Part shown: one piece after another, positions 1 to 39,933 of the stretch
Layout of the letters: each line of letters starts with the position of its first letter
Numbering within the stretch: the stretch's first letter is position 1
Source: a virus
DNA: 39,933 nucleotides
IMG/VR virus record: IMGVR_UViG_3300043570_005602
Location: 1-39,933 of that record
Reading direction: 5' to 3' (one strand)
Notes under the pieces: generated by a model
The model's input: the letters and a program-made list of their open reading frames with translations, nothing else
What the model was told of the DNA's origin: nothing
Databases searched by the model: none
Program-made: the position numbers and the translations under genes

Positions 1-1152
1 TCAATTGTTTGCCAAAACCGATGCATGGGATAGGAGATTGAATGGGCATTGATCAAGCCATTGCTTCACGACTGGATGATGGATATCGCCGCGAATCATA
101 TCTTTATCGGGGCAAATGACGACGGAAGGTGATTTGCGTTCACCTTCAATGTGGAGAGCAAATTTGGCTCGGACCAAATGAAACGAACGCATGTAATCCG
201 GGCCGTGTGTTTCGAGCTCATCAAAGACATCATCACATCGAAAGTTGATGAGTCGCGAGGTGCGTTTTCTTTGGATTTGCAATTCACGCAAAATCGGCAC
301 TGCGGATACTTCCAGATCGTCAGCGTTCAATACTTCGCGGCCCCTGCGTATGGGTTCGAGTGTGAAACGCTTGGCGGGAACGAGAGCCTTCTGATCACCA
401 AAAAGATGCTCGGAAAAAGCACTGCGATAGGTTTCCTTTACCTCATCGCTACGGCCTGCGATCAGAACCTCTCCTGTGTGATAGACGAATGCAACGTCAT
501 GTTTTAGAAGGCGCAGAGCGCGGGTATCACGCTTGTGATTATCGTCGAGAACTTCGACCCGCTTCACGTGCTCACCATGACGAATCAGAAAGGCGTGACC
601 ATCATCGTCCTCGAAGCAAAGAACCTCACAGGTAGGGCTATCGAAAAGATCCGCGCATGCAAACTTCAGGTCTGCTTCCATGGCGCTGCAAAGACTGCGG
701 TCTGGAGTCAGAGGCTTTCGTCCTTTGCCGGGACTGAAGCATTTCATGGTGCGGCCACGGTCGATACTGAATTTTGTGTAAATGCGTTCGAGAGCGGCTT
801 GATCCAGTAGCCAGATTTTCAAGGAAATGTCACCTGCGGAATCGCCTTTCGCTTGCACCTTGCGAACCAACTCAGCATTTACCATGCGAAGTTCGTCAAG
901 ACCTTCATTCGTGCTCAGCATATCGAGAATCTCAACGGCATCGAGGAATGGCCCCGGGCACGAGCTGGGTGGAGCCAGAATCAGGGCAGAGAGTTGATCG
1001 AGCTTTTCGTCATTCAGCGAAGCTCCGCTAAAGTCCATTCCTTGGAGGAGAAAAAAATCCTCAAAGCGATGCAAGAGTTGTAGCAGATTCTCAGGTTTGA
1101 TTTTGCGCAGAAATCCGGGATTACCGAAGCGTTTGATTTTTGTTTTGGCCAT
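1..1152 (-). CDS. Unknown protein, third gene of the lysogeny operon
   Basis: I do not recognise a family. The 383-residue product is soluble-looking, with no signal peptide or membrane segment, and is rich in charged residues. The reading frame is open further upstream, but that part overlaps the next gene; the ATG at 1152 leaves a 13-nt gap to the metallopeptidase gene ending at 1166 and gives a sensible N-terminus (MAKTKIKRFG). It is the last gene of a leftward operon after an XRE regulator and an ImmA/IrrE peptidase, so it may be a third part of the repressor-inactivation switch or a cargo effector; neither is shown by its sequence. The stop codon is the first three bases of the window. 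Confidence 0.8.
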   Translation of the reverse strand: MAKTKIKRFGNPGFLRKIKPENLLQLLHRFEDFFLLQGMDFSGASLNDEKLDQLSALILAPPSSCPGPFLDAVEILDMLSTNEGLDELRMVNAELVRKVQAKGDSAGDISLKIWLLDQAALERIYTKFSIDRGRTMKCFSPGKGRKPLTPDRSLCSAMEADLKFACADLFDSPTCEVLCFEDDDGHAFLIRHGEHVKRVEVLDDNHKRDTRALRLLKHDVAFVYHTGEVLIAGRSDEVKETYRSAFSEHLFGDQKALVPAKRFTLEPIRRGREVLNADDLEVSAVPILRELQIQRKRTSRLINFRCDDVFDELETHGPDYMRSFHLVRAKFALHIEGERKSPSVVICPDKDMIRGDIHHPVVKQWLDQCPFNLLSHASVLANN

Positions 1153-1165
1153 AGTGTGATTTTTG

Positions 1166-1879
1166 TTAGAATAAAGATGGTTGGTTGAATTGCTCCGACC
1201 ACCATTTATCGAGGCGGATGGAGACCATTCGGCGACTGACATGAAAAAGCGCAGCGATTTCTCGCTCCGCAGCGGATACGTTGACTTCGAAGTTTCCATT
1301 TGCCGATAGGACATGCGGCAGATGTTCCCGCGCCGCTTCAATCACCAAGTGCTTCGGCAACAGTATCGCCGCCATGGCTAAGTTCGCCTGGTATTCCCAC
1401 CACTCGAATTTGGGAACCTCACTCATTCCAGCTTCCGCTCGGCACATGAAACCTTCGGATGAAACACTGTCGAAGATTCCATTTCCTTGATCCAAAAAAC
1501 TCATGCTTGCATCATGCTCCAGCTTCTCGATGAATAGTTGATTATGGAAAATGCCATGTCCTACCTCGTGGGCGAGAGTGGATCGGATTCGCACACGGCT
1601 GACGGGATCCTCGTGCTCCGCTAATTCGCGATTGATGATGATGCGACCGATTCCTTTACGCGTGAATTTCGCGCAGCCCATGATGTGTCGCGGCAGAGAT
1701 TCATACTCTTCTTCAAATCCGAAAAGAAGGTAGATGAGTCGCTCAATGCGAATTGGGCTCGGTTTCTCCGGAAGCAAATGCACTGAGGCGAGCGCCTCGC
1801 GTGTGATGCGCTCAATATCGGCTTCCGGGATGTAAAGACGCCGGCAAAATGGACCTGGTGCTGATGCTGACGATTTCAT
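1166..1879 (-). CDS. ImmA/IrrE-family zinc metallopeptidase
   Basis: The zinc-binding HExxH motif is HEVGH at residues 104-108, inside the helix TLAHEVGHGIFH typical of the ImmA/IrrE (DUF955) family. Known members cleave or switch off an XRE-type repressor, as ImmA does for ICEBs1 and IrrE for DdrO. The 237-residue length fits the family. The last ~40 residues (AALFHVSRRMVSIRLDKWW) look like a short helix-turn-helix. Its start overlaps the stop of the XRE gene by 4 nt (ATGA), so the two are translationally coupled. I infer that it inactivates the repressor encoded just upstream and so governs induction. Confidence 0.88.
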   Translation of the reverse strand: MKSSASAPGPFCRRLYIPEADIERITREALASVHLLPEKPSPIRIERLIYLLFGFEEEYESLPRHIMGCAKFTRKGIGRIIINRELAEHEDPVSRVRIRSTLAHEVGHGIFHNQLFIEKLEHDASMSFLDQGNGIFDSVSSEGFMCRAEAGMSEVPKFEWWEYQANLAMAAILLPKHLVIEAAREHLPHVLSANGNFEVNVSAAEREIAALFHVSRRMVSIRLDKWWSEQFNQPSLF

Positions 1880-2232
1880 TGTTTTTTCGGCAATCTCTCC
1901 GAGAGATCCATGATTTCGGAGGGCTGGATGTTATTCTCTCGCACCGCATCAACAAATTTGCGGAAGGCGAGGCTGTATTGGGTATCTTGCTCGATCAATT
2001 CCTCCATCTGCCGCGACGGCGGACGCGTGGAATACTTGAGTAGCTCATCTAAGTCAGTTTCCAAGGCAGCAGCCAATTTCTCAAGAAGAGCATCGGATGG
2101 TCGTCGATTGCCTTGTTCGATGTCGCGAATGTGCGGCGGAGAAGCTCCTACAAGGTCCCCCATCTCGCGAAAGGATAGCCCTTTTGCGAGGCGAAGTTTT
2201 TCCAATTGTTGACCAAGCGTGACCTCAAGCAT
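1876..2232 (-). CDS. XRE-family repressor (CI-like)
   Basis: A classical XRE/HTH_3 domain fills the N-terminal half (GQQLEKLRLAKGLSFREMG, then IRDIEQGNRRPS), followed by a short C-terminal tail. There is no S24 autoprotease domain, so inactivation probably depends on the coupled ImmA/IrrE peptidase. I chose ATG 2232 (118 residues) because it places the HTH at the usual distance from the N-terminus; an in-frame ATG at 2340 would add 36 low-complexity residues and cover one operator. The gene faces the early operon across two inverted repeats, the normal place for a prophage repressor. A TTGACA lies 35 nt upstream of this start. Confidence 0.87.
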   Translation of the reverse strand: MLEVTLGQQLEKLRLAKGLSFREMGDLVGASPPHIRDIEQGNRRPSDALLEKLAAALETDLDELLKYSTRPPSRQMEELIEQDTQYSLAFRKFVDAVRENNIQPSEIMDLSERLPKKQ

Positions 2233-2320
2233 GTAAGCAGCGTAGCTTCGATGCGTCGCTGTGTCAAATCTGTTTTTCAGAAACAGCGAATTTTTGGCAA
2301 AAAAACGGTTCTCGGGCGAG

Positions 2321-2338
2321 GTGTGAGAACTCTCACAC
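2321..2338. promoter_or_regulatory. Candidate operator 1 (GTGTGAG-N4-CTCACAC)
   Basis: A perfect inverted repeat with 7-bp arms and a 4-nt centre lies between the divergent repressor and early operons. A leftward -10-like TAAAAT (complement of 2352-2357) would place transcription start near this site, consistent with autorepression by the XRE protein. The binding protein is inferred. Confidence 0.6.
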
Positions 2339-2432
2339 ATTCCGAATCGGCATTTTACGTTTCCTTAAATCATTGATGCTGAATACTTAATGGTTTTTTT
2401 GAGGGTTTCGGGCGTGTGTGTGATGAGTCGTT

Positions 2433-2446
2433 TGTGAGCACTCACA
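2433..2446. promoter_or_regulatory. Candidate operator 2 (TGTGAG-N2-CTCACA)
   Basis: This carries the same 6-bp half-sites as operator 1 but a 2-nt centre, 49 bp before the first early gene. The two sites share TGTGAG/CTCACA and bracket the divergent promoter region. The differing centre length (4 versus 2) could give unequal affinity, as with lambda operators, but that is inference. Confidence 0.55.
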
Positions 2447-2494
2447 CAAGGGGATTTCGATGGCGGTCATTTGACACCCCGCCGCATTCGAACC

Positions 2495-3484
2495 ATGGAA
2501 ACTACATCCACTACCAAAACGCCCTTGGCGATCCGCCGGGGCAGAATCGTCCGACCGCAAAAGGTCGTGATCTACGGGCCGGAAGGCGTCGGCAAATCGA
2601 CGCTCGCTGGTCAAACACCACAACCCGTCTTCCTCGACACGGAAGGCGGCACCCACCACCTCGACGTTGCCCGCTTCGATGCGGCGACGACCTGGGATGA
2701 GATCAACGCCGCCGTGGGCCAACTCGCCCAGGCCGATCATCCGTTCAAGACGCTGGTGATCGATACCGCGGACTGGTTGGAAAAACGACTGGCCGAGCAC
2801 CTGTGCCGGAAGACCAACAAGGAAAGTATCGAGGATTTCGGCTACGGCAAAGGCTGGGTGATTCTCGCCGAGGAATTTGCCCGCTTCCTCACCTCGCTCG
2901 ATGCCTTGACGGCACTCGGCATGCACGTCGTGTTCCTCGCGCACTCGACCGTGAAGAAGTTCGAGGCTCCCGACCAGGCCGGCAGCTATGACCGCTTCGA
3001 GCTCAAGCTCAGCAAGCAGAACGCGCCACTGCTCAAGGAATGGGCGGATCTCGTGTTGTTCGGAAATTTCGTCACCAAGGTAGCGGAGAAGGACAACGGG
3101 AAAATGCGCGGCATCGGGGGCAAGGAGCGTGTGTTGTTCGCGAATCACAGCGCGGCCTACGATGCGAAAAATCGCCACGGACTACCCGACAAGTTGCCGT
3201 TCTCCATCGATGCGCTGGCGACGGTCTTCGGCGATCACGCCGCGACGGCACCGGTGGCCAATCAAGCCACGGCACCATCGCTGACCGAGCGCCTGCGTGA
3301 GATGTTCGGCGCGCGGGAATCCGAAGTCCTCGCGTTCCTGATCAACCGTCAGCAAATCAAAGCGGGCGAGAGCTGGGATGCTGTGCCGCAGGACTACGCC
3401 GAGCGAGTGCTCAACGCACCGGAGCGTTTCCTGCAGGCCATCGATGAATTTACCAAGGCGCAGGAGGTCGCCGCAGCACAATGA
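2495..3484 (+). CDS. AAA_24/Sak4-type P-loop ATPase (recombination)
   Basis: Walker A is GPEGVGKST near residues 29-37, followed by VFLDTEGG and a Walker B-like TLVIDTADW, the pattern of phage AAA_24 (PF13479) ATPases that include the RecA-like Sak4 annealing proteins. The 329-residue length is normal. ATG 2495 is preceded by TTGACA at 2471, 24 nt upstream; TTG 2471 is an alternative in-frame start. It is the first gene of the rightward early operon and overlaps the nuclease gene by 4 nt. ATPase, Cas4-like nuclease, DUF669 protein and helicase form a common phage recombination/replication set, so I infer a single-strand annealing or loading role. Confidence 0.85.
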   Translation: METTSTTKTPLAIRRGRIVRPQKVVIYGPEGVGKSTLAGQTPQPVFLDTEGGTHHLDVARFDAATTWDEINAAVGQLAQADHPFKTLVIDTADWLEKRLAEHLCRKTNKESIEDFGYGKGWVILAEEFARFLTSLDALTALGMHVVFLAHSTVKKFEAPDQAGSYDRFELKLSKQNAPLLKEWADLVLFGNFVTKVAEKDNGKMRGIGGKERVLFANHSAAYDAKNRHGLPDKLPFSIDALATVFGDHAATAPVANQATAPSLTERLREMFGARESEVLAFLINRQQIKAGESWDAVPQDYAERVLNAPERFLQAIDEFTKAQEVAAAQ

Positions 3485-4482
3485 GTGCGCTGCGCCCCTC
3501 CAACCTGCCAAAGCTGGCAGTGTGCCCCTGCTACGAGAGCAATCCCGTAGCCGGGCCCGCCGCCGAGCGCGGCACGCTGCTCGACACGGCATTCCGCGCC
3601 GAACTGCTCAAACTCGATGAGCGCCTTCTGCTCGCGAACAAACTCACCGCCGATGAGATCGCCGCCGTTTCGTGGTCGGTCTCGATGGTGCGGGCGATGT
3701 CAGGTCGCGAGCGTGTTCTCGCCCGTGAGGACGACTGCCGCGTGAAAATCCTCAACCTCACCGGCACGGCGGATGCCATCGTGCCCGGGAAGCTCAGCCA
3801 CTTCGATCTGAAAACGGGCGCACGGCGAAACTACCGCGAGCAGATGGCGTCGTATGCGCTCGGACTCATGGGCGCGCACTTCGCCTCATCGTGGACGGCA
3901 CACTTGCTCTTCTGCGACCAGCGGGAGATCGAGACGCACACGTTCACCTACGAGGAAGCGCATGCCATCGTCGATCAGGTGGTCAAGGCTTACAACGATA
4001 CCAAGAAGAAGCCTAACCCCTGCGAATACTGCTCGTGGTGCGCGAAAGCTGACACTTGTCCGGCGCGACTCGCGATGGTCGATCAAGCACTCGCGGTGAC
4101 GCAACCGGGCTTCGACTTCGATGCCCTGCTCGCTGATCCCGATCGACTCGGAGAATTTCTCGCTGCCAGTGCGGTGGTCGAGGAATTCCGCGAGCGCGCG
4201 AAGAAGATCGCGAGCGAACGACTCAAGACCGGCGGCCAGGTCCCCGGCTGGAAACTCGTCACTCGCAAGGGCAGTGAATTCGTCGATTGCCAGACCGTCG
4301 GCCACCACATCCAGCGCATCGGCTTCGGCCCCGTGCTCGCGGCTTACGGAAATTTATCCGCTGCCAAGTTCCGCGACCTCTGGAGTCAGCGCATGCCCAG
4401 TGAACTGCCCTTCCCGGAGGAGTCGGTGAAACACGCCGCACCCTCCACCTATCTCAAACAAACCAAAACCAAACCAAACTAA
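3481..4482 (+). CDS. PD-(D/E)XK exonuclease with Cas4/AddB-like cysteine cluster
   Basis: The core HFDLKTGARRNYREQMASY (DLK catalytic motif, then Q and Y) is the RecB/Cas4-type PD-(D/E)XK nuclease signature. Cysteines near the N-terminus (CPCYES) and the C-x2-C-x2-C-x5-C cluster CEYCSWCAKADTC after the nuclease core match the layout of 4Fe-4S cluster nucleases of the Cas4/AddB type; phage members are often annotated DUF2800. Length is 333 residues. The start overlaps the ATPase stop by 4 nt. The likely role is 5'-end resection of double-stranded DNA to feed the annealing protein encoded just upstream. Confidence 0.85.
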   Translation: MSALRPSNLPKLAVCPCYESNPVAGPAAERGTLLDTAFRAELLKLDERLLLANKLTADEIAAVSWSVSMVRAMSGRERVLAREDDCRVKILNLTGTADAIVPGKLSHFDLKTGARRNYREQMASYALGLMGAHFASSWTAHLLFCDQREIETHTFTYEEAHAIVDQVVKAYNDTKKKPNPCEYCSWCAKADTCPARLAMVDQALAVTQPGFDFDALLADPDRLGEFLAASAVVEEFRERAKKIASERLKTGGQVPGWKLVTRKGSEFVDCQTVGHHIQRIGFGPVLAAYGNLSAAKFRDLWSQRMPSELPFPEESVKHAAPSTYLKQTKTKPN

Positions 4483-4486
4483 GACC

Positions 4487-4900
4487 ATGCCATCCTATAC
4501 CTCATCCACACCCCAAGAACGTCCGGACCACGTAGAACCCGGAGATTACGAAGTCGAAGTCATCGATGCGATTGAAACCGTCAGCAAAGGCGGCCACGAA
4601 ATGATCGAGCTCAAGCTCAAAACATCCGCGGGCAGTTTGCTCTACGATTTCCTCGTGTTCATCCCCACGGCCTTCTGGAAGATCGATGCCTTTCGCGCCG
4701 CCACCGGAGAAGTGGTGACTCCCGATCAAGATGTCGAGATCACTGCCGACCACGTCGTGGGCCGCACCGGCACAGCCCGACTGACCGTCGAGGAATACAA
4801 CGGCAAGAAGCGCAACAAAGTCGCTGCGTGGATTGTCCCCACCTCGAAACCTAACACCAAACCTCAACCCGCACGCCGTAGTGAAAATGAACCCTTCTGA
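4487..4900 (+). CDS. DUF669-like phage protein (possible ssDNA-binding)
   Basis: The 137-residue protein has the layout of phage DUF669 proteins: an acidic beta-rich start (PGDYEVEVIDAIETVSKGG), the core MIELKLKTSAG, an alternating hydrophobic centre and a basic, proline-rich disordered tail. DUF669 genes usually lie between a Sak4/RecA-like ATPase and a helicase, as here, and are thought to bind DNA. The gene follows a CCAAA-rich leader (about 4456-4480) with no Shine-Dalgarno site. Family assignment is moderate; the binding role is inferred from context. Confidence 0.72.
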   Translation: MPSYTSSTPQERPDHVEPGDYEVEVIDAIETVSKGGHEMIELKLKTSAGSLLYDFLVFIPTAFWKIDAFRAATGEVVTPDQDVEITADHVVGRTGTARLTVEEYNGKKRNKVAAWIVPTSKPNTKPQPARRSENEPF

Positions 4901-6407
4901 TGTCATGGGCCTGCGCGCCTATCAAATGAAAGCCCGGCAGGACATTCACAGCGGCTTCGAGGAATTCGACCGTCAACTGGGGGTACTGCCCACCGGTGCG
5001 GGCAAGACGATTCTTTTCAGTCGCCTCGCTCTCGATTACCAACCACGGCGCACCTTGATTCTCGCGCATCGTGAGGAGCTCATCAGCCAAGCCGTGGACA
5101 AGTTGCGAAGCTCCACAGGACTCATCGCCCAGGTGGAAATGGGCGATGAGCGGGCCTCGCTCGATGCGCCCGTGGTCGTCGCCTCCGTCCAGACGCTCAT
5201 GCGCGAAAAACGCCGCGAGCGCTGGCCGCGCGATCACTTCGGACTCGTGGTGGTCGATGAAGCTCACCACATTCTGGCGGATAGCTACCTGAACACGCTC
5301 GGGCATTTTCATGACCATGCGAAAGTGTTAGGCGTCAGCGCGACACCCGACCGAGGCGACAAAAAAAACCTGGGCCGCTATTTCGAGAACATCGCCTGCG
5401 AGGTGACGCTTCTCGATCTCATCAGCCAAGGGTGGCTCGCACCGATCAAGGTGAAGACGGTTCCATTAGGGATGGATCTGCGCGGCGTGGGCACCAGCCA
5501 CGGCGACTACAGTGCCGATGACCTTGGTCACGCGCTGGAGCCCTACCTGGAGCAAATCGCCGATGTTTTGGTCGAGCACCGCCATCGCAAGACGCTCGTG
5601 TTTCTGCCCTTGATTGCGGTCTCGAAACGCTTTGCGGAAATCTGCCGTGAGCGTGGACTACTGGCCGAGCACGTCGATGGGCAAACCAGCGAAAGGCAAG
5701 CGACCTTGGAGCGATTCAAGCGAGATGAGACGCGCATCTTGTGCAATGCGATGCTACTCACCGAGGGCTACGATGAACCAAGCATCGACTGTGTGGTTTG
5801 CCTGCGCCCGACGAAAGTGCGTGCGCTGTATTCGCAAATCATTGGGCGCGGCACACGCATCTGGCCGGGTAAGGACCATTTGCTGGTTCTCGATTTCCTC
5901 TGGCAAGCGGAAGAGCACAGTCTGATGCGTCCGGCCAACCTCATTGCCGAGGACGAAGCGGATGCCAAGGCACTCACGGAAAAAATCGGCGGCGAGGGCG
6001 ACCTTGAAGAAGCTCGCGAGCAAGTGAACGCAGACCGCACTCGATCACTCACCGAGAGACTGCGTGCCAATCGCGCGCGCCGTGCCACCGTGCTCGATCC
6101 GCTGGAGCTTGCCGTGACGCTCAACGAGGCAGCGCTGGCCGACTACGTGCCGACGATGTCCTGGCAGTCACAGGTGCCCTCGGACAAGCAGTTGCAGGTG
6201 CTGGCCAACTTCGGCATGGATCCACTCACGATCCAATCGAAAGGCCATGCCTCGCTGATCCTCGACCGACTGATCACGCGTCGCAAGCTCGGCCTTGCCA
6301 CGCCCAAACAAGTCCGCGTGCTGCGCCGCTACGGCCACCAGCATCCGGAGACCGCCACCTTCGAAGAAGCGAAGGCATTCCTTCAACACCAATTCGCTAT
6401 CCACTGA
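4887..6407 (+). CDS. Superfamily 2 DEAD/DEAH helicase
   Basis: All main SF2 motifs are visible: Walker A LPTGAGKT (residues 34-41), DEAH (124-127 in VVVDEAHHIL), SAT (151-153 in GVSATPDRGD) and a motif VI region QIIGRGTRIWPG. A C-terminal extension of about 130 residues follows. I chose ATG 4887 (506 residues), which overlaps the preceding gene by 14 nt; ATG 4905 is possible, while 4833 would need a longer overlap. It is a ResIII/UvsW-like phage helicase, probably for replication restart, branch migration or origin opening together with the primase-helicase downstream. Confidence 0.9.
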   Translation: MNPSDVMGLRAYQMKARQDIHSGFEEFDRQLGVLPTGAGKTILFSRLALDYQPRRTLILAHREELISQAVDKLRSSTGLIAQVEMGDERASLDAPVVVASVQTLMREKRRERWPRDHFGLVVVDEAHHILADSYLNTLGHFHDHAKVLGVSATPDRGDKKNLGRYFENIACEVTLLDLISQGWLAPIKVKTVPLGMDLRGVGTSHGDYSADDLGHALEPYLEQIADVLVEHRHRKTLVFLPLIAVSKRFAEICRERGLLAEHVDGQTSERQATLERFKRDETRILCNAMLLTEGYDEPSIDCVVCLRPTKVRALYSQIIGRGTRIWPGKDHLLVLDFLWQAEEHSLMRPANLIAEDEADAKALTEKIGGEGDLEEAREQVNADRTRSLTERLRANRARRATVLDPLELAVTLNEAALADYVPTMSWQSQVPSDKQLQVLANFGMDPLTIQSKGHASLILDRLITRRKLGLATPKQVRVLRRYGHQHPETATFEEAKAFLQHQFAIH

Positions 6408-6413
6408 TCCCCT

Positions 6414-8441
6414 ATGGCACGATACAAATCACCAGGGCTTTCCATGGCCTTGCCACGTCGCACGCTGGAGTATCTTCAGCGTGGGGCGAGCGAGGGCATG
6501 CGCAATGCCGAACTCTTTGACGCCACCTGCCAGTTCCGCGACGCCGGCCACCCGCTGGAAGAAACGGAGGCGCAACTCCTCGCCCGCGCACTGGCCGACG
6601 GGCTCACCGAATCCGAAGCTCGAACGACCATCCGCTCGGTCTATGCACGCACGTCCCGCGAGCCGTTAGGCGCGGGCACGGTTCCGATCATCAAGACCTC
6701 ACCAACTCCACCGCCAAGGAAACCGTCGGTGACGCCGCCTCCGCGTGAGCGATCCACCATGGCATTGCCGGTGACCATCGACGATGGATTTGTCCATCTG
6801 CTCGACTCATGCTTTCAGCCAGAGGAATTCGTGGCGATTTCGCCCGCGGCTGAAAACGAAGACGGCGAAATCGTCCCGCGGCGTGGCGTGACACTCACGG
6901 CCACCGAGTGGAAAGCAAAAGTCGCGGCCAAGGGCGGCATTGATCGCGTCTTTGGCACCAAGCTCGGGCTGTTCCTGCGCATCAATCCGATGGCCAAGGG
7001 CGGCGCGAAAAACGAGGATGTGACGGCATTTCGTCATGTGCTCGTCGAGTTCGACCGTGACGAAGCGGGCAAGGCGATTCCCAAGGAGGAACAATACCAT
7101 GCGATTGTCGCCAGTGGCATGCCAGTCGCGGCACTGATCGACTCGGGCAACAAGAGCCTGCATGCGTGGATCCGAGTCGATGCGCCCGATGAAACAGAAT
7201 ACAAACGACGGGTTGAAATCATCTGGAGTTGGTTCTCCGGCATCAATCTCGACAAGCAGAATCGCAATGCCTCGCGTCTCTCGCGTTGCCCTGATGGTTG
7301 GCGCACAGTGGACGGCGAGCATCGTCGCCAGTCGCTCCTCGCGCTGCAGTTTGGTGCCGAGTCGTGGACGGCATGGGAGGCCGCGCACTCGAATTCCGAT
7401 CTGCCGCCCATCCTGCCCGGTCATTCGTTCATGGCTCAGCCGGAACCTGAACCACCGCAGTTGGTGCAGGGGATTCTGCACCAGGGAGCGAAGATGGTGC
7501 TCGGCGGGCCGTCGAAAGCGCGCAAGAGCTGGTCGCTGATCGACCTGATGCTCTCGGTGTCCACCGGTTCACCGTGGTGGGGATTTCCGACCCTGCGCGG
7601 ACGTGCCCTCTATCTGAACTTCGAGTTGCCTGCGTTCGCGCTCCAATACCGAATCCATCGCATTGCCGCAGCCAAAAGCATCGAGGATTTTTCCGGCTTC
7701 GACATCTGGAACCTGCGCGGCCATGCGACGGACTTCTCCGCGCTCATCCCGAAAATCCTCGGACGCATTCGCGATACGGGCTACTCGATCATTCTCATCG
7801 ACCCGATCTACAAAGGCCTTGGTGCTCGCAACGAGAACGACGCCGGCGACATCGCGAGCTTGCTCAATGAGGTCGAGCAACTGGCGGCAAAATCAGGAGC
7901 AGCAGCAGTATTCGGCGCGCACTTCTCGAAGGGCAATCAGGCGGGTAAGGAATCGATCGACCGCATCGGCGGCTCGGGTGTTTTCGCTCGTGACCCGGAT
8001 GTGATTCTCACCATGACGCCACACGAGGAAGATGATGCTCATGTCATCGACCTCACGCTGCGCTCTCTGCCGCCCGTGAAGGCTTTTGTCGTGCGCTGGT
8101 GCGAGTCGATCTTCATTCCCGATCAACAGGCCGATCCCGGGCAACTGAAGGCACCACAGGGGCAAGCCAAGAGCGAGAAGGCCAAGACGTCCTACAAGAT
8201 GGGCAGCACTGCCGACCGCTATGGCAAGGCCGTGGAGAACATGCCGCCACTGCCGAATGGTCGCATTGCCCAGGAATCCGGTGTGCTCGCCTATATCTCC
8301 GACCGCATCGCTGAGGTCGATGGCGACTGCACGCTCAAGGAGGCCCAGCGCGTCTTCTACTGCTTCGCCAACATGAAGGCGGGACCCATCATTTTCGACA
8401 AAGCAACTCGCCTGTGGAGGGGGCGCAATTATGCCATTTGA
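6414..8441 (+). CDS. Primase-helicase (prim-pol plus RepA-like ATPase)
   Basis: This 675-residue multidomain replication protein has an N-terminal helical domain (to ~85), a proline-rich linker (~95-115), then a RepB/AEP-type primase core with EFDRDE (212-217) and SGNKSLHAW (244-252), the acidic pair and histidine typical of prim-pols. A RecA-fold AAA_25/RepA hexameric helicase follows with Walker A GGPSKARKS (364-372), IILIDPIYKGLG as Walker B, and FGAHFSKGNQ. A winged-helix-like C-terminal domain ends the protein. It probably primes and unwinds at the phage origin. The TTTGAACC repeats and hairpin array begin at its stop codon, and the next gene appears to repeat its C-terminal domain. Confidence 0.88.
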   Translation: MARYKSPGLSMALPRRTLEYLQRGASEGMRNAELFDATCQFRDAGHPLEETEAQLLARALADGLTESEARTTIRSVYARTSREPLGAGTVPIIKTSPTPPPRKPSVTPPPRERSTMALPVTIDDGFVHLLDSCFQPEEFVAISPAAENEDGEIVPRRGVTLTATEWKAKVAAKGGIDRVFGTKLGLFLRINPMAKGGAKNEDVTAFRHVLVEFDRDEAGKAIPKEEQYHAIVASGMPVAALIDSGNKSLHAWIRVDAPDETEYKRRVEIIWSWFSGINLDKQNRNASRLSRCPDGWRTVDGEHRRQSLLALQFGAESWTAWEAAHSNSDLPPILPGHSFMAQPEPEPPQLVQGILHQGAKMVLGGPSKARKSWSLIDLMLSVSTGSPWWGFPTLRGRALYLNFELPAFALQYRIHRIAAAKSIEDFSGFDIWNLRGHATDFSALIPKILGRIRDTGYSIILIDPIYKGLGARNENDAGDIASLLNEVEQLAAKSGAAAVFGAHFSKGNQAGKESIDRIGGSGVFARDPDVILTMTPHEEDDAHVIDLTLRSLPPVKAFVVRWCESIFIPDQQADPGQLKAPQGQAKSEKAKTSYKMGSTADRYGKAVENMPPLPNGRIAQESGVLAYISDRIAEVDGDCTLKEAQRVFYCFANMKAGPIIFDKATRLWRGRNYAI

Positions 8442-8502
8442 ACCCGTCATTTCCGCCATGTTTGCACCTCAGGTTCAAATGGGTTCAAACCAATTTGAAC
8501 CC
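8436..8502. repeat. TTTGAACC-type iterons with a 9-bp-arm hairpin
   Basis: ATTTGAACC occurs directly at 8436-8444 and 8493-8501 and inverted as GGTTCAAAT at 8472-8480; GGGTTCAAA at 8481-8489 pairs with TTTGAACCC at 8494-8502 around a CCAA loop. Four copies of a nonamer core in 67 bp, starting at the stop codon of the primase-helicase gene, look like Rep-binding iterons. The protein contact is inferred. Confidence 0.55.
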
Positions 8503-8633
8503 GTTCAATCTAACGAAAAGTATTTTCCCTATGTAAGGTGCCTTACTGGGAACCTGACAGTTATACGTAGTATAACAACGCGAACTGGTGAACCAGTATT
8601 CGCGTTTGCTGTTACGCTAGTGATAGCGACAGC
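8481..8633. other. Row of five inverted repeats; candidate replication origin
   Basis: Five perfect inverted repeats follow one another: GGGTTCAAA/TTTGAACCC (8481-8502), GTAAGG/CCTTAC (8533-8546), GTTATAC/GTATAAC (8560-8576), ACTGGT/ACCAGT (8584-8597), and a compound one with GCTGT/ACAGC outside CGCTA/TAGCG (8608-8633). Their arms differ in sequence, so this is not a tandem repeat. Its place between a primase-helicase and its small paralogue favours an origin or primase-loading site; a structured RNA or operator array is possible. I treat 8442-8673 as non-coding although one frame stays open through it. Confidence 0.5.
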
Positions 8634-8673
8634 ACGATTTCTGTCACCGTTGACTCAGATGCTACGGGCAGAT

Positions 8674-8958
8674 ATGAACCCTAAAAATCGGTCAAAAAAA
8701 ATCCGCAGAATCCCCCGGACATCAAAGCACATGCACCTATGGCCGGAGCTGGAGTTCATGCCTCCCCTCGATCATTGGCCCAATCGACCAGACCTCTATC
8801 ACCCCCAAAATAGCCAGGTGCTCGGGTACATCTGCGAGTCATTCGGGATGTCCCTCGATGATGCAGAGAAGGTCTTCGGCAGTGCCCGGAAACGTGGAAC
8901 ACTTCGCTACGACAACAAGACCGGCCTGTGGGTCGGACGGAAAGGAGGTCAGCCATGA
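8674..8958 (+). CDS. Small protein repeating the primase C-terminal domain
   Basis: The 94-residue product has a basic N-terminus and a C-terminal half (VLGYICESFGMSLDDAEKVF ... TGLWVGRK) that follows the same pattern as the primase-helicase C-terminus (VLAYISDRIAEVDG ... TRLWRGRNYAI): a VLxYI helix, an A..VF helix, then a beta hairpin ending in LWxGR. I infer a duplicated winged-helix-like domain. The frame is open back to 8431, but TTGACT at 8650 lies 24 nt before ATG 8674 and the upstream part covers the hairpin array. The stop overlaps the next start as ATGA. Confidence 0.65.
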   Translation: MNPKNRSKKIRRIPRTSKHMHLWPELEFMPPLDHWPNRPDLYHPQNSQVLGYICESFGMSLDDAEKVFGSARKRGTLRYDNKTGLWVGRKGGQP

Positions 8959-9491
8959 ACTCGGATGACTACACCAAAAAGCAGTCACAACGTGATGCCC
9001 AGTATGAGCGCGAATACGAGGCATGGGTGAAGTCCATGAGTCCACAGGAACGGCGTGAGGCAGAAAAGCTCGGCCTGCTCAAGCCCTGCGTCCAACGCCA
9101 TGGCAATGGAGCTGCGGATCAAGACATGGCTGACTCTGCTGCGGCCAGCCACGAACCGGACATCGCCGCACTCGTTGATCACGAGGAAGAATCCCCCGGT
9201 AACGCGACAACGCGCGATGCCATCGAAGTGCTGCGCCATTTCGTCGCCGACTTACTCTCCGAGGGCAATACCCGGCTGACCGTCGAATGCCTCGCCATTG
9301 CTCTCGGACTGAGTGCCTACGATGGCGAGAGCATGACTACGGTGGCCAAGCGCCACGGAGTCAGTCGCGCCGCAGTCTCGAAACGCTGCGTTGACATCAC
9401 CGAAAGGCTGAATCTTTCGCCTTCAAGGGCCATGCGGAGCACCCGAGCACGCAGGATATACCAGAAGGCTCAACTCAAACGAAAACGCTGA
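8955..9491 (+). CDS. Helix-turn-helix protein (sigma-region-4-like)
   Basis: The 178-residue protein is charged in its first half. Its C-terminal half carries a helix-turn-helix (SMTTVAKRHGVSRAAVSKRC) resembling sigma-70 region 4/HTH_23 recognition helices, with a very basic tail. ATG 8955 follows one of the few strong Shine-Dalgarno sequences in the window (AAAGGAGG at 8941-8948) and overlaps the previous stop by 4 nt. It may be a transcription regulator of the early-to-late switch or a small-terminase-like DNA binder; position favours regulation. No specific family recognised. Confidence 0.75.
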   Translation: MNSDDYTKKQSQRDAQYEREYEAWVKSMSPQERREAEKLGLLKPCVQRHGNGAADQDMADSAAASHEPDIAALVDHEEESPGNATTRDAIEVLRHFVADLLSEGNTRLTVECLAIALGLSAYDGESMTTVAKRHGVSRAAVSKRCVDITERLNLSPSRAMRSTRARRIYQKAQLKRKR

Positions 9492-9495
9492 CACC

Positions 9496-10101
9496 ATGAA
9501 CTCTCTCGCCATCAACGATCCGAAATTCACCATCACTCCCACCGGCATTGCATTCCATCAGGAACTCGATTTCGATGAATGGGATTCCCTAGGCCAGAAG
9601 CTCGCCCCTGTGGGCAAGTCGATTGGCTTCATCATTGGTGACTGGATCAATTATGGCCAGAAGACCTACGGCGAGAAATACGAGGAAGCTGTTGCCCGCA
9701 CCGGGATGGACTACGGCTACCTTCGAAACATCGCCTATGTCGCCCGCAAGGTGGACTTGTCATGTCGACATGACAACCTCGGCTTTGAGCACCATGCTGT
9801 CGTCGCCAAGCTCAAGACTGAGGAGGAGAAAAAGCACTGGCTCGACATGGCGCAGAAGCACGACCTCAGCGTCCGTCGTCTGCGTAAGTCGATCAACTTT
9901 GGTCGTCTGGCCACCGAGAAAGAAGTCCAGGGTGATCCTGCTGATCGGGGACATGTGACCTACCTCGCGCTACTCAATCGCATCCGCCGTTGGTGGGCGC
10001 GCGAGACCCAGAAGGCACCCGTCGATGAATGGGACGAAGACCGCCGCAAGGGACTCAAGAAAGATTTCAAGCTGATCCTCGACATCTACGAGGCGCTCTG
10101 A
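9496..10101 (+). CDS. LmbU-like putative DNA-binding protein
   Basis: The 201-residue protein has the pattern YGEKYEEAVARTGMDYGYLRNIAYVARKV..SCRHDNLGFEHHAVVA..KHWLDMA, which I recall from LmbU-type actinobacterial regulators and related phage proteins; assignment is by memory of the pattern. The second half is helical and basic (LSVRRLRKSINF). The codons for LSCRHDN coincide exactly with a perfect 20-bp palindrome at 9757-9776, present again at the integrase 3' end. If the protein binds DNA, the palindrome is a candidate target within its own gene. It follows the HTH gene by 4 nt and closes the early operon. Confidence 0.7.
   Translation: MNSLAINDPKFTITPTGIAFHQELDFDEWDSLGQKLAPVGKSIGFIIGDWINYGQKTYGEKYEEAVARTGMDYGYLRNIAYVARKVDLSCRHDNLGFEHHAVVAKLKTEEEKKHWLDMAQKHDLSVRRLRKSINFGRLATEKEVQGDPADRGHVTYLALLNRIRRWWARETQKAPVDEWDEDRRKGLKKDFKLILDIYEAL
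9757..9776. repeat. Perfect 20-bp palindrome, copy 1
   Basis: TTGTCATGTCGACATGACAA is identical to its own reverse complement and occurs again at 38641-38660. Here it lies in frame inside the LmbU-like gene. Confidence 0.9.
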
Positions 10102-10104
10102 AAA

Positions 10105-10140
10105 CCAAACAAACAAACAACAACAACAACAACAACAACC
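10105..10140 (+). repeat. AAAC/AAC low-complexity leader
   Basis: A run of AAAC then AAC triplets fills the gap between the LmbU-like gene and a small membrane-protein gene. Similar C/A-rich unstructured leaders without a Shine-Dalgarno site precede the genes at 4487, 13301 and 14315, so this is probably an A-rich translation-enhancing leader, though its length also makes it prone to slippage. Confidence 0.6.
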
Positions 10141-10154
10141 AATACTAAAATTAT

Positions 10155-10349
10155 ATGTACGACATCATCGACGCCATACTATCAATCATCGGTTACTTCG
10201 CCACGCTATTCGGCATCATATTTGGAGTCAGCAAGTTAGTGGACATTCACTGTGCAAGGGTTCGCCAACGAGACGCTCGTCACAAGGAACTGCTCGATAA
10301 GCTCAACACGATTGAGCGCGCTATGCAGCCCCCCACGAAACGCGACTAA
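10155..10349 (+). CDS. Small membrane protein
   Basis: The 64-residue product has one long hydrophobic segment (residues ~5-30, IIDAILSIIGYFATLFGIIF) followed by a basic, helical cytoplasmic tail ending KLNTIERAM. The layout suggests an inner-membrane anchored protein with a short coiled tail. It could be superinfection-exclusion-like or an unplaced holin-like protein; nothing in the sequence decides. It sits just upstream of the tRNA-like gene. Confidence 0.6.
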   Translation: MYDIIDAILSIIGYFATLFGIIFGVSKLVDIHCARVRQRDARHKELLDKLNTIERAMQPPTKRD

Positions 10350-10355
10350 CCGAAA

Positions 10356-10423
10356 CGCGGGGAGGAATGTTCCAAGCGAGATTCATACCCTCGCCCTTGC
10401 GGGTTCAAGTCCCGCCCCCGTAA
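10356..10423 (+). tRNA. Shortened initiator-like tRNA-Met (anticodon CAT)
   Basis: The ends CGCGGGG (10356-10362) and CCCCGTA (10416-10422) pair with a C1-A72 mismatch, the hallmark of bacterial initiator tRNA, plus one G-U pair; A73 follows. The T arm is perfect, GCGGG-TTCAAGT-CCCGC (10399-10415). The anticodon arm has loop TTCATAC with CAT at 10384-10386, four paired positions and an A-C mismatch. The D region is cut to about 10 nt (GGAATGTTCC) and lacks the usual GG of the loop, giving 68 nt in total. No CCA is encoded. It is either a reduced functional tRNA or a decayed copy of a host fMet gene. Confidence 0.55.
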
Positions 10424-10439
10424 CGTATCTTATTCACTC

Positions 10440-10655
10440 ATGACCACACCAGTCCAACGAATCAAACGCCTTCTCGATGAGGGTGCAACATTCATGGTTC
10501 AAATCCCCGGGCAAATCTCCATCGACCTCACCCCCGACGTCATCGCGGCCATCGACGGGGTTCAATCTGCGTCGAGCGGTGTTCAAATCGGCAAGGAATC
10601 TATTGAACCTACCTATGCTGGCAGGGATATCCCCACCCGTGTCCAATTCCCGTGA
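10440..10655 (+). CDS. Small hypothetical protein
   Basis: A 71-residue product (MTTPVQRIKRLLDEGATFMV ... QISIDLTPDVIAAIDGVQSA) with an amphipathic N-terminal helix and a short strand-helix segment; no family recognised. It starts 17 nt after the tRNA-like gene with no Shine-Dalgarno site. Codon use looks like its neighbours, which supports a real gene, but it is short and unsupported by a domain. Confidence 0.5.
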   Translation: MTTPVQRIKRLLDEGATFMVQIPGQISIDLTPDVIAAIDGVQSASSGVQIGKESIEPTYAGRDIPTRVQFP

Positions 10656-10724
10656 AATGTGCCATTTAGCATTTCCCACATAACGGAGCTTTTCAGGTAG
10701 CCGTGGAGGTGGTAAAAATTGACC

Positions 10725-11129
10725 ATGAGTTGCATGTATCTCCACAAGTGCCCGACTTGCGGATTTGAGATCGAAGCATGGGAGGATGGGAACCCCTACA
10801 TCCGGGATGACAAGGGAAAACCCCGCTTTTACTATCACCCGGGAGAGGCAGAAGGTAGGATCGAAATCCTTGAAAAATGCAGGTGGGCGCAAGGGAAGTC
10901 CCCTGAAGAAATGGAGGTTCTCCTCGAAAAGAAGAGCGGTGTCATGTCGGAGTTCATCTGCATGGATTGCTGCAAGTTCTTCAAGACCGACGCTGAGAAG
11001 CACACTCCTTGGTGCAGGAAATGCGGGTCGCAAAATGTGGTCGATATAACCAAGCTTGCAGGGGTGCGCTGCCCTAAATGCAGGATGGGAAATTTCCCAT
11101 CAACGCCCGAGTTTGGAGCCATCTCCTGA
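10725..11129 (+). CDS. Multi-zinc-ribbon protein
   Basis: The 134-residue protein contains CPTCG near the N-terminus, CMDCC and CRKCG in the middle, and CPKCR near the C-terminus: at least two zinc ribbons joined by a helical charged segment (PEEMEVLLEKKSG). Such small ribbons in phages usually bind nucleic acid or RNA polymerase. ATG 10725 follows a GGAGG-like stretch (10704-10708); TTG 10719 is an in-frame alternative. It lies immediately upstream of a Vsr-like nuclease gene and may be expressed with it. Confidence 0.75.
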   Translation: MSCMYLHKCPTCGFEIEAWEDGNPYIRDDKGKPRFYYHPGEAEGRIEILEKCRWAQGKSPEEMEVLLEKKSGVMSEFICMDCCKFFKTDAEKHTPWCRKCGSQNVVDITKLAGVRCPKCRMGNFPSTPEFGAIS

Positions 11130-11155
11130 TCGGCTTGACAGGGTCGCCATGGCAC

Positions 11156-11518
11156 ATGGCCGAATCCCGCTTAGAATCGAAATTCTTATTCCTCTGGCGC
11201 GTTGCGCAGGGACCTGCTCTGGAGCGGGAAGTGAAGTTCCATACTTCCCGTGCTTGGCGCGCTGATTTTGCTCACCTGCCGAGCCGCACACTCATCGAGA
11301 TCGAAGGTGGAATTTTCCTGCCTGGCGGTGGCCGGCACAGCCGAGGCGCGGGCTACGCCAAAGATGCCGAGAAGTATCTCGAAGCAGTGCTCGCTGGGTG
11401 GACGGTGATCCGACTCACGGACAAGCAACTGAATCTTGATTTCATCGAGCGGATCGTGGCGTTCCTCAATATTCCTCGGGCAGCAGAATGCAGGTCGAGC
11501 TGCGATCTGCCTCGGTGA
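11156..11518 (+). CDS. Vsr/DUF559-like PD-(D/E)XK endonuclease
   Basis: The ~120-residue protein has the signature WRADFAHLP ... LIEIEGG ... GRHSRGAGYAKDAEKY ... GWTVIRLT, the layout of the very-short-patch-repair/DUF559 endonuclease fold often seen in phage replication regions; D (WRADFA), E (IEIEGG) and H (GGGRH) are the likely catalytic residues. It may process recombination or mismatch intermediates, filling a RusA-like slot. ATG 11156 lies 21 nt after TTGACA (11135); ATG 11149 is in another frame. Its 3' end overlaps the convergent leftward gene by about 50 bp. Confidence 0.78.
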   Translation: MAESRLESKFLFLWRVAQGPALEREVKFHTSRAWRADFAHLPSRTLIEIEGGIFLPGGGRHSRGAGYAKDAEKYLEAVLAGWTVIRLTDKQLNLDFIERIVAFLNIPRAAECRSSCDLPR

Positions 11519-11744
11519 TGATGTAGATGCGGCGACTACCATCGAGTTTGTAATGGCTGAGAATGCGGTCTCCATGGATCAAGGCATCCTCGTTCGCCTG
11601 CTTGTCTTCGTCGCATAGGTCGCCCCAATCACCGCAATGATGCCGCCGCATGTAGCGTGCGAGATCAACCCCCAGTGCCATGGCAGCAGGCGTGGCGACG
11701 GTTCTGCCGAGAGAGAAACGTGGTTGTAGAAGTCCGTATGCCAT
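11466..11744 (-). CDS. Conserved mobile-element protein (LPEEY family)
   Basis: The 92-residue product has the pattern FSLGRTVATPAAMALG ... GDWGDLCDEDKQANEDAL ... IITEADRSSTCILLPEEY, a small protein widespread in phages, plasmids and integrative elements of Proteobacteria and others, commonly annotated as hypothetical (sometimes wrongly as a type I restriction subunit). Function is unknown to me. It is the last gene of the leftward amidoligase cassette, 6 nt after the gene upstream, and overlaps the nuclease gene tail to tail. Confidence 0.82.
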   Translation of the reverse strand: MAYGLLQPRFSLGRTVATPAAMALGVDLARYMRRHHCGDWGDLCDEDKQANEDALIHGDRILSHYKLDGSRRIYIITEADRSSTCILLPEEY

Positions 11745-11750
11745 GGTGTT

Positions 11751-12014
11751 TCAGTCGTTGGAGGTTCCCCATTCCGGGTGGCGCTTGCCAGTGGCGATCA
11801 AGCCAGAGGCGAGCATGTCTTCGACAAGGGCCTTCGGCGGCCACGGGCGGTGCGGTTTTCCGGTCTGCATCTTCGATGCTCTGGCGGTGGCACGACAGTA
11901 GGCCGAGAGGTCAGCTTCCGGATTGAAGCTGTCCGCTCGCAGTTGCTCCATCAGGTCGGTGGGATCTGCGGCTGCGAATGTCGCGCCGTCGATGGTGTGG
12001 TATTCGGTGTTCAT
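11751..12014 (-). CDS. Hypothetical protein of the amidoligase cassette
   Basis: An ~87-residue soluble protein (MNTEYHTIDGATFAAADPTD) with no family I recognise. The middle (DLSAYCRATARASKMQTGK) is helical, and the proline-rich segment RPWPPKALVEDML may be a docking stretch. ATG 12032 is an in-frame alternative. It lies 6 nt before the LPEEY-family gene and ~27 nt after the amidoligase gene, so the three are surely one transcript. Confidence 0.7.
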   Translation of the reverse strand: MNTEYHTIDGATFAAADPTDLMEQLRADSFNPEADLSAYCRATARASKMQTGKPHRPWPPKALVEDMLASGLIATGKRHPEWGTSND

Positions 12015-12041
12015 GTGGATTATGGTATTCATGGTTGGAAA

Positions 12042-12848
12042 TTATGCAGCCAGTTTCTTCGCACGGGCTTTGTAGAATTTGCTGAGTCCGCGGGCGTCGA
12101 TGGCTTGGAAGAACCACTTCATGCGGTTCATCCCGACTCCGGTGTCCTTGGGTCGATTGCGAACGGTAGCGGCGGATTCCGCTGCGTCGAAGAGTCGAGC
12201 CATCAAGCGAACCCAGTTGGTGATTTTTTCAGGGCAGGTGGTTCCCGAGTGGTGACGAACTTCGATCGTCTGATGGCGGAAGTAGGATTGAATGTTGAGT
12301 TTGCGGTAGCGGCAGGGGTAGATCGCTCTCATGTCCTCGATGCTCTTACACTGGTCGATTAGGCGGAAGAGTTGAAGGCATTGTTTGCGGTGATTGTCGC
12401 CATCGATGATGCTGTGATCGAGGTTGGTGCGGCAGTAAGTGTTGTTGCTTCCCCGGCGGGAGAGCGGTTGAAACATATCGAGAACGTCCTCGAATTTGAG
12501 CCACATCTTGAAGATGTTCTTGATGGCTTTCAGGCTGATGCTGCGGGCGTCGAAATGGACATGAAGTCCGCAGCGTCTATCGACCTTGGCCCCTGCGGCT
12601 TCCAGTGCAGCGGCGGCAGTGTGTAGCTCCTCAAGACCGGCTTCGCCTTCGAGGATGGGAGACACCAGTTCGTATCCGCAGGAGCCGTCGCTCACGATTT
12701 TCCAGTGAGGTGTTGTTTGGTGGGTGTATCCCTCAAACTCGGCTTGAATGCCTGCGGAGCGGAGGCTCGTGAGGACTTGTTCTACGGTGACTGTGGAGAG
12801 GAATTCGATCTCGACTCCGAAGCGGCGGGACAGTGTTGGCGTTGTCAT
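12042..12848 (-). CDS. Amidoligase-family enzyme (PF12224-like)
   Basis: The 268-residue protein opens with FGVEIEF, continues with SDGSCGYELVSPIL and CGLHVHFDA, and later has TIEVRHHSGT: the acidic and His/Arg motifs of the COOH-NH2 ligase (amidoligase, PF12224) family of the glutamine synthetase/GCS2 fold. Members are predicted to make ATP-dependent amide bonds, on peptide tags or modified bases; few substrates are known. It heads a leftward three-gene operon driven from a regulatory region with two 35-bp inverted repeats. The substrate here is unknown; a link to the modification module 3 kb away is speculation. Confidence 0.85.
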   Translation of the reverse strand: MTTPTLSRRFGVEIEFLSTVTVEQVLTSLRSAGIQAEFEGYTHQTTPHWKIVSDGSCGYELVSPILEGEAGLEELHTAAAALEAAGAKVDRRCGLHVHFDARSISLKAIKNIFKMWLKFEDVLDMFQPLSRRGSNNTYCRTNLDHSIIDGDNHRKQCLQLFRLIDQCKSIEDMRAIYPCRYRKLNIQSYFRHQTIEVRHHSGTTCPEKITNWVRLMARLFDAAESAATVRNRPKDTGVGMNRMKWFFQAIDARGLSKFYKARAKKLAA

Positions 12849-12915
12849 GGTTAATATCTGCCATGGTGCCGCCTCACGTCTATGGCTAAGTGATGTTAGA
12901 GAAAAAAAGACTCAC

Positions 12916-12950
12916 TTGGCATGCGTTTTGAGTCACACGATCCATGCCAA
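12916..12950. promoter_or_regulatory. 35-bp inverted-repeat operator A
   Basis: TTGGCATG (12916-12923) and CATGCCAA (12943-12950) are perfect 8-bp arms around 19 nt. Total length is 35 bp, the same as operator B 71 bp downstream. Confidence 0.6.
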
Positions 12951-12986
12951 TTTTCGATCTTTCAGAGTGCTCCGAATGCCATGAAG

Positions 12987-13021
12987 TTGGCACGTTTTAT
13001 GAGACTCAAGAAGTGTGCCAA
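12987..13021. promoter_or_regulatory. 35-bp inverted-repeat operator B
   Basis: TTGGCAC (12987-12993) and GTGCCAA (13015-13021) are perfect 7-bp arms around 21 nt. The half-site consensus TTGGCAyG and the 35-bp overall length match operator A, and both left halves are followed by a CGTTTT-type stretch. Confidence 0.6.
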
Positions 13022-13028
13022 GCACTTG

Positions 13029-13056
13029 TTTTTCGGATAAAATGTCATCCGAAAAA
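13029..13056. promoter_or_regulatory. Hairpin TTTTTCGGAT-N8-ATCCGAAAAA
   Basis: Perfect 10-bp arms surround an 8-nt loop. It sits between operator B and the leader of the gene at 13105, with no U tract after the stem in either direction, so it is more likely an operator or mRNA leader structure than an intrinsic terminator. Confidence 0.5.
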
Positions 13057-13107
13057 AAGACAAAAAAAGACATGGACGTGCCCGCTCAGACTGGCAGATG
13101 AGGGATG
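13051..13107 (+). repeat. 57-bp leader repeat, copy 1
   Basis: This aligns without gaps to 14009-14065, with conserved blocks AAAAAAGACATGGAC, TCAGAC and GGCAGATGAGGGATG. Each copy ends at the start codon region of a downstream gene, supplies its GAGG-like ribosome site, and contains the short frame MD(V/I)xxQTGR ending in TGA just before that start. Confidence 0.65.
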
Positions 13108-13278
13108 ATGAAAGCAAACATCCTGTCCATTGAAGCCTACGGAGTGAAAGGCATGAAGTCCGTCCCCTGGTGCAAGAAATTCAAGAGCATCGAAGCATTG
13201 AACGCATGGGTCGAAAAGACCGGCGCAGAAGTTTACGCCATACGCGAAATGCAAACCAACGAAACCAATTTCCACTGA
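13105..13278 (+). CDS. Small hypothetical protein (57 aa)
   Basis: The frame ATG ATG AAA ... encodes a 57-residue protein (MMKANILSIEAYGVKGMKSV ... WVEKTGAEVYAIREMQ) with a plausible fold: strand, basic stretch WCKKFKSIEALNAWVEKTG, then strand. The start sits at the end of the conserved leader repeat with GAGGG just upstream, which supports translation. The pattern resembles small phage proteins of unknown function. It is the first gene of the rightward run from the divergent regulatory region and is followed after 22 nt by the DUF2786 gene. Confidence 0.65.
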   Translation: MMKANILSIEAYGVKGMKSVPWCKKFKSIEALNAWVEKTGAEVYAIREMQTNETNFH

Positions 13279-13300
13279 ACATCTAACCAACCAACGAGAT

Positions 13301-13999
13301 ATGACAACCAACAAAGACATCCTAGAAAAAATCCGCAAGCTCCTGCGTCTCGCCGATACCTCGCGTGGGGCAACCGAGAGTGAAGCCCAAGTAGCACTCG
13401 CCAAGGCGCAAGAGCTCATGACCCGCCATAACATCGACTCTGCTCTGCTCCGCATGGAACGGGGTGAGTCGGGCCCGGGATTCACCGTCGATAAAGGCAA
13501 GGTCGATTTGCCCAAGACCCTCAACCCGGCAGACCTGATGATCCTCTCGCTGCTGCAAGCGCACTTCAACGTGAAGACCATCCTGATGCCCAACGGTCGC
13601 GGGACTCCGGTGGACATCATCGGAGCCCCGGCAGACATCGACTTTGCCATCTACGTTTTCCACTACCTGCGCCAGACATTCTTCCGCTGTTGGAATGAGT
13701 TCAAGCGAGTCCATGCCGATCCGGATAAGTCATCCTACTACCGGGGACTTCGCGACGGCCTCAACACCGCGCTCAAAGAAGCGAAACAACGTGCCGAAGA
13801 ATCCTACGGCAGCGATGAGCGTCAGACTTACGGACTGGTCCTCGTGGATCAACAGGCGGCGATCAAACAATACGTCGATGAGCACTACGGCAAACTCCGC
13901 ACCCGCTCGGGAGCTCGGAGGAAAATGCACTCCGGGAGCTATGCCGCAGGAGAAAGCAAAGGTCGCACCATCCAAATCAACCGCCCGCTGCCCTCATGA
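13301..13999 (+). CDS. DUF2786-family protein
   Basis: The N-terminus ILEKIRKLLRLADTSRGATE followed by ESEAQVALAKAQELMTRHNI is the DUF2786 signature, a short helical domain found in phage and bacterial proteins. The 232-residue protein continues with a domain (LQAHFNVKTILMPNGRG ... DIDFAIYVFHYLRQTF) that usually accompanies it. No enzymatic motif is visible and the function of the family is unknown to me. A CCAA-rich leader precedes the start. Confidence 0.85.
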   Translation: MTTNKDILEKIRKLLRLADTSRGATESEAQVALAKAQELMTRHNIDSALLRMERGESGPGFTVDKGKVDLPKTLNPADLMILSLLQAHFNVKTILMPNGRGTPVDIIGAPADIDFAIYVFHYLRQTFFRCWNEFKRVHADPDKSSYYRGLRDGLNTALKEAKQRAEESYGSDERQTYGLVLVDQQAAIKQYVDEHYGKLRTRSGARRKMHSGSYAAGESKGRTIQINRPLPS

Positions 14000-14008
14000 A
14001 AACACACC

Positions 14009-14065
14009 AAAAGAAAGACGAAAAAAGACATGGACATCGTCGATCAGACAGGCAGATGAGGGATG
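14009..14065 (+). repeat. 57-bp leader repeat, copy 2
   Basis: The second copy of the leader repeat (see 13051-13107) lies immediately after the DUF2786 gene and before the gene starting at 14068. It keeps the GGCAGATGAGGGATG block and the mini-frame MDIVDQTGR. Confidence 0.65.
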
Positions 14066-14067
14066 TT

Positions 14068-14310
14068 ATGACAACAGGCATTTCTCCTAACAACTATCCC
14101 ACCAGGGCGATGCGCAAAAGCATCGAAGCTCTGGAACAAAACGGTTTCACCCTACGCTGCATCGAGCAGCAAGAAGTGGGTATCGCGACCACGCCACTCG
14201 TGGTTCGCGCCAACTTCGCAAGAACCACTCTCGACGGACTTCTGACATTCAGCGTCCGCATCGACACCGACGGCAACGTCACCAACATCAACCAACAACC
14301 AACCAAATAA
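14068..14310 (+). CDS. Small hypothetical protein
   Basis: An 80-residue protein (MTTGISPNNYPTRAMRKSIE) with a helix followed by an alternating beta-rich part (VVRANFARTTLDGLLTFSVR); no family recognised. ATG 14068 follows the leader repeat directly. An in-frame ATG at 13996 overlaps the previous stop as ATGA and would add 24 basic residues encoded by the repeat; I prefer 14068 because the repeat also precedes 13105, where it lies outside the gene. Confidence 0.65.
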   Translation: MTTGISPNNYPTRAMRKSIEALEQNGFTLRCIEQQEVGIATTPLVVRANFARTTLDGLLTFSVRIDTDGNVTNINQQPTK

Positions 14311-14314
14311 CATC

Positions 14315-14833
14315 ATGAACAAACTGTATTGGATCGTCTGCGACGACAAGGAAACCAACGTATTCGAAGGTCGCTACCAAGGCCGCACCCGAGGCGAGGC
14401 ATTGAAATTCCTCAAGCAATCCCTCGGTCGGAAAAGCCTCAACGGACTCGTCTTCACCATCACGGAAATCCCGGTGCCGCTGATTCGTGAGATCGTCGCG
14501 GAGCTACTCGCCGGTGGCGATGGCTACCAAATGGCGAATGCCTCGAACGTCGTGCCTCTCACCACGACGCAACCTCAAGCGACCCCGGCACGTTACGACG
14601 CATTCACCGAGGCTCCTGAATCCGATTCCGAGCCTACGCCCACGGAGCCGAAAAAAGCCAAGGCATCCAAGCCCGCGAAGAAAGTAGGCAATCCCGGCCA
14701 CGGTGACGACCTCTGGTCGCAGGTGCGGGCTCATTGGGAAGAATGCCGCAGCGTGAAACAGACCGCCGAGCAATTCGGACTATCGCCCAACACACTCAAA
14801 ACTCGCATCCGCAGGGAGGGCTGGAACAAATGA
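14315..14833 (+). CDS. Protein with C-terminal helix-turn-helix
   Basis: The 172-residue protein has an N-terminal alpha/beta part (MNKLYWIVCDDKETNVFEGR), a disordered Pro/Lys/Glu-rich linker (~105-130), and a C-terminal helix-turn-helix (WEECRSVKQTAEQFGLSPNT) of the kind that recognises short DNA sites. It may be a regulator of the accessory run or of the module downstream. The start follows a CCAAC-repeat leader; the stop overlaps the next start as ATGA. Confidence 0.75.
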   Translation: MNKLYWIVCDDKETNVFEGRYQGRTRGEALKFLKQSLGRKSLNGLVFTITEIPVPLIREIVAELLAGGDGYQMANASNVVPLTTTQPQATPARYDAFTEAPESDSEPTPTEPKKAKASKPAKKVGNPGHGDDLWSQVRAHWEECRSVKQTAEQFGLSPNTLKTRIRREGWNK

Positions 14834-15093
14834 ACGCAATCGAACGGAAACCTATTGTGAACGTCGAAGTCTCCAAATACCGCAAGGCTGATGGCTACGC
14901 CACGCGCTACTGGTCGGTGATCGTCAATGGCGAACTGCTCGCCGTGACGCTCTACCGCAAAGGCGCGGAGGCAGTAGCCCGAGCCATCACCAACCCCAAC
15001 AAAGAACTGTATGCATCATCCCTTGAAAATCCTACCCAGTCCCTCCGCGTGTCCGAGTCCACCGCCACTTGCGTGGAAACCAACATGCCCTGA
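14830..15093 (+). CDS. Small hypothetical protein
   Basis: An 87-residue protein with a beta-rich start (PIVNVEVSKYRKADGYATRY, then WSVIVNGELLAVTLYRKGAE) and a serine/threonine-rich tail; no family recognised. It is translationally coupled to the HTH gene by an ATGA overlap. The downstream AAA+ gene overlaps its 3' end in another frame by about 80 nt, which makes either its C-terminus or the AAA+ N-terminus uncertain. Confidence 0.6.
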   Translation: MNAIERKPIVNVEVSKYRKADGYATRYWSVIVNGELLAVTLYRKGAEAVARAITNPNKELYASSLENPTQSLRVSESTATCVETNMP

Positions 15094-15676
15094 TGACCTA
15101 TGCGGCCCCGCCGCCAATATCGCACGCCGATTGGTCGCCAAAGCGAGCAAACTGCATGACGCCCCCAACGTGCCGGTCAAGATCCTGCTCTACGGCCCAC
15201 CCGGTGTCGGGAAAACCAGCATCGCGGATATGATCGCCGAGACATTGGCCGGCACGCATTTCGCCATCGAGGAGTTCAACGGCAAGCTCGTGACGGTCGA
15301 GACCGTGAAACAATGGATGGCGAATCTTGCCTACCAGTCGATGTTCGGAGTCTATTCGGTGAAGATCATCAACGAGATGGATCGCTGCACGCGGGATGCA
15401 CAAGACTTGCTTCTAAGCTACCTCGACCGACTGCCTGCGGGGCGCGCCGTGATCGGCACCAGCAACCTGCAACTCGATCTACTCACCGAGCGATTTCAAA
15501 CACGCTTTCAGTCGATCAAGCTCGCCGCCCCGACCACGGAGGAAATCGCCGCCATGCTCACCAGTCACTGGCCGGTGGATCAAGCAACAGCACTGCGGAT
15601 CGCGGTCGGCAGTGGCGGGTGCGTGAGAGCGGCACTGGCTGATCTCGAATCCTGGCTGGATGTCTCCGGTTGTTGA
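15011..15676 (+). CDS. AAA+ ATPase (clamp-loader/RFC-like)
   Basis: Walker A is GPPGVGKTS (residues 62-70), followed by a Walker B-like KIINEMDR, a sensor 1 region VIGTSNLQLD and an arginine-finger-like TERFQTRF, the order of RFC/RarA-type AAA+ proteins. The stretch WKPTCPDDLCGPAANIARRL before Walker A resembles the conserved N-terminus of such loaders, so the early start is kept even though it overlaps the previous gene. Length is 221 residues. It leads the ParB/methyltransferase module and could remodel protein-DNA complexes for the modification enzymes; that is inference from gene order. Confidence 0.82.
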   Translation: MHHPLKILPSPSACPSPPPLAWKPTCPDDLCGPAANIARRLVAKASKLHDAPNVPVKILLYGPPGVGKTSIADMIAETLAGTHFAIEEFNGKLVTVETVKQWMANLAYQSMFGVYSVKIINEMDRCTRDAQDLLLSYLDRLPAGRAVIGTSNLQLDLLTERFQTRFQSIKLAAPTTEEIAAMLTSHWPVDQATALRIAVGSGGCVRAALADLESWLDVSGC

Positions 15677-15692
15677 CAGTGGCACACGAGCG

Positions 15693-16352
15693 ATGATGGA
15701 AGATTCTCCCAAAGCTCGCACACTTGCCAACGGCATCGAAGTCTGGTGCAGCTTCGACAAATTGGTGCCGGTCGGTGATCTCAAACCGAACCCTCGCAAT
15801 CCCAACACGCACCCGCAGCGACAAATCGAGTTGCTCGCGAAAAACATCCGCTACTTCGGTTGGAGACAGACGATTACCGTCTCGAATCTGACAGGGCTGA
15901 TTGTCTCCGGCCACGGTAGGTTGATGGCGGCCAAACACCTTGGCGTCGAAGTCGTGCCGGTGGACTACCAAGACTTTGCTAGCGAGAACGATGAACTTGC
16001 AGTGCTGGTCGCCGACAACCGCTTGGCAGAACTTTCTTCGGTCGATCTCAACGAGTTGGAAAAAATCGCCAGCGAATGGAAGGCCATCGACTTCGATACC
16101 ATCCTCGCCGGATTTGAATCAGCCGATCTGGAGGGCTTGCTCAATCCGGGCGGCAAAGACAACGAGGATGACGACGATGATGATCGTCACGACAAAGAAC
16201 TCGATAAGAGCGATGTCACCGTGGCCGTTGGCCTCTATCGATTCCGCATCACCCAAGAGGAATTCATCGCTTGGTGTGATCGTGTGAAGCAAGACGCCGG
16301 CTTCGACAAAGACAGCGTCCTCACTGAAATCCGCAGCCGCCTTGGACTATGA
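15693..16352 (+). CDS. ParB/Srx-fold protein
   Basis: A ParB N-terminal-like domain: LKPNPRNPNTHPQRQIELLA followed by a strand-turn and SGHGR (GHxR motif, residues 72-76), where the Arg/His pair binds a nucleotide or phosphate in ParB/Srx relatives. A very acidic linker (~160-178) precedes a short C-terminal helical segment. ATG 15693 is 20 nt after TTGACA (15673), whose TGA is the stop codon of the AAA+ gene; ATG 15660 would give an overlap. Phage ParB-like proteins beside methyltransferases often take part in DNA modification. The next gene carries two more ParB-like domains. Confidence 0.82.
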   Translation: MMEDSPKARTLANGIEVWCSFDKLVPVGDLKPNPRNPNTHPQRQIELLAKNIRYFGWRQTITVSNLTGLIVSGHGRLMAAKHLGVEVVPVDYQDFASENDELAVLVADNRLAELSSVDLNELEKIASEWKAIDFDTILAGFESADLEGLLNPGGKDNEDDDDDDRHDKELDKSDVTVAVGLYRFRITQEEFIAWCDRVKQDAGFDKDSVLTEIRSRLGL

Positions 16353-17863
16353 ACATTACCCTTGAACCTATCGACGCCATTCAACCATCGACCTACAACC
16401 CACGGTCGGCAGTGCCCGAGCGTCTCGACCTGATCGAACTGTCACTACGCAAGCTCGGTTTCATCGCACCGATCTTTGCGGATGCTGATGGAGAAATTCT
16501 CTCCGGCCACCAGCGGCATCTTGTGGCCTCGCGGATGGGCGCTACGCATGTCCCGGTATTCCGCACAAAGGCTCTCGACCTCGATCAGCGCAAGGCACTC
16601 AACATCGTCTTCAACCGGGCGACCAATGACTTTGACTTCAACAGCACTCCCGGACGCGTGACGAGCGAACTGAAATCTCTCGACATCGCCGCACTTGCCG
16701 ACCGCATCCCTGACAAGGAAGTCGGTGGCGACGGATTCCTGCGCTGCCTCAAGCCCGCGGAAGTTGCGGTCAAGGATCTATGCAAGGCAAATGCCGGTCG
16801 CTGGATCCAGTATGCTCGCAACCTCGCCCGCACGCTGCACCGCCACAATATCCTCATGCCCATCGTCTGCCGCGAGGACCTGACCGTCATCAATGGGATC
16901 GGTCGTTTGGAAATGCTTGCGGAAAAAGGTGCGGCCTTTGCTCCAGTCGTGTTCGTCACCGAGGAAGAAGCCGAATTTGCCCGGGCCATGATGAACTTGC
17001 TCTCGATGGACTTCGACATCCATACGCGTTACGCCGACATGCTGCGCTTCAACTCCTTCCGTCGCGCTCGGCGTGTTCGTCGCGAGCTTGGCAATGGCTT
17101 CATCTTTGCCACGCACGGCGCGAAGCCCTGCAAGGACTTTGACATTTCGCGAGCAGCGGATCGCACGCGCTGGACGAAGGAACACGGAACGACCATTCTC
17201 GATTTCGGTGCCGGTCACCTGACGGAAACATTTCTGCTGCGCCAGTCCGGCATCGATTGCACGCCATTCGAGCCGTATCGCCTCGGCCCAGGTGGCATCA
17301 ACAAAGCGGAGAGCATTGAGTTGACCCGCGAGTTCCTCGCGCAAGTAGCTGCTGGCAAAGAGTGGACGAGCATCTTCATCGCGAGCGTGCTCAATTCCGT
17401 GCCGTTTCGCGAGGACCGCGAACACATCGCCTGTCTCTGTTCGGCACTATGCAGACCTTTCACCAAGGTCTATGCCTGTGCTTCTTCCGCCGGGGAATCC
17501 GGTTGGCGTCAGGTGAATGGCAAGGCATTCATGAACGAAAGCAACGCGGGCAACATCGCGTTCCGTCTCGACTACGAACCGGGCATCCGCATCGGCGACT
17601 TTCAGGACAAACCGAAAGTGCAGAAGTATCACACGGTCGCCGAGTTCAAGGATCTTTTCGGCCAGTTCTTCCGCTCGGTGAAGGTGGAGGAATTTTCCAA
17701 CAACATCAATGCGGCCTGCGCCTCTGCTCGTCCCGTCGATCCCGCACGCCTCCGCGCGGCCATCGAGTTTGAGTTTGATCTGCCCTATCCTGATGGCACA
17801 CGCATGGATTTAGTGAAATGCGCCATGGACTCCTTTAGCAAATTCCTTCAGATTACCCTATGA
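16349..17863 (+). CDS. Double ParB-like / SAM-methyltransferase fusion
   Basis: This 504-residue protein has three parts. Residues ~5-75 are ParB-like (STYNPRSAVPERLDLIELSL, then SGHQR with GHxR at 53-56). Residues ~165-215 look like a second, degenerate ParB-like domain (PIVCREDLTVINGIGRLEML, with GIGR in place of GHxR). From ~278 a class I SAM-dependent methyltransferase core begins with motif I DFGAGH (285-290) and ASVLNSVP as a motif IV-like strand. There is no DPPY/NPPY or PCQ motif, so it is not a classical N6-adenine or C5-cytosine enzyme. It overlaps both neighbours by 4 nt and lies two genes from a CmoA-like protein, so its cofactor may be carboxy-SAM (inference). Confidence 0.8.
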   Translation: MNITLEPIDAIQPSTYNPRSAVPERLDLIELSLRKLGFIAPIFADADGEILSGHQRHLVASRMGATHVPVFRTKALDLDQRKALNIVFNRATNDFDFNSTPGRVTSELKSLDIAALADRIPDKEVGGDGFLRCLKPAEVAVKDLCKANAGRWIQYARNLARTLHRHNILMPIVCREDLTVINGIGRLEMLAEKGAAFAPVVFVTEEEAEFARAMMNLLSMDFDIHTRYADMLRFNSFRRARRVRRELGNGFIFATHGAKPCKDFDISRAADRTRWTKEHGTTILDFGAGHLTETFLLRQSGIDCTPFEPYRLGPGGINKAESIELTREFLAQVAAGKEWTSIFIASVLNSVPFREDREHIACLCSALCRPFTKVYACASSAGESGWRQVNGKAFMNESNAGNIAFRLDYEPGIRIGDFQDKPKVQKYHTVAEFKDLFGQFFRSVKVEEFSNNINAACASARPVDPARLRAAIEFEFDLPYPDGTRMDLVKCAMDSFSKFLQITL

Positions 17864-18312
17864 TTATACTACTGGATCTCAACTACACTTTGGTCGTAAA
17901 CAATGCCGCACGCGGCACCACTCCTGAGCGCATGGAGAAACGTCTCGCCGGGGAACAATACCGGCAATGGTTGGTGGAACTGGTGAGACCTCACACAGTT
18001 GTGCTCATCACCGCTAGACCAGTCACCTGGATGATCAAGACGCTGGATCGCATCGAAGAACAAACCGGGTGGCGTCCGCAGGATGCGTGTTTCGCGCCCC
18101 ACGGTTGGTGGAACCCACCGGCGATCAAAGAGCATTTGCTCAAGAAAGACGTGTTTCCCGTTCACGGGGAAAATTCCCGCTACGTCGCCATCGAAAGCAA
18201 TCCCCGGACCCGGGACATGTATGCCAAGTTCTCAATTCCCTCATTCTGGGTGACCAGCGAAGGCACATGCCTGACCGAGGGAACGCGCATCGTCAAGAGG
18301 CTGCCGCGCTAG
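17860..18312 (+). CDS. HAD-like protein with altered catalytic motif
   Basis: A 150-residue capless HAD-fold protein. Motif I is LLDLNYTL (D6-x-N8-x-T10), where the usual second Asp is Asn; motif II is VVLITARP; motif IV is VAIESNPRTRDMY with Glu in place of the usual Asp. HAD phosphatases need the second Asp as acid/base, so it may be weakly active, specialised or a binding protein. Phage base-hypermodification clusters commonly include HAD phosphatases. It is coupled to the ParB-methyltransferase gene by ATGA. Confidence 0.75.
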   Translation: MIILLDLNYTLVVNNAARGTTPERMEKRLAGEQYRQWLVELVRPHTVVLITARPVTWMIKTLDRIEEQTGWRPQDACFAPHGWWNPPAIKEHLLKKDVFPVHGENSRYVAIESNPRTRDMYAKFSIPSFWVTSEGTCLTEGTRIVKRLPR

Positions 18313-18457
18313 CCCAATCCACAATTCCTTGAATGTTGCCTCAAAGCGTGTCATGCTTGCTGCGAAGCGGAACGTTACGGACGTTAGAGCAAAGGTGAAA
18401 TAGGCACGAGCTCGCCGCTTCAACTCTATTTGCCACGTTGACATCGCACACGTCGGC
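18313..18457 (+). other. 145-nt gap with inverted and direct repeats before the CmoA-like gene
   Basis: This gap in an otherwise tightly packed operon has GAAGCGG (18364-18370) paired at distance with CCGCTTC (18415-18421), a direct repeat ACGTTA-N3-ACGTTA between them, and a TTGACA leader at 18438-18443. It may hold a promoter or mRNA structure specific to the CmoA-like gene; I see no convincing -10. Confidence 0.4.
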
Positions 18458-19180
18458 ATGAGCGATACGCAACGAGACGAGGTTATGCCGCGCGGTGCCT
18501 GGCAATTCGATCAGGAAGTCACCGCAGTGTTTGACGACATGCTGCAGCGCAGCATCCCGCAATACAATGCCATGCGACTGGTGACCTTCGAGGTTGGCCG
18601 GCGCTTCGTGCAACCGGGCACTGCCATCATTGATATGGGCTGCTCTCGTGGTCAGGCACTACTGCCCTTCGTTTCCCAATTCGGCGAAGCCAATGACTAC
18701 ATCGGCCTCGAAATCAGCGATCCCATGATTGAGGCCGCCCGCCAGAACTTCGCCTACCATCCTCACGGCAATCGCGTCACCATCCAGTCTGCCGACTTGC
18801 GCCGTGATTTCCCCGGTGTGACCTCCAGTGTGGTTCTCGCAGTGCTCACCTTACAATTCACGCCCATCGAATACCGCCAGCAGATCGTGCGCCGTGTTTA
18901 TGAGTCCCTGGCACCGGGAGGAGCTTTCATCCTCGTGGAGAAAGTGCTCGGAGCCACGGCCAAGATCGATGACGCATTCGTCGAGCTTTTCCTCAACATC
19001 AAACGCGAGAACGGCTACTCCGATAGTCAGATCGACCGCAAGCGTATGTCACTCGAAGGTGTGCTGGTGCCGGTGACCGCACACTGGAACGAGGAGTTGC
19101 TGCGTCAGGAAGGATTCACTTCCGTGGACTGCTTCTGGCGGCATCTGAACTTTGCGGGATGGGTGGCGGTGAAGTCATGA
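18458..19180 (+). CDS. CmoA-like carboxy-SAM synthase
   Basis: The 240-residue protein follows E. coli CmoA (247 residues, as I recall it) almost end to end: FDQEVTAVFDDMLQRSIPQY, motif I DMGCSRG (59-65), LTLQFTP, LAPGGAFILVEKV, and the diagnostic IKRENGYSDSQIDRKRMSLE (181-200) that in CmoA shapes the pocket for the carboxylate of carboxy-SAM. CmoA turns SAM plus prephenate into carboxy-SAM, normally used by CmoB on tRNA U34. No CmoB-like gene is visible in the window; the candidate user is the ParB-methyltransferase fusion. TTGACA lies 20 nt before ATG 18458 and the stop overlaps the small terminase gene. Confidence 0.85.
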   Translation: MSDTQRDEVMPRGAWQFDQEVTAVFDDMLQRSIPQYNAMRLVTFEVGRRFVQPGTAIIDMGCSRGQALLPFVSQFGEANDYIGLEISDPMIEAARQNFAYHPHGNRVTIQSADLRRDFPGVTSSVVLAVLTLQFTPIEYRQQIVRRVYESLAPGGAFILVEKVLGATAKIDDAFVELFLNIKRENGYSDSQIDRKRMSLEGVLVPVTAHWNEELLRQEGFTSVDCFWRHLNFAGWVAVKS

Positions 19181-19797
19181 GCAAATCAAGATCCACGGAA
19201 GATGGGAGGCCATCGATTGACCCGGAAGTCGCAGGAAAAATCCTGGACGCCGATTTTCAAAACATCGTGAAGAAAGTCGCGGCGGGCAAGCCACTCACGG
19301 TTGCTGAGAGGGCTCGGATTGAATCACGAGCAGCGGGGAGTGTGGAGACTCTGGCCTATGCCAAGACGATCGTGGAACTTGCCTCTGTGCTCGGTGTGAC
19401 TCGCCGCACGCTCTCCACCTGGCAGAAAATGGACGGAGCTCCCAAGGCCTTATCCAATGGCCTGTGGCCAGTTGCGGACTGGAGAGAGTTTGTGCGACTC
19501 AATGGCCTCAAAGCAGGCAAGGCACCGGTCGGCAACGAGGAGGCGCTCAAAGCGAGAAAGTTGCTCGCCGAGGTCGAAGAACGCGAACTACGGATCGCGG
19601 TGAAGAAGGGCGAATACGTCGCACTCACCAAGGTGCGCGAGGAATGGATCGGGTTGGTAGCCCAGGCGACTTCGATTCTGCGTGCCAAGTTCGAAAACGA
19701 GTTGCCACCCGTGCTATCGGGGCTCGATGCGACGGGCATTCAGAAAGAATGTCGTCGTGCGATTGATGAGGTGCTGCAAGTCCTTCATGAAGGCTGA
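19177..19797 (+). CDS. Terminase small subunit (Nu1-like)
   Basis: The 206-residue product has a helix-turn-helix (ELASVLGVTRRTLSTWQKMD), WPVADWREFVR, then a long charged helix (EALKARKLLAEVEERELRIA) matching lambda Nu1-type small terminases, where the helix mediates assembly. It recognises the packaging site and recruits the large subunit. ATG 19177 overlaps the CmoA-like stop as ATGA, so the modification module and late genes are transcriptionally joined. It is the first late gene; the large subunit gene follows after 26 nt. Confidence 0.85.
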   Translation: MSKSRSTEDGRPSIDPEVAGKILDADFQNIVKKVAAGKPLTVAERARIESRAAGSVETLAYAKTIVELASVLGVTRRTLSTWQKMDGAPKALSNGLWPVADWREFVRLNGLKAGKAPVGNEEALKARKLLAEVEERELRIAVKKGEYVALTKVREEWIGLVAQATSILRAKFENELPPVLSGLDATGIQKECRRAIDEVLQVLHEG

Positions 19798-19823
19798 TGA
19801 TGTGTTGACGTTCGCGCAGGGGC

Positions 19824-21644
19824 ATGGATGTCCTCAAGGAAATTTGGCGTGAAGCATGGCAACCTCCCGACCGTCGTCCCGCATGGCAATGGTGCGAGGA
19901 CCACATCGAGGCGATTCCATACTCACCGAATCCCGGTCGCTTTCGTTCGGAAAACTCGCCGTGGATTCGTGAAGTGATGGAGGCGTTGGTGGATCCTCGC
20001 ATTCGCCTCGTTTCGATCATCGCCTCAGTCCAGTCATCCAAGACGACGGCCCCGGAGCTCACGCTTTGCTACATCATTTCCAACCTGCCCGGGCCTGCCT
20101 TGTGGCTCGACCAGACCGATGAAGATGCACGCGACTATTCCGAGTCGCGCTTGCAAAAGCTGTTCGATCAATGCGAACCGGTAGCCCGATTGATGCCTAC
20201 GGGTGTTCACCGCCACAAGCGCAAGAACAACGCGATCCAGTTCACCAACGGCATGACGCTCTGGATTCTGGGCGCGCACAACAAGACCAACCTCCAGCGA
20301 CGTTCGATCCGCTGGCTCATCGGGGATGAAACGTGGCGCTGGCCCCAGGGACACATGGCGGAAGCGGAAGCTCGTGTCACGGCATTCGGTTGGCTGGGCA
20401 AGTGCATCTTCATGAGCCAAGGCGGCGAGGAGGATGACGACACGCACCGCAAATTCGAAACGACTGACCAACGAGAGTGGACGTTTGCCTGCACCGAGTG
20501 CGGACATCGCCAACCATTCAAATGGGAATGCGTCGAGTGGAGCAAGTCGGCCCGGGATGACGCGGGGGAATGGGACTTCGATGAAGTTCGTCGAACCACG
20601 GCTCTGCGCTGCGAATCCTGCAATCACTACTTCAATGACAGCGAGCGCACCCGGCGTGAACTGAACGCCACTGGAGAGTTCATCAAGAAGAATCCGAAAG
20701 CATCGGCAGAGAACGTTGGCTTTCACTGGAACGCCCTCTGCGCCATGAGCTGGGGGCAACTTGCGGAACTCTATCTGCGTGCCAAGGCAGCAGCGAGGAA
20801 GGGAGACGTCAGTCTGCTCCAGCAGTTCTATCAAAAACGCCTTGGCCTGCCATGGCGCGAATACGTTGAGGACTACAAATTGGAGATCGTCAAATCCGGC
20901 TACAAGCGCGGCGAATCCTGGGAAGAAGAGGCGGCGATCGATCCGAAGACTGGTCGCATTCTTGCCGCTCCGCTGCCCGAGCGCAAGGGACTCATCCCGC
21001 TGCGTTTCATCACCGTGGACTGCCAGATGGACCACTTGTTTCTGGTCGTGCGCTCATGGTCCGCAGACGGATCAAGTCGTCTCATGTGGAACGAGCGCAT
21101 CCTCACATTCACCGACATCGAGGTCATGCAAGAACGCTTCGGCGTCCATTCGAGTTTGGTGTTTCTGGATGCCGGCTACGCCACTTACGATGTCTATCGC
21201 GAGTGTGCGAAGCGTGGGTGGGTGGCGCTCATTGGCGACCGTCGCCCGGTCTATCCGCACAAAGGACGCGACGGCAAAACGATTCAGCGATTCTATTCGC
21301 CCCGGCGCAAGGTCGTGCTCTCGCATCGCCAGCATTGCCACGTTCACTACTGGAGCAACCTCAACATCAAAGACACGCTCGCTCGCTTGCGTCGCAACCA
21401 AGACCCGAGCCAAGGCCCTACCTGGGAAGTACCCGATGACATCGAGGATGACTATCTCGCTCAAATGGAAAGCGAGCAGCGAGTAAAGGAAAAGGGCAAC
21501 TGGATGTGGAAGCAGATCGGCTCCCGACCGAACCACTACTTCGATGCCGAGAGCATGCAAGCGGCGGCGGCTACGATGCTCAAGATCGTCGGGCGCGAGG
21601 CCGTCAACGCTGCCCCGGTTGACACCTCGCCGGAGGAGTCATGA
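19824..21644 (+). CDS. Terminase large subunit (GpA family)
   Basis: The 606-residue protein is a GpA-type large terminase: an adenine-binding N-terminal part (NSPWIREVMEAL), P-loop region SVQSSKTT in place of a classical Walker A, and LWLDQTDEDARDYSE. A zinc-finger-like insert follows (CTECGHRQPFKWEC ... CESCNHYF), then the RNase H-like nuclease half (RFITVDCQMDHLFLVVRSW, VFLDAGYAT). It cuts concatemers and drives packaging, as in lambda A, so the phage probably has defined cohesive ends. TTGACG lies 19 nt before the start. Confidence 0.92.
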   Translation: MDVLKEIWREAWQPPDRRPAWQWCEDHIEAIPYSPNPGRFRSENSPWIREVMEALVDPRIRLVSIIASVQSSKTTAPELTLCYIISNLPGPALWLDQTDEDARDYSESRLQKLFDQCEPVARLMPTGVHRHKRKNNAIQFTNGMTLWILGAHNKTNLQRRSIRWLIGDETWRWPQGHMAEAEARVTAFGWLGKCIFMSQGGEEDDDTHRKFETTDQREWTFACTECGHRQPFKWECVEWSKSARDDAGEWDFDEVRRTTALRCESCNHYFNDSERTRRELNATGEFIKKNPKASAENVGFHWNALCAMSWGQLAELYLRAKAAARKGDVSLLQQFYQKRLGLPWREYVEDYKLEIVKSGYKRGESWEEEAAIDPKTGRILAAPLPERKGLIPLRFITVDCQMDHLFLVVRSWSADGSSRLMWNERILTFTDIEVMQERFGVHSSLVFLDAGYATYDVYRECAKRGWVALIGDRRPVYPHKGRDGKTIQRFYSPRRKVVLSHRQHCHVHYWSNLNIKDTLARLRRNQDPSQGPTWEVPDDIEDDYLAQMESEQRVKEKGNWMWKQIGSRPNHYFDAESMQAAAATMLKIVGREAVNAAPVDTSPEES

Positions 21645-22015
21645 AAACTGTCACCATCCTACGCTTCCTTACCTTCCTTGGTTCGGCACTCACCACCATT
21701 GCGGCTCTCGACCTCACGGGCATCGCCAATCTTCTCGATGAAGAAAAAGCGCAATACCTGCTCATCACCGGTCCCGCTGCCCTGGCACTCAAAGAACTCG
21801 TCGTCGTGCTCGGCGATTTGTTTGACGACGGCAAGCCGAACAAGTCGTTCAAAGTCGGCCTCTGGTGCGTGGCCATGGCCTGCATCTGCGTGCCTATCCT
21901 TTCGTCCTGCAGCGCATTGCCCGCCAGCGCCGAAGTCATCACCAAAGACGGATCGCTCATCATGCAACCAGATGGCCGCGTGATCATCACTGTCGAACCT
22001 CGCAACACCAAGTAA
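21641..22015 (+). CDS. Holin-like membrane protein with lipobox
   Basis: The 124-residue product has an N-terminal hydrophobic segment (ILRFLTFLGSALTTIAAL), a second one (ITGPAALALKELVVVLGDLF), and then, after basic residues, LWCVAMACICVPILSSC, where ILSSC is a lipobox with Cys90; a short hydrophilic tail follows. The first part looks like a holin; the second like an Rz1-type outer-membrane lipoprotein signal. It lies just upstream of the endolysin gene. GGAGGAG (21632-21638) is a strong Shine-Dalgarno site and TTGACA lies 22 nt upstream. Confidence 0.65.
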   Translation: MKTVTILRFLTFLGSALTTIAALDLTGIANLLDEEKAQYLLITGPAALALKELVVVLGDLFDDGKPNKSFKVGLWCVAMACICVPILSSCSALPASAEVITKDGSLIMQPDGRVIITVEPRNTK

Positions 22016-22018
22016 GCC

Positions 22019-22459
22019 ATGTCCCAATCATCTTTCAGTGAATGGTTTGCGGCACAGCAATTTCGTCACTTCGGTGCCGCAGAATTTACTAGCTACTTTG
22101 CCCGCGAACGCAAGGGGGTGAAGAACAGCACGCCGCCCCGGCAGTTGTGGAAAAACATCGTGCCTGCCCTGCGCATCGTCGATGAACTGCGCGAGAGTTT
22201 TGGTAAACCATGCCGGATTCTCAGCTCCTATCGTTCTCCTGCCTACAACAAGGCCGTGGGCGGGGCTCCGCTGAGTCAGCACAAGGAATTCACCGCACTC
22301 GACATTGCCTTCGATGGCGTCAGCCCGCAGCGCGTGTATGAGCGACTGCTCGAATGGCGTCAGCAAGGCAAGTTTTCCGGAGGCCTCGGACTCTACCCCT
22401 CATCGGGATTCGTCCACATCGACACGCGCGGTCGCAACTCCACTTGGAAAGGAAAATGA
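22019..22459 (+). CDS. M15-family peptidase (endolysin)
   Basis: The 146-residue protein carries the M15A/VanY-like zinc signature SQHKEFTALDIAF (His88, Asp95) and the later FVHIDTRG (His133), with RILSSYRSPAYN as the preceding conserved segment. Such L,D- or D,D-endopeptidases cleave peptidoglycan cross-bridges and serve as phage endolysins. There is no signal peptide, so release depends on the holin encoded just upstream. The lysis pair sits between terminase and portal genes, not at the end of the late operon as in lambda. Confidence 0.9.
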   Translation: MSQSSFSEWFAAQQFRHFGAAEFTSYFARERKGVKNSTPPRQLWKNIVPALRIVDELRESFGKPCRILSSYRSPAYNKAVGGAPLSQHKEFTALDIAFDGVSPQRVYERLLEWRQQGKFSGGLGLYPSSGFVHIDTRGRNSTWKGK

Positions 22460-22722
22460 CCATGGCCCGCGGACTCTTCATCACCGGATTCACTGTTACC
22501 GAGGTTCTCGCGATTCAACAGCGAGCAAAGTCTCTGCTCATGGAAGGCAAGACCATCATGAACTGGAACGACGCCGAGACCTCCGTCTCGAAGCAATTCA
22601 CCATGCCCGTCGATCAGGTGCTTGAGGAGTGCGGCCACGCACTCAAGGTGCTCGACCCGCAAACTTACGGCAGACCACGCACTGCCACTGCCTCCTTCAT
22701 CCACGGATACCTCGCGAAATGA
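22456..22722 (+). CDS. W-like head-tail joining protein
   Basis: The 88-residue helical protein (FTVTEVLAIQQRAKSLLMEG, then NWNDAETSVSKQF and LDPQTYG) occupies the slot of lambda W, between large terminase and portal. The SVSKQF stretch and small size fit gpW-like proteins, but the similarity is by pattern only. Its start overlaps the endolysin stop by 4 nt, and its stop overlaps the portal start. Confidence 0.65.
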   Translation: MTMARGLFITGFTVTEVLAIQQRAKSLLMEGKTIMNWNDAETSVSKQFTMPVDQVLEECGHALKVLDPQTYGRPRTATASFIHGYLAK

Positions 22723-24158
22723 ATCGCTTCCATTCCATCGCCCGCCTCTTCATCCCACCCGTGCTTTTGCCCAAAGCATGGGGATCGTCGTTTGAGGCCG
22801 CGAACTGGTCGCCGCGTCGTGGTGCGGTGCCGGGGGCTTCACCATCGGATGCACGCAAGGAACTCACGCCCGGCATCCGCACGGAACTGGTGCGCAAGTC
22901 GCGCTACCTTCACAAGAACTCCGGCTTCGTTCGCGAACTGGTGGCCAACATGGCGATCTACTCGACTGGTGACGGCATTCGCGTTCAGGCCCAATCTTCG
23001 GACGCATCGTGGAACCGCAGTGCCGAAGAATACTTTTCCTACTGGTCCTCTCGCTGCGACATCACGCAGCGATTTTCCTTTGAGGAATGCCAGGCACTCG
23101 TTTGTCGAGGCATGGACATCGATGGCGAATACTTCGTCCACAAAACCCGCGACCTCGATGGCGAACCGCGTATCCAGTTGATCGAAAGTCACCGCATTGG
23201 TGATGAGTGGGGATCGAAGGAAACCGTCGATGGCGTCGGCCTCGATGCCTATGGCGCGCCCGTGTTCTACCGCGTCCTGCAAGACGACAACACCGCTTAC
23301 GACCTCCCGGCATCGGCTATCCTGCATGTCCACGAACCCGAGTGGGCCGGCGGTGTGCGCAACCACCCCACGATCCAGCACTCGATCAATCATCTGCTCG
23401 ATGAGATGGAACTCCTTGCGTTAGAAAAGCATGCGGTCAAAGACAATGCCGATGTGGCTCGCATCCTCAAAACGGCACGCGGCGAGATTGACGACAACGG
23501 CGACTTCGTGGTGGGTGGCGCGCATGGTGCCGGGGAATCCAGTGATCCAGTCAGCTTGCAGCGCATCGTGGGAGGAAAGCTGGTCGCACTCAAGCCTGAC
23601 GAGTCACTCGATAGCTTCCAGTCGAACCGTCCCAGTCCGACCTTTACCGGATTCCTCGAACACCTACGTCGCGATTCGGCACTCGGCATGATCCCATTTG
23701 AGTTCGCAGCGGATTCCAGCAAGGTCGGTGGTGCGGGAGTGCGTCTGATCGTCGCCAAAGCTGACCGTCGATTTTCGTTCCGTCAGATGATTCTCGAAAG
23801 GCGTTTGATTCGCCCGGTCTGGGCCTACGTGATTGGTGACGCGATTGCCAGGGGACTGCTGCCTCCTGTGCCGGGTTGGTGGAAGATCACCACCGTTCCG
23901 CCCAAGCGAGTCACCGTTGATGCCGGTCGCGAAGCACAACAGAACCGTGCCGACGTGGAAGCGGGACTCAAGACTATCACCGATCACTACGCCGAACTCG
24001 GTGCCGACTTCCGCGAAGAAATCGAGCGACGTGGTGCTGATGCTAAACTCATCCTCGAAACTGCCGCCAAGTATGGTGTGCCGCCAGAGATGCTGTGGAA
24101 GCCCTCCGGGGGATTTGCTCTGCCCTCTCAGCCCGACGAACCACCTCCCGGGCGTTGA
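22719..24158 (+). CDS. Phage portal protein (lambda B family)
   Basis: The 479-residue protein has the lambda-type portal layout: SDARKELTPGIRTELVRKSR, LHKNSGFVRELVANM near the N-terminus, FRLPRT-type core strands (VHKTRDLDGEPRIQLIESHR), ILHVHEPEWAGGVRN, then the DSFQSNRPSPTFTGFLEHLR segment and a disordered proline-rich tail. It forms the dodecameric vertex through which DNA is packaged and to which the tail connects. Start ATG 22719 overlaps the W-like stop. A longer frame from 22629 would run through the W-like gene and is not used. Confidence 0.9.
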   Translation: MNRFHSIARLFIPPVLLPKAWGSSFEAANWSPRRGAVPGASPSDARKELTPGIRTELVRKSRYLHKNSGFVRELVANMAIYSTGDGIRVQAQSSDASWNRSAEEYFSYWSSRCDITQRFSFEECQALVCRGMDIDGEYFVHKTRDLDGEPRIQLIESHRIGDEWGSKETVDGVGLDAYGAPVFYRVLQDDNTAYDLPASAILHVHEPEWAGGVRNHPTIQHSINHLLDEMELLALEKHAVKDNADVARILKTARGEIDDNGDFVVGGAHGAGESSDPVSLQRIVGGKLVALKPDESLDSFQSNRPSPTFTGFLEHLRRDSALGMIPFEFAADSSKVGGAGVRLIVAKADRRFSFRQMILERRLIRPVWAYVIGDAIARGLLPPVPGWWKITTVPPKRVTVDAGREAQQNRADVEAGLKTITDHYAELGADFREEIERRGADAKLILETAAKYGVPPEMLWKPSGGFALPSQPDEPPPGR

Positions 24159-24173
24159 CATGGCGCACGGAGC

Positions 24174-25445
24174 GTGAACTCGCTCCTGCAATCTCGTGAA
24201 TGGTTGATCCAACCCGACGCTCTTCATGCCATGGACGCTACCATGCGTGCCTTCCATGAGAGGGGTGGTAACCTACCAGCATCGGCCACATCCAACAAAA
24301 TGCTCTCTATCGAGGATGGCGTGGGCATTGTGGCGATCAACGGCCCCATCCTGCGCAAACCCGATTTGTTTGCCCGCATTCTCATGGGAGCAACGGACTC
24401 CGAAGAAATCGGAGCAGCTATCCATGAGGCGAGAATGCGCCCGGATGTGAAGGCCGTCATGCTGGACATCGATTCTCCGGGCGGCACTGTGCTTGGCACA
24501 CCAGAGCTTGCCGCAGCCGTCGCCACGCTCAATGAGAGCAAGCCAGTCTATGCGTTTTCGTCTGGCCTCATGTGCTCGGCGGCCTACTGGATCGCCAGCC
24601 AGGCGCGCGCCGTCTATGCCACGCCCTCTGCTCAAGTCGGCTCGATTGGTGTGGTGCAAGCGGTTGTCGATAATTCTACGGCCCTCGAAAATCGTGGCCT
24701 GAAAGTCGAGGTTTTCTCTGTCGGAAAATACAAGGCAATGGGCGCTCCCGGAACTTCGCTCACCGACGATCAGCGAGAATTGATCCGCTCGAATCTATCC
24801 GAGGTAGCCCGGGATTTTCATGCTGCTGTCCTTTCTCGCGGGCGCGCCATCCCTGCGGAAGCGATGGAAGGACAAACCTTCAGCGGTCGCCAAGCGCAGC
24901 GTCACAACCTCGCAGGCATGGTGCCGGATCGCAACGAGGCGCTTCGTCGCCTGCGTGTCTATCACGCAGCGGTTGACACGAGTTCCCGTGCGATGACCGA
25001 CACACTCGAAGACCAACTCGCCCAAGCCCGCACCCAGGTGGAAACCCTGCAGCGGGATCACCAAGCTCAAACCGAACTTCTCACCGAAGCATCGGCGAAT
25101 CTCGACCGCGTGCGCGGCGAGAATGAATTGCTGACTGCCGAAATCGGAACGCTCAAGTCTGAGCGCGATACGGCTAACGCCGAAGTCACCAAGCTCCGCA
25201 AGCAAGTCACCGACCTGCAGACATCCCAGGCGGATTTCGACAAGCGCGTGCAAACCGAGGTCGCCCGCGTGGTCGCCTCCACCGGCACGACAAAACCCGC
25301 GCAAGTGACTCCCGCCGGGGAATCCACCCAAGCCGCCGACCTGCACTCCCAGTTCGCGGCCATCACGGATCCAACGGAGCAGACCGCCTTCTGGCGCGGC
25401 CTCACCCCTCAACAACAAGCACTCATTCTCAAACACCAAGCCTAA
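24174..25445 (+). CDS. S49-family head maturation protease with C-terminal scaffold
   Basis: The first ~250 residues are a ClpP/SppA-type S49 protease: LDIDSPGGTV, catalytic Ser135 in CSAAYWIAS, VGSIGVV and Lys187 in GKYKAMG. The remainder (from ~275) is a long charged coiled coil, as in lambda C, whose 3' part also encodes scaffold Nu3. GTG is the start; TTGACA lies 19 nt upstream and its TGA is the portal stop codon. The protease trims the prohead scaffold and portal region during capsid maturation. Confidence 0.9.
   Translation: MNSLLQSREWLIQPDALHAMDATMRAFHERGGNLPASATSNKMLSIEDGVGIVAINGPILRKPDLFARILMGATDSEEIGAAIHEARMRPDVKAVMLDIDSPGGTVLGTPELAAAVATLNESKPVYAFSSGLMCSAAYWIASQARAVYATPSAQVGSIGVVQAVVDNSTALENRGLKVEVFSVGKYKAMGAPGTSLTDDQRELIRSNLSEVARDFHAAVLSRGRAIPAEAMEGQTFSGRQAQRHNLAGMVPDRNEALRRLRVYHAAVDTSSRAMTDTLEDQLAQARTQVETLQRDHQAQTELLTEASANLDRVRGENELLTAEIGTLKSERDTANAEVTKLRKQVTDLQTSQADFDKRVQTEVARVVASTGTTKPAQVTPAGESTQAADLHSQFAAITDPTEQTAFWRGLTPQQQALILKHQA
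24993..25445 (+). CDS. Nested scaffold protein (Nu3-like), internal start
   Basis: An in-frame ATG at residue 274 of the protease opens MTDTLEDQLAQARTQVETLQ, the beginning of the coiled-coil scaffold region, giving a 150-residue protein. TTGACA lies 20 nt upstream (24973), at the same spacing as at other gene starts, inside the coding sequence. Lambda C/Nu3 gives the precedent of a scaffold made from an internal start. The separate product is inferred but supported by both signals. Confidence 0.65.
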   Translation: MTDTLEDQLAQARTQVETLQRDHQAQTELLTEASANLDRVRGENELLTAEIGTLKSERDTANAEVTKLRKQVTDLQTSQADFDKRVQTEVARVVASTGTTKPAQVTPAGESTQAADLHSQFAAITDPTEQTAFWRGLTPQQQALILKHQA

Positions 25446-25454
25446 TCGCACGCC

Positions 25455-26348
25455 ATGCCCAATACCCTAACAAACGTCAAAGACATCAAGGTCGCCCAGC
25501 GGGCGCTCATGCCTTTCACCGCCAATCTTCTGCCTGTCACGGCGCTTTCTACGAACTTCGGTCCGCAGCAAGCCGACAAAGGCGATACCGTTCGAGTTCC
25601 CTTGATTGGTGCTCCCGGTCAATCCAGCGACTTCGCGGGAGATTACACGGCCAACTCTGATTCGACCGTCATCACGATGCCCGTGACGCTCAATCGTCAC
25701 AAGTTCAAAACCGTTCATGTGACTGCGCGTGAAGCATCGGAGACGGCAATGGACTTGCTGGACACCCTCGTGGAAACCGCCGCTCAGCAACTTGCTCAGG
25801 ACGTTCTGCTCGACATCCTTTCGGTTGTCACCCAGGCGAACTTCGGGGCTCCACTCTCTGCTGTCGCCGCCACGAACTTCAACTACAAGAAGGTGCTGGA
25901 GGCACGCGAGAAATGCGGCGAAGCCAAGATGCCTGCCTCGCCCCGTTCGTTGGTGCTCGATGCAGGACACTACACCAACCTGCTCGCTGATGATGTCGTG
26001 GCCAAGAGCTTCAACTTGAATCTCAGCGCTCCCGGCGTGACCGAGGGCTTGATCAAACGTCTCGCAGGTTTCGACCTCCACGAGACGGTGGTAATCCCGT
26101 CCGATCACGCAGAGAAGTTGGTGGGCTTTGCCGTTCACCCGAGTGCTATCGCCGTCGCCATGCGCTATCTCGTGCCGGTTGCGGAATACCAGCAGTCCGG
26201 TGCCGTTACCGATCCGCAGACTGGCATGACCTTCGGCTACCTGCGCTTCACCGACACCCGTGCCAACAAAGTGTTCGTCACCATCGAGTGCCTTTACGGC
26301 TTCGCTGTTGGCAAAAACGATGCTCTCAAACGCATCGTCAAACCCTGA
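25455..26348 (+). CDS. Major capsid protein
   Basis: The 297-residue protein follows the protease-scaffold gene and has a capsid-like pattern: ALSTNFGPQQADKGDTVRVP, a beta-rich N-terminal arm (VITMPVTLNRHKFKTVHVT), AAQQLAQDVLLDIL (spine-like helix) and a C-terminal half with FTDTRANKVFVTIECLYGFA, resembling P22-coat/HK97-fold major capsid proteins of lambda-like phages. Its position and abundance-like codon use agree. The P22-coat-like detail is moderate. Confidence 0.85.
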   Translation: MPNTLTNVKDIKVAQRALMPFTANLLPVTALSTNFGPQQADKGDTVRVPLIGAPGQSSDFAGDYTANSDSTVITMPVTLNRHKFKTVHVTAREASETAMDLLDTLVETAAQQLAQDVLLDILSVVTQANFGAPLSAVAATNFNYKKVLEAREKCGEAKMPASPRSLVLDAGHYTNLLADDVVAKSFNLNLSAPGVTEGLIKRLAGFDLHETVVIPSDHAEKLVGFAVHPSAIAVAMRYLVPVAEYQQSGAVTDPQTGMTFGYLRFTDTRANKVFVTIECLYGFAVGKNDALKRIVKP

Positions 26349-26381
26349 TCCATTTCTTCTAACATCTAGCTATCTACTACT

Positions 26382-26897
26382 ATGATTCCATTCAGCTTCA
26401 CCGGCAACGCCGGCACTACCCTCAGCCATGTGGTCGTCCCCGCCAGCGGACTTGAGCGCATTCGCATCCAGTATGCGAGTGCCACCTCTGACAAAGCCGC
26501 TTCATTTCTCACATTCCGATCGCAATCGCGTGCCTCCGTGGTGACGGCAAACAGCGCCGCGAACCAAGCAGTCATCAATGCGCCTCCGTATCTCGGTGCT
26601 GCTGCCAACGATGTCGTGGTTTTATTCTCCAACGCTACCGGAACCGGAGTTCGCGGAGTCGTCGCCTCCGTCGATGCGGTTGCTGGCACCATCACGCTGA
26701 ACGCCAACTTGGGCCTCGCACTGGCACCGGGCGATTCGGTTTCGTTGATGGCTACTCGCGGCCAAGTGCCTGTTGGTGCTGCGACCAAGGAAGTCAATGC
26801 GCCGACTGTATTTGCGGTGAATGAAGGGCCTGCCCTCATCGAACTCGATGGCACGGCTGCCTGCCGCATCAATTTGGTGGCAGGCGAGTATTCTTGA
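26382..26897 (+). CDS. Possible capsid decoration protein
   Basis: A 171-residue, beta-rich, Ala/Thr/Val-rich protein without charged helices (GTTLSHVVVPASGLERIRIQ ... VVASVDAVAGTITLNANLGL). It is encoded right after the major capsid protein and before the terminator hairpin, so a head decoration or cement role is likely; the family is not recognised. The start is preceded by a CT-rich, unstructured leader. Confidence 0.65.
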   Translation: MIPFSFTGNAGTTLSHVVVPASGLERIRIQYASATSDKAASFLTFRSQSRASVVTANSAANQAVINAPPYLGAAANDVVVLFSNATGTGVRGVVASVDAVAGTITLNANLGLALAPGDSVSLMATRGQVPVGAATKEVNAPTVFAVNEGPALIELDGTAACRINLVAGEYS

Positions 26898-26924
26898 AAA
26901 TTTTCCCGGCGTTGTTGTTCATGC

Positions 26925-26963
26925 TCACCCTCCCTCGTTCATTCGGGGGAGGGTGATTTGTTT
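26925..26963 (+). terminator. Intrinsic terminator or attenuator after the head genes
   Basis: TCACCCTCCCTCG (26925-26937) pairs with CGGGGGAGGGTGA (26944-26956), a 13-bp stem with one T-G wobble and a 6-nt loop, followed by TTTGTTT. This is a good rho-independent shape between head and tail genes; the tail genes must be reached by read-through or another promoter. Confidence 0.75.
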
Positions 26964-26980
26964 GACAGGCGCTCCAAAGC

Positions 26981-27292
26981 ATGTCCCTCGAATCCGACAT
27001 TATCAACGACCTGCAAGAACTTCTCCAAGAACATGGAGTGCAGGCACGATGGAACGGTATCAACCTGCTCGTGCTGGTCAGTCGCAATCGCAACGAACAG
27101 CAAATGGATATTGGTGGCTTCGTTGATTCGCCGGATCTGAGCCTGCGTGTGCCAAAGCTCGCATTTCCCGTCGCCCTGCCAAAGCTCGGTGAGCGCATGG
27201 AGGTCGATGGTGCGGTCTATCGCATCACTCGCGTCAGCAGTCACCCGCGATCTCCGCTACTCACCTTGCAATTATCCTCACCCGACGAATGA
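26981..27292 (+). CDS. Head-tail joining protein (FII-like slot)
   Basis: A 103-residue alpha/beta protein (SDIINDLQELLQEHGVQARW ... MEVDGAVYRITRVSSHPRSP) in the slot of lambda FII, the first gene after the terminator. TTGACA lies 19 nt upstream of ATG 26981, directly after the T-run of the terminator. Role is assigned by size and order. Confidence 0.65.
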   Translation: MSLESDIINDLQELLQEHGVQARWNGINLLVLVSRNRNEQQMDIGGFVDSPDLSLRVPKLAFPVALPKLGERMEVDGAVYRITRVSSHPRSPLLTLQLSSPDE

Positions 27293-27296
27293 CCTT

Positions 27297-28073
27297 ATGA
27301 AATTTTCTGCCAAACTCAGTGGAGCTTCGGATGTGGTGCGCCTCTTGCGACGTCACCCGGAGAAAGTCGGCCGCACGATGGAATCACTAGTGAAGCAGGA
27401 GGCGCGCGGGCTATCGGTGGAACTCGCCCGGAACACTCGTCCGTTCGGCTTTTCGGACAAAGCTCGCAAGATCGGTGAAGAGGCAGTCGCCAGGGACATC
27501 TCCGGTGTGTTCGCGTTGCCGTCCCATGCGTTTGAGGAAATCAAGAAATCTGACCCGGAAGCAGCCGACCGCTATTGGGCCAACATCCAGAATCGACGAT
27601 TCAAACGCGCGGAAAAGAATCTCCGGCAATCGAGCAGCGGGTGGAATGACGTTGCCGTCGGGCGACTCGATCCTAACTTGCATCAGTGGGGTCAGCTCGG
27701 TGGTGAGAAGCCCAAGCAAGTCGTCACCAGTCCCAAAACACGAGAGACATACATCGCCAAGATCCAGAAGCGTGTCGGCTTTGCCAAAGGCTCGTGGATC
27801 AATGCGGGCAAATCGATTGGTGGTCGCATCCGCGGGGCCGTGCAATGGGCTACTCGTCACAAGCAGGCACCCGGCAGCGCGGTCGTGAGGACTGGCGCTA
27901 AGGCATCGGTTACGCTGGTGAACAAGCTCGACTATATCGAGGACGTGAGCACCTACAAAGGCATTCAACTGGCACTCGATGTCGCCGCCGGGCGACTGCG
28001 CAAGGCACTCGCCACTTCGCTTCGCGTCATCAGTGACCGCACGAACCGCGCGCTTGGTCGTCGCACCGGTTGA
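27297..28073 (+). CDS. Tail completion protein (Z-like slot)
   Basis: The 258-residue protein is basic and helical at the start (MKFSAKLSGASDVVRLLRRH, then VKQEARGLSVELARN) and holds a conserved-looking middle (KRAEKNLRQSSSGWNDVAVG). It occupies the slot between head-tail joiner and tail terminator, where lambda Z lies; basic N-terminal helices are usual there. ATG 27297 is 4 nt after the previous stop; a longer frame from 27147 would run through the previous gene. Confidence 0.65.
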   Translation: MKFSAKLSGASDVVRLLRRHPEKVGRTMESLVKQEARGLSVELARNTRPFGFSDKARKIGEEAVARDISGVFALPSHAFEEIKKSDPEAADRYWANIQNRRFKRAEKNLRQSSSGWNDVAVGRLDPNLHQWGQLGGEKPKQVVTSPKTRETYIAKIQKRVGFAKGSWINAGKSIGGRIRGAVQWATRHKQAPGSAVVRTGAKASVTLVNKLDYIEDVSTYKGIQLALDVAAGRLRKALATSLRVISDRTNRALGRRTG

Positions 28074-28092
28074 CGCAAGCGCCAAGGCCAAG

Positions 28093-28518
28093 ATGCCCAA
28101 CTTGATTGAAGATCGCTTATCGTCATTGCTGGCGGAATGGATGGCAAATCACCGTCCACAGGAGCTCCCCGAGTCCGTGCCTTTCCATGTCGCACGCCGT
28201 GATGACATCCGCACGCGACCCTGTGTGGTTCTCAACCCAACGGAATCCAAGCCCATTCCCGGCATGCCGCACACCGCTCGCGTGAAACTGGACGTCCACT
28301 TGTTTTCCCAGGTGGATGATACCTCTGCCGAGGATCACGCGCTGTGGGCGGGCAAACTTGTCTTGTTGCTGCGCGACAAGGCGACCATGCAACAGGAACT
28401 CGATTCCGAATCGTTCTGCCTTCATGGTCTGATCGACCGCGAGAGCGTCACCACTCCCGATGAGTCTCGTGGCCGGGAAACCGTTCTCAGCTACGAGGCC
28501 GTGGTGTCTGCCGTGTGA
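28093..28518 (+). CDS. Tail terminator protein (U-like slot)
   Basis: The 141-residue product (LIEDRLSSLLAEWMANHRPQ ... RVKLDVHLFSQVDDTSAEDH) has the alpha/beta pattern of minor tail/tail terminator proteins, with beta strands RVKLDVHLFS and ETVLSYEAVVSAV. It lies before the tube-like gene, as U lies before V in lambda. TTGACG at 28070, whose TGA ends the previous gene, is 23 nt upstream of ATG 28093. Confidence 0.65.
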   Translation: MPNLIEDRLSSLLAEWMANHRPQELPESVPFHVARRDDIRTRPCVVLNPTESKPIPGMPHTARVKLDVHLFSQVDDTSAEDHALWAGKLVLLLRDKATMQQELDSESFCLHGLIDRESVTTPDESRGRETVLSYEAVVSAV

Positions 28519-28544
28519 TGCGGTTGACATCGCAACCGCAGCAA

Positions 28545-28925
28545 ATGTCTGCGACTTTCATCGGCACTACTGGCAACTGGGGCATCCCGAACGATCAAGC
28601 GGGGATCCTCATCACCGATCTCTCCTTCGACTACTCCAACCAGGAAAAACCTGTGCTCAACAAGAGCGGAGAAATCATCGGACTATCGCTCTATCAGGAG
28701 AAAGTCGAAATCAAACTCTCGGGACTGGTGGCCAAGACCTCTTCCTTCAATGGCAAGATCGGAGCAGCACTTGTTCTCTCGAATGCCATCCCCGCGCACC
28801 TACAACAGACAGGCGGCATGACGGTTCTGATGCAAGTCAGCCGCAGTCTCAACAACGAAGACTTCGAGAAAATCGACCTCACCGCGACCCACTACCCATT
28901 CCTCGCCGCCGGTGGTGGTGCTTGA
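28545..28925 (+). CDS. Major tail tube protein candidate
   Basis: The 126-residue beta-rich protein (SATFIGTTGNWGIPNDQAGI ... YQEKVEIKLSGLVAKTSS) resembles phage tail tube or tube-like proteins by size, strand-rich composition and position between tail terminator and assembly chaperone. It is shorter than lambda V because the V C-terminal Ig-like domain is missing. TTGACA lies 21 nt upstream of ATG 28545, which I prefer to the earlier ATGs (28515, 28518) because of that spacing. Confidence 0.65.
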   Translation: MSATFIGTTGNWGIPNDQAGILITDLSFDYSNQEKPVLNKSGEIIGLSLYQEKVEIKLSGLVAKTSSFNGKIGAALVLSNAIPAHLQQTGGMTVLMQVSRSLNNEDFEKIDLTATHYPFLAAGGGA

Positions 28926-28949
28926 TCCTAACGACAACGAGATCCCTCT

Positions 28950-29351
28950 ATGAATGCCGTATCCCATCTTTCCTCCACCGCCACCAGCAATACATGCCTT
29001 GCCGCCGCATTGACGGCGGTCGGTATCCCGCTTGCTGAGAAGCCGTTCGTTCGCGTTGTTGGCGACGGCATCCGTGGTGAACGCACGGTCTGGTTCTTCG
29101 AGCCTCAAAGCCATTGCGGCAAGTTTGATACCAAGGCATTGATTGAGGCATGGCACCATGACGCTTGGCATCTCGCCAACCCGGAGCATCCCTTTGCCTA
29201 CATTAAGTGCGCGCTGCTCAACCGAGAGCGACTGGTGGACAAGGTGAAACAGGATGTGCCACTCGCCTGCGTGAAACGCCGGGGCAAGATAGCCTTCATC
29301 CCACTCGACGCCTCACCCTCTGTGGAAGATTTCTACCTACGCCACCTCTAA
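28950..29351 (+). CDS. Hypothetical tail-region protein
   Basis: A 133-residue protein (SSTATSNTCLAAALTAVGIP, then IRGERTVWFFEPQSHCGKFD, AWHLANPEHPFAYIKCALLN) with no family I recognise. The repeated W/H/C residues are notable. It lies between the tail tube candidate and the G chaperone, tightly packed (3 nt before the next gene), so it is probably a virion or assembly protein. Confidence 0.7.
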   Translation: MNAVSHLSSTATSNTCLAAALTAVGIPLAEKPFVRVVGDGIRGERTVWFFEPQSHCGKFDTKALIEAWHHDAWHLANPEHPFAYIKCALLNRERLVDKVKQDVPLACVKRRGKIAFIPLDASPSVEDFYLRHL

Positions 29352-29354
29352 GCC

Positions 29355-29774
29355 ATGAACGATACCGACCGCCAAAAACTACTCTCCTCCGCCTTCCATG
29401 ATGTCGAAACCATCGTCGGCGGCCACGCCATGCGCCCGCTATCGCTGGCCAGTTACGATGTGCTGCTGCGCACCGGCAACCCACTGGTGAAAGGCGAAAT
29501 GCCCACAGACGGCACGCCGGAATTCACTTCGTCGATCATGGGATTTGTGTTCACCCACTGCGCACCGTGGCCAGAAGTAGTGCGAGCCTCATTCCACGAT
29601 CAAGGATTCCGTGAAGCCGCGCTGATCTTCTGCGGTGGACTCACCCCTGCGGATTTTCAAATCGCCTTCAAACGACTGGAAGAGCAAAGCCGTGAACTGG
29701 AAGCAGCTCAGGTCGAAACCATGGGGGACATCGGTGGAAAAAAGCCCCACCCTGCGACGAACCCGGCTTCCTAG
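29355..29774 (+). CDS. Tail assembly chaperone (G-like)
   Basis: The 139-residue product (MNDTDRQKLLSSAFHDVETI ... SMD-free but FKRLEEQSRELEAAQ helix near the end) lies just before the tape measure region and has an A-AAA-AAG slippery heptamer near its 3' end (29738-29744), the mark of G/GT tail chaperones. It normally binds the tape measure and helps tube polymerisation. The termination product ends at 29774; a -1 frameshift gives the longer GT product. Confidence 0.8.
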   Translation: MNDTDRQKLLSSAFHDVETIVGGHAMRPLSLASYDVLLRTGNPLVKGEMPTDGTPEFTSSIMGFVFTHCAPWPEVVRASFHDQGFREAALIFCGGLTPADFQIAFKRLEEQSRELEAAQVETMGDIGGKKPHPATNPAS

Positions 29775-29980
29775 CCGCCCAGGTATTTGCCGTCGCAGCC
29801 GAAACGGGGTGGCCAGAGGAACGGATCCTGTGCATGCCGCTCGCTCGTCTGACGCAGTATCAGCACTGCCTGCTGCGAAGGAATGGGGTAAGGACAAGTT
29901 GGAGCGTCGTTTGCAAATGCGAGATCACTCTTCGGGAACAGTTGAAGATGCTGCGGCTGGCGTGGACAACAGATAAGTAA
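29744..29980 (+). CDS. T part of the G-T fusion (-1 frameshift)
   Basis: After the slippery A AAA AAG, the -1 frame continues APPCDEPGFLAAQVFAVAAE, then GWPEERILCMPLARLTQYQH and ends at TAA 29978-29980, adding about 78 residues. This frame has no start codon of its own, and its amino acids read like phage GT/T proteins (tail chaperone, tape measure-binding). It makes a ~208-residue GT protein with the G part at 29355-29744. Confidence 0.8.
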   Translation, partial: APPCDEPGFLAAQVFAVAAETGWPEERILCMPLARLTQYQHCLLRRNGVRTSWSVVCKCEITLREQLKMLRLAWTTDK

Positions 29981-29995
29981 CGTCAGGTGGTTTGC

Positions 29996-30024
29996 TTGAC
30001 GTCATGCGCTAGATTTGCTATTGC
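29996..30024 (+). promoter_or_regulatory. Possible moron promoter
   Basis: TTGACG (29996-30001), 17 nt, then TATTGC (30019-30024, only 3 of 6 consensus -10 positions) precedes the ParB-like gene. The good -35 and exact spacing suggest a promoter of its own for the inserted gene; the -10 is weak. Confidence 0.4.
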
Positions 30025-30056
30025 TCTATTGGCAATAAAACACCCCTAGGACAAAA

Positions 30057-30473
30057 ATGGAAAAATCTCGAATCTCTGGGCAAAAGGAACCTATTCAAGG
30101 GTATAGTGGGTCTTGGGATAACTATGTTGAGTGGTTAAGCATTGAAGATGCCATGACACTTGAGCCTCCGAACGATCCATACGACGATGATCTACTCACA
30201 CGATTGAAACAGAGCATGCAGAGAGATGGATGGGTCGGCCCACCGCTTCTGATGCAAATCTTCGATGACGGGGAATATCTTCTACTGCAAGGAAGTCACC
30301 GTCTGGCCGCCGCAGCAAGTGTTAGATTAACGCGCGTCCCATTTCTCATAATTCGTGGCGGAGAGTTCGGAGAAAACAGCCCTTTTGAGACAGCCTATTT
30401 GAGGGCAAAAAGAGTGGATGCTGAATTAGCACTGGCCGTTTCCGAAATCTCAGACGAAAATCATCACAGTTAA
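30057..30473 (+). CDS. ParB/Srx-like moron protein
   Basis: The 138-residue protein has a ParB N-terminal-like core (YDDDLLTRLKQSMQRDGWVG, then LLLQGSHRLAAAASVRLTRV) with GSHR as the GxxR motif. It is more AT-rich than its neighbours, has its own possible promoter, and splits the normally adjacent GT and tape measure genes, which marks it as a moron (cargo gene) rather than a tail gene. It is unlike the ParB-like protein at 15693 outside the motif region. Function unknown; nucleotide-dependent regulation or defence is plausible. Confidence 0.75.
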   Translation: MEKSRISGQKEPIQGYSGSWDNYVEWLSIEDAMTLEPPNDPYDDDLLTRLKQSMQRDGWVGPPLLMQIFDDGEYLLLQGSHRLAAAASVRLTRVPFLIIRGGEFGENSPFETAYLRAKRVDAELALAVSEISDENHHS

Positions 30474-30536
30474 ATGGCGAATTACTGTAATTGTATCCAA
30501 ACAATCAGGACGATAGGTTGACTCCACTCCCGGCGC

Positions 30537-32294
30537 ATGAGCGCCCTTACCGTCACCCTCGGAGCCGATATCACTGCGTTGAAGCGCGCGATGGCGGGAG
30601 CTACCGAACTGGTATCGGCATCCGCACGTCGCATGGGTAAGCTATCGAGCGCCGGACTTGCCGGGATTGGCAAAGGTGGCGCTGCTGCGTTAAGCAAAGG
30701 TTTTTCAGTCGCTGGTGTGGCTCTCAAAGCAGGGCTGGGAGCGGCTTTGGCGGGCGGTGCCGCAGCGGTAGGCGTCGGAGTAAAAGCGGTCAATGCTGCC
30801 GCTGACTTCGAGCAAACCAAGGTCGCATTCTCTACACTCATCGGCGATGCCGCCAAGGCTGAGGAAACGCTGGGCAAACTCCGTGAACTGGGAGCCAAGA
30901 CGCCATTCGAGTTCCCCGAACTTGCTGATGCGGGTCGCAAGTTGATCGCATTCGGAGAATCTGCCGACTCGGTGCCTGAGACACTTCGACGGATCGGTGA
31001 CGTGTCTGCCGGTGTTCAAGCACCAGTCAATGAAATCGCGGAACTTTACGGCAAGGCCCGAGTGCAAGGTCGCTTGTTCGCCGAGGACATCAACCAACTC
31101 ACGGGGCGAGGCATCCCGATTATTCAGGAACTGGCGAAGCAATTTGGTGTGTCGGATTCCGAAGTGAAAAAGCTGGTCGAATCCGGGAAGGTTGGTTTCC
31201 CGAACATCGAACGCGCATTTATGGATATGACCTCACAGGGTGGCAAGTTCTCCGGCATGATGGAGGCGCAGAGCAAAACGACTTCCGGCCTCTTCTCGAC
31301 ACTCAAGGACTCGATCAACGAGGTTTTTCTCACACTCGGTACGCCGATCAACGACGCCATCCGCCCCCTGGTGGAGCAGGCGATTGGGCTGGTGCAGAAA
31401 CTCACGCCTTTGGCCGCAGAAGCAGGCAAGAAAGTGAAAGATGCGGTGATGTTCGTGATCGCAGCATTCAAGAGCGGACAACTCCTTGATCTGATCACCT
31501 CGGGACTGCAGCTCGCGTTTGCCGTGGGCGTGAATGCCTTGACCAACGGCTTTCGTGTGGCGACTGAGTTCTTTTGGAATTTGCTCACCGATGGCGCGAT
31601 GTGGAAGAGTTTAGGGACGACCTTGCTTGGACTTGTGGCCGGCTTCGGTGCCGCCTTGCTGAATGCCTTTCAAACTCCCATCGTCTATCTGCAAGCAGGT
31701 ATGGAGTGGGTGGTAGCGCACCTGATGAAAGGCTTGCTCAAAATCCCGGGCATGAGCGACCTTATGGGATTCGAGCCAGAAGATGTGCAGACGGATTTCG
31801 GCAGAATCTTGCAAGACTGGCAGGAAAGCGGTGCCGAGATGTTTGGCATGAACTTCAAGGAGATGTCCGAAGAAGCGCAGGCATTGCTGGGACAAGGCGC
31901 TCCACAGCTCGGCGAACGTGTTGCGGCAGCGGCCAAGAAGGCAGGCGAAACCACTGGCAGCGAACTCATCGACACCAGCGGTTTGCGGGATAGTTTCGGC
32001 AAACTGGTCACATCGATCCGCGATACTCTGCCGAAGCCCGAGGAGGTCAAGCAAGCGGCCACGGCAGCCGCCAAGGTGACGACGAATACGACGCCTATGG
32101 CACAACCCACAGTATCGAGTCTCTCGCCGATCGTAACCTCACTCGGCAAAGTCGGTGGTGGAGGCTACTCGTCCGGCACGCTGGACGCTCAGCGGGAGAA
32201 CAATCGACTGACCAGCGAGACGAATCGCATTCTCCGTGCCATGAGCGAGCGCATCAAACCGAGTGGTGCCGCATCTGTGACCGCTTTCGGTTGA
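30537..32294 (+). CDS. Tape measure protein
   Basis: The 585-residue protein has the phage tape measure pattern: SADF/AADFEQTKVAFSTLIGD, KTPFEFPELADAGRKLIAFG, LFAEDINQLTGRGIPIIQEL, long Ala/Gly-rich helices and hydrophobic segments (~60-80 and ~330-400). It sets tail length and carries membrane-active parts for DNA entry. By the usual rule of ~0.15 nm per residue, the tail would be roughly 85-90 nm long (estimate). TTGACT lies 19 nt before the start. Confidence 0.9.
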   Translation: MSALTVTLGADITALKRAMAGATELVSASARRMGKLSSAGLAGIGKGGAAALSKGFSVAGVALKAGLGAALAGGAAAVGVGVKAVNAAADFEQTKVAFSTLIGDAAKAEETLGKLRELGAKTPFEFPELADAGRKLIAFGESADSVPETLRRIGDVSAGVQAPVNEIAELYGKARVQGRLFAEDINQLTGRGIPIIQELAKQFGVSDSEVKKLVESGKVGFPNIERAFMDMTSQGGKFSGMMEAQSKTTSGLFSTLKDSINEVFLTLGTPINDAIRPLVEQAIGLVQKLTPLAAEAGKKVKDAVMFVIAAFKSGQLLDLITSGLQLAFAVGVNALTNGFRVATEFFWNLLTDGAMWKSLGTTLLGLVAGFGAALLNAFQTPIVYLQAGMEWVVAHLMKGLLKIPGMSDLMGFEPEDVQTDFGRILQDWQESGAEMFGMNFKEMSEEAQALLGQGAPQLGERVAAAAKKAGETTGSELIDTSGLRDSFGKLVTSIRDTLPKPEEVKQAATAAAKVTTNTTPMAQPTVSSLSPIVTSLGKVGGGGYSSGTLDAQRENNRLTSETNRILRAMSERIKPSGAASVTAFG

Positions 32295-32312
32295 CGCCGT
32301 GCCCCGGCGTGT

Positions 32313-33035
32313 ATGCCGACACACGTTTCCATTCAACCCGGACGCCTCTATCCGCAGCCAGGCTACACCGTTCAGGTCGATAAAGAGGGCAAGTGGACAG
32401 CCACGCAAGTTTTCCTGTGCCATCGGAATTCTGCTGTGCAACTCATGCCTCGCCCAGGCACCATTCACCCGGAAATCGGATTCATTGCCGTCGCCCAGGC
32501 CACAGTGAACTTCACCGAGGGCGACCTCGCGGAAATCACCTGCCACTATGCGGGCGCAGAGCCCAAAGAGAATGAGAAAGAGAATGCCGTTTACACCATG
32601 GGACTCTCGCTTGCCGAGGAACCATTGCTCAGTCACAAACGCTACAAGGAGCTCGCTGCAAAGGAGCTGGAGGCGCTCCAGTTGATTCAGTCTGGCAAGG
32701 ACAAAGACGACCAGGGGAACAAGCTGCGGGACAAAGTCGAAAGCCAACGAGGCAAGGAGGCACTGAACAAGATCGAGCGCGGCCAGACAAGTTATTACAG
32801 CCCTCGCGTGACTTGGAAAGAAAGCTGGGTGAGAGACAAGGCCGTCAAGGCCGCGGAGCTCAACAACATTGGCAAGATCGACGAGCCTCTCGGCCCCGTG
32901 CCGCCTCTGGCCGGTGGTCGCAACTGGTTGCTCAATGGCGCTACTCAGACGCAGGACGGCAAAGCGTTTCGCATCGAAATGGAGTGGCTCGCCAGTGACC
33001 GTGGCGGCTGGGATACAGAAATTTACATCGACTGA
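32313..33035 (+). CDS. Tail protein of unknown type
   Basis: The 240-residue protein has a beta-rich first ~95 residues (TVNFTEGDLAEITCHYAGAE), a highly charged helical middle (~105-170, KDKDDQGNKLRDKVESQRGK) and a C-terminal part ending in FRIEMEWLASDRGGWDTEIY. No lambda M/L/K/I-like motifs are seen. By order it is a tail tip or fibre-associated protein; I do not recognise the family. TTGACG lies 22 nt before ATG 32313. Confidence 0.7.
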   Translation: MPTHVSIQPGRLYPQPGYTVQVDKEGKWTATQVFLCHRNSAVQLMPRPGTIHPEIGFIAVAQATVNFTEGDLAEITCHYAGAEPKENEKENAVYTMGLSLAEEPLLSHKRYKELAAKELEALQLIQSGKDKDDQGNKLRDKVESQRGKEALNKIERGQTSYYSPRVTWKESWVRDKAVKAAELNNIGKIDEPLGPVPPLAGGRNWLLNGATQTQDGKAFRIEMEWLASDRGGWDTEIYID

Positions 33036-33040
33036 TCGCT

Positions 33041-33961
33041 ATGCGTTTGCCACAAAGGAAAAAGCCGGGTGACCCGATTCTCGCAGCAGACTGGAATCTT
33101 CTGTTGGAGGCAATCGCTGCGCGCACACCTCGTCCGGGGACTGGTCTGGAATTGATCGCCTCATCGGGAGGATTTGCCTATTCCCGCCCATCGCCAACAT
33201 CCACGCCTCACGCAGGACTGCCACCGTTCTCAGTGATCGGCATCGAAAAGGCGGCGAGCAATTATCTGGTGACCATCAAGGAGGGCTGGGTGATTGAGCG
33301 AAAACCCAAGAGCGGCACGAAGCCAGCAGTCAAACTTCACATCCCGAAGGCCGGCGACAAGACACTCGACACGATCCCACGTCCTCAGATTGGCATGGCC
33401 ATCGGGGATACGCTCTGGTGCCGATTTGCCACCGATATGATGGGGGAAATCTCTTATGAGCCGCAGGTTTTTCCTTCCCCGGAAGACCAAGAGGGCAACC
33501 ACTACTACCCCGAAGACCCAGAAGGATCGGGGATGGACGGCAATTACTTCGTCAAGCTCTTCAAGCTCATCGATGACGGCGGATCGCCTGCAGTCGTAGT
33601 GTATCAACAAAGCGACATCGAGCATTGGGCGCAGCTCTGGACTGGCGAAAACCTGGGTGACGGTTCGCGGGTGTTCAAAGAGCACGACGAGGAGGAAAAC
33701 ATCTACAAATTCCGCAGCATTCATCGCCGTGAATCGCAGCATCAGATCGATGTCGTTGAGGAGGACGACGTCATTCGTGTCCAAGGCAACGATAAGGACG
33801 GAACTCTGGTGATCGAAGGAGATTCCAGTTCCAGTGAACCATTTTTGGAATGGCAGGACGGGCTGATGCTCACGGAGGGGGAGAAGAAGTTATTCGTCCG
33901 GGAATTCATGATTTGCGAATACGGCACACCTCGCCCGGTGAAGTTCATCACACTCGACTGA
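33041..33961 (+). CDS. Tail tip/baseplate protein candidate
   Basis: A 306-residue, mixed alpha/beta protein (LPQRKKPGDPILAADWNLLL, then YVFPSPEDQEGNHYYPEDPE-type acidic loops, and SQHQIDVVEEDDVIRVQGND). No family recognised. It lies between the previous tail gene and two further tail genes, 5 nt after the previous stop, so a structural or receptor-interaction role in the tail tip is likely. Confidence 0.65.
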   Translation: MRLPQRKKPGDPILAADWNLLLEAIAARTPRPGTGLELIASSGGFAYSRPSPTSTPHAGLPPFSVIGIEKAASNYLVTIKEGWVIERKPKSGTKPAVKLHIPKAGDKTLDTIPRPQIGMAIGDTLWCRFATDMMGEISYEPQVFPSPEDQEGNHYYPEDPEGSGMDGNYFVKLFKLIDDGGSPAVVVYQQSDIEHWAQLWTGENLGDGSRVFKEHDEEENIYKFRSIHRRESQHQIDVVEEDDVIRVQGNDKDGTLVIEGDSSSSEPFLEWQDGLMLTEGEKKLFVREFMICEYGTPRPVKFITLD

Positions 33962-33963
33962 TT

Positions 33964-34425
33964 ATGGCTCATCTCATCACGCCCATCACCATCGACGGCA
34001 ATCCCTATTGCTGCCAGCCTGCCACTCGCCGCACGGTTGCCATCCTGACGGATGAGGCTTCGGAGTTGGCACCGAACCAGTGGGAAATTTACCGTGCCTA
34101 CCAGGACAGCATACCCAAACAAGGTTCGGTCAAATTTGGCATTTGCTGCGCGACCAATATCGAGATCACCCTCGAAGGAAAAATCGAAACCCTCAATACC
34201 GGATACGACTGGATCCGCGTCTATCACAATGGCGTCGAGGTGTTTTCCCACGAAAGCACCGACACCAGCGATGACCCGGATGATGCCATTGCCGTCGGGC
34301 CATTCGTCGTTTCCCTGCCATTGGAGGATAGGCCGTGCGGTCACATCATCGAAATCACCGGATCGACAGGCGACGGCATCGCCAACAATGACGTATTTTG
34401 GCAGGCCTCCGTGGTCATCAGTTGA
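33964..34425 (+). CDS. Beta-rich tail protein
   Basis: A 153-residue beta-rich protein with TNIEITLEGKIETLNTGYDW and IRVYHNGVEVFSHES, suggesting a beta-sandwich, possibly a carbohydrate- or receptor-binding type. ATG 33964 is 2 nt after the previous stop. The role is inferred from its place next to the fibre gene. Confidence 0.6.
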   Translation: MAHLITPITIDGNPYCCQPATRRTVAILTDEASELAPNQWEIYRAYQDSIPKQGSVKFGICCATNIEITLEGKIETLNTGYDWIRVYHNGVEVFSHESTDTSDDPDDAIAVGPFVVSLPLEDRPCGHIIEITGSTGDGIANNDVFWQASVVIS

Positions 34426-34440
34426 CAGGTGAACAACAGC

Positions 34441-35694
34441 GTGAAGCTCTACGTTGATCTTGAAACGCTGCAACTGATTGAAGGCCCGGGATTCCGTAAT
34501 CCGGTTTCGTCTCTGCGATTCAAGCGTGGCGACGCCGCACAGATCGAGGTGATGTTTCTCGCCGGAGGCATTTCGCCAGTCGTGATTGGCGATCCGATCA
34601 GCCTAGAAATACAATTCGGCATCAAGCCCCGCAATCGCTACGACATCGGCTACCTTGTTCATTCGGCAAGCTGGATTATGCCCGATGCCGAGCCTCCCGT
34701 CTATCGATGCTCGCCTTCGTTCAATACGATCGAACTCGATTCCGCACTCGGCGTTGGATCGTCCACGGGTTCGGAACTTGCGGAAATCACGCTGATGGGT
34801 GAGATCACGTGGAGAACCGGCACCGGTGAGCCAACTTCCACGCGCACGTTTTTGGTAGTGGTCGAAAATGACGTAAATCGGGGAACGGAAGGCGTGCCCA
34901 CGAGTGCGGAGCCTCCTTATCCGGCACCCGAGAGCATCGTGACGACTGCCGCGATCACTGAGGCTCTGGCCAATCACACGAATGCAGCCGACCCGCATCC
35001 GAACTACTTGCGTCACGATGCGCAAGAGTCGCTGAGTCCGGAAGAACAGGCGAATGTACGGGCTGCCATCAACGCTCCGGAGGCTCCTCCTTCGCTGACC
35101 TTGCCGATGCAGAACATCAATGGCGTCTGGCATTCTAGTGTGCTGGATTACACGCCATCGAATAGCATTGATGCTATGTCGGGCGGAACCCCGGGCTGGA
35201 TCGGCAGGCTTGCCTGCTACAACGGAGAAGCATGGATCTGCATCAAGGACGACATGTCGGAAGCGAATGACGGATGGCGTAAACTATTGGTTGCCCTCGC
35301 AGCTCTGCCGCAAGTGACCAACGTCATGATCAATAGCTGGGAGAGCTGGACATCCTTTGGCTACCTCGAAGCCGGGGCCAACTACCATGTGAGGATCGAC
35401 AACTTCAATTCGGTCCCCTACGGGGGAATTTTTGGGATCAGCTATGTCAACTACGGAATGTCATCTGTTTCCAATGTGCAGCTTCTCAATTCCGCCTACA
35501 TCAGTGCAAACATTGCTTCTGGAGCTGACTTCACAGCGGAACTTATCGAGGCTCCACCCAGCGCCAGTGACATTTTTGCAGAGTTCACGTTCACCGCCGA
35601 TTCGTCCTTCGACTGGGCGGGCTACAGCATTTTTTCTTACTTCGGCTCCGGCTACGAAGTGTCCTTTACCGTCACCATCACCCGATTGTCATGA
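34441..35694 (+). CDS. Tail fibre protein
   Basis: The ~417-residue protein contains NAADPHPNYLRHD, the DPHPxY motif typical of tail fibre and collar proteins, followed by a short linker (SLTLPMQNINGVWHSSVLDY) and a C-terminal beta-rich region likely to bind the host surface. GTG 34441 lies 19 nt after TTGACA (34422), the usual spacing in this phage; an in-frame GTG at 34429 would be only 7 nt away. It is the last large tail gene. Confidence 0.8.
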   Translation: MKLYVDLETLQLIEGPGFRNPVSSLRFKRGDAAQIEVMFLAGGISPVVIGDPISLEIQFGIKPRNRYDIGYLVHSASWIMPDAEPPVYRCSPSFNTIELDSALGVGSSTGSELAEITLMGEITWRTGTGEPTSTRTFLVVVENDVNRGTEGVPTSAEPPYPAPESIVTTAAITEALANHTNAADPHPNYLRHDAQESLSPEEQANVRAAINAPEAPPSLTLPMQNINGVWHSSVLDYTPSNSIDAMSGGTPGWIGRLACYNGEAWICIKDDMSEANDGWRKLLVALAALPQVTNVMINSWESWTSFGYLEAGANYHVRIDNFNSVPYGGIFGISYVNYGMSSVSNVQLLNSAYISANIASGADFTAELIEAPPSASDIFAEFTFTADSSFDWAGYSIFSYFGSGYEVSFTVTITRLS

Positions 35695-36083
35695 GTCTAA
35701 CATCACCCAACTACCTTCAACTTCGCACGGCGAAAATCTTGCGTCGCCGCATTCTGGAATCTTCGTGGAAGCAACGGCTTGCCAGGGGGATCACCGTTGA
35801 CGAGCGCACGCTTCGCTGCGAAGAAACCGACCGGAACTCGTTCAGTCAACTGCTTGTCATGCTGGCTGAAGCTGAACGACTCGGGCAACTACCGGCAACA
35901 ATTCCGGTCACCGATCATTCGGGTCAAATCCACATGCTCAGCGTGCCGGACCTTCGCCTACTACTTCTTGCATACGGCAGTGCCTACCAAAGCCTCTGGA
36001 GCCAGAAAGCACAACTGCACGCTGCGATCGAGCAGGCTGAGACAGTAGAAGCCGTGAATCAAATCTCCATCAACTTTCCCTAA
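35691..36083 (+). CDS. DUF4376-like tail-associated protein
   Basis: The 130-residue helical protein has the pattern FSQLLVMLAEAERLGQLPAT ... GQIHMLSVPDLRLLLLAYGS ... LHAAIEQAETVEAVNQI, seen in DUF4376-type phage tail-fibre-end or assembly proteins. It overlaps the fibre gene stop by 4 nt. It may fold the fibre tip or form part of it. Confidence 0.75.
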   Translation: MSLTSPNYLQLRTAKILRRRILESSWKQRLARGITVDERTLRCEETDRNSFSQLLVMLAEAERLGQLPATIPVTDHSGQIHMLSVPDLRLLLLAYGSAYQSLWSQKAQLHAAIEQAETVEAVNQISINFP

Positions 36084-36085
36084 CC

Positions 36086-36274
36086 ATGCGCACACACCTC
36101 GACATCGATTACATTTTCAAAGCCATCATCGGCATTGCCTCACCCGTGATGGGCGTCCTCACCTCACTTCAGCAACAAGTCGAGTGGACCCTGCGCGTAG
36201 CATCCCTAGTCGTCGGTTTGCTGGTCGGCATCATGTCGTTGGTAAGCATGGTGCGCAAGATGCGGAGGAAATAA
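36086..36274 (+). CDS. Small membrane protein (possible holin)
   Basis: The 62-residue protein has two hydrophobic segments (IFKAIIGIASPVMGVLTSL and LRVASLVVGLLVGIMSLVSM) with a basic tail RKMRRK, the layout of a class II holin. It could be an alternative or additional holin to the one beside the endolysin, though no endolysin lies near it. It starts 2 nt after the DUF4376-like gene and is the last gene of the late operon. Confidence 0.65.
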   Translation: MRTHLDIDYIFKAIIGIASPVMGVLTSLQQQVEWTLRVASLVVGLLVGIMSLVSMVRKMRRK

Positions 36275-36390
36275 TGGCGGGTTTGACTTTAATAGGGGGC
36301 GGGAAATCTCCAATTACCGACAAAATGCCGCTTAAAAGTTCGAATAAATGGCAACAATTTACCCAAAAGTGAAATATTTTATCTTTTTTG

Positions 36391-36419
36391 TTGCAAAAGT
36401 ATCTCGTCATAGCTAGGAT
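36391..36419 (+). promoter_or_regulatory. Promoter of the cargo pair
   Basis: TTGCAA (36391-36396), 17 nt, and TAGGAT (36414-36419), each matching 4 of 6 consensus bases, lie in an AT-rich gap before ATG 36430. The gap 36275-36429 shows no other clear element and no good terminator. Confidence 0.5.
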
Positions 36420-36429
36420 TTCTTTCGTG

Positions 36430-37107
36430 ATGTCCGACTCAAATAAATGTATTCTATTGAACAGCGTAGCTCTTGCTTTCCCCCTCGGAGGGGTAAGCGA
36501 ACTAACCAGGAAAATCAGTGCGAGCTACCAGATGGCCTACGACCGGGTGGTTGATGATCACAAAATCTCACCCAATGACGTCAAAATTGCAGTCGGACAC
36601 AAACGCAGGGATTACATCAACACCGATCTAATTCAGTTTGCTGAACAATACCCAAATCTTGTTACTTGGGCCGCAAAAATGGAGGGAGAAGAAGGTTACA
36701 ATAATAGGGTAGAGCTTGAGATCGGTAACTTTCTTGTGACTCACCACCATCACACGAAATCGGATAAAATGCCTGAAAATTTCATCAATCTCTCTGCGCT
36801 ATACAACCAATCAAACGCTAGCCTGAATGACGATTTGCAACTCGAACTATTCCCATCTAAGGAGGTCGTCGGGAATGAGTATCAGAGCAAATTGCTGAAC
36901 TTAATTATTTTGCACGAAAAGAGCAGCGAAGGCCTAGCAGAAGTCGGCAATATCGAATTCGTTTTCCCCAGAAAAAAGACAAAGTTCATCAGCCTTGGTG
37001 TTCATGAACTTGTTAAGAAGCAGGGCGAAATTGCGGATCTAGCTGGGGAGGACTTATTCGATTTCGAGCGTAAAGTTGCCGAAGAATTTAGGAGGATGAT
37101 CGGATGA
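36430..37107 (+). CDS. Unknown partner of the XRE-ImmA/IrrE protein
   Basis: A 225-residue soluble protein (LNSVALAFPLGGVSELTRKI, then DVKIAVGHKRRDYINTDLIQ, FLVTHHHHTKSDKMP) with an unusual run of four histidines; no family recognised. It is AT-rich, overlaps the XRE-ImmA/IrrE gene by 4 nt, and the pair has its own promoter between late genes and integrase, a typical cargo site. By analogy with paired XRE-peptidase systems it may be a toxin or effector controlled by the second gene, but the sequence does not show this. TTG 36388 is a longer alternative start. Confidence 0.75.
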   Translation: MSDSNKCILLNSVALAFPLGGVSELTRKISASYQMAYDRVVDDHKISPNDVKIAVGHKRRDYINTDLIQFAEQYPNLVTWAAKMEGEEGYNNRVELEIGNFLVTHHHHTKSDKMPENFINLSALYNQSNASLNDDLQLELFPSKEVVGNEYQSKLLNLIILHEKSSEGLAEVGNIEFVFPRKKTKFISLGVHELVKKQGEIADLAGEDLFDFERKVAEEFRRMIG

Positions 37108-38300
37108 GAATAGGAGTGGACAATTTCGATTCTAACAGGCTCACCGAAGCACTTCAATTTCGGATGATGACAAAGTCCACACTCGCCCGAGAAATTGAAG
37201 CGAGTCCCGCTGCAATTGCCAGTTACTTGGCATCAAGTAGAAAGCCCAGTCCAGAAGCATTTGAAAAGATTAGCCGTGTGCTTGATTTGCCCAAAAAATT
37301 CTTTCTTGCACCTTCGGGTTCCGTTGGGCTTGAATCCAGCGTGAAACAGTGGAGATCGATCTCCAATCCAAGAAAGTCGGATCGGTTGCGCGGGGAGTCG
37401 CTATTGAGTTGGCAGGTTGAGATCTACTCAATATTTCGTGAAATCTTTGACCTTCCGAGATTTGAACTTTATGACGTCCTTCCTCAATTTGGTGTGCCTG
37501 ACGATTTCAGGGAGATCACAAATGAGCATATCGAAGATGCCGCCAAAAAGTTGCGTGACTATTGGAAAATGGGTGAAATGCCTATCAATAATCTCCTGCG
37601 AACCGCTGAGAAATCAGGAATTGTAGTAGGTGAATTCAACTTGAAAGTTCCTCAACTTGATGCAGTTTCAACTTTCTTCAATGGAGTTCCTTATGTTCTT
37701 TTGAATACGTTTAAGCAATCTGGGGCACGTGCACGCTTTGACCTTGCCCACGAAATCGGACATTTAATATTGCACCGTTCAGTTACTAAAGAAGATTTAT
37801 GTGGCGATGACGGCAAGGCAATTTACGACAGATTGGAAGAGCAAGCTCATTGGTTTGCCGGTGCACTCCTCTTGCCAGCGGAAAGATTTGCGAATGATCT
37901 CTGGGCTCCAACCTTCCGCTGCTTTGAGGATATGAAGGCCAAGTGGAAAGTATCAATTCAGGCAATGATGCATCGTGCGCATGATTTGAATCTCATCACT
38001 GACAAGCAGTACAATTGGTTGAATATTGCTTTGAGTAAAAAGAAGGCAAGGATCATCGAGCCTTTGGATGACGTGATCACGCGCGAATCTATCAGGCTTT
38101 TTCCTAAATGTTTTGAGCGCTATGAGCAAGACTGCGGCAGGTGCCAAATGCTTGATTTGGTTAACCAACTCCCATTCTCCGAAAGAGTTACCGAAGAATT
38201 GTGTGGGCTCGGTTTCGGATACTTCGACGGATTGCGGAGTGAGGGGCATGCAGATAGAGATAATCTCATCACAGTCGATTTCAAGTTGCCGCGAAGTTAG
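37104..38300 (+). CDS. XRE regulator fused to ImmA/IrrE metallopeptidase
   Basis: The 398-residue protein starts with an XRE HTH (LAREIEASPAAIASYLASSR), followed by a linker and an ImmA/IrrE domain with HEIGH (216-220) in FDLAHEIGHLILHR and EEQAHWFAGALLLP as the next conserved helix. Such fusions occur in stress-response and toxin-antitoxin-like pairs and in phage cargo. It is distinct in sequence from the split XRE plus ImmA pair at the left end, and its AT-rich composition indicates separate origin. It may repress its own operon and activate or degrade its partner. Confidence 0.88.
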   Translation: MRIGVDNFDSNRLTEALQFRMMTKSTLAREIEASPAAIASYLASSRKPSPEAFEKISRVLDLPKKFFLAPSGSVGLESSVKQWRSISNPRKSDRLRGESLLSWQVEIYSIFREIFDLPRFELYDVLPQFGVPDDFREITNEHIEDAAKKLRDYWKMGEMPINNLLRTAEKSGIVVGEFNLKVPQLDAVSTFFNGVPYVLLNTFKQSGARARFDLAHEIGHLILHRSVTKEDLCGDDGKAIYDRLEEQAHWFAGALLLPAERFANDLWAPTFRCFEDMKAKWKVSIQAMMHRAHDLNLITDKQYNWLNIALSKKKARIIEPLDDVITRESIRLFPKCFERYEQDCGRCQMLDLVNQLPFSERVTEELCGLGFGYFDGLRSEGHADRDNLITVDFKLPRS

Positions 38301-38307
38301 CTCTAGG

Positions 38308-38332
38308 ATTCGGCGCTAGGAGTAATCCGAAT
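38308..38332. terminator. Weak hairpin between convergent genes
   Basis: ATTCGG (38308-38313) pairs with CCGAAT (38327-38332) around 13 nt in the short gap between the cargo operon and the leftward HTH gene. There is no strong U tract, so termination is only possible. Confidence 0.3.
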
Positions 38333-38343
38333 AGAAAACCTGG

Positions 38344-38607
38344 TTACTTCACCGCATCAACCTGGTATTGCTTGCGCAATGCAGCCAGCACGGCATCGTA
38401 GTCGTAGAGGTAGAACCTTGGGCCGAGGTGGAGATAGGGGATGGTGCGTTTCCGGACCCACTCATCGATGGTGCGTGTGCTGACCGAAAGTCGCTTGGCG
38501 AGTTCTTTCTTTTTGATCAGGGCGCAACCGGGGGCTGCGTTAGCAACTTGTTCGACGGGGTGACTGCTGTTGATCGTGGTGTGGTTTGTTGTAAGGATGG
38601 CTTTCAT
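38344..38607 (-). CDS. Excisionase-like HTH protein
   Basis: The 87-residue product has a MerR/HTH_17-type fold: KKKELAKRLSVSTRTIDEWV, then RKRTIPYLHLGPRFYLYDYD, the usual pattern of phage excisionases and DNA-binding helix-turn-helix regulators. It lies downstream of the integrase on the same strand, 36 nt after it. TTGACA lies 25 nt upstream of its start on the minus strand. It probably directs excision or regulates the integrase. Confidence 0.8.
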   Translation of the reverse strand: MKAILTTNHTTINSSHPVEQVANAAPGCALIKKKELAKRLSVSTRTIDEWVRKRTIPYLHLGPRFYLYDYDAVLAALRKQYQVDAVK

Positions 38608-38640
38608 GATGACGCATGGTTGGAATTGTCAACGCACTGA

Positions 38641-38660
38641 TTGTCATGTCGACATGACAA
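38641..38660. repeat. Perfect 20-bp palindrome, copy 2
   Basis: TTGTCATGTCGACATGACAA is identical to copy 1 at 9757-9776. It overlaps the 3' end of the integrase gene and encodes its last three residues (MST) and stop codon, and it lies just before the excisionase-like gene. Confidence 0.9.
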
Positions 38661-39933
38661 GTGCTTTGATGCGTTCTTTGATTGTCCGCGGCACTTCGCT
38701 CGGTTTCCAGTCTGTGGGAGGGGTGATCGAGAACCAGGCTTTTGCCGACTCCGCATCGACGATCTCCCGGTAGTGGCGAAAGATCATTTTCGGGGAGTTG
38801 CCAGCCTCCAGTGAGGTTCGCGCGACATCGCCAGTCTCGGCTACCCGATAGCTGATGAACGAGTGCCTGAGGGCATTCTGACGCCATCCACCGGGGATCT
38901 GTGCTTTCACTGCGGTATCGCTCAACGCTCCTGAGTAGTCCGTGATGGTGAGGATCGGCCCGGTATCCTCACGCCATGGGGCAAGCCATGCCTTGAGGTT
39001 CTCGGAAAGTGGAACCAGTCGCCTTGCCGCCGTCTTTGCCTTGCTTCCTGCGATCTCGATGTGCCCTCGATCCCACTTGATGTCCTTCCAGTCCAGTCTC
39101 GCGATTTCTGCTGACCGGATGCCGGCAAATCCTCCGATGGCAATTAGGGGCAGGATGCGTGGATGAGCGGCGAGCAGGAGGCGCTTCATTTCCTCGGGGG
39201 TGAAGATAGCGATTTCCGTGTCCTGCTCCTTGAAAGAATCGCTTTGTTCCGCAGCAGTCTTGCGGTCGGGGTGGAGGTATCCTTGTCTTTTGGCGAATCC
39301 AAACATGGTGACGAGGTTGCGACGTATGCCATTCTTGCTCACTGGACCCAATTTTTTGAGACCGTCGAGAAAACGGTTGATGTCGGCAGTCGTCACATCC
39401 GCGATATTTCCGGGGAGTGCATCAGTGAACCGTTTGAGATTTAGGGTTGCGTGAGAAACGTATAGGTCGCTCACGCCTTTTCGCTTGAGCGACTCGATGA
39501 ACTCAGCAGCGACTTTGGAATTGCTGCGGGCGGCAAACAGATCGTTGCGGTTTGCGGCATAGAAACGAACGGCATCGGAGAGGGGGATTTCTCCCGCCGT
39601 GCGCCTGGCACTGGCCCATTCCTCAATCGCGGCAGCGAGGGTCACGCCAAATTCGCTGGCTGTGCGCTCGCAGTATTGGAGAAGCTCGATGTCGCGGCGG
39701 GTAGCTTCGCATGTGGCCGAACTGCCATTGATGAGGCGAACGGTAATTTGTTGAGCGATCATCTTGGCCTCGTCCATGGATGAGATACAGCGAGTGCGCC
39801 GCCGGCCTCCTTCCTTCCATGCGAGGGTGAACTGCTCGTAACCGTCCTTGCGGTTGATGGTGTAAATCCGGACTACGGCAAGCCCGGTGCCGATTTCCAC
39901 GATTAAACTGCGACGTTTGCGTTTGCGGGTCAT
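38644..39933 (-). CDS. Tyrosine integrase
   Basis: The 429-residue protein has an N-terminal arm-binding-like region (residues ~30-70), a SAM-like core-binding domain (~95-215) and a catalytic domain with R273 (GIRSAEIARLDW), K300 (SKAK), R356 (ALRHS) and Y388 (FRHY). The two usual His positions (HxxR and Gh) are Asn353 and Asn379, as in some subgroups. It integrates and excises the phage at a host site not visible here. Its start is the last codon of the window and its stop lies within the 20-bp palindrome. Confidence 0.92.
   Translation of the reverse strand: MTRKRKRRSLIVEIGTGLAVVRIYTINRKDGYEQFTLAWKEGGRRRTRCISSMDEAKMIAQQITVRLINGSSATCEATRRDIELLQYCERTASEFGVTLAAAIEEWASARRTAGEIPLSDAVRFYAANRNDLFAARSNSKVAAEFIESLKRKGVSDLYVSHATLNLKRFTDALPGNIADVTTADINRFLDGLKKLGPVSKNGIRRNLVTMFGFAKRQGYLHPDRKTAAEQSDSFKEQDTEIAIFTPEEMKRLLLAAHPRILPLIAIGGFAGIRSAEIARLDWKDIKWDRGHIEIAGSKAKTAARRLVPLSENLKAWLAPWREDTGPILTITDYSGALSDTAVKAQIPGGWRQNALRHSFISYRVAETGDVARTSLEAGNSPKMIFRHYREIVDAESAKAWFSITPPTDWKPSEVPRTIKERIKALVMST

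Follow-up and report, generated by a model that had tools for sequence, protein, structure and literature searches.

A probable replication origin of iterons and hairpins behind the primase-helicase gene of a predicted temperate Verrucomicrobia phage

What is the role of the short segment, crowded with repeats and hairpins, that lies directly behind the primase-helicase gene of this virus? The stretch of DNA analyzed here (the window, 39,933 nucleotides in full) was initially annotated as carrying four short repeats and five perfect inverted repeats within about 200 bp of the end of that gene, and a replication origin or an array of priming sites was proposed. Our analysis favors the same reading: we put at roughly 0.8 the probability that the segment is the replication origin of the phage, bound by its own primase-helicase and, we propose, using two of its hairpins (E and F; Table 1) as opposed priming sites. 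Support for this reading comes from compensatory changes in the stems, a spanning peptide that is not conserved, exchange of the repeats together with the helicase, and the annotation of a similarly placed element in phage Sfi21 as an origin, all of it drawn from sequence comparison.

In the protein encoded by the upstream gene, a PriCT_1 domain (Pfam; residues 21-81) lies N-terminal of the primase domain (about residues 127-320), which matches the DNA primase family phrog_2597 from residue 127 (1e-98). It is followed by a RepA-like helicase of RecA fold (about residues 340-540; Pfam AAA_25, PF13481, 8e-24) that resembles RepA of RSF1010 both in sequence (match to 1g8y, E 0.0026) and in fold (matches to 1olo, 1nlf and 1g8y). 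Because the full-length structure model is of low confidence (pLDDT 60.6), the helicase matches alone were taken from it. In a model of the C-terminal domain (about residues 596-675), helices are followed by a beta-hairpin, and the nearest solved folds are mostly winged-helix domains, none of them significant. Two conserved strings, EFDRD and SGNKSLHAW, fit AEP motifs by eye; no solved AEP structure matched this low-confidence part of the model. The same domain order is found in the InversePrim family of AEP primases, within the PrimPol-PV1 supergroup (PMC5862659), and three traits of that family are present here: PriCT-1 before the primase domain, a RepA-family helicase fused C-terminally, and, for homologues, carriage by prophages.

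Scanning of the window placed four copies of the octamer TTTGAACC within positions 8431-8645, in agreement with the four repeats first reported, together with a one-mismatch copy among them (Table 1). The repeats are strongly confined to this spot. Across the window and 38 viral relatives, TTTGAACC occurs at 39/kb in the first 80 bp past the start of an overlapping open reading frame, here termed the bridge ORF, and at 0.01/kb upstream (up to 7 kb). Where the window has CCTTAC and CCTGAC, CTTAC-like repeats with the same 12-nt spacing recur in relatives. One relative (L018) has its iteron block duplicated in tandem at offsets 6-110 of the bridge ORF, with six TTTGAACC copies in a frame that remains intact at 100 codons.

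Table 1. Positions of the genes, repeats and hairpins discussed in the text (window coordinates).
Feature	Position	Strand	Remarks
Primase-helicase	6414..8441	+	PriCT_1, primase domain, RepA-like helicase and C-terminal domain in one polypeptide
Bridge ORF	8431..8958	+	start overlaps primase stop by 11 nt
Iteron TTTGAACC, copy 1	8437..8444	+	primase stop codon TGA falls inside
Degenerate iteron TTTGCACC	8461..8468	+	one mismatch; many relatives have intact TTTGAACC at same position
Iteron TTTGAACC, copy 2	8472..8479	-	reads GGTTCAAA on +
Iteron hairpin	8481-8502		9 bp, built from two inverted iterons (copies 3 and 4)
Iteron TTTGAACC, copy 3	8482..8489	-	reads GGTTCAAA on +
Iteron TTTGAACC, copy 4	8494..8501	+	pairs with copy 3 to form hairpin 8481-8502
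Hairpin C, GTAAG-GTGC-CTTAC	8533..8546	.	5 bp; includes CCTTAC, the main iteron of distant relative L086
Second-type repeat CCTGAC	8553..8558	+	12 nt after CCTTAC (8541-8546)
Hairpin D, GTTATAC-GTA-GTATAAC	8560..8576	.	7 bp, loop of 3
Hairpin E	8577..8606	.	8+4 bp, loop TGAA, 2-nt bulge on 3' arm
Hairpin F	8607..8634	.	6+5 bp, loop GTGA, 2-nt bulge on 5' arm
Looser iteron-like cluster	10401..10587	-	four one-mismatch matches to iteron

The hairpins form a tandem row, in which D, E and F abut with zero intervening bases. Of the five inverted repeats first described as perfect, three are so, while E and F each contain a 2-nt bulge. This bulge lies on the 3' arm of E in 24 of 28 sequences and on the 5' arm of F in 27 of 28; being on opposite arms, the bulges give F, read on the minus strand, the shape of E on the plus strand. 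We infer that E and F are an opposed pair from this shape, and not from shared sequence. When folded as single-stranded DNA, positions 8425-8680 reach -49.6 kcal/mol on the plus strand (z -6.60) and -50.3 kcal/mol on the minus strand (z -6.85), and none of 200 shuffles was as stable. The GC skew, which the initial annotation had suggested inspecting, has no inflection at 8.4 kb. An Rfam search of the region returned nothing above the gathering score and a single chance-level match. We also considered an attC-like recombination site, since ATCTAAC fits RYYYAAC, but a matching GTTRRRY arm was not seen by eye.

To place these features in a wider context, viral contigs were scanned with the primase-helicase, yielding 42 loci, 38 of which include the end of the gene. 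Repeats and the hairpin row follow directly 3' of the gene in all 38, and the same row accompanies nine of ten helicase matches from Verrucomicrobia contigs. The relatives are not mutually independent, and perhaps ten distinct sequence types underlie the strongest points. Alignment of the stems, as had been proposed, revealed compensatory changes. In hairpin D every pair is Watson-Crick in 39 of 39 sequences (window included), with eight different arms represented; in D, E and F together, 492 of 500 cells are Watson-Crick. In an alignment of D and E comprising 14 different sequences, 99.2% of cells are paired and changes on both sides are seen at 11 of 18 pairs (6 of 7 in D, 5 of 11 in E). The covariation score of this alignment is 0.477, compared to 0.164 when shuffled and 0.01-0.12 (at most 0.123) for controls in which the partner was slid. 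Wobble pairs number four G-T versus one A-C in the 500 cells, too few to choose between plus strand, minus strand, RNA or DNA. Stems so close to purely Watson-Crick fit DNA hairpins; alternatively, they could have arisen by template-switch repair of palindromes and be functionless.

The helicase matches come from Verrucomicrobiaceae and Akkermansiaceae contigs, several of them long enough to reveal integrated prophages: homologues lie within Verrucomicrobia contigs of 90-278 kb (L131, L133, L135, L137 and L139). These matches point to Verrucomicrobia as the hosts, and the window is accordingly predicted to be a temperate phage of Verrucomicrobia. A search for DNA-level similarity of the window to known phages found none.

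A search with the primase part alone retrieved relatives with a different helicase and C-terminus. Two sets of these (L038, L057 and L059; L079-L081) retain the primase N-terminus and differ in the helicase and the C-terminal HTH-like part. The first set, with an HTH-like C-terminal end, has GCTGCA repeats and one long hairpin, and the second has CTGACA repeats and one long hairpin. Relatives with the same helicase type as the window and a diverged C-terminus carry CCTTAC (L086), CCTTGC (L093) or CGAGAC (L090) at the same spot, and retain D, E and F despite their other iterons (a strict search did not resolve F of L093). Repeat sequence thus appears to be exchanged along with the part of the gene that encodes the helicase and C-terminus, a correlation whose natural iteron/C-terminus swaps supply a ready-made test of specificity. 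As a separate observation, in L038, L057, L059, L072, L079-L083 and L087 the swap is modular and falls at a domain border, about residue 325, after which the retained primase N-terminus is followed by another helicase and an HTH-like C-terminus. In L091, the reading frame of the primase-helicase gene is disturbed close to the 3' end, and a TTCCC array and D/E-like hairpins persist downstream.

How does this arrangement compare with origins already described? In the record of Streptococcus thermophilus phage Sfi21, the annotation as origin of replication falls on a 302-bp element that immediately follows a putative primase. It contains AGTAAC nine times plus hairpins, and is reported to function as an independent origin that infection activates (PMC6356513). 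Like the window's segment, this origin, or PER element, lies directly after a primase gene and combines short repeats with hairpins; unlike it, the Sfi21 element belongs to another primase gene set, is annotated as non-coding, and has unrelated repeats and hairpins without the D-E-F row. In the IncQ plasmid RSF1010, RepC binds iterons, RepA unwinds, and the primase recognizes the stem-loops ssiA and ssiB (PMC4234260). The parallel between its oriV and the window is one of anatomy only: iterons and a RepA-like helicase, with the iterons beside stem-loops that are able to serve as single-strand initiation sites and are proposed as priming sites. The RSF1010 primase also belongs to the same supergroup as that of the window (PMC5862659). 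The two differ in that RSF1010 has separate RepA and RepB', whereas the window has one fused polypeptide, with PriCT-1 at its N-terminus, and more hairpins; in motif II, as assigned by eye, the window has His and RSF1010 has Gln.

Replication of pRN1 requires a stem-loop located 3' of the primase-helicase gene, and the same has been proposed for phage BIP-1 (PMC4234260). As in the window, the shape of this stem-loop is conserved and its sequence is not, and it lies 3' of a primase-helicase with a C-terminal DNA-binding domain (PMC4234260), which in the window is putative. In contrast to the RepA-type helicase and iterons of the window, pRN1 and BIP-1 combine an SF3 helicase with one large stem-loop and no iterons. 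A related primase-helicase (35-40% identity) is present in the Firmicutes phages EFC-1, Javan535, Javan355, Lugh, Aster and Castelnaud. In these InversePrim-like phages, as in the window, the gene mostly follows a DEAD-type helicase gene and is itself followed by repeats and hairpins; unlike in the window, the repeats and hairpins are different ones, and a bridge ORF is found in Castelnaud only. Javan535, for example, has AGGGAC 16 times after the gene, with a fold z of -8.7 versus simple shuffles. The literature searched described no origin for this primase-helicase family, which is common in phages, and a probable origin with predicted binding sites is now located for it. The element in the window is a variant of the known primase-gene-linked origins and not a separate kind.

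The initial statement that no gene explains the region needs correction: the bridge ORF runs through it, and its open state is conserved. In most relatives this ORF is 77-100 codons long and ends in a TGA that overlaps the ATG of the next gene. In the group to which the window belongs, it forms an in-frame fusion with a small gene (ATG 8674) similar to the C-terminal domain of the primase-helicase (paralogy by BLASTP, 3e-07); this paralogue beside the iterons may be a stand-alone DNA-binding copy in competition for them. Across the bridge, 30 distinct sequences contain 0 in-frame stops, whereas the other two forward frames contain 201 and 175; the ATG-to-ATG distances are all 2 mod 3, indicating that all bridge indels preserved the frame. 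Unrelated open frames fill the interval between helicase stop codon and following start codon in L079-L081, L086, L090, L093 and phage Castelnaud, and no such frame is present in L085, EFC-1, Javan535, Javan355, Lugh and Aster. The L038 type has few stops in any frame, so that an open bridge there is weak evidence alone.

These properties raise the question of whether the bridge ORF encodes a real, fast-evolving small protein, with the hairpins arising as a by-product. No relative interrupts the frame, indels are exclusively in frame, and dN/dS in the iteron part is 0.55, as such a protein would lead one to expect, but the explanation is very improbable given the remaining evidence. In the hairpin part dN/dS is about 1.07 as opposed to 0.13 in the neighboring primase used as control, so that purifying selection on the peptide was not found in this part, and differences at codon positions 1, 2 and 3 are about equal (0.34, 0.40 and 0.39). 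Within close groups, synonymous sites of the bridge ORF are nearly frozen (pS in G2 of 0.000 versus 0.281 in the primase). Together, these values indicate constraint on nucleotide sequence and structure, and on keeping the frame open, rather than on the peptide, the reverse of a frame from 8431 conserved as protein instead of structure, which the initial annotation had weighed against its own reading. Moreover, compensatory pairs alter both residues, non-homologous ORFs occupy the same place in L079, L090, L093 and Castelnaud, and the third iteron of relatives is out of frame with the other iterons.

Constraint on structure could also be exerted at the level of RNA, by a translated mRNA leader whose structure serves to couple or control translation of the gene that follows. 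Such a leader would account for the overlap of the bridge-ORF start with the primase stop and of its stop with the next ATG, for a frame that is open in all relatives, and for the iteron complement that lies within GGAGGTTCAAAATG, where the downstream gene starts. We nevertheless consider it unlikely, because the repeats change with the helicase while the downstream gene (MSADDYAKKQ...) is the same in L038 and L003, and because relatives from Streptococcus, Enterococcus and Faecalibacterium have repeats and hairpins in a gap without a bridge ORF; in addition, G-U pairs are rare (4 of 500) and no Rfam family matched. The palindromes might instead be double-stranded operators, used for instance in autoregulation of the replication operon, whose arms covary since the half-sites bind one protein. 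Hairpin D is near-perfectly symmetric in all 39 sequences, iteron-like sites recur 1.4-2.2 kb downstream, and the small C-terminal-domain paralogue is encoded next to the segment, all of which would suit operators. This possibility is distinctly unlikely in view of the 2-nt one-arm bulges of E and F and the 3- or 4-nt loops in D, which disrupt dyad spacing, and of the position of the segment within an operon; in addition, a search of 8200-9000 for sigma-70 promoters, the only promoter type covered, and for intrinsic terminators found none.

If the segment is an origin, the RepA-like hexameric helicase of the primase-helicase would open the DNA, and hairpin E on one strand and hairpin F on the other would act as opposed priming sites for the primase domain. 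Synthesis would then start on both strands, as with RepC/RepA/RepB' and ssiA/ssiB in RSF1010. Given an origin inside an operon, we infer that the frame stays uninterrupted to let ribosomes trail RNA polymerase across it; the open frame across the origin would on our own interpretation perhaps be an anti-polarity bridge. Streptococcus is known to be without Rho, and the missing bridge ORF in Streptococcus phages would therefore fit; Faecalibacterium phages do not obviously do so. We hold tentatively, at somewhat below even odds, the fuller proposal of a translated origin without a selected protein, which combines an anti-polarity frame, exchangeable iterons that correspond to the C-terminus of the helicase, and opposed bulged priming hairpins. 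If true, it is a caution for gene callers that a conserved open frame need not mean a protein.

A looser iteron-like cluster is found further downstream (Table 1). In relatives, the density of iteron-like sites is 1.19/kb between +1.38 and +2.2 kb and falls to 0.13/kb beyond, a difference of about nine-fold. In the window, GGTTCAAA/TTGAACC sites are present at 10401-10600, around and within a small ORF (10440-10655). This cluster might represent another binding region comparable to crr of phage P4, or it might be a by-product of the T-arm of a tRNA-like element. The latter, at 10356-10424 of the window, is a short initiator-tRNA-like cloverleaf of 69-73 nt, with CAT in a 9-nt loop, a C1xA72 mismatch and a stunted D arm, and is not called by ARAGORN or Rfam. 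The cloverleaf also occurs in L004, L008, L009, L017, L018, L021, L022, L030, L031 and L043, with a CCA end in relatives, and its T-arm, GGGTTCAA, matches the iteron complement.

Follow-up and report, generated by a model that had tools for sequence, protein, structure and literature searches.

Carboxy-SAM (Cx-SAM) is used in the CmoA-CmoB pathway of tRNA modification (cmo5U; PMC3663124, PMC4482062), in which Arg199 of CmoA binds the Cx-SAM carboxylate (PMC3663124). In December 2025, a system that acts on DNA was reported from the Synechococcus phage S-B43: CmoA and CmoX, a homologue of C5 cytosine methyltransferases, carboxymethylate the phage DNA, with the phage CmoA making Cx-SAM and the phage C5 enzyme using it on DNA (PMC12783734). 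No N6-adenine or N4-cytosine carboxymethyltransferase candidates were found alongside CmoA in that study. CmoA homologues are also paired with dedicated carboxymethyltransferases in TglE/TglF and MccS/MccB-CTD (PMC10491745). These are peptide natural-product pathways rather than phage modules, yet they set a precedent for carboxymethyltransferases arising from unrelated methyltransferase domains (PMC10491745); their catalytic domains were included in the comparison by PDB sequence and fold search.

The locus described here lies in a viral sequence of 39,933 nucleotides (IMG/VR record IMGVR_UViG_3300043570_005602), the whole of which is referred to as the window. Like the CmoA-CmoX-CmoY system of S-B43 (PMC12783734), it pairs a phage CmoA homologue with a phage transferase and has no CmoB, and ParB-domain proteins are frequent near S-B43-type systems as well. 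The transferases differ: CmoX, with its SPPC motif and Arg350, belongs to the C5 cytosine methyltransferases, whereas the window encodes a ParB-ParB-class I fusion with no catalytic Cys motif. The genes of the locus and its surroundings are as follows.

15011..15676, + strand: AAA ATPase, clamp-loader-like, an upstream neighbour in the same operon (Pfam AAA E 1e-10, phrog_5846)
15660..16352, + strand: ParB-domain protein, opening the core module (phrog_498 / phrog_620 ParB; PADLOC MTase_II ParB part E 3e-24)
16349..17863, + strand: ParB-ParB-class I methyltransferase fusion, a predicted Cx-SAM-dependent transferase (phrog_5475, full length, 328 bits), with ParB-like region 1 at ~16349-16633, ParB-like region 2 at ~16757-16999 and the catalytic domain at ~17156-17860
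17860..18312, + strand: HAD-fold protein, Pnkp-3'-phosphatase-like, with DLNYT (phrog_32036)
18458..19180, + strand: CmoA-family protein, a predicted carboxy-SAM synthase (TIGR00740 166.9 bits; phrog_4752 248 bits)
19159..19797, + strand: terminase small subunit, packaging context (phrog_57 E 3e-11)
19824..21644, + strand: terminase large subunit of gpA type, packaging context (PF05876 132 bits, PF20454 90 bits)

Overlaps of 4 nt join the ParB gene to the fusion and the fusion to the HAD gene, and the CmoA gene overlaps that of the terminase small subunit; the locus therefore reads as one operon. The AAA ATPase is conserved in only 6 of 30 diverse loci. There are no Rfam or tRNA matches in the module, and a search of the module for known defence systems returned only the ParB/methyltransferase similarity.

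The sequence-only reading had identified a CmoA-like protein with the family's signature and layout, and this identification holds. The 240-aa protein contains IKRENGYSDSQIDRKRMSLE and matches the TIGR00740 CmoA profile over its full length (E 6e-49); at 166.9 bits, compared with a curated equivalog cut-off of 193.3 bits, it is placed in the CmoA family but under the equivalog line. It also matches the E. coli CmoA structure 4gek (E 3e-36) and is 34% identical to E. coli CmoA. The carboxylate-binding arginine, which the same reading had singled out as a check, is present: the alignment retains Arg199 (here R196), Tyr39, Asp62, Ser66, Asp117 and Glu164 of the E. coli enzyme. Asp89, Asn90 and Asn132 are replaced by Glu, Ile and Val; the biochemically active SpCmoA departs at the same three positions (E, L and L). 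The window protein probably makes carboxy-SAM.

The relatives of this protein that accompany other fusions fall into classes with Arg199, with Glu199 and Arg207, or with Thr199 and Trp207 (mostly with Gln164). Loss of Arg199 was considered as proof against Cx-SAM synthesis and rejected; SpCmoA itself has Glu199 and Lys207, so that Arg199 is no decisive test. Partners in SM1-like phages lack both Arg199 and a charged residue at 207, and many also lack Glu164; Cx-SAM synthesis therefore need not hold for every partner. An apparent move of a cationic residue from 199 to 207 is exact in 78 sequences, of which none has one at both positions. This swap is suggestive only, because one or two independent changes underlie it.

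The fusion matches phrog_5475, a family labelled "unknown function", over its full length. At its N-terminus is a ParB_N domain (phrog_498 E 1e-24, PADLOC MTase_II E 7e-15) of the type found in ParB-fused phage DNA methyltransferases. Pfam recognizes this one domain; by our own reading, a second ParB-like segment with the motif NGIGRL may span residues ~137-217, where residues 154-200 give a weak profile match to 5k5a. The class I methyltransferase domain occupies residues ~270-504 and, unlike the ParB-fused DNA methyltransferases, has neither the C5 motif nor the DPPY/NPPF motif of N6/N4 enzymes. [DNS]PP[YFW], PCQ and PPC motifs are absent from all 49 fusion members searched, in agreement with the earlier description of a double-ParB/class I fusion without classical DNA-methylase motifs. 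Across 52 aligned members, the invariant residues are D285FGAG, E308P, V347xNSxPFxxDR357, F405, E410 and P422KxQK426, and R357, K423 and K426 are candidate cationic contacts for the carboxymethyl group of Cx-SAM. Neither active-site nor invariant residues of the fusion were found to covary with the type of CmoA partner, a pattern that would fit either one shared cofactor or the lack of a shared one.

An AlphaFold model of the fusion, built from an alignment that left out rows from annotated phage records, has a pLDDT of 89.6. Its Foldseek matches are class I methyltransferases that act on small molecules, and ParB/Noc. The catalytic fold is closer to the small-molecule enzymes than to DNA methyltransferases, at low TM-scores, so the substrate may be RNA, a nucleotide or a protein.

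The HAD protein was earlier described as altered, and so it is: motif I reads DLNYT instead of DxDxT, with Asn in place of the second catalytic Asp. Asp6, Thr51, Lys90 and Glu112 are invariant in its family. Members occur at 26 of 30 diverse loci, and Gordonia phage Evaa, itself a carrier of the module, was the only match in 50,697 phage records. The top Foldseek match of the AlphaFold model (pLDDT 92.3) is the 3' phosphatase of T4 Pnkp (TM 0.70/0.74), and the fold search also found a resemblance to the bacterial Pnkp1 of the Hen1 repair complex. Although the fold is like that of the T4 3'-phosphatase domain (5uj0, 2ia5; TM ~0.7), the module protein has DxNxT rather than DxDxT, has no kinase domain and is 17% identical. 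Its role in the module may be that of an accessory.

The association of the fusion with CmoA is far beyond chance. A CmoA-like gene lies downstream of 137 of 139 fusions, or 54 of 55 after dereplication, against a background of 82 CmoA-like genes in 50,697 phage records. The search for the same gene pair in other phages, proposed from the window sequence, thus returned it for almost every fusion. Fusion homologues lacking a CmoA-like gene, which had been named as evidence against the idea, are nearly absent; the sole dereplicated case (1/55) sits where a degenerate prophage ends. Two loci (L165 and L167) were considered as counterexamples and set aside, since the prophage stops there and the HAD gene is followed by chromosomal genes. 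A ParB gene is directly upstream of the fusion at 55 of 56 dereplicated loci. Module carriers are phages or prophages whose hosts span many phyla, and the gene order is kept beside terminase genes in Evaa, SM1, HJ05 and a phage-like plasmid of Rhizobium, in which the fusions are 33-47% identical.

The window was searched for an overlooked CmoX or CmoY, and both were rejected. The C5-methyltransferase profile PF00145, which recovered both positive controls (S-B43 and Yoloswag), had no match in the window or in 47 of 50 fusion records. Matches in the other three records lack SPPC and the CmoX signature: Asn takes the place of the CmoX motif X Arg in the C5 enzymes of G067 and G068, and the G070 enzyme has no catalytic Cys and ends before motif X. 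The fusion itself has no motif corresponding to the motif X Arg (Arg350). CmoX being absent from the fusion records, the fusion is most likely a separate transferase, and we infer its dependence on Cx-SAM. CmoY is asparagine-synthase-like, and asparagine-synthase-like genes occur in HJ05 and the Rhizobium element; CmoY-like ligases are nevertheless absent from most fusion records, where, in contrast to CmoA-CmoX-CmoY, the altered Pnkp-like HAD protein is common instead. An Amidoligase_2 gene (12042-12848) was discarded as a CmoY analogue; it lies on the opposite strand and is found in most window-like Verrucomicrobia phages and not in others. As the sequence-only reading had stated, no CmoB (TIGR00452) is encoded in the window record, nor is one in 35 fusion-bearing phage records. 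Among 28 module-carrying bacterial genomes, only Photobacterium has CmoB or an over-cut-off CmoA. A tRNA pathway using host CmoB was thus rejected for 27 of 28 hosts, in which a tRNA role is unlikely. The window module and the CmoA-CmoB pathway have in common a CmoA family member with the arginine for the Cx-SAM carboxylate; the fusion is not CmoB-like.

The best explanation, with a probability of about 0.6, is that the four genes together make up a module for carboxymethylating nucleic acid, in which the fusion replaces CmoX. The CmoA-family enzyme would convert SAM and host prephenate to carboxy-SAM; the class I domain of the fusion, in the place of the C5 enzyme of the CmoA-CmoX-CmoY system, would place the carboxymethyl group on a base, most likely one in the DNA of the phage itself. 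The ParB domains of the fusion and the separate ParB protein would engage phage DNA, and the HAD protein, T4 3'-phosphatase-like with an altered second Asp, could act on nucleotides or nucleic acid. Computation established that the proteins belong to their families, that their linkage is near-obligate in many phyla, that CmoX and CmoB are absent and that nearly all hosts lack the tRNA pathway; in addition, the window CmoA keeps Arg199, Tyr39 and Glu164, and its departures (89, 90 and 132) are shared with the proven SpCmoA. DNA as the substrate, the base and atom modified, and protection from restriction are what we infer. No restriction phenotype or modified base was found reported for any member (for SM1-like phages, in titles and abstracts).

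Were RNA (tRNA or mRNA) carboxymethylated instead, the Pnkp-like HAD protein could serve in RNA modification or repair, as its likeness to T4 Pnkp and to Pnkp1 of the Hen1 complex might suggest. The founding use of Cx-SAM, via CmoB, is on tRNA (PMC4482062), and the catalytic domain of the fusion is not DNA-methyltransferase-like. However, CmoB is missing, as is the cmo5U pathway in 27 of 28 hosts, and ParB domains of the phage-DNA-methyltransferase type beside terminase genes point to DNA; an RNA target is considered unlikely. Slightly less likely still is a fusion that methylates DNA or RNA with SAM in the usual way while the CmoA-like protein serves otherwise, e.g., as a sink that keeps SAM from the defences that depend on it. 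SAM is the default cofactor of class I methyltransferases and CmoA-driven SAM depletion has been raised as a possibility (PMC12783734), but a sink would not have to accompany a single transferase family, almost without exception, from phylum to phylum. The differences among partner classes at the carboxylate site (199/207/164), together with the low scores of Glu199 partners on the first CmoA profile (80-99 bits), could also mean that another SAM analogue is made by the CmoA-like partners (if not by all, then by those lacking Arg199) and transferred by the fusion. This is the most improbable of the three: active SpCmoA is itself Glu199/Lys207, the window protein has Arg199, and the invariant residues of the fusion are the same across partner classes, suggesting one cofactor.

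The proposal of a carboxymethyl-transfer operon thus stands in part. The pairing of synthase and fusion is strongly supported by linkage, by the absence of CmoX and CmoB and by hosts without cmo5U; natural phage DNA carboxymethylation is not new as an idea, having been established already (PMC12783734), and what is new is the fusion as an alternative transferase. If the nucleic-acid carboxymethylation reading is correct, phages have at least two transferases, unrelated to each other, for modifying nucleic acid with carboxy-SAM, there is a concrete hypothesis on the biochemistry of phrog_5475, and a further enzyme able to put a carboxylate handle on nucleic acid becomes available. The fusion family is a non-C5 candidate of the kind that the S-B43 study did not find, and it could, tentatively, found a new class of enzymes that naturally carboxymethylate DNA at a non-C5 position (e.g., an exocyclic amine) and produce an undescribed base in phages whose hosts belong to many phyla. 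The module is present in the cultivated Gordonia phage Evaa, Pseudomonas phage SM1 and Aeromonas phage HJ05, in which the prediction is testable at once.

The ParB-ParB-class I methyltransferase fusion is a predicted user of carboxy-SAM (Cx-SAM), with a probability of about 0.8, and the CmoA-like protein encoded beside it is likely the maker of that cofactor. Both genes belong to a module (ParB, fusion, HAD, CmoA-like) that is embedded in an operon of the window as follows:

15011 to 21644, plus strand: operon of AAA ATPase, ParB, fusion, HAD, CmoA-like, and terminase small- and large-subunit genes
16349 to 17863, plus strand: fusion
17860 to 18312, plus strand: HAD protein, with DLNYT in place of DxDxT
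18458 to 19180, plus strand: CmoA-like protein

Neighboring frames share 4 to 22 nt at the AAA/ParB, ParB/fusion, fusion/HAD, and CmoA/TerS junctions, and a gap of 145 nt lies 5' of the CmoA-like gene. The 39,933-base window as a whole, an IMG/VR virus record, encodes an integrase and a repressor along with replication, packaging, and structural functions. Its closest relatives in bacterial genomes belong to Verrucomicrobia (Akkermansiaceae, Verrucomicrobiaceae), where the identity of full-length fusions reaches 94%; a verrucomicrobial host is therefore likely.

Fusion loci with at least 3 kb downstream were drawn from IMG/VR and bacterial-genome scans and from annotated phage and plasmid records. 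Each scan relied on conserved peptide patterns and was limited to its best 80 matches, so that remoter fusions lacking CmoA could have escaped. Among the matches listed, a CmoA-like gene lies directly downstream of 137 of 139 distinct fusions (54 of 55 after dereplication); the gene pair singled out in the sequence-only reading thus recurs elsewhere, and within this set it is inseparable. The two exceptions, L165 and L167, lie at the edges of prophages, and there the HAD gene is succeeded by chromosomal genes. A ParB gene is upstream of the fusion at 55 of 56 dereplicated loci, and the HAD gene is present at 26 of 30 diverse loci, sometimes in an upstream position. The same order next to terminase genes is repeated in a Rhizobium phage-like plasmid and in three phages: Gordonia phage Evaa, Pseudomonas phage SM1, and Aeromonas phage HJ05. 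The fusions of these elements share 33-47% identity with that of the window. In Rhizobium bangladeshense plasmid p7 (L222, 109 kb), the module is followed by an HJ05/SM1-like gene layout and by ribonucleotide reductase and SAM decarboxylase genes; from its gene content, this "plasmid" looks like a phage-plasmid.

The fusion is a full-length member of phrog_5475, a family annotated as "unknown function," and Pfam detects ParB_N and a weak Methyltransf_23 match, with nothing else. The AlphaFold model is confident (pLDDT 89.6, pTM 0.84) and resembles ParB/Noc and class I methyltransferases (e.g., CcbJ, glycine N-methyltransferases); because TM-scores are low, the model settles the fold class rather than the substrate. 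The reported lack of classical DNA-methylase motifs extends to the relatives scanned, as DPPY/NPPF or PCQ/PPC occurs in 0 of 49 members. Invariant residues include D285FGAG289, E308P309, N349S350xP352F353xxD356R357, and P422K423xQ425K426.

The CmoA-like protein matches TIGR00740 over its full length (166.9 bits, under the equivalog cut-off) and also E. coli CmoA, with an E-value of 3e-36, which upholds the earlier CmoA assignment at the family level. In CmoA, Arg199 is the site that holds the Cx-SAM carboxylate (Byrne et al., PMC3663124). This arginine is present in the window protein as R196, and alignment also places equivalents of Tyr39, Asp62, Ser66, Asp117, and Glu164; the departures are D89E, N90I, and N132V. 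SpCmoA, a phage enzyme whose Cx-SAM synthase activity was measured (PMC12783734), aligns with E, L, and L at 89, 90, and 132, Glu at 199, and Lys at 207. Since the window has Arg199 and the active SpCmoA has Glu, residue 199 of the window is nearer the E. coli pocket than that of the proven phage enzyme.

Among 74 dereplicated fusion-linked CmoA-like proteins, partners fall into several types: Arg199 (the window, Bacillota, Bacteroidota, Cyanobacteria), Glu/Asp199 with Arg207 (Alphaproteobacteria, Photobacterium), Ala199, and Thr/Ser/Asn199 with Trp/Phe207 (SM1-like), most of the last having Gln in place of Glu164 as well. In none of the CmoA-like sequences compared are positions 199 and 207 both cationic. 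This exclusivity is a lead, because the tree shows just one or two independent changes. Invariant residues of the fusion are identical across all partner classes. Thr199-class partners could produce Cx-SAM through another pocket or yield another product.

The second Asp of the HAD motif DxDxT is the general acid/base. In line with the earlier description of an altered HAD, this residue is Asn in nearly all members, and ordinary phosphatase activity may therefore be lost or changed; Asp6, Thr51, Lys90, and Glu112 are invariant. The model (pLDDT 92.3) is closest to the T4 Pnkp 3'-phosphatase (TM 0.70/0.74), a predicted fold that fits action on nucleic acid.

Known uses of Cx-SAM include tRNA modification through CmoB and phage DNA modification through CmoX. 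A part in the tRNA pathway is an unlikely role of the module: CmoB, like CmoA above the cut-off, occurs in Photobacterium alone among 28 module-carrying bacterial genomes, a set that includes incomplete MAGs and in which absence is strong in aggregate only, and CmoB is found in 0 of 35 fusion-bearing phage records, as the sequence-only reading had noted for the window. Remaining CmoA matches in these genomes are of the module type wherever positions were checked (e.g., genome G045 against locus L190). According to Yang et al. (PMC12783734), phage S-B43 uses CmoA to make Cx-SAM, CmoX to form 5-carboxymethylcytosine, and CmoY to add glycine. The CmoX family (PF00145) is missing from 47 of 50 fusion records, some of which, from IMG/VR, may be fragments; the S-B43 and Yoloswag controls were detected. 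The three matches are not CmoX-like, as two are PCQP proteins with a motif X Asn and one is broken and lacks the catalytic Cys. Record L282, which carries the fusion module, has a C5-methyltransferase-like frame (4264-5865) with SPSY, hence no catalytic Cys, broken before motif X.

The fusion thus remains the predicted Cx-SAM user. MccB-CTD, listed with TglF among further Cx-SAM users, has no significant similarity to CmoB (PMC10491745), a precedent for recruitment of unrelated methyltransferase domains to Cx-SAM. In PMC12783734, many CmoX contigs contain ParB-domain proteins, and no N6-adenine or N4-cytosine carboxymethyltransferase accompanying CmoA was found; in the main-text portions covered, no ParB-class I fusion is presented as the transferase. 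Phage DNA is the probable substrate, given ParB domains like those of phage DNA methyltransferases and the terminase neighborhood. Protection from restriction would be expected by analogy, because carboxymethylation blocked HhaI in PMC12783734. Asparagine-synthase-like genes, present in HJ05 and the Rhizobium element and absent from the window, fit a carboxylate handle in those two elements.

Other phages place CmoA in different settings. In Erwinia phage Yoloswag (L212, 9992-11650), an asparagine-synthase-like gene (gp17) comes after CmoA, and about 14 kb farther on lies a PF00145 frame containing SPPC; Erwinia jumbo phages probably carry a CmoA-CmoY-CmoX system. Alcaligenes phage Afa-NA1 (L133, 625-12521), not among the fusion matches listed, encodes a CmoA-like protein with Arg199 and two annotated DNA adenine methylases nearby, with no PF00145, and possibly represents a third context of phage CmoA.

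Elsewhere in the window, two genes at 36388-38300 (plus strand), close to the integrase end of the prophage, match the two members of a PADLOC defense pair, RmrT at 93 bits and RmrA at 400 bits, a probable phage-carried defense system judging by these matches. An Amidoligase_2 gene (PF12224, 136 bits) at 12042-12848 (minus strand, opposite to the operon) is found in most window-like Verrucomicrobia phages and is absent from other fusion-bearing phages. Amid the structural genes, 30057-30473 (plus strand) encodes an additional small protein that reads by eye as ParB/Srx-like (LLLQGSHRLAAA).
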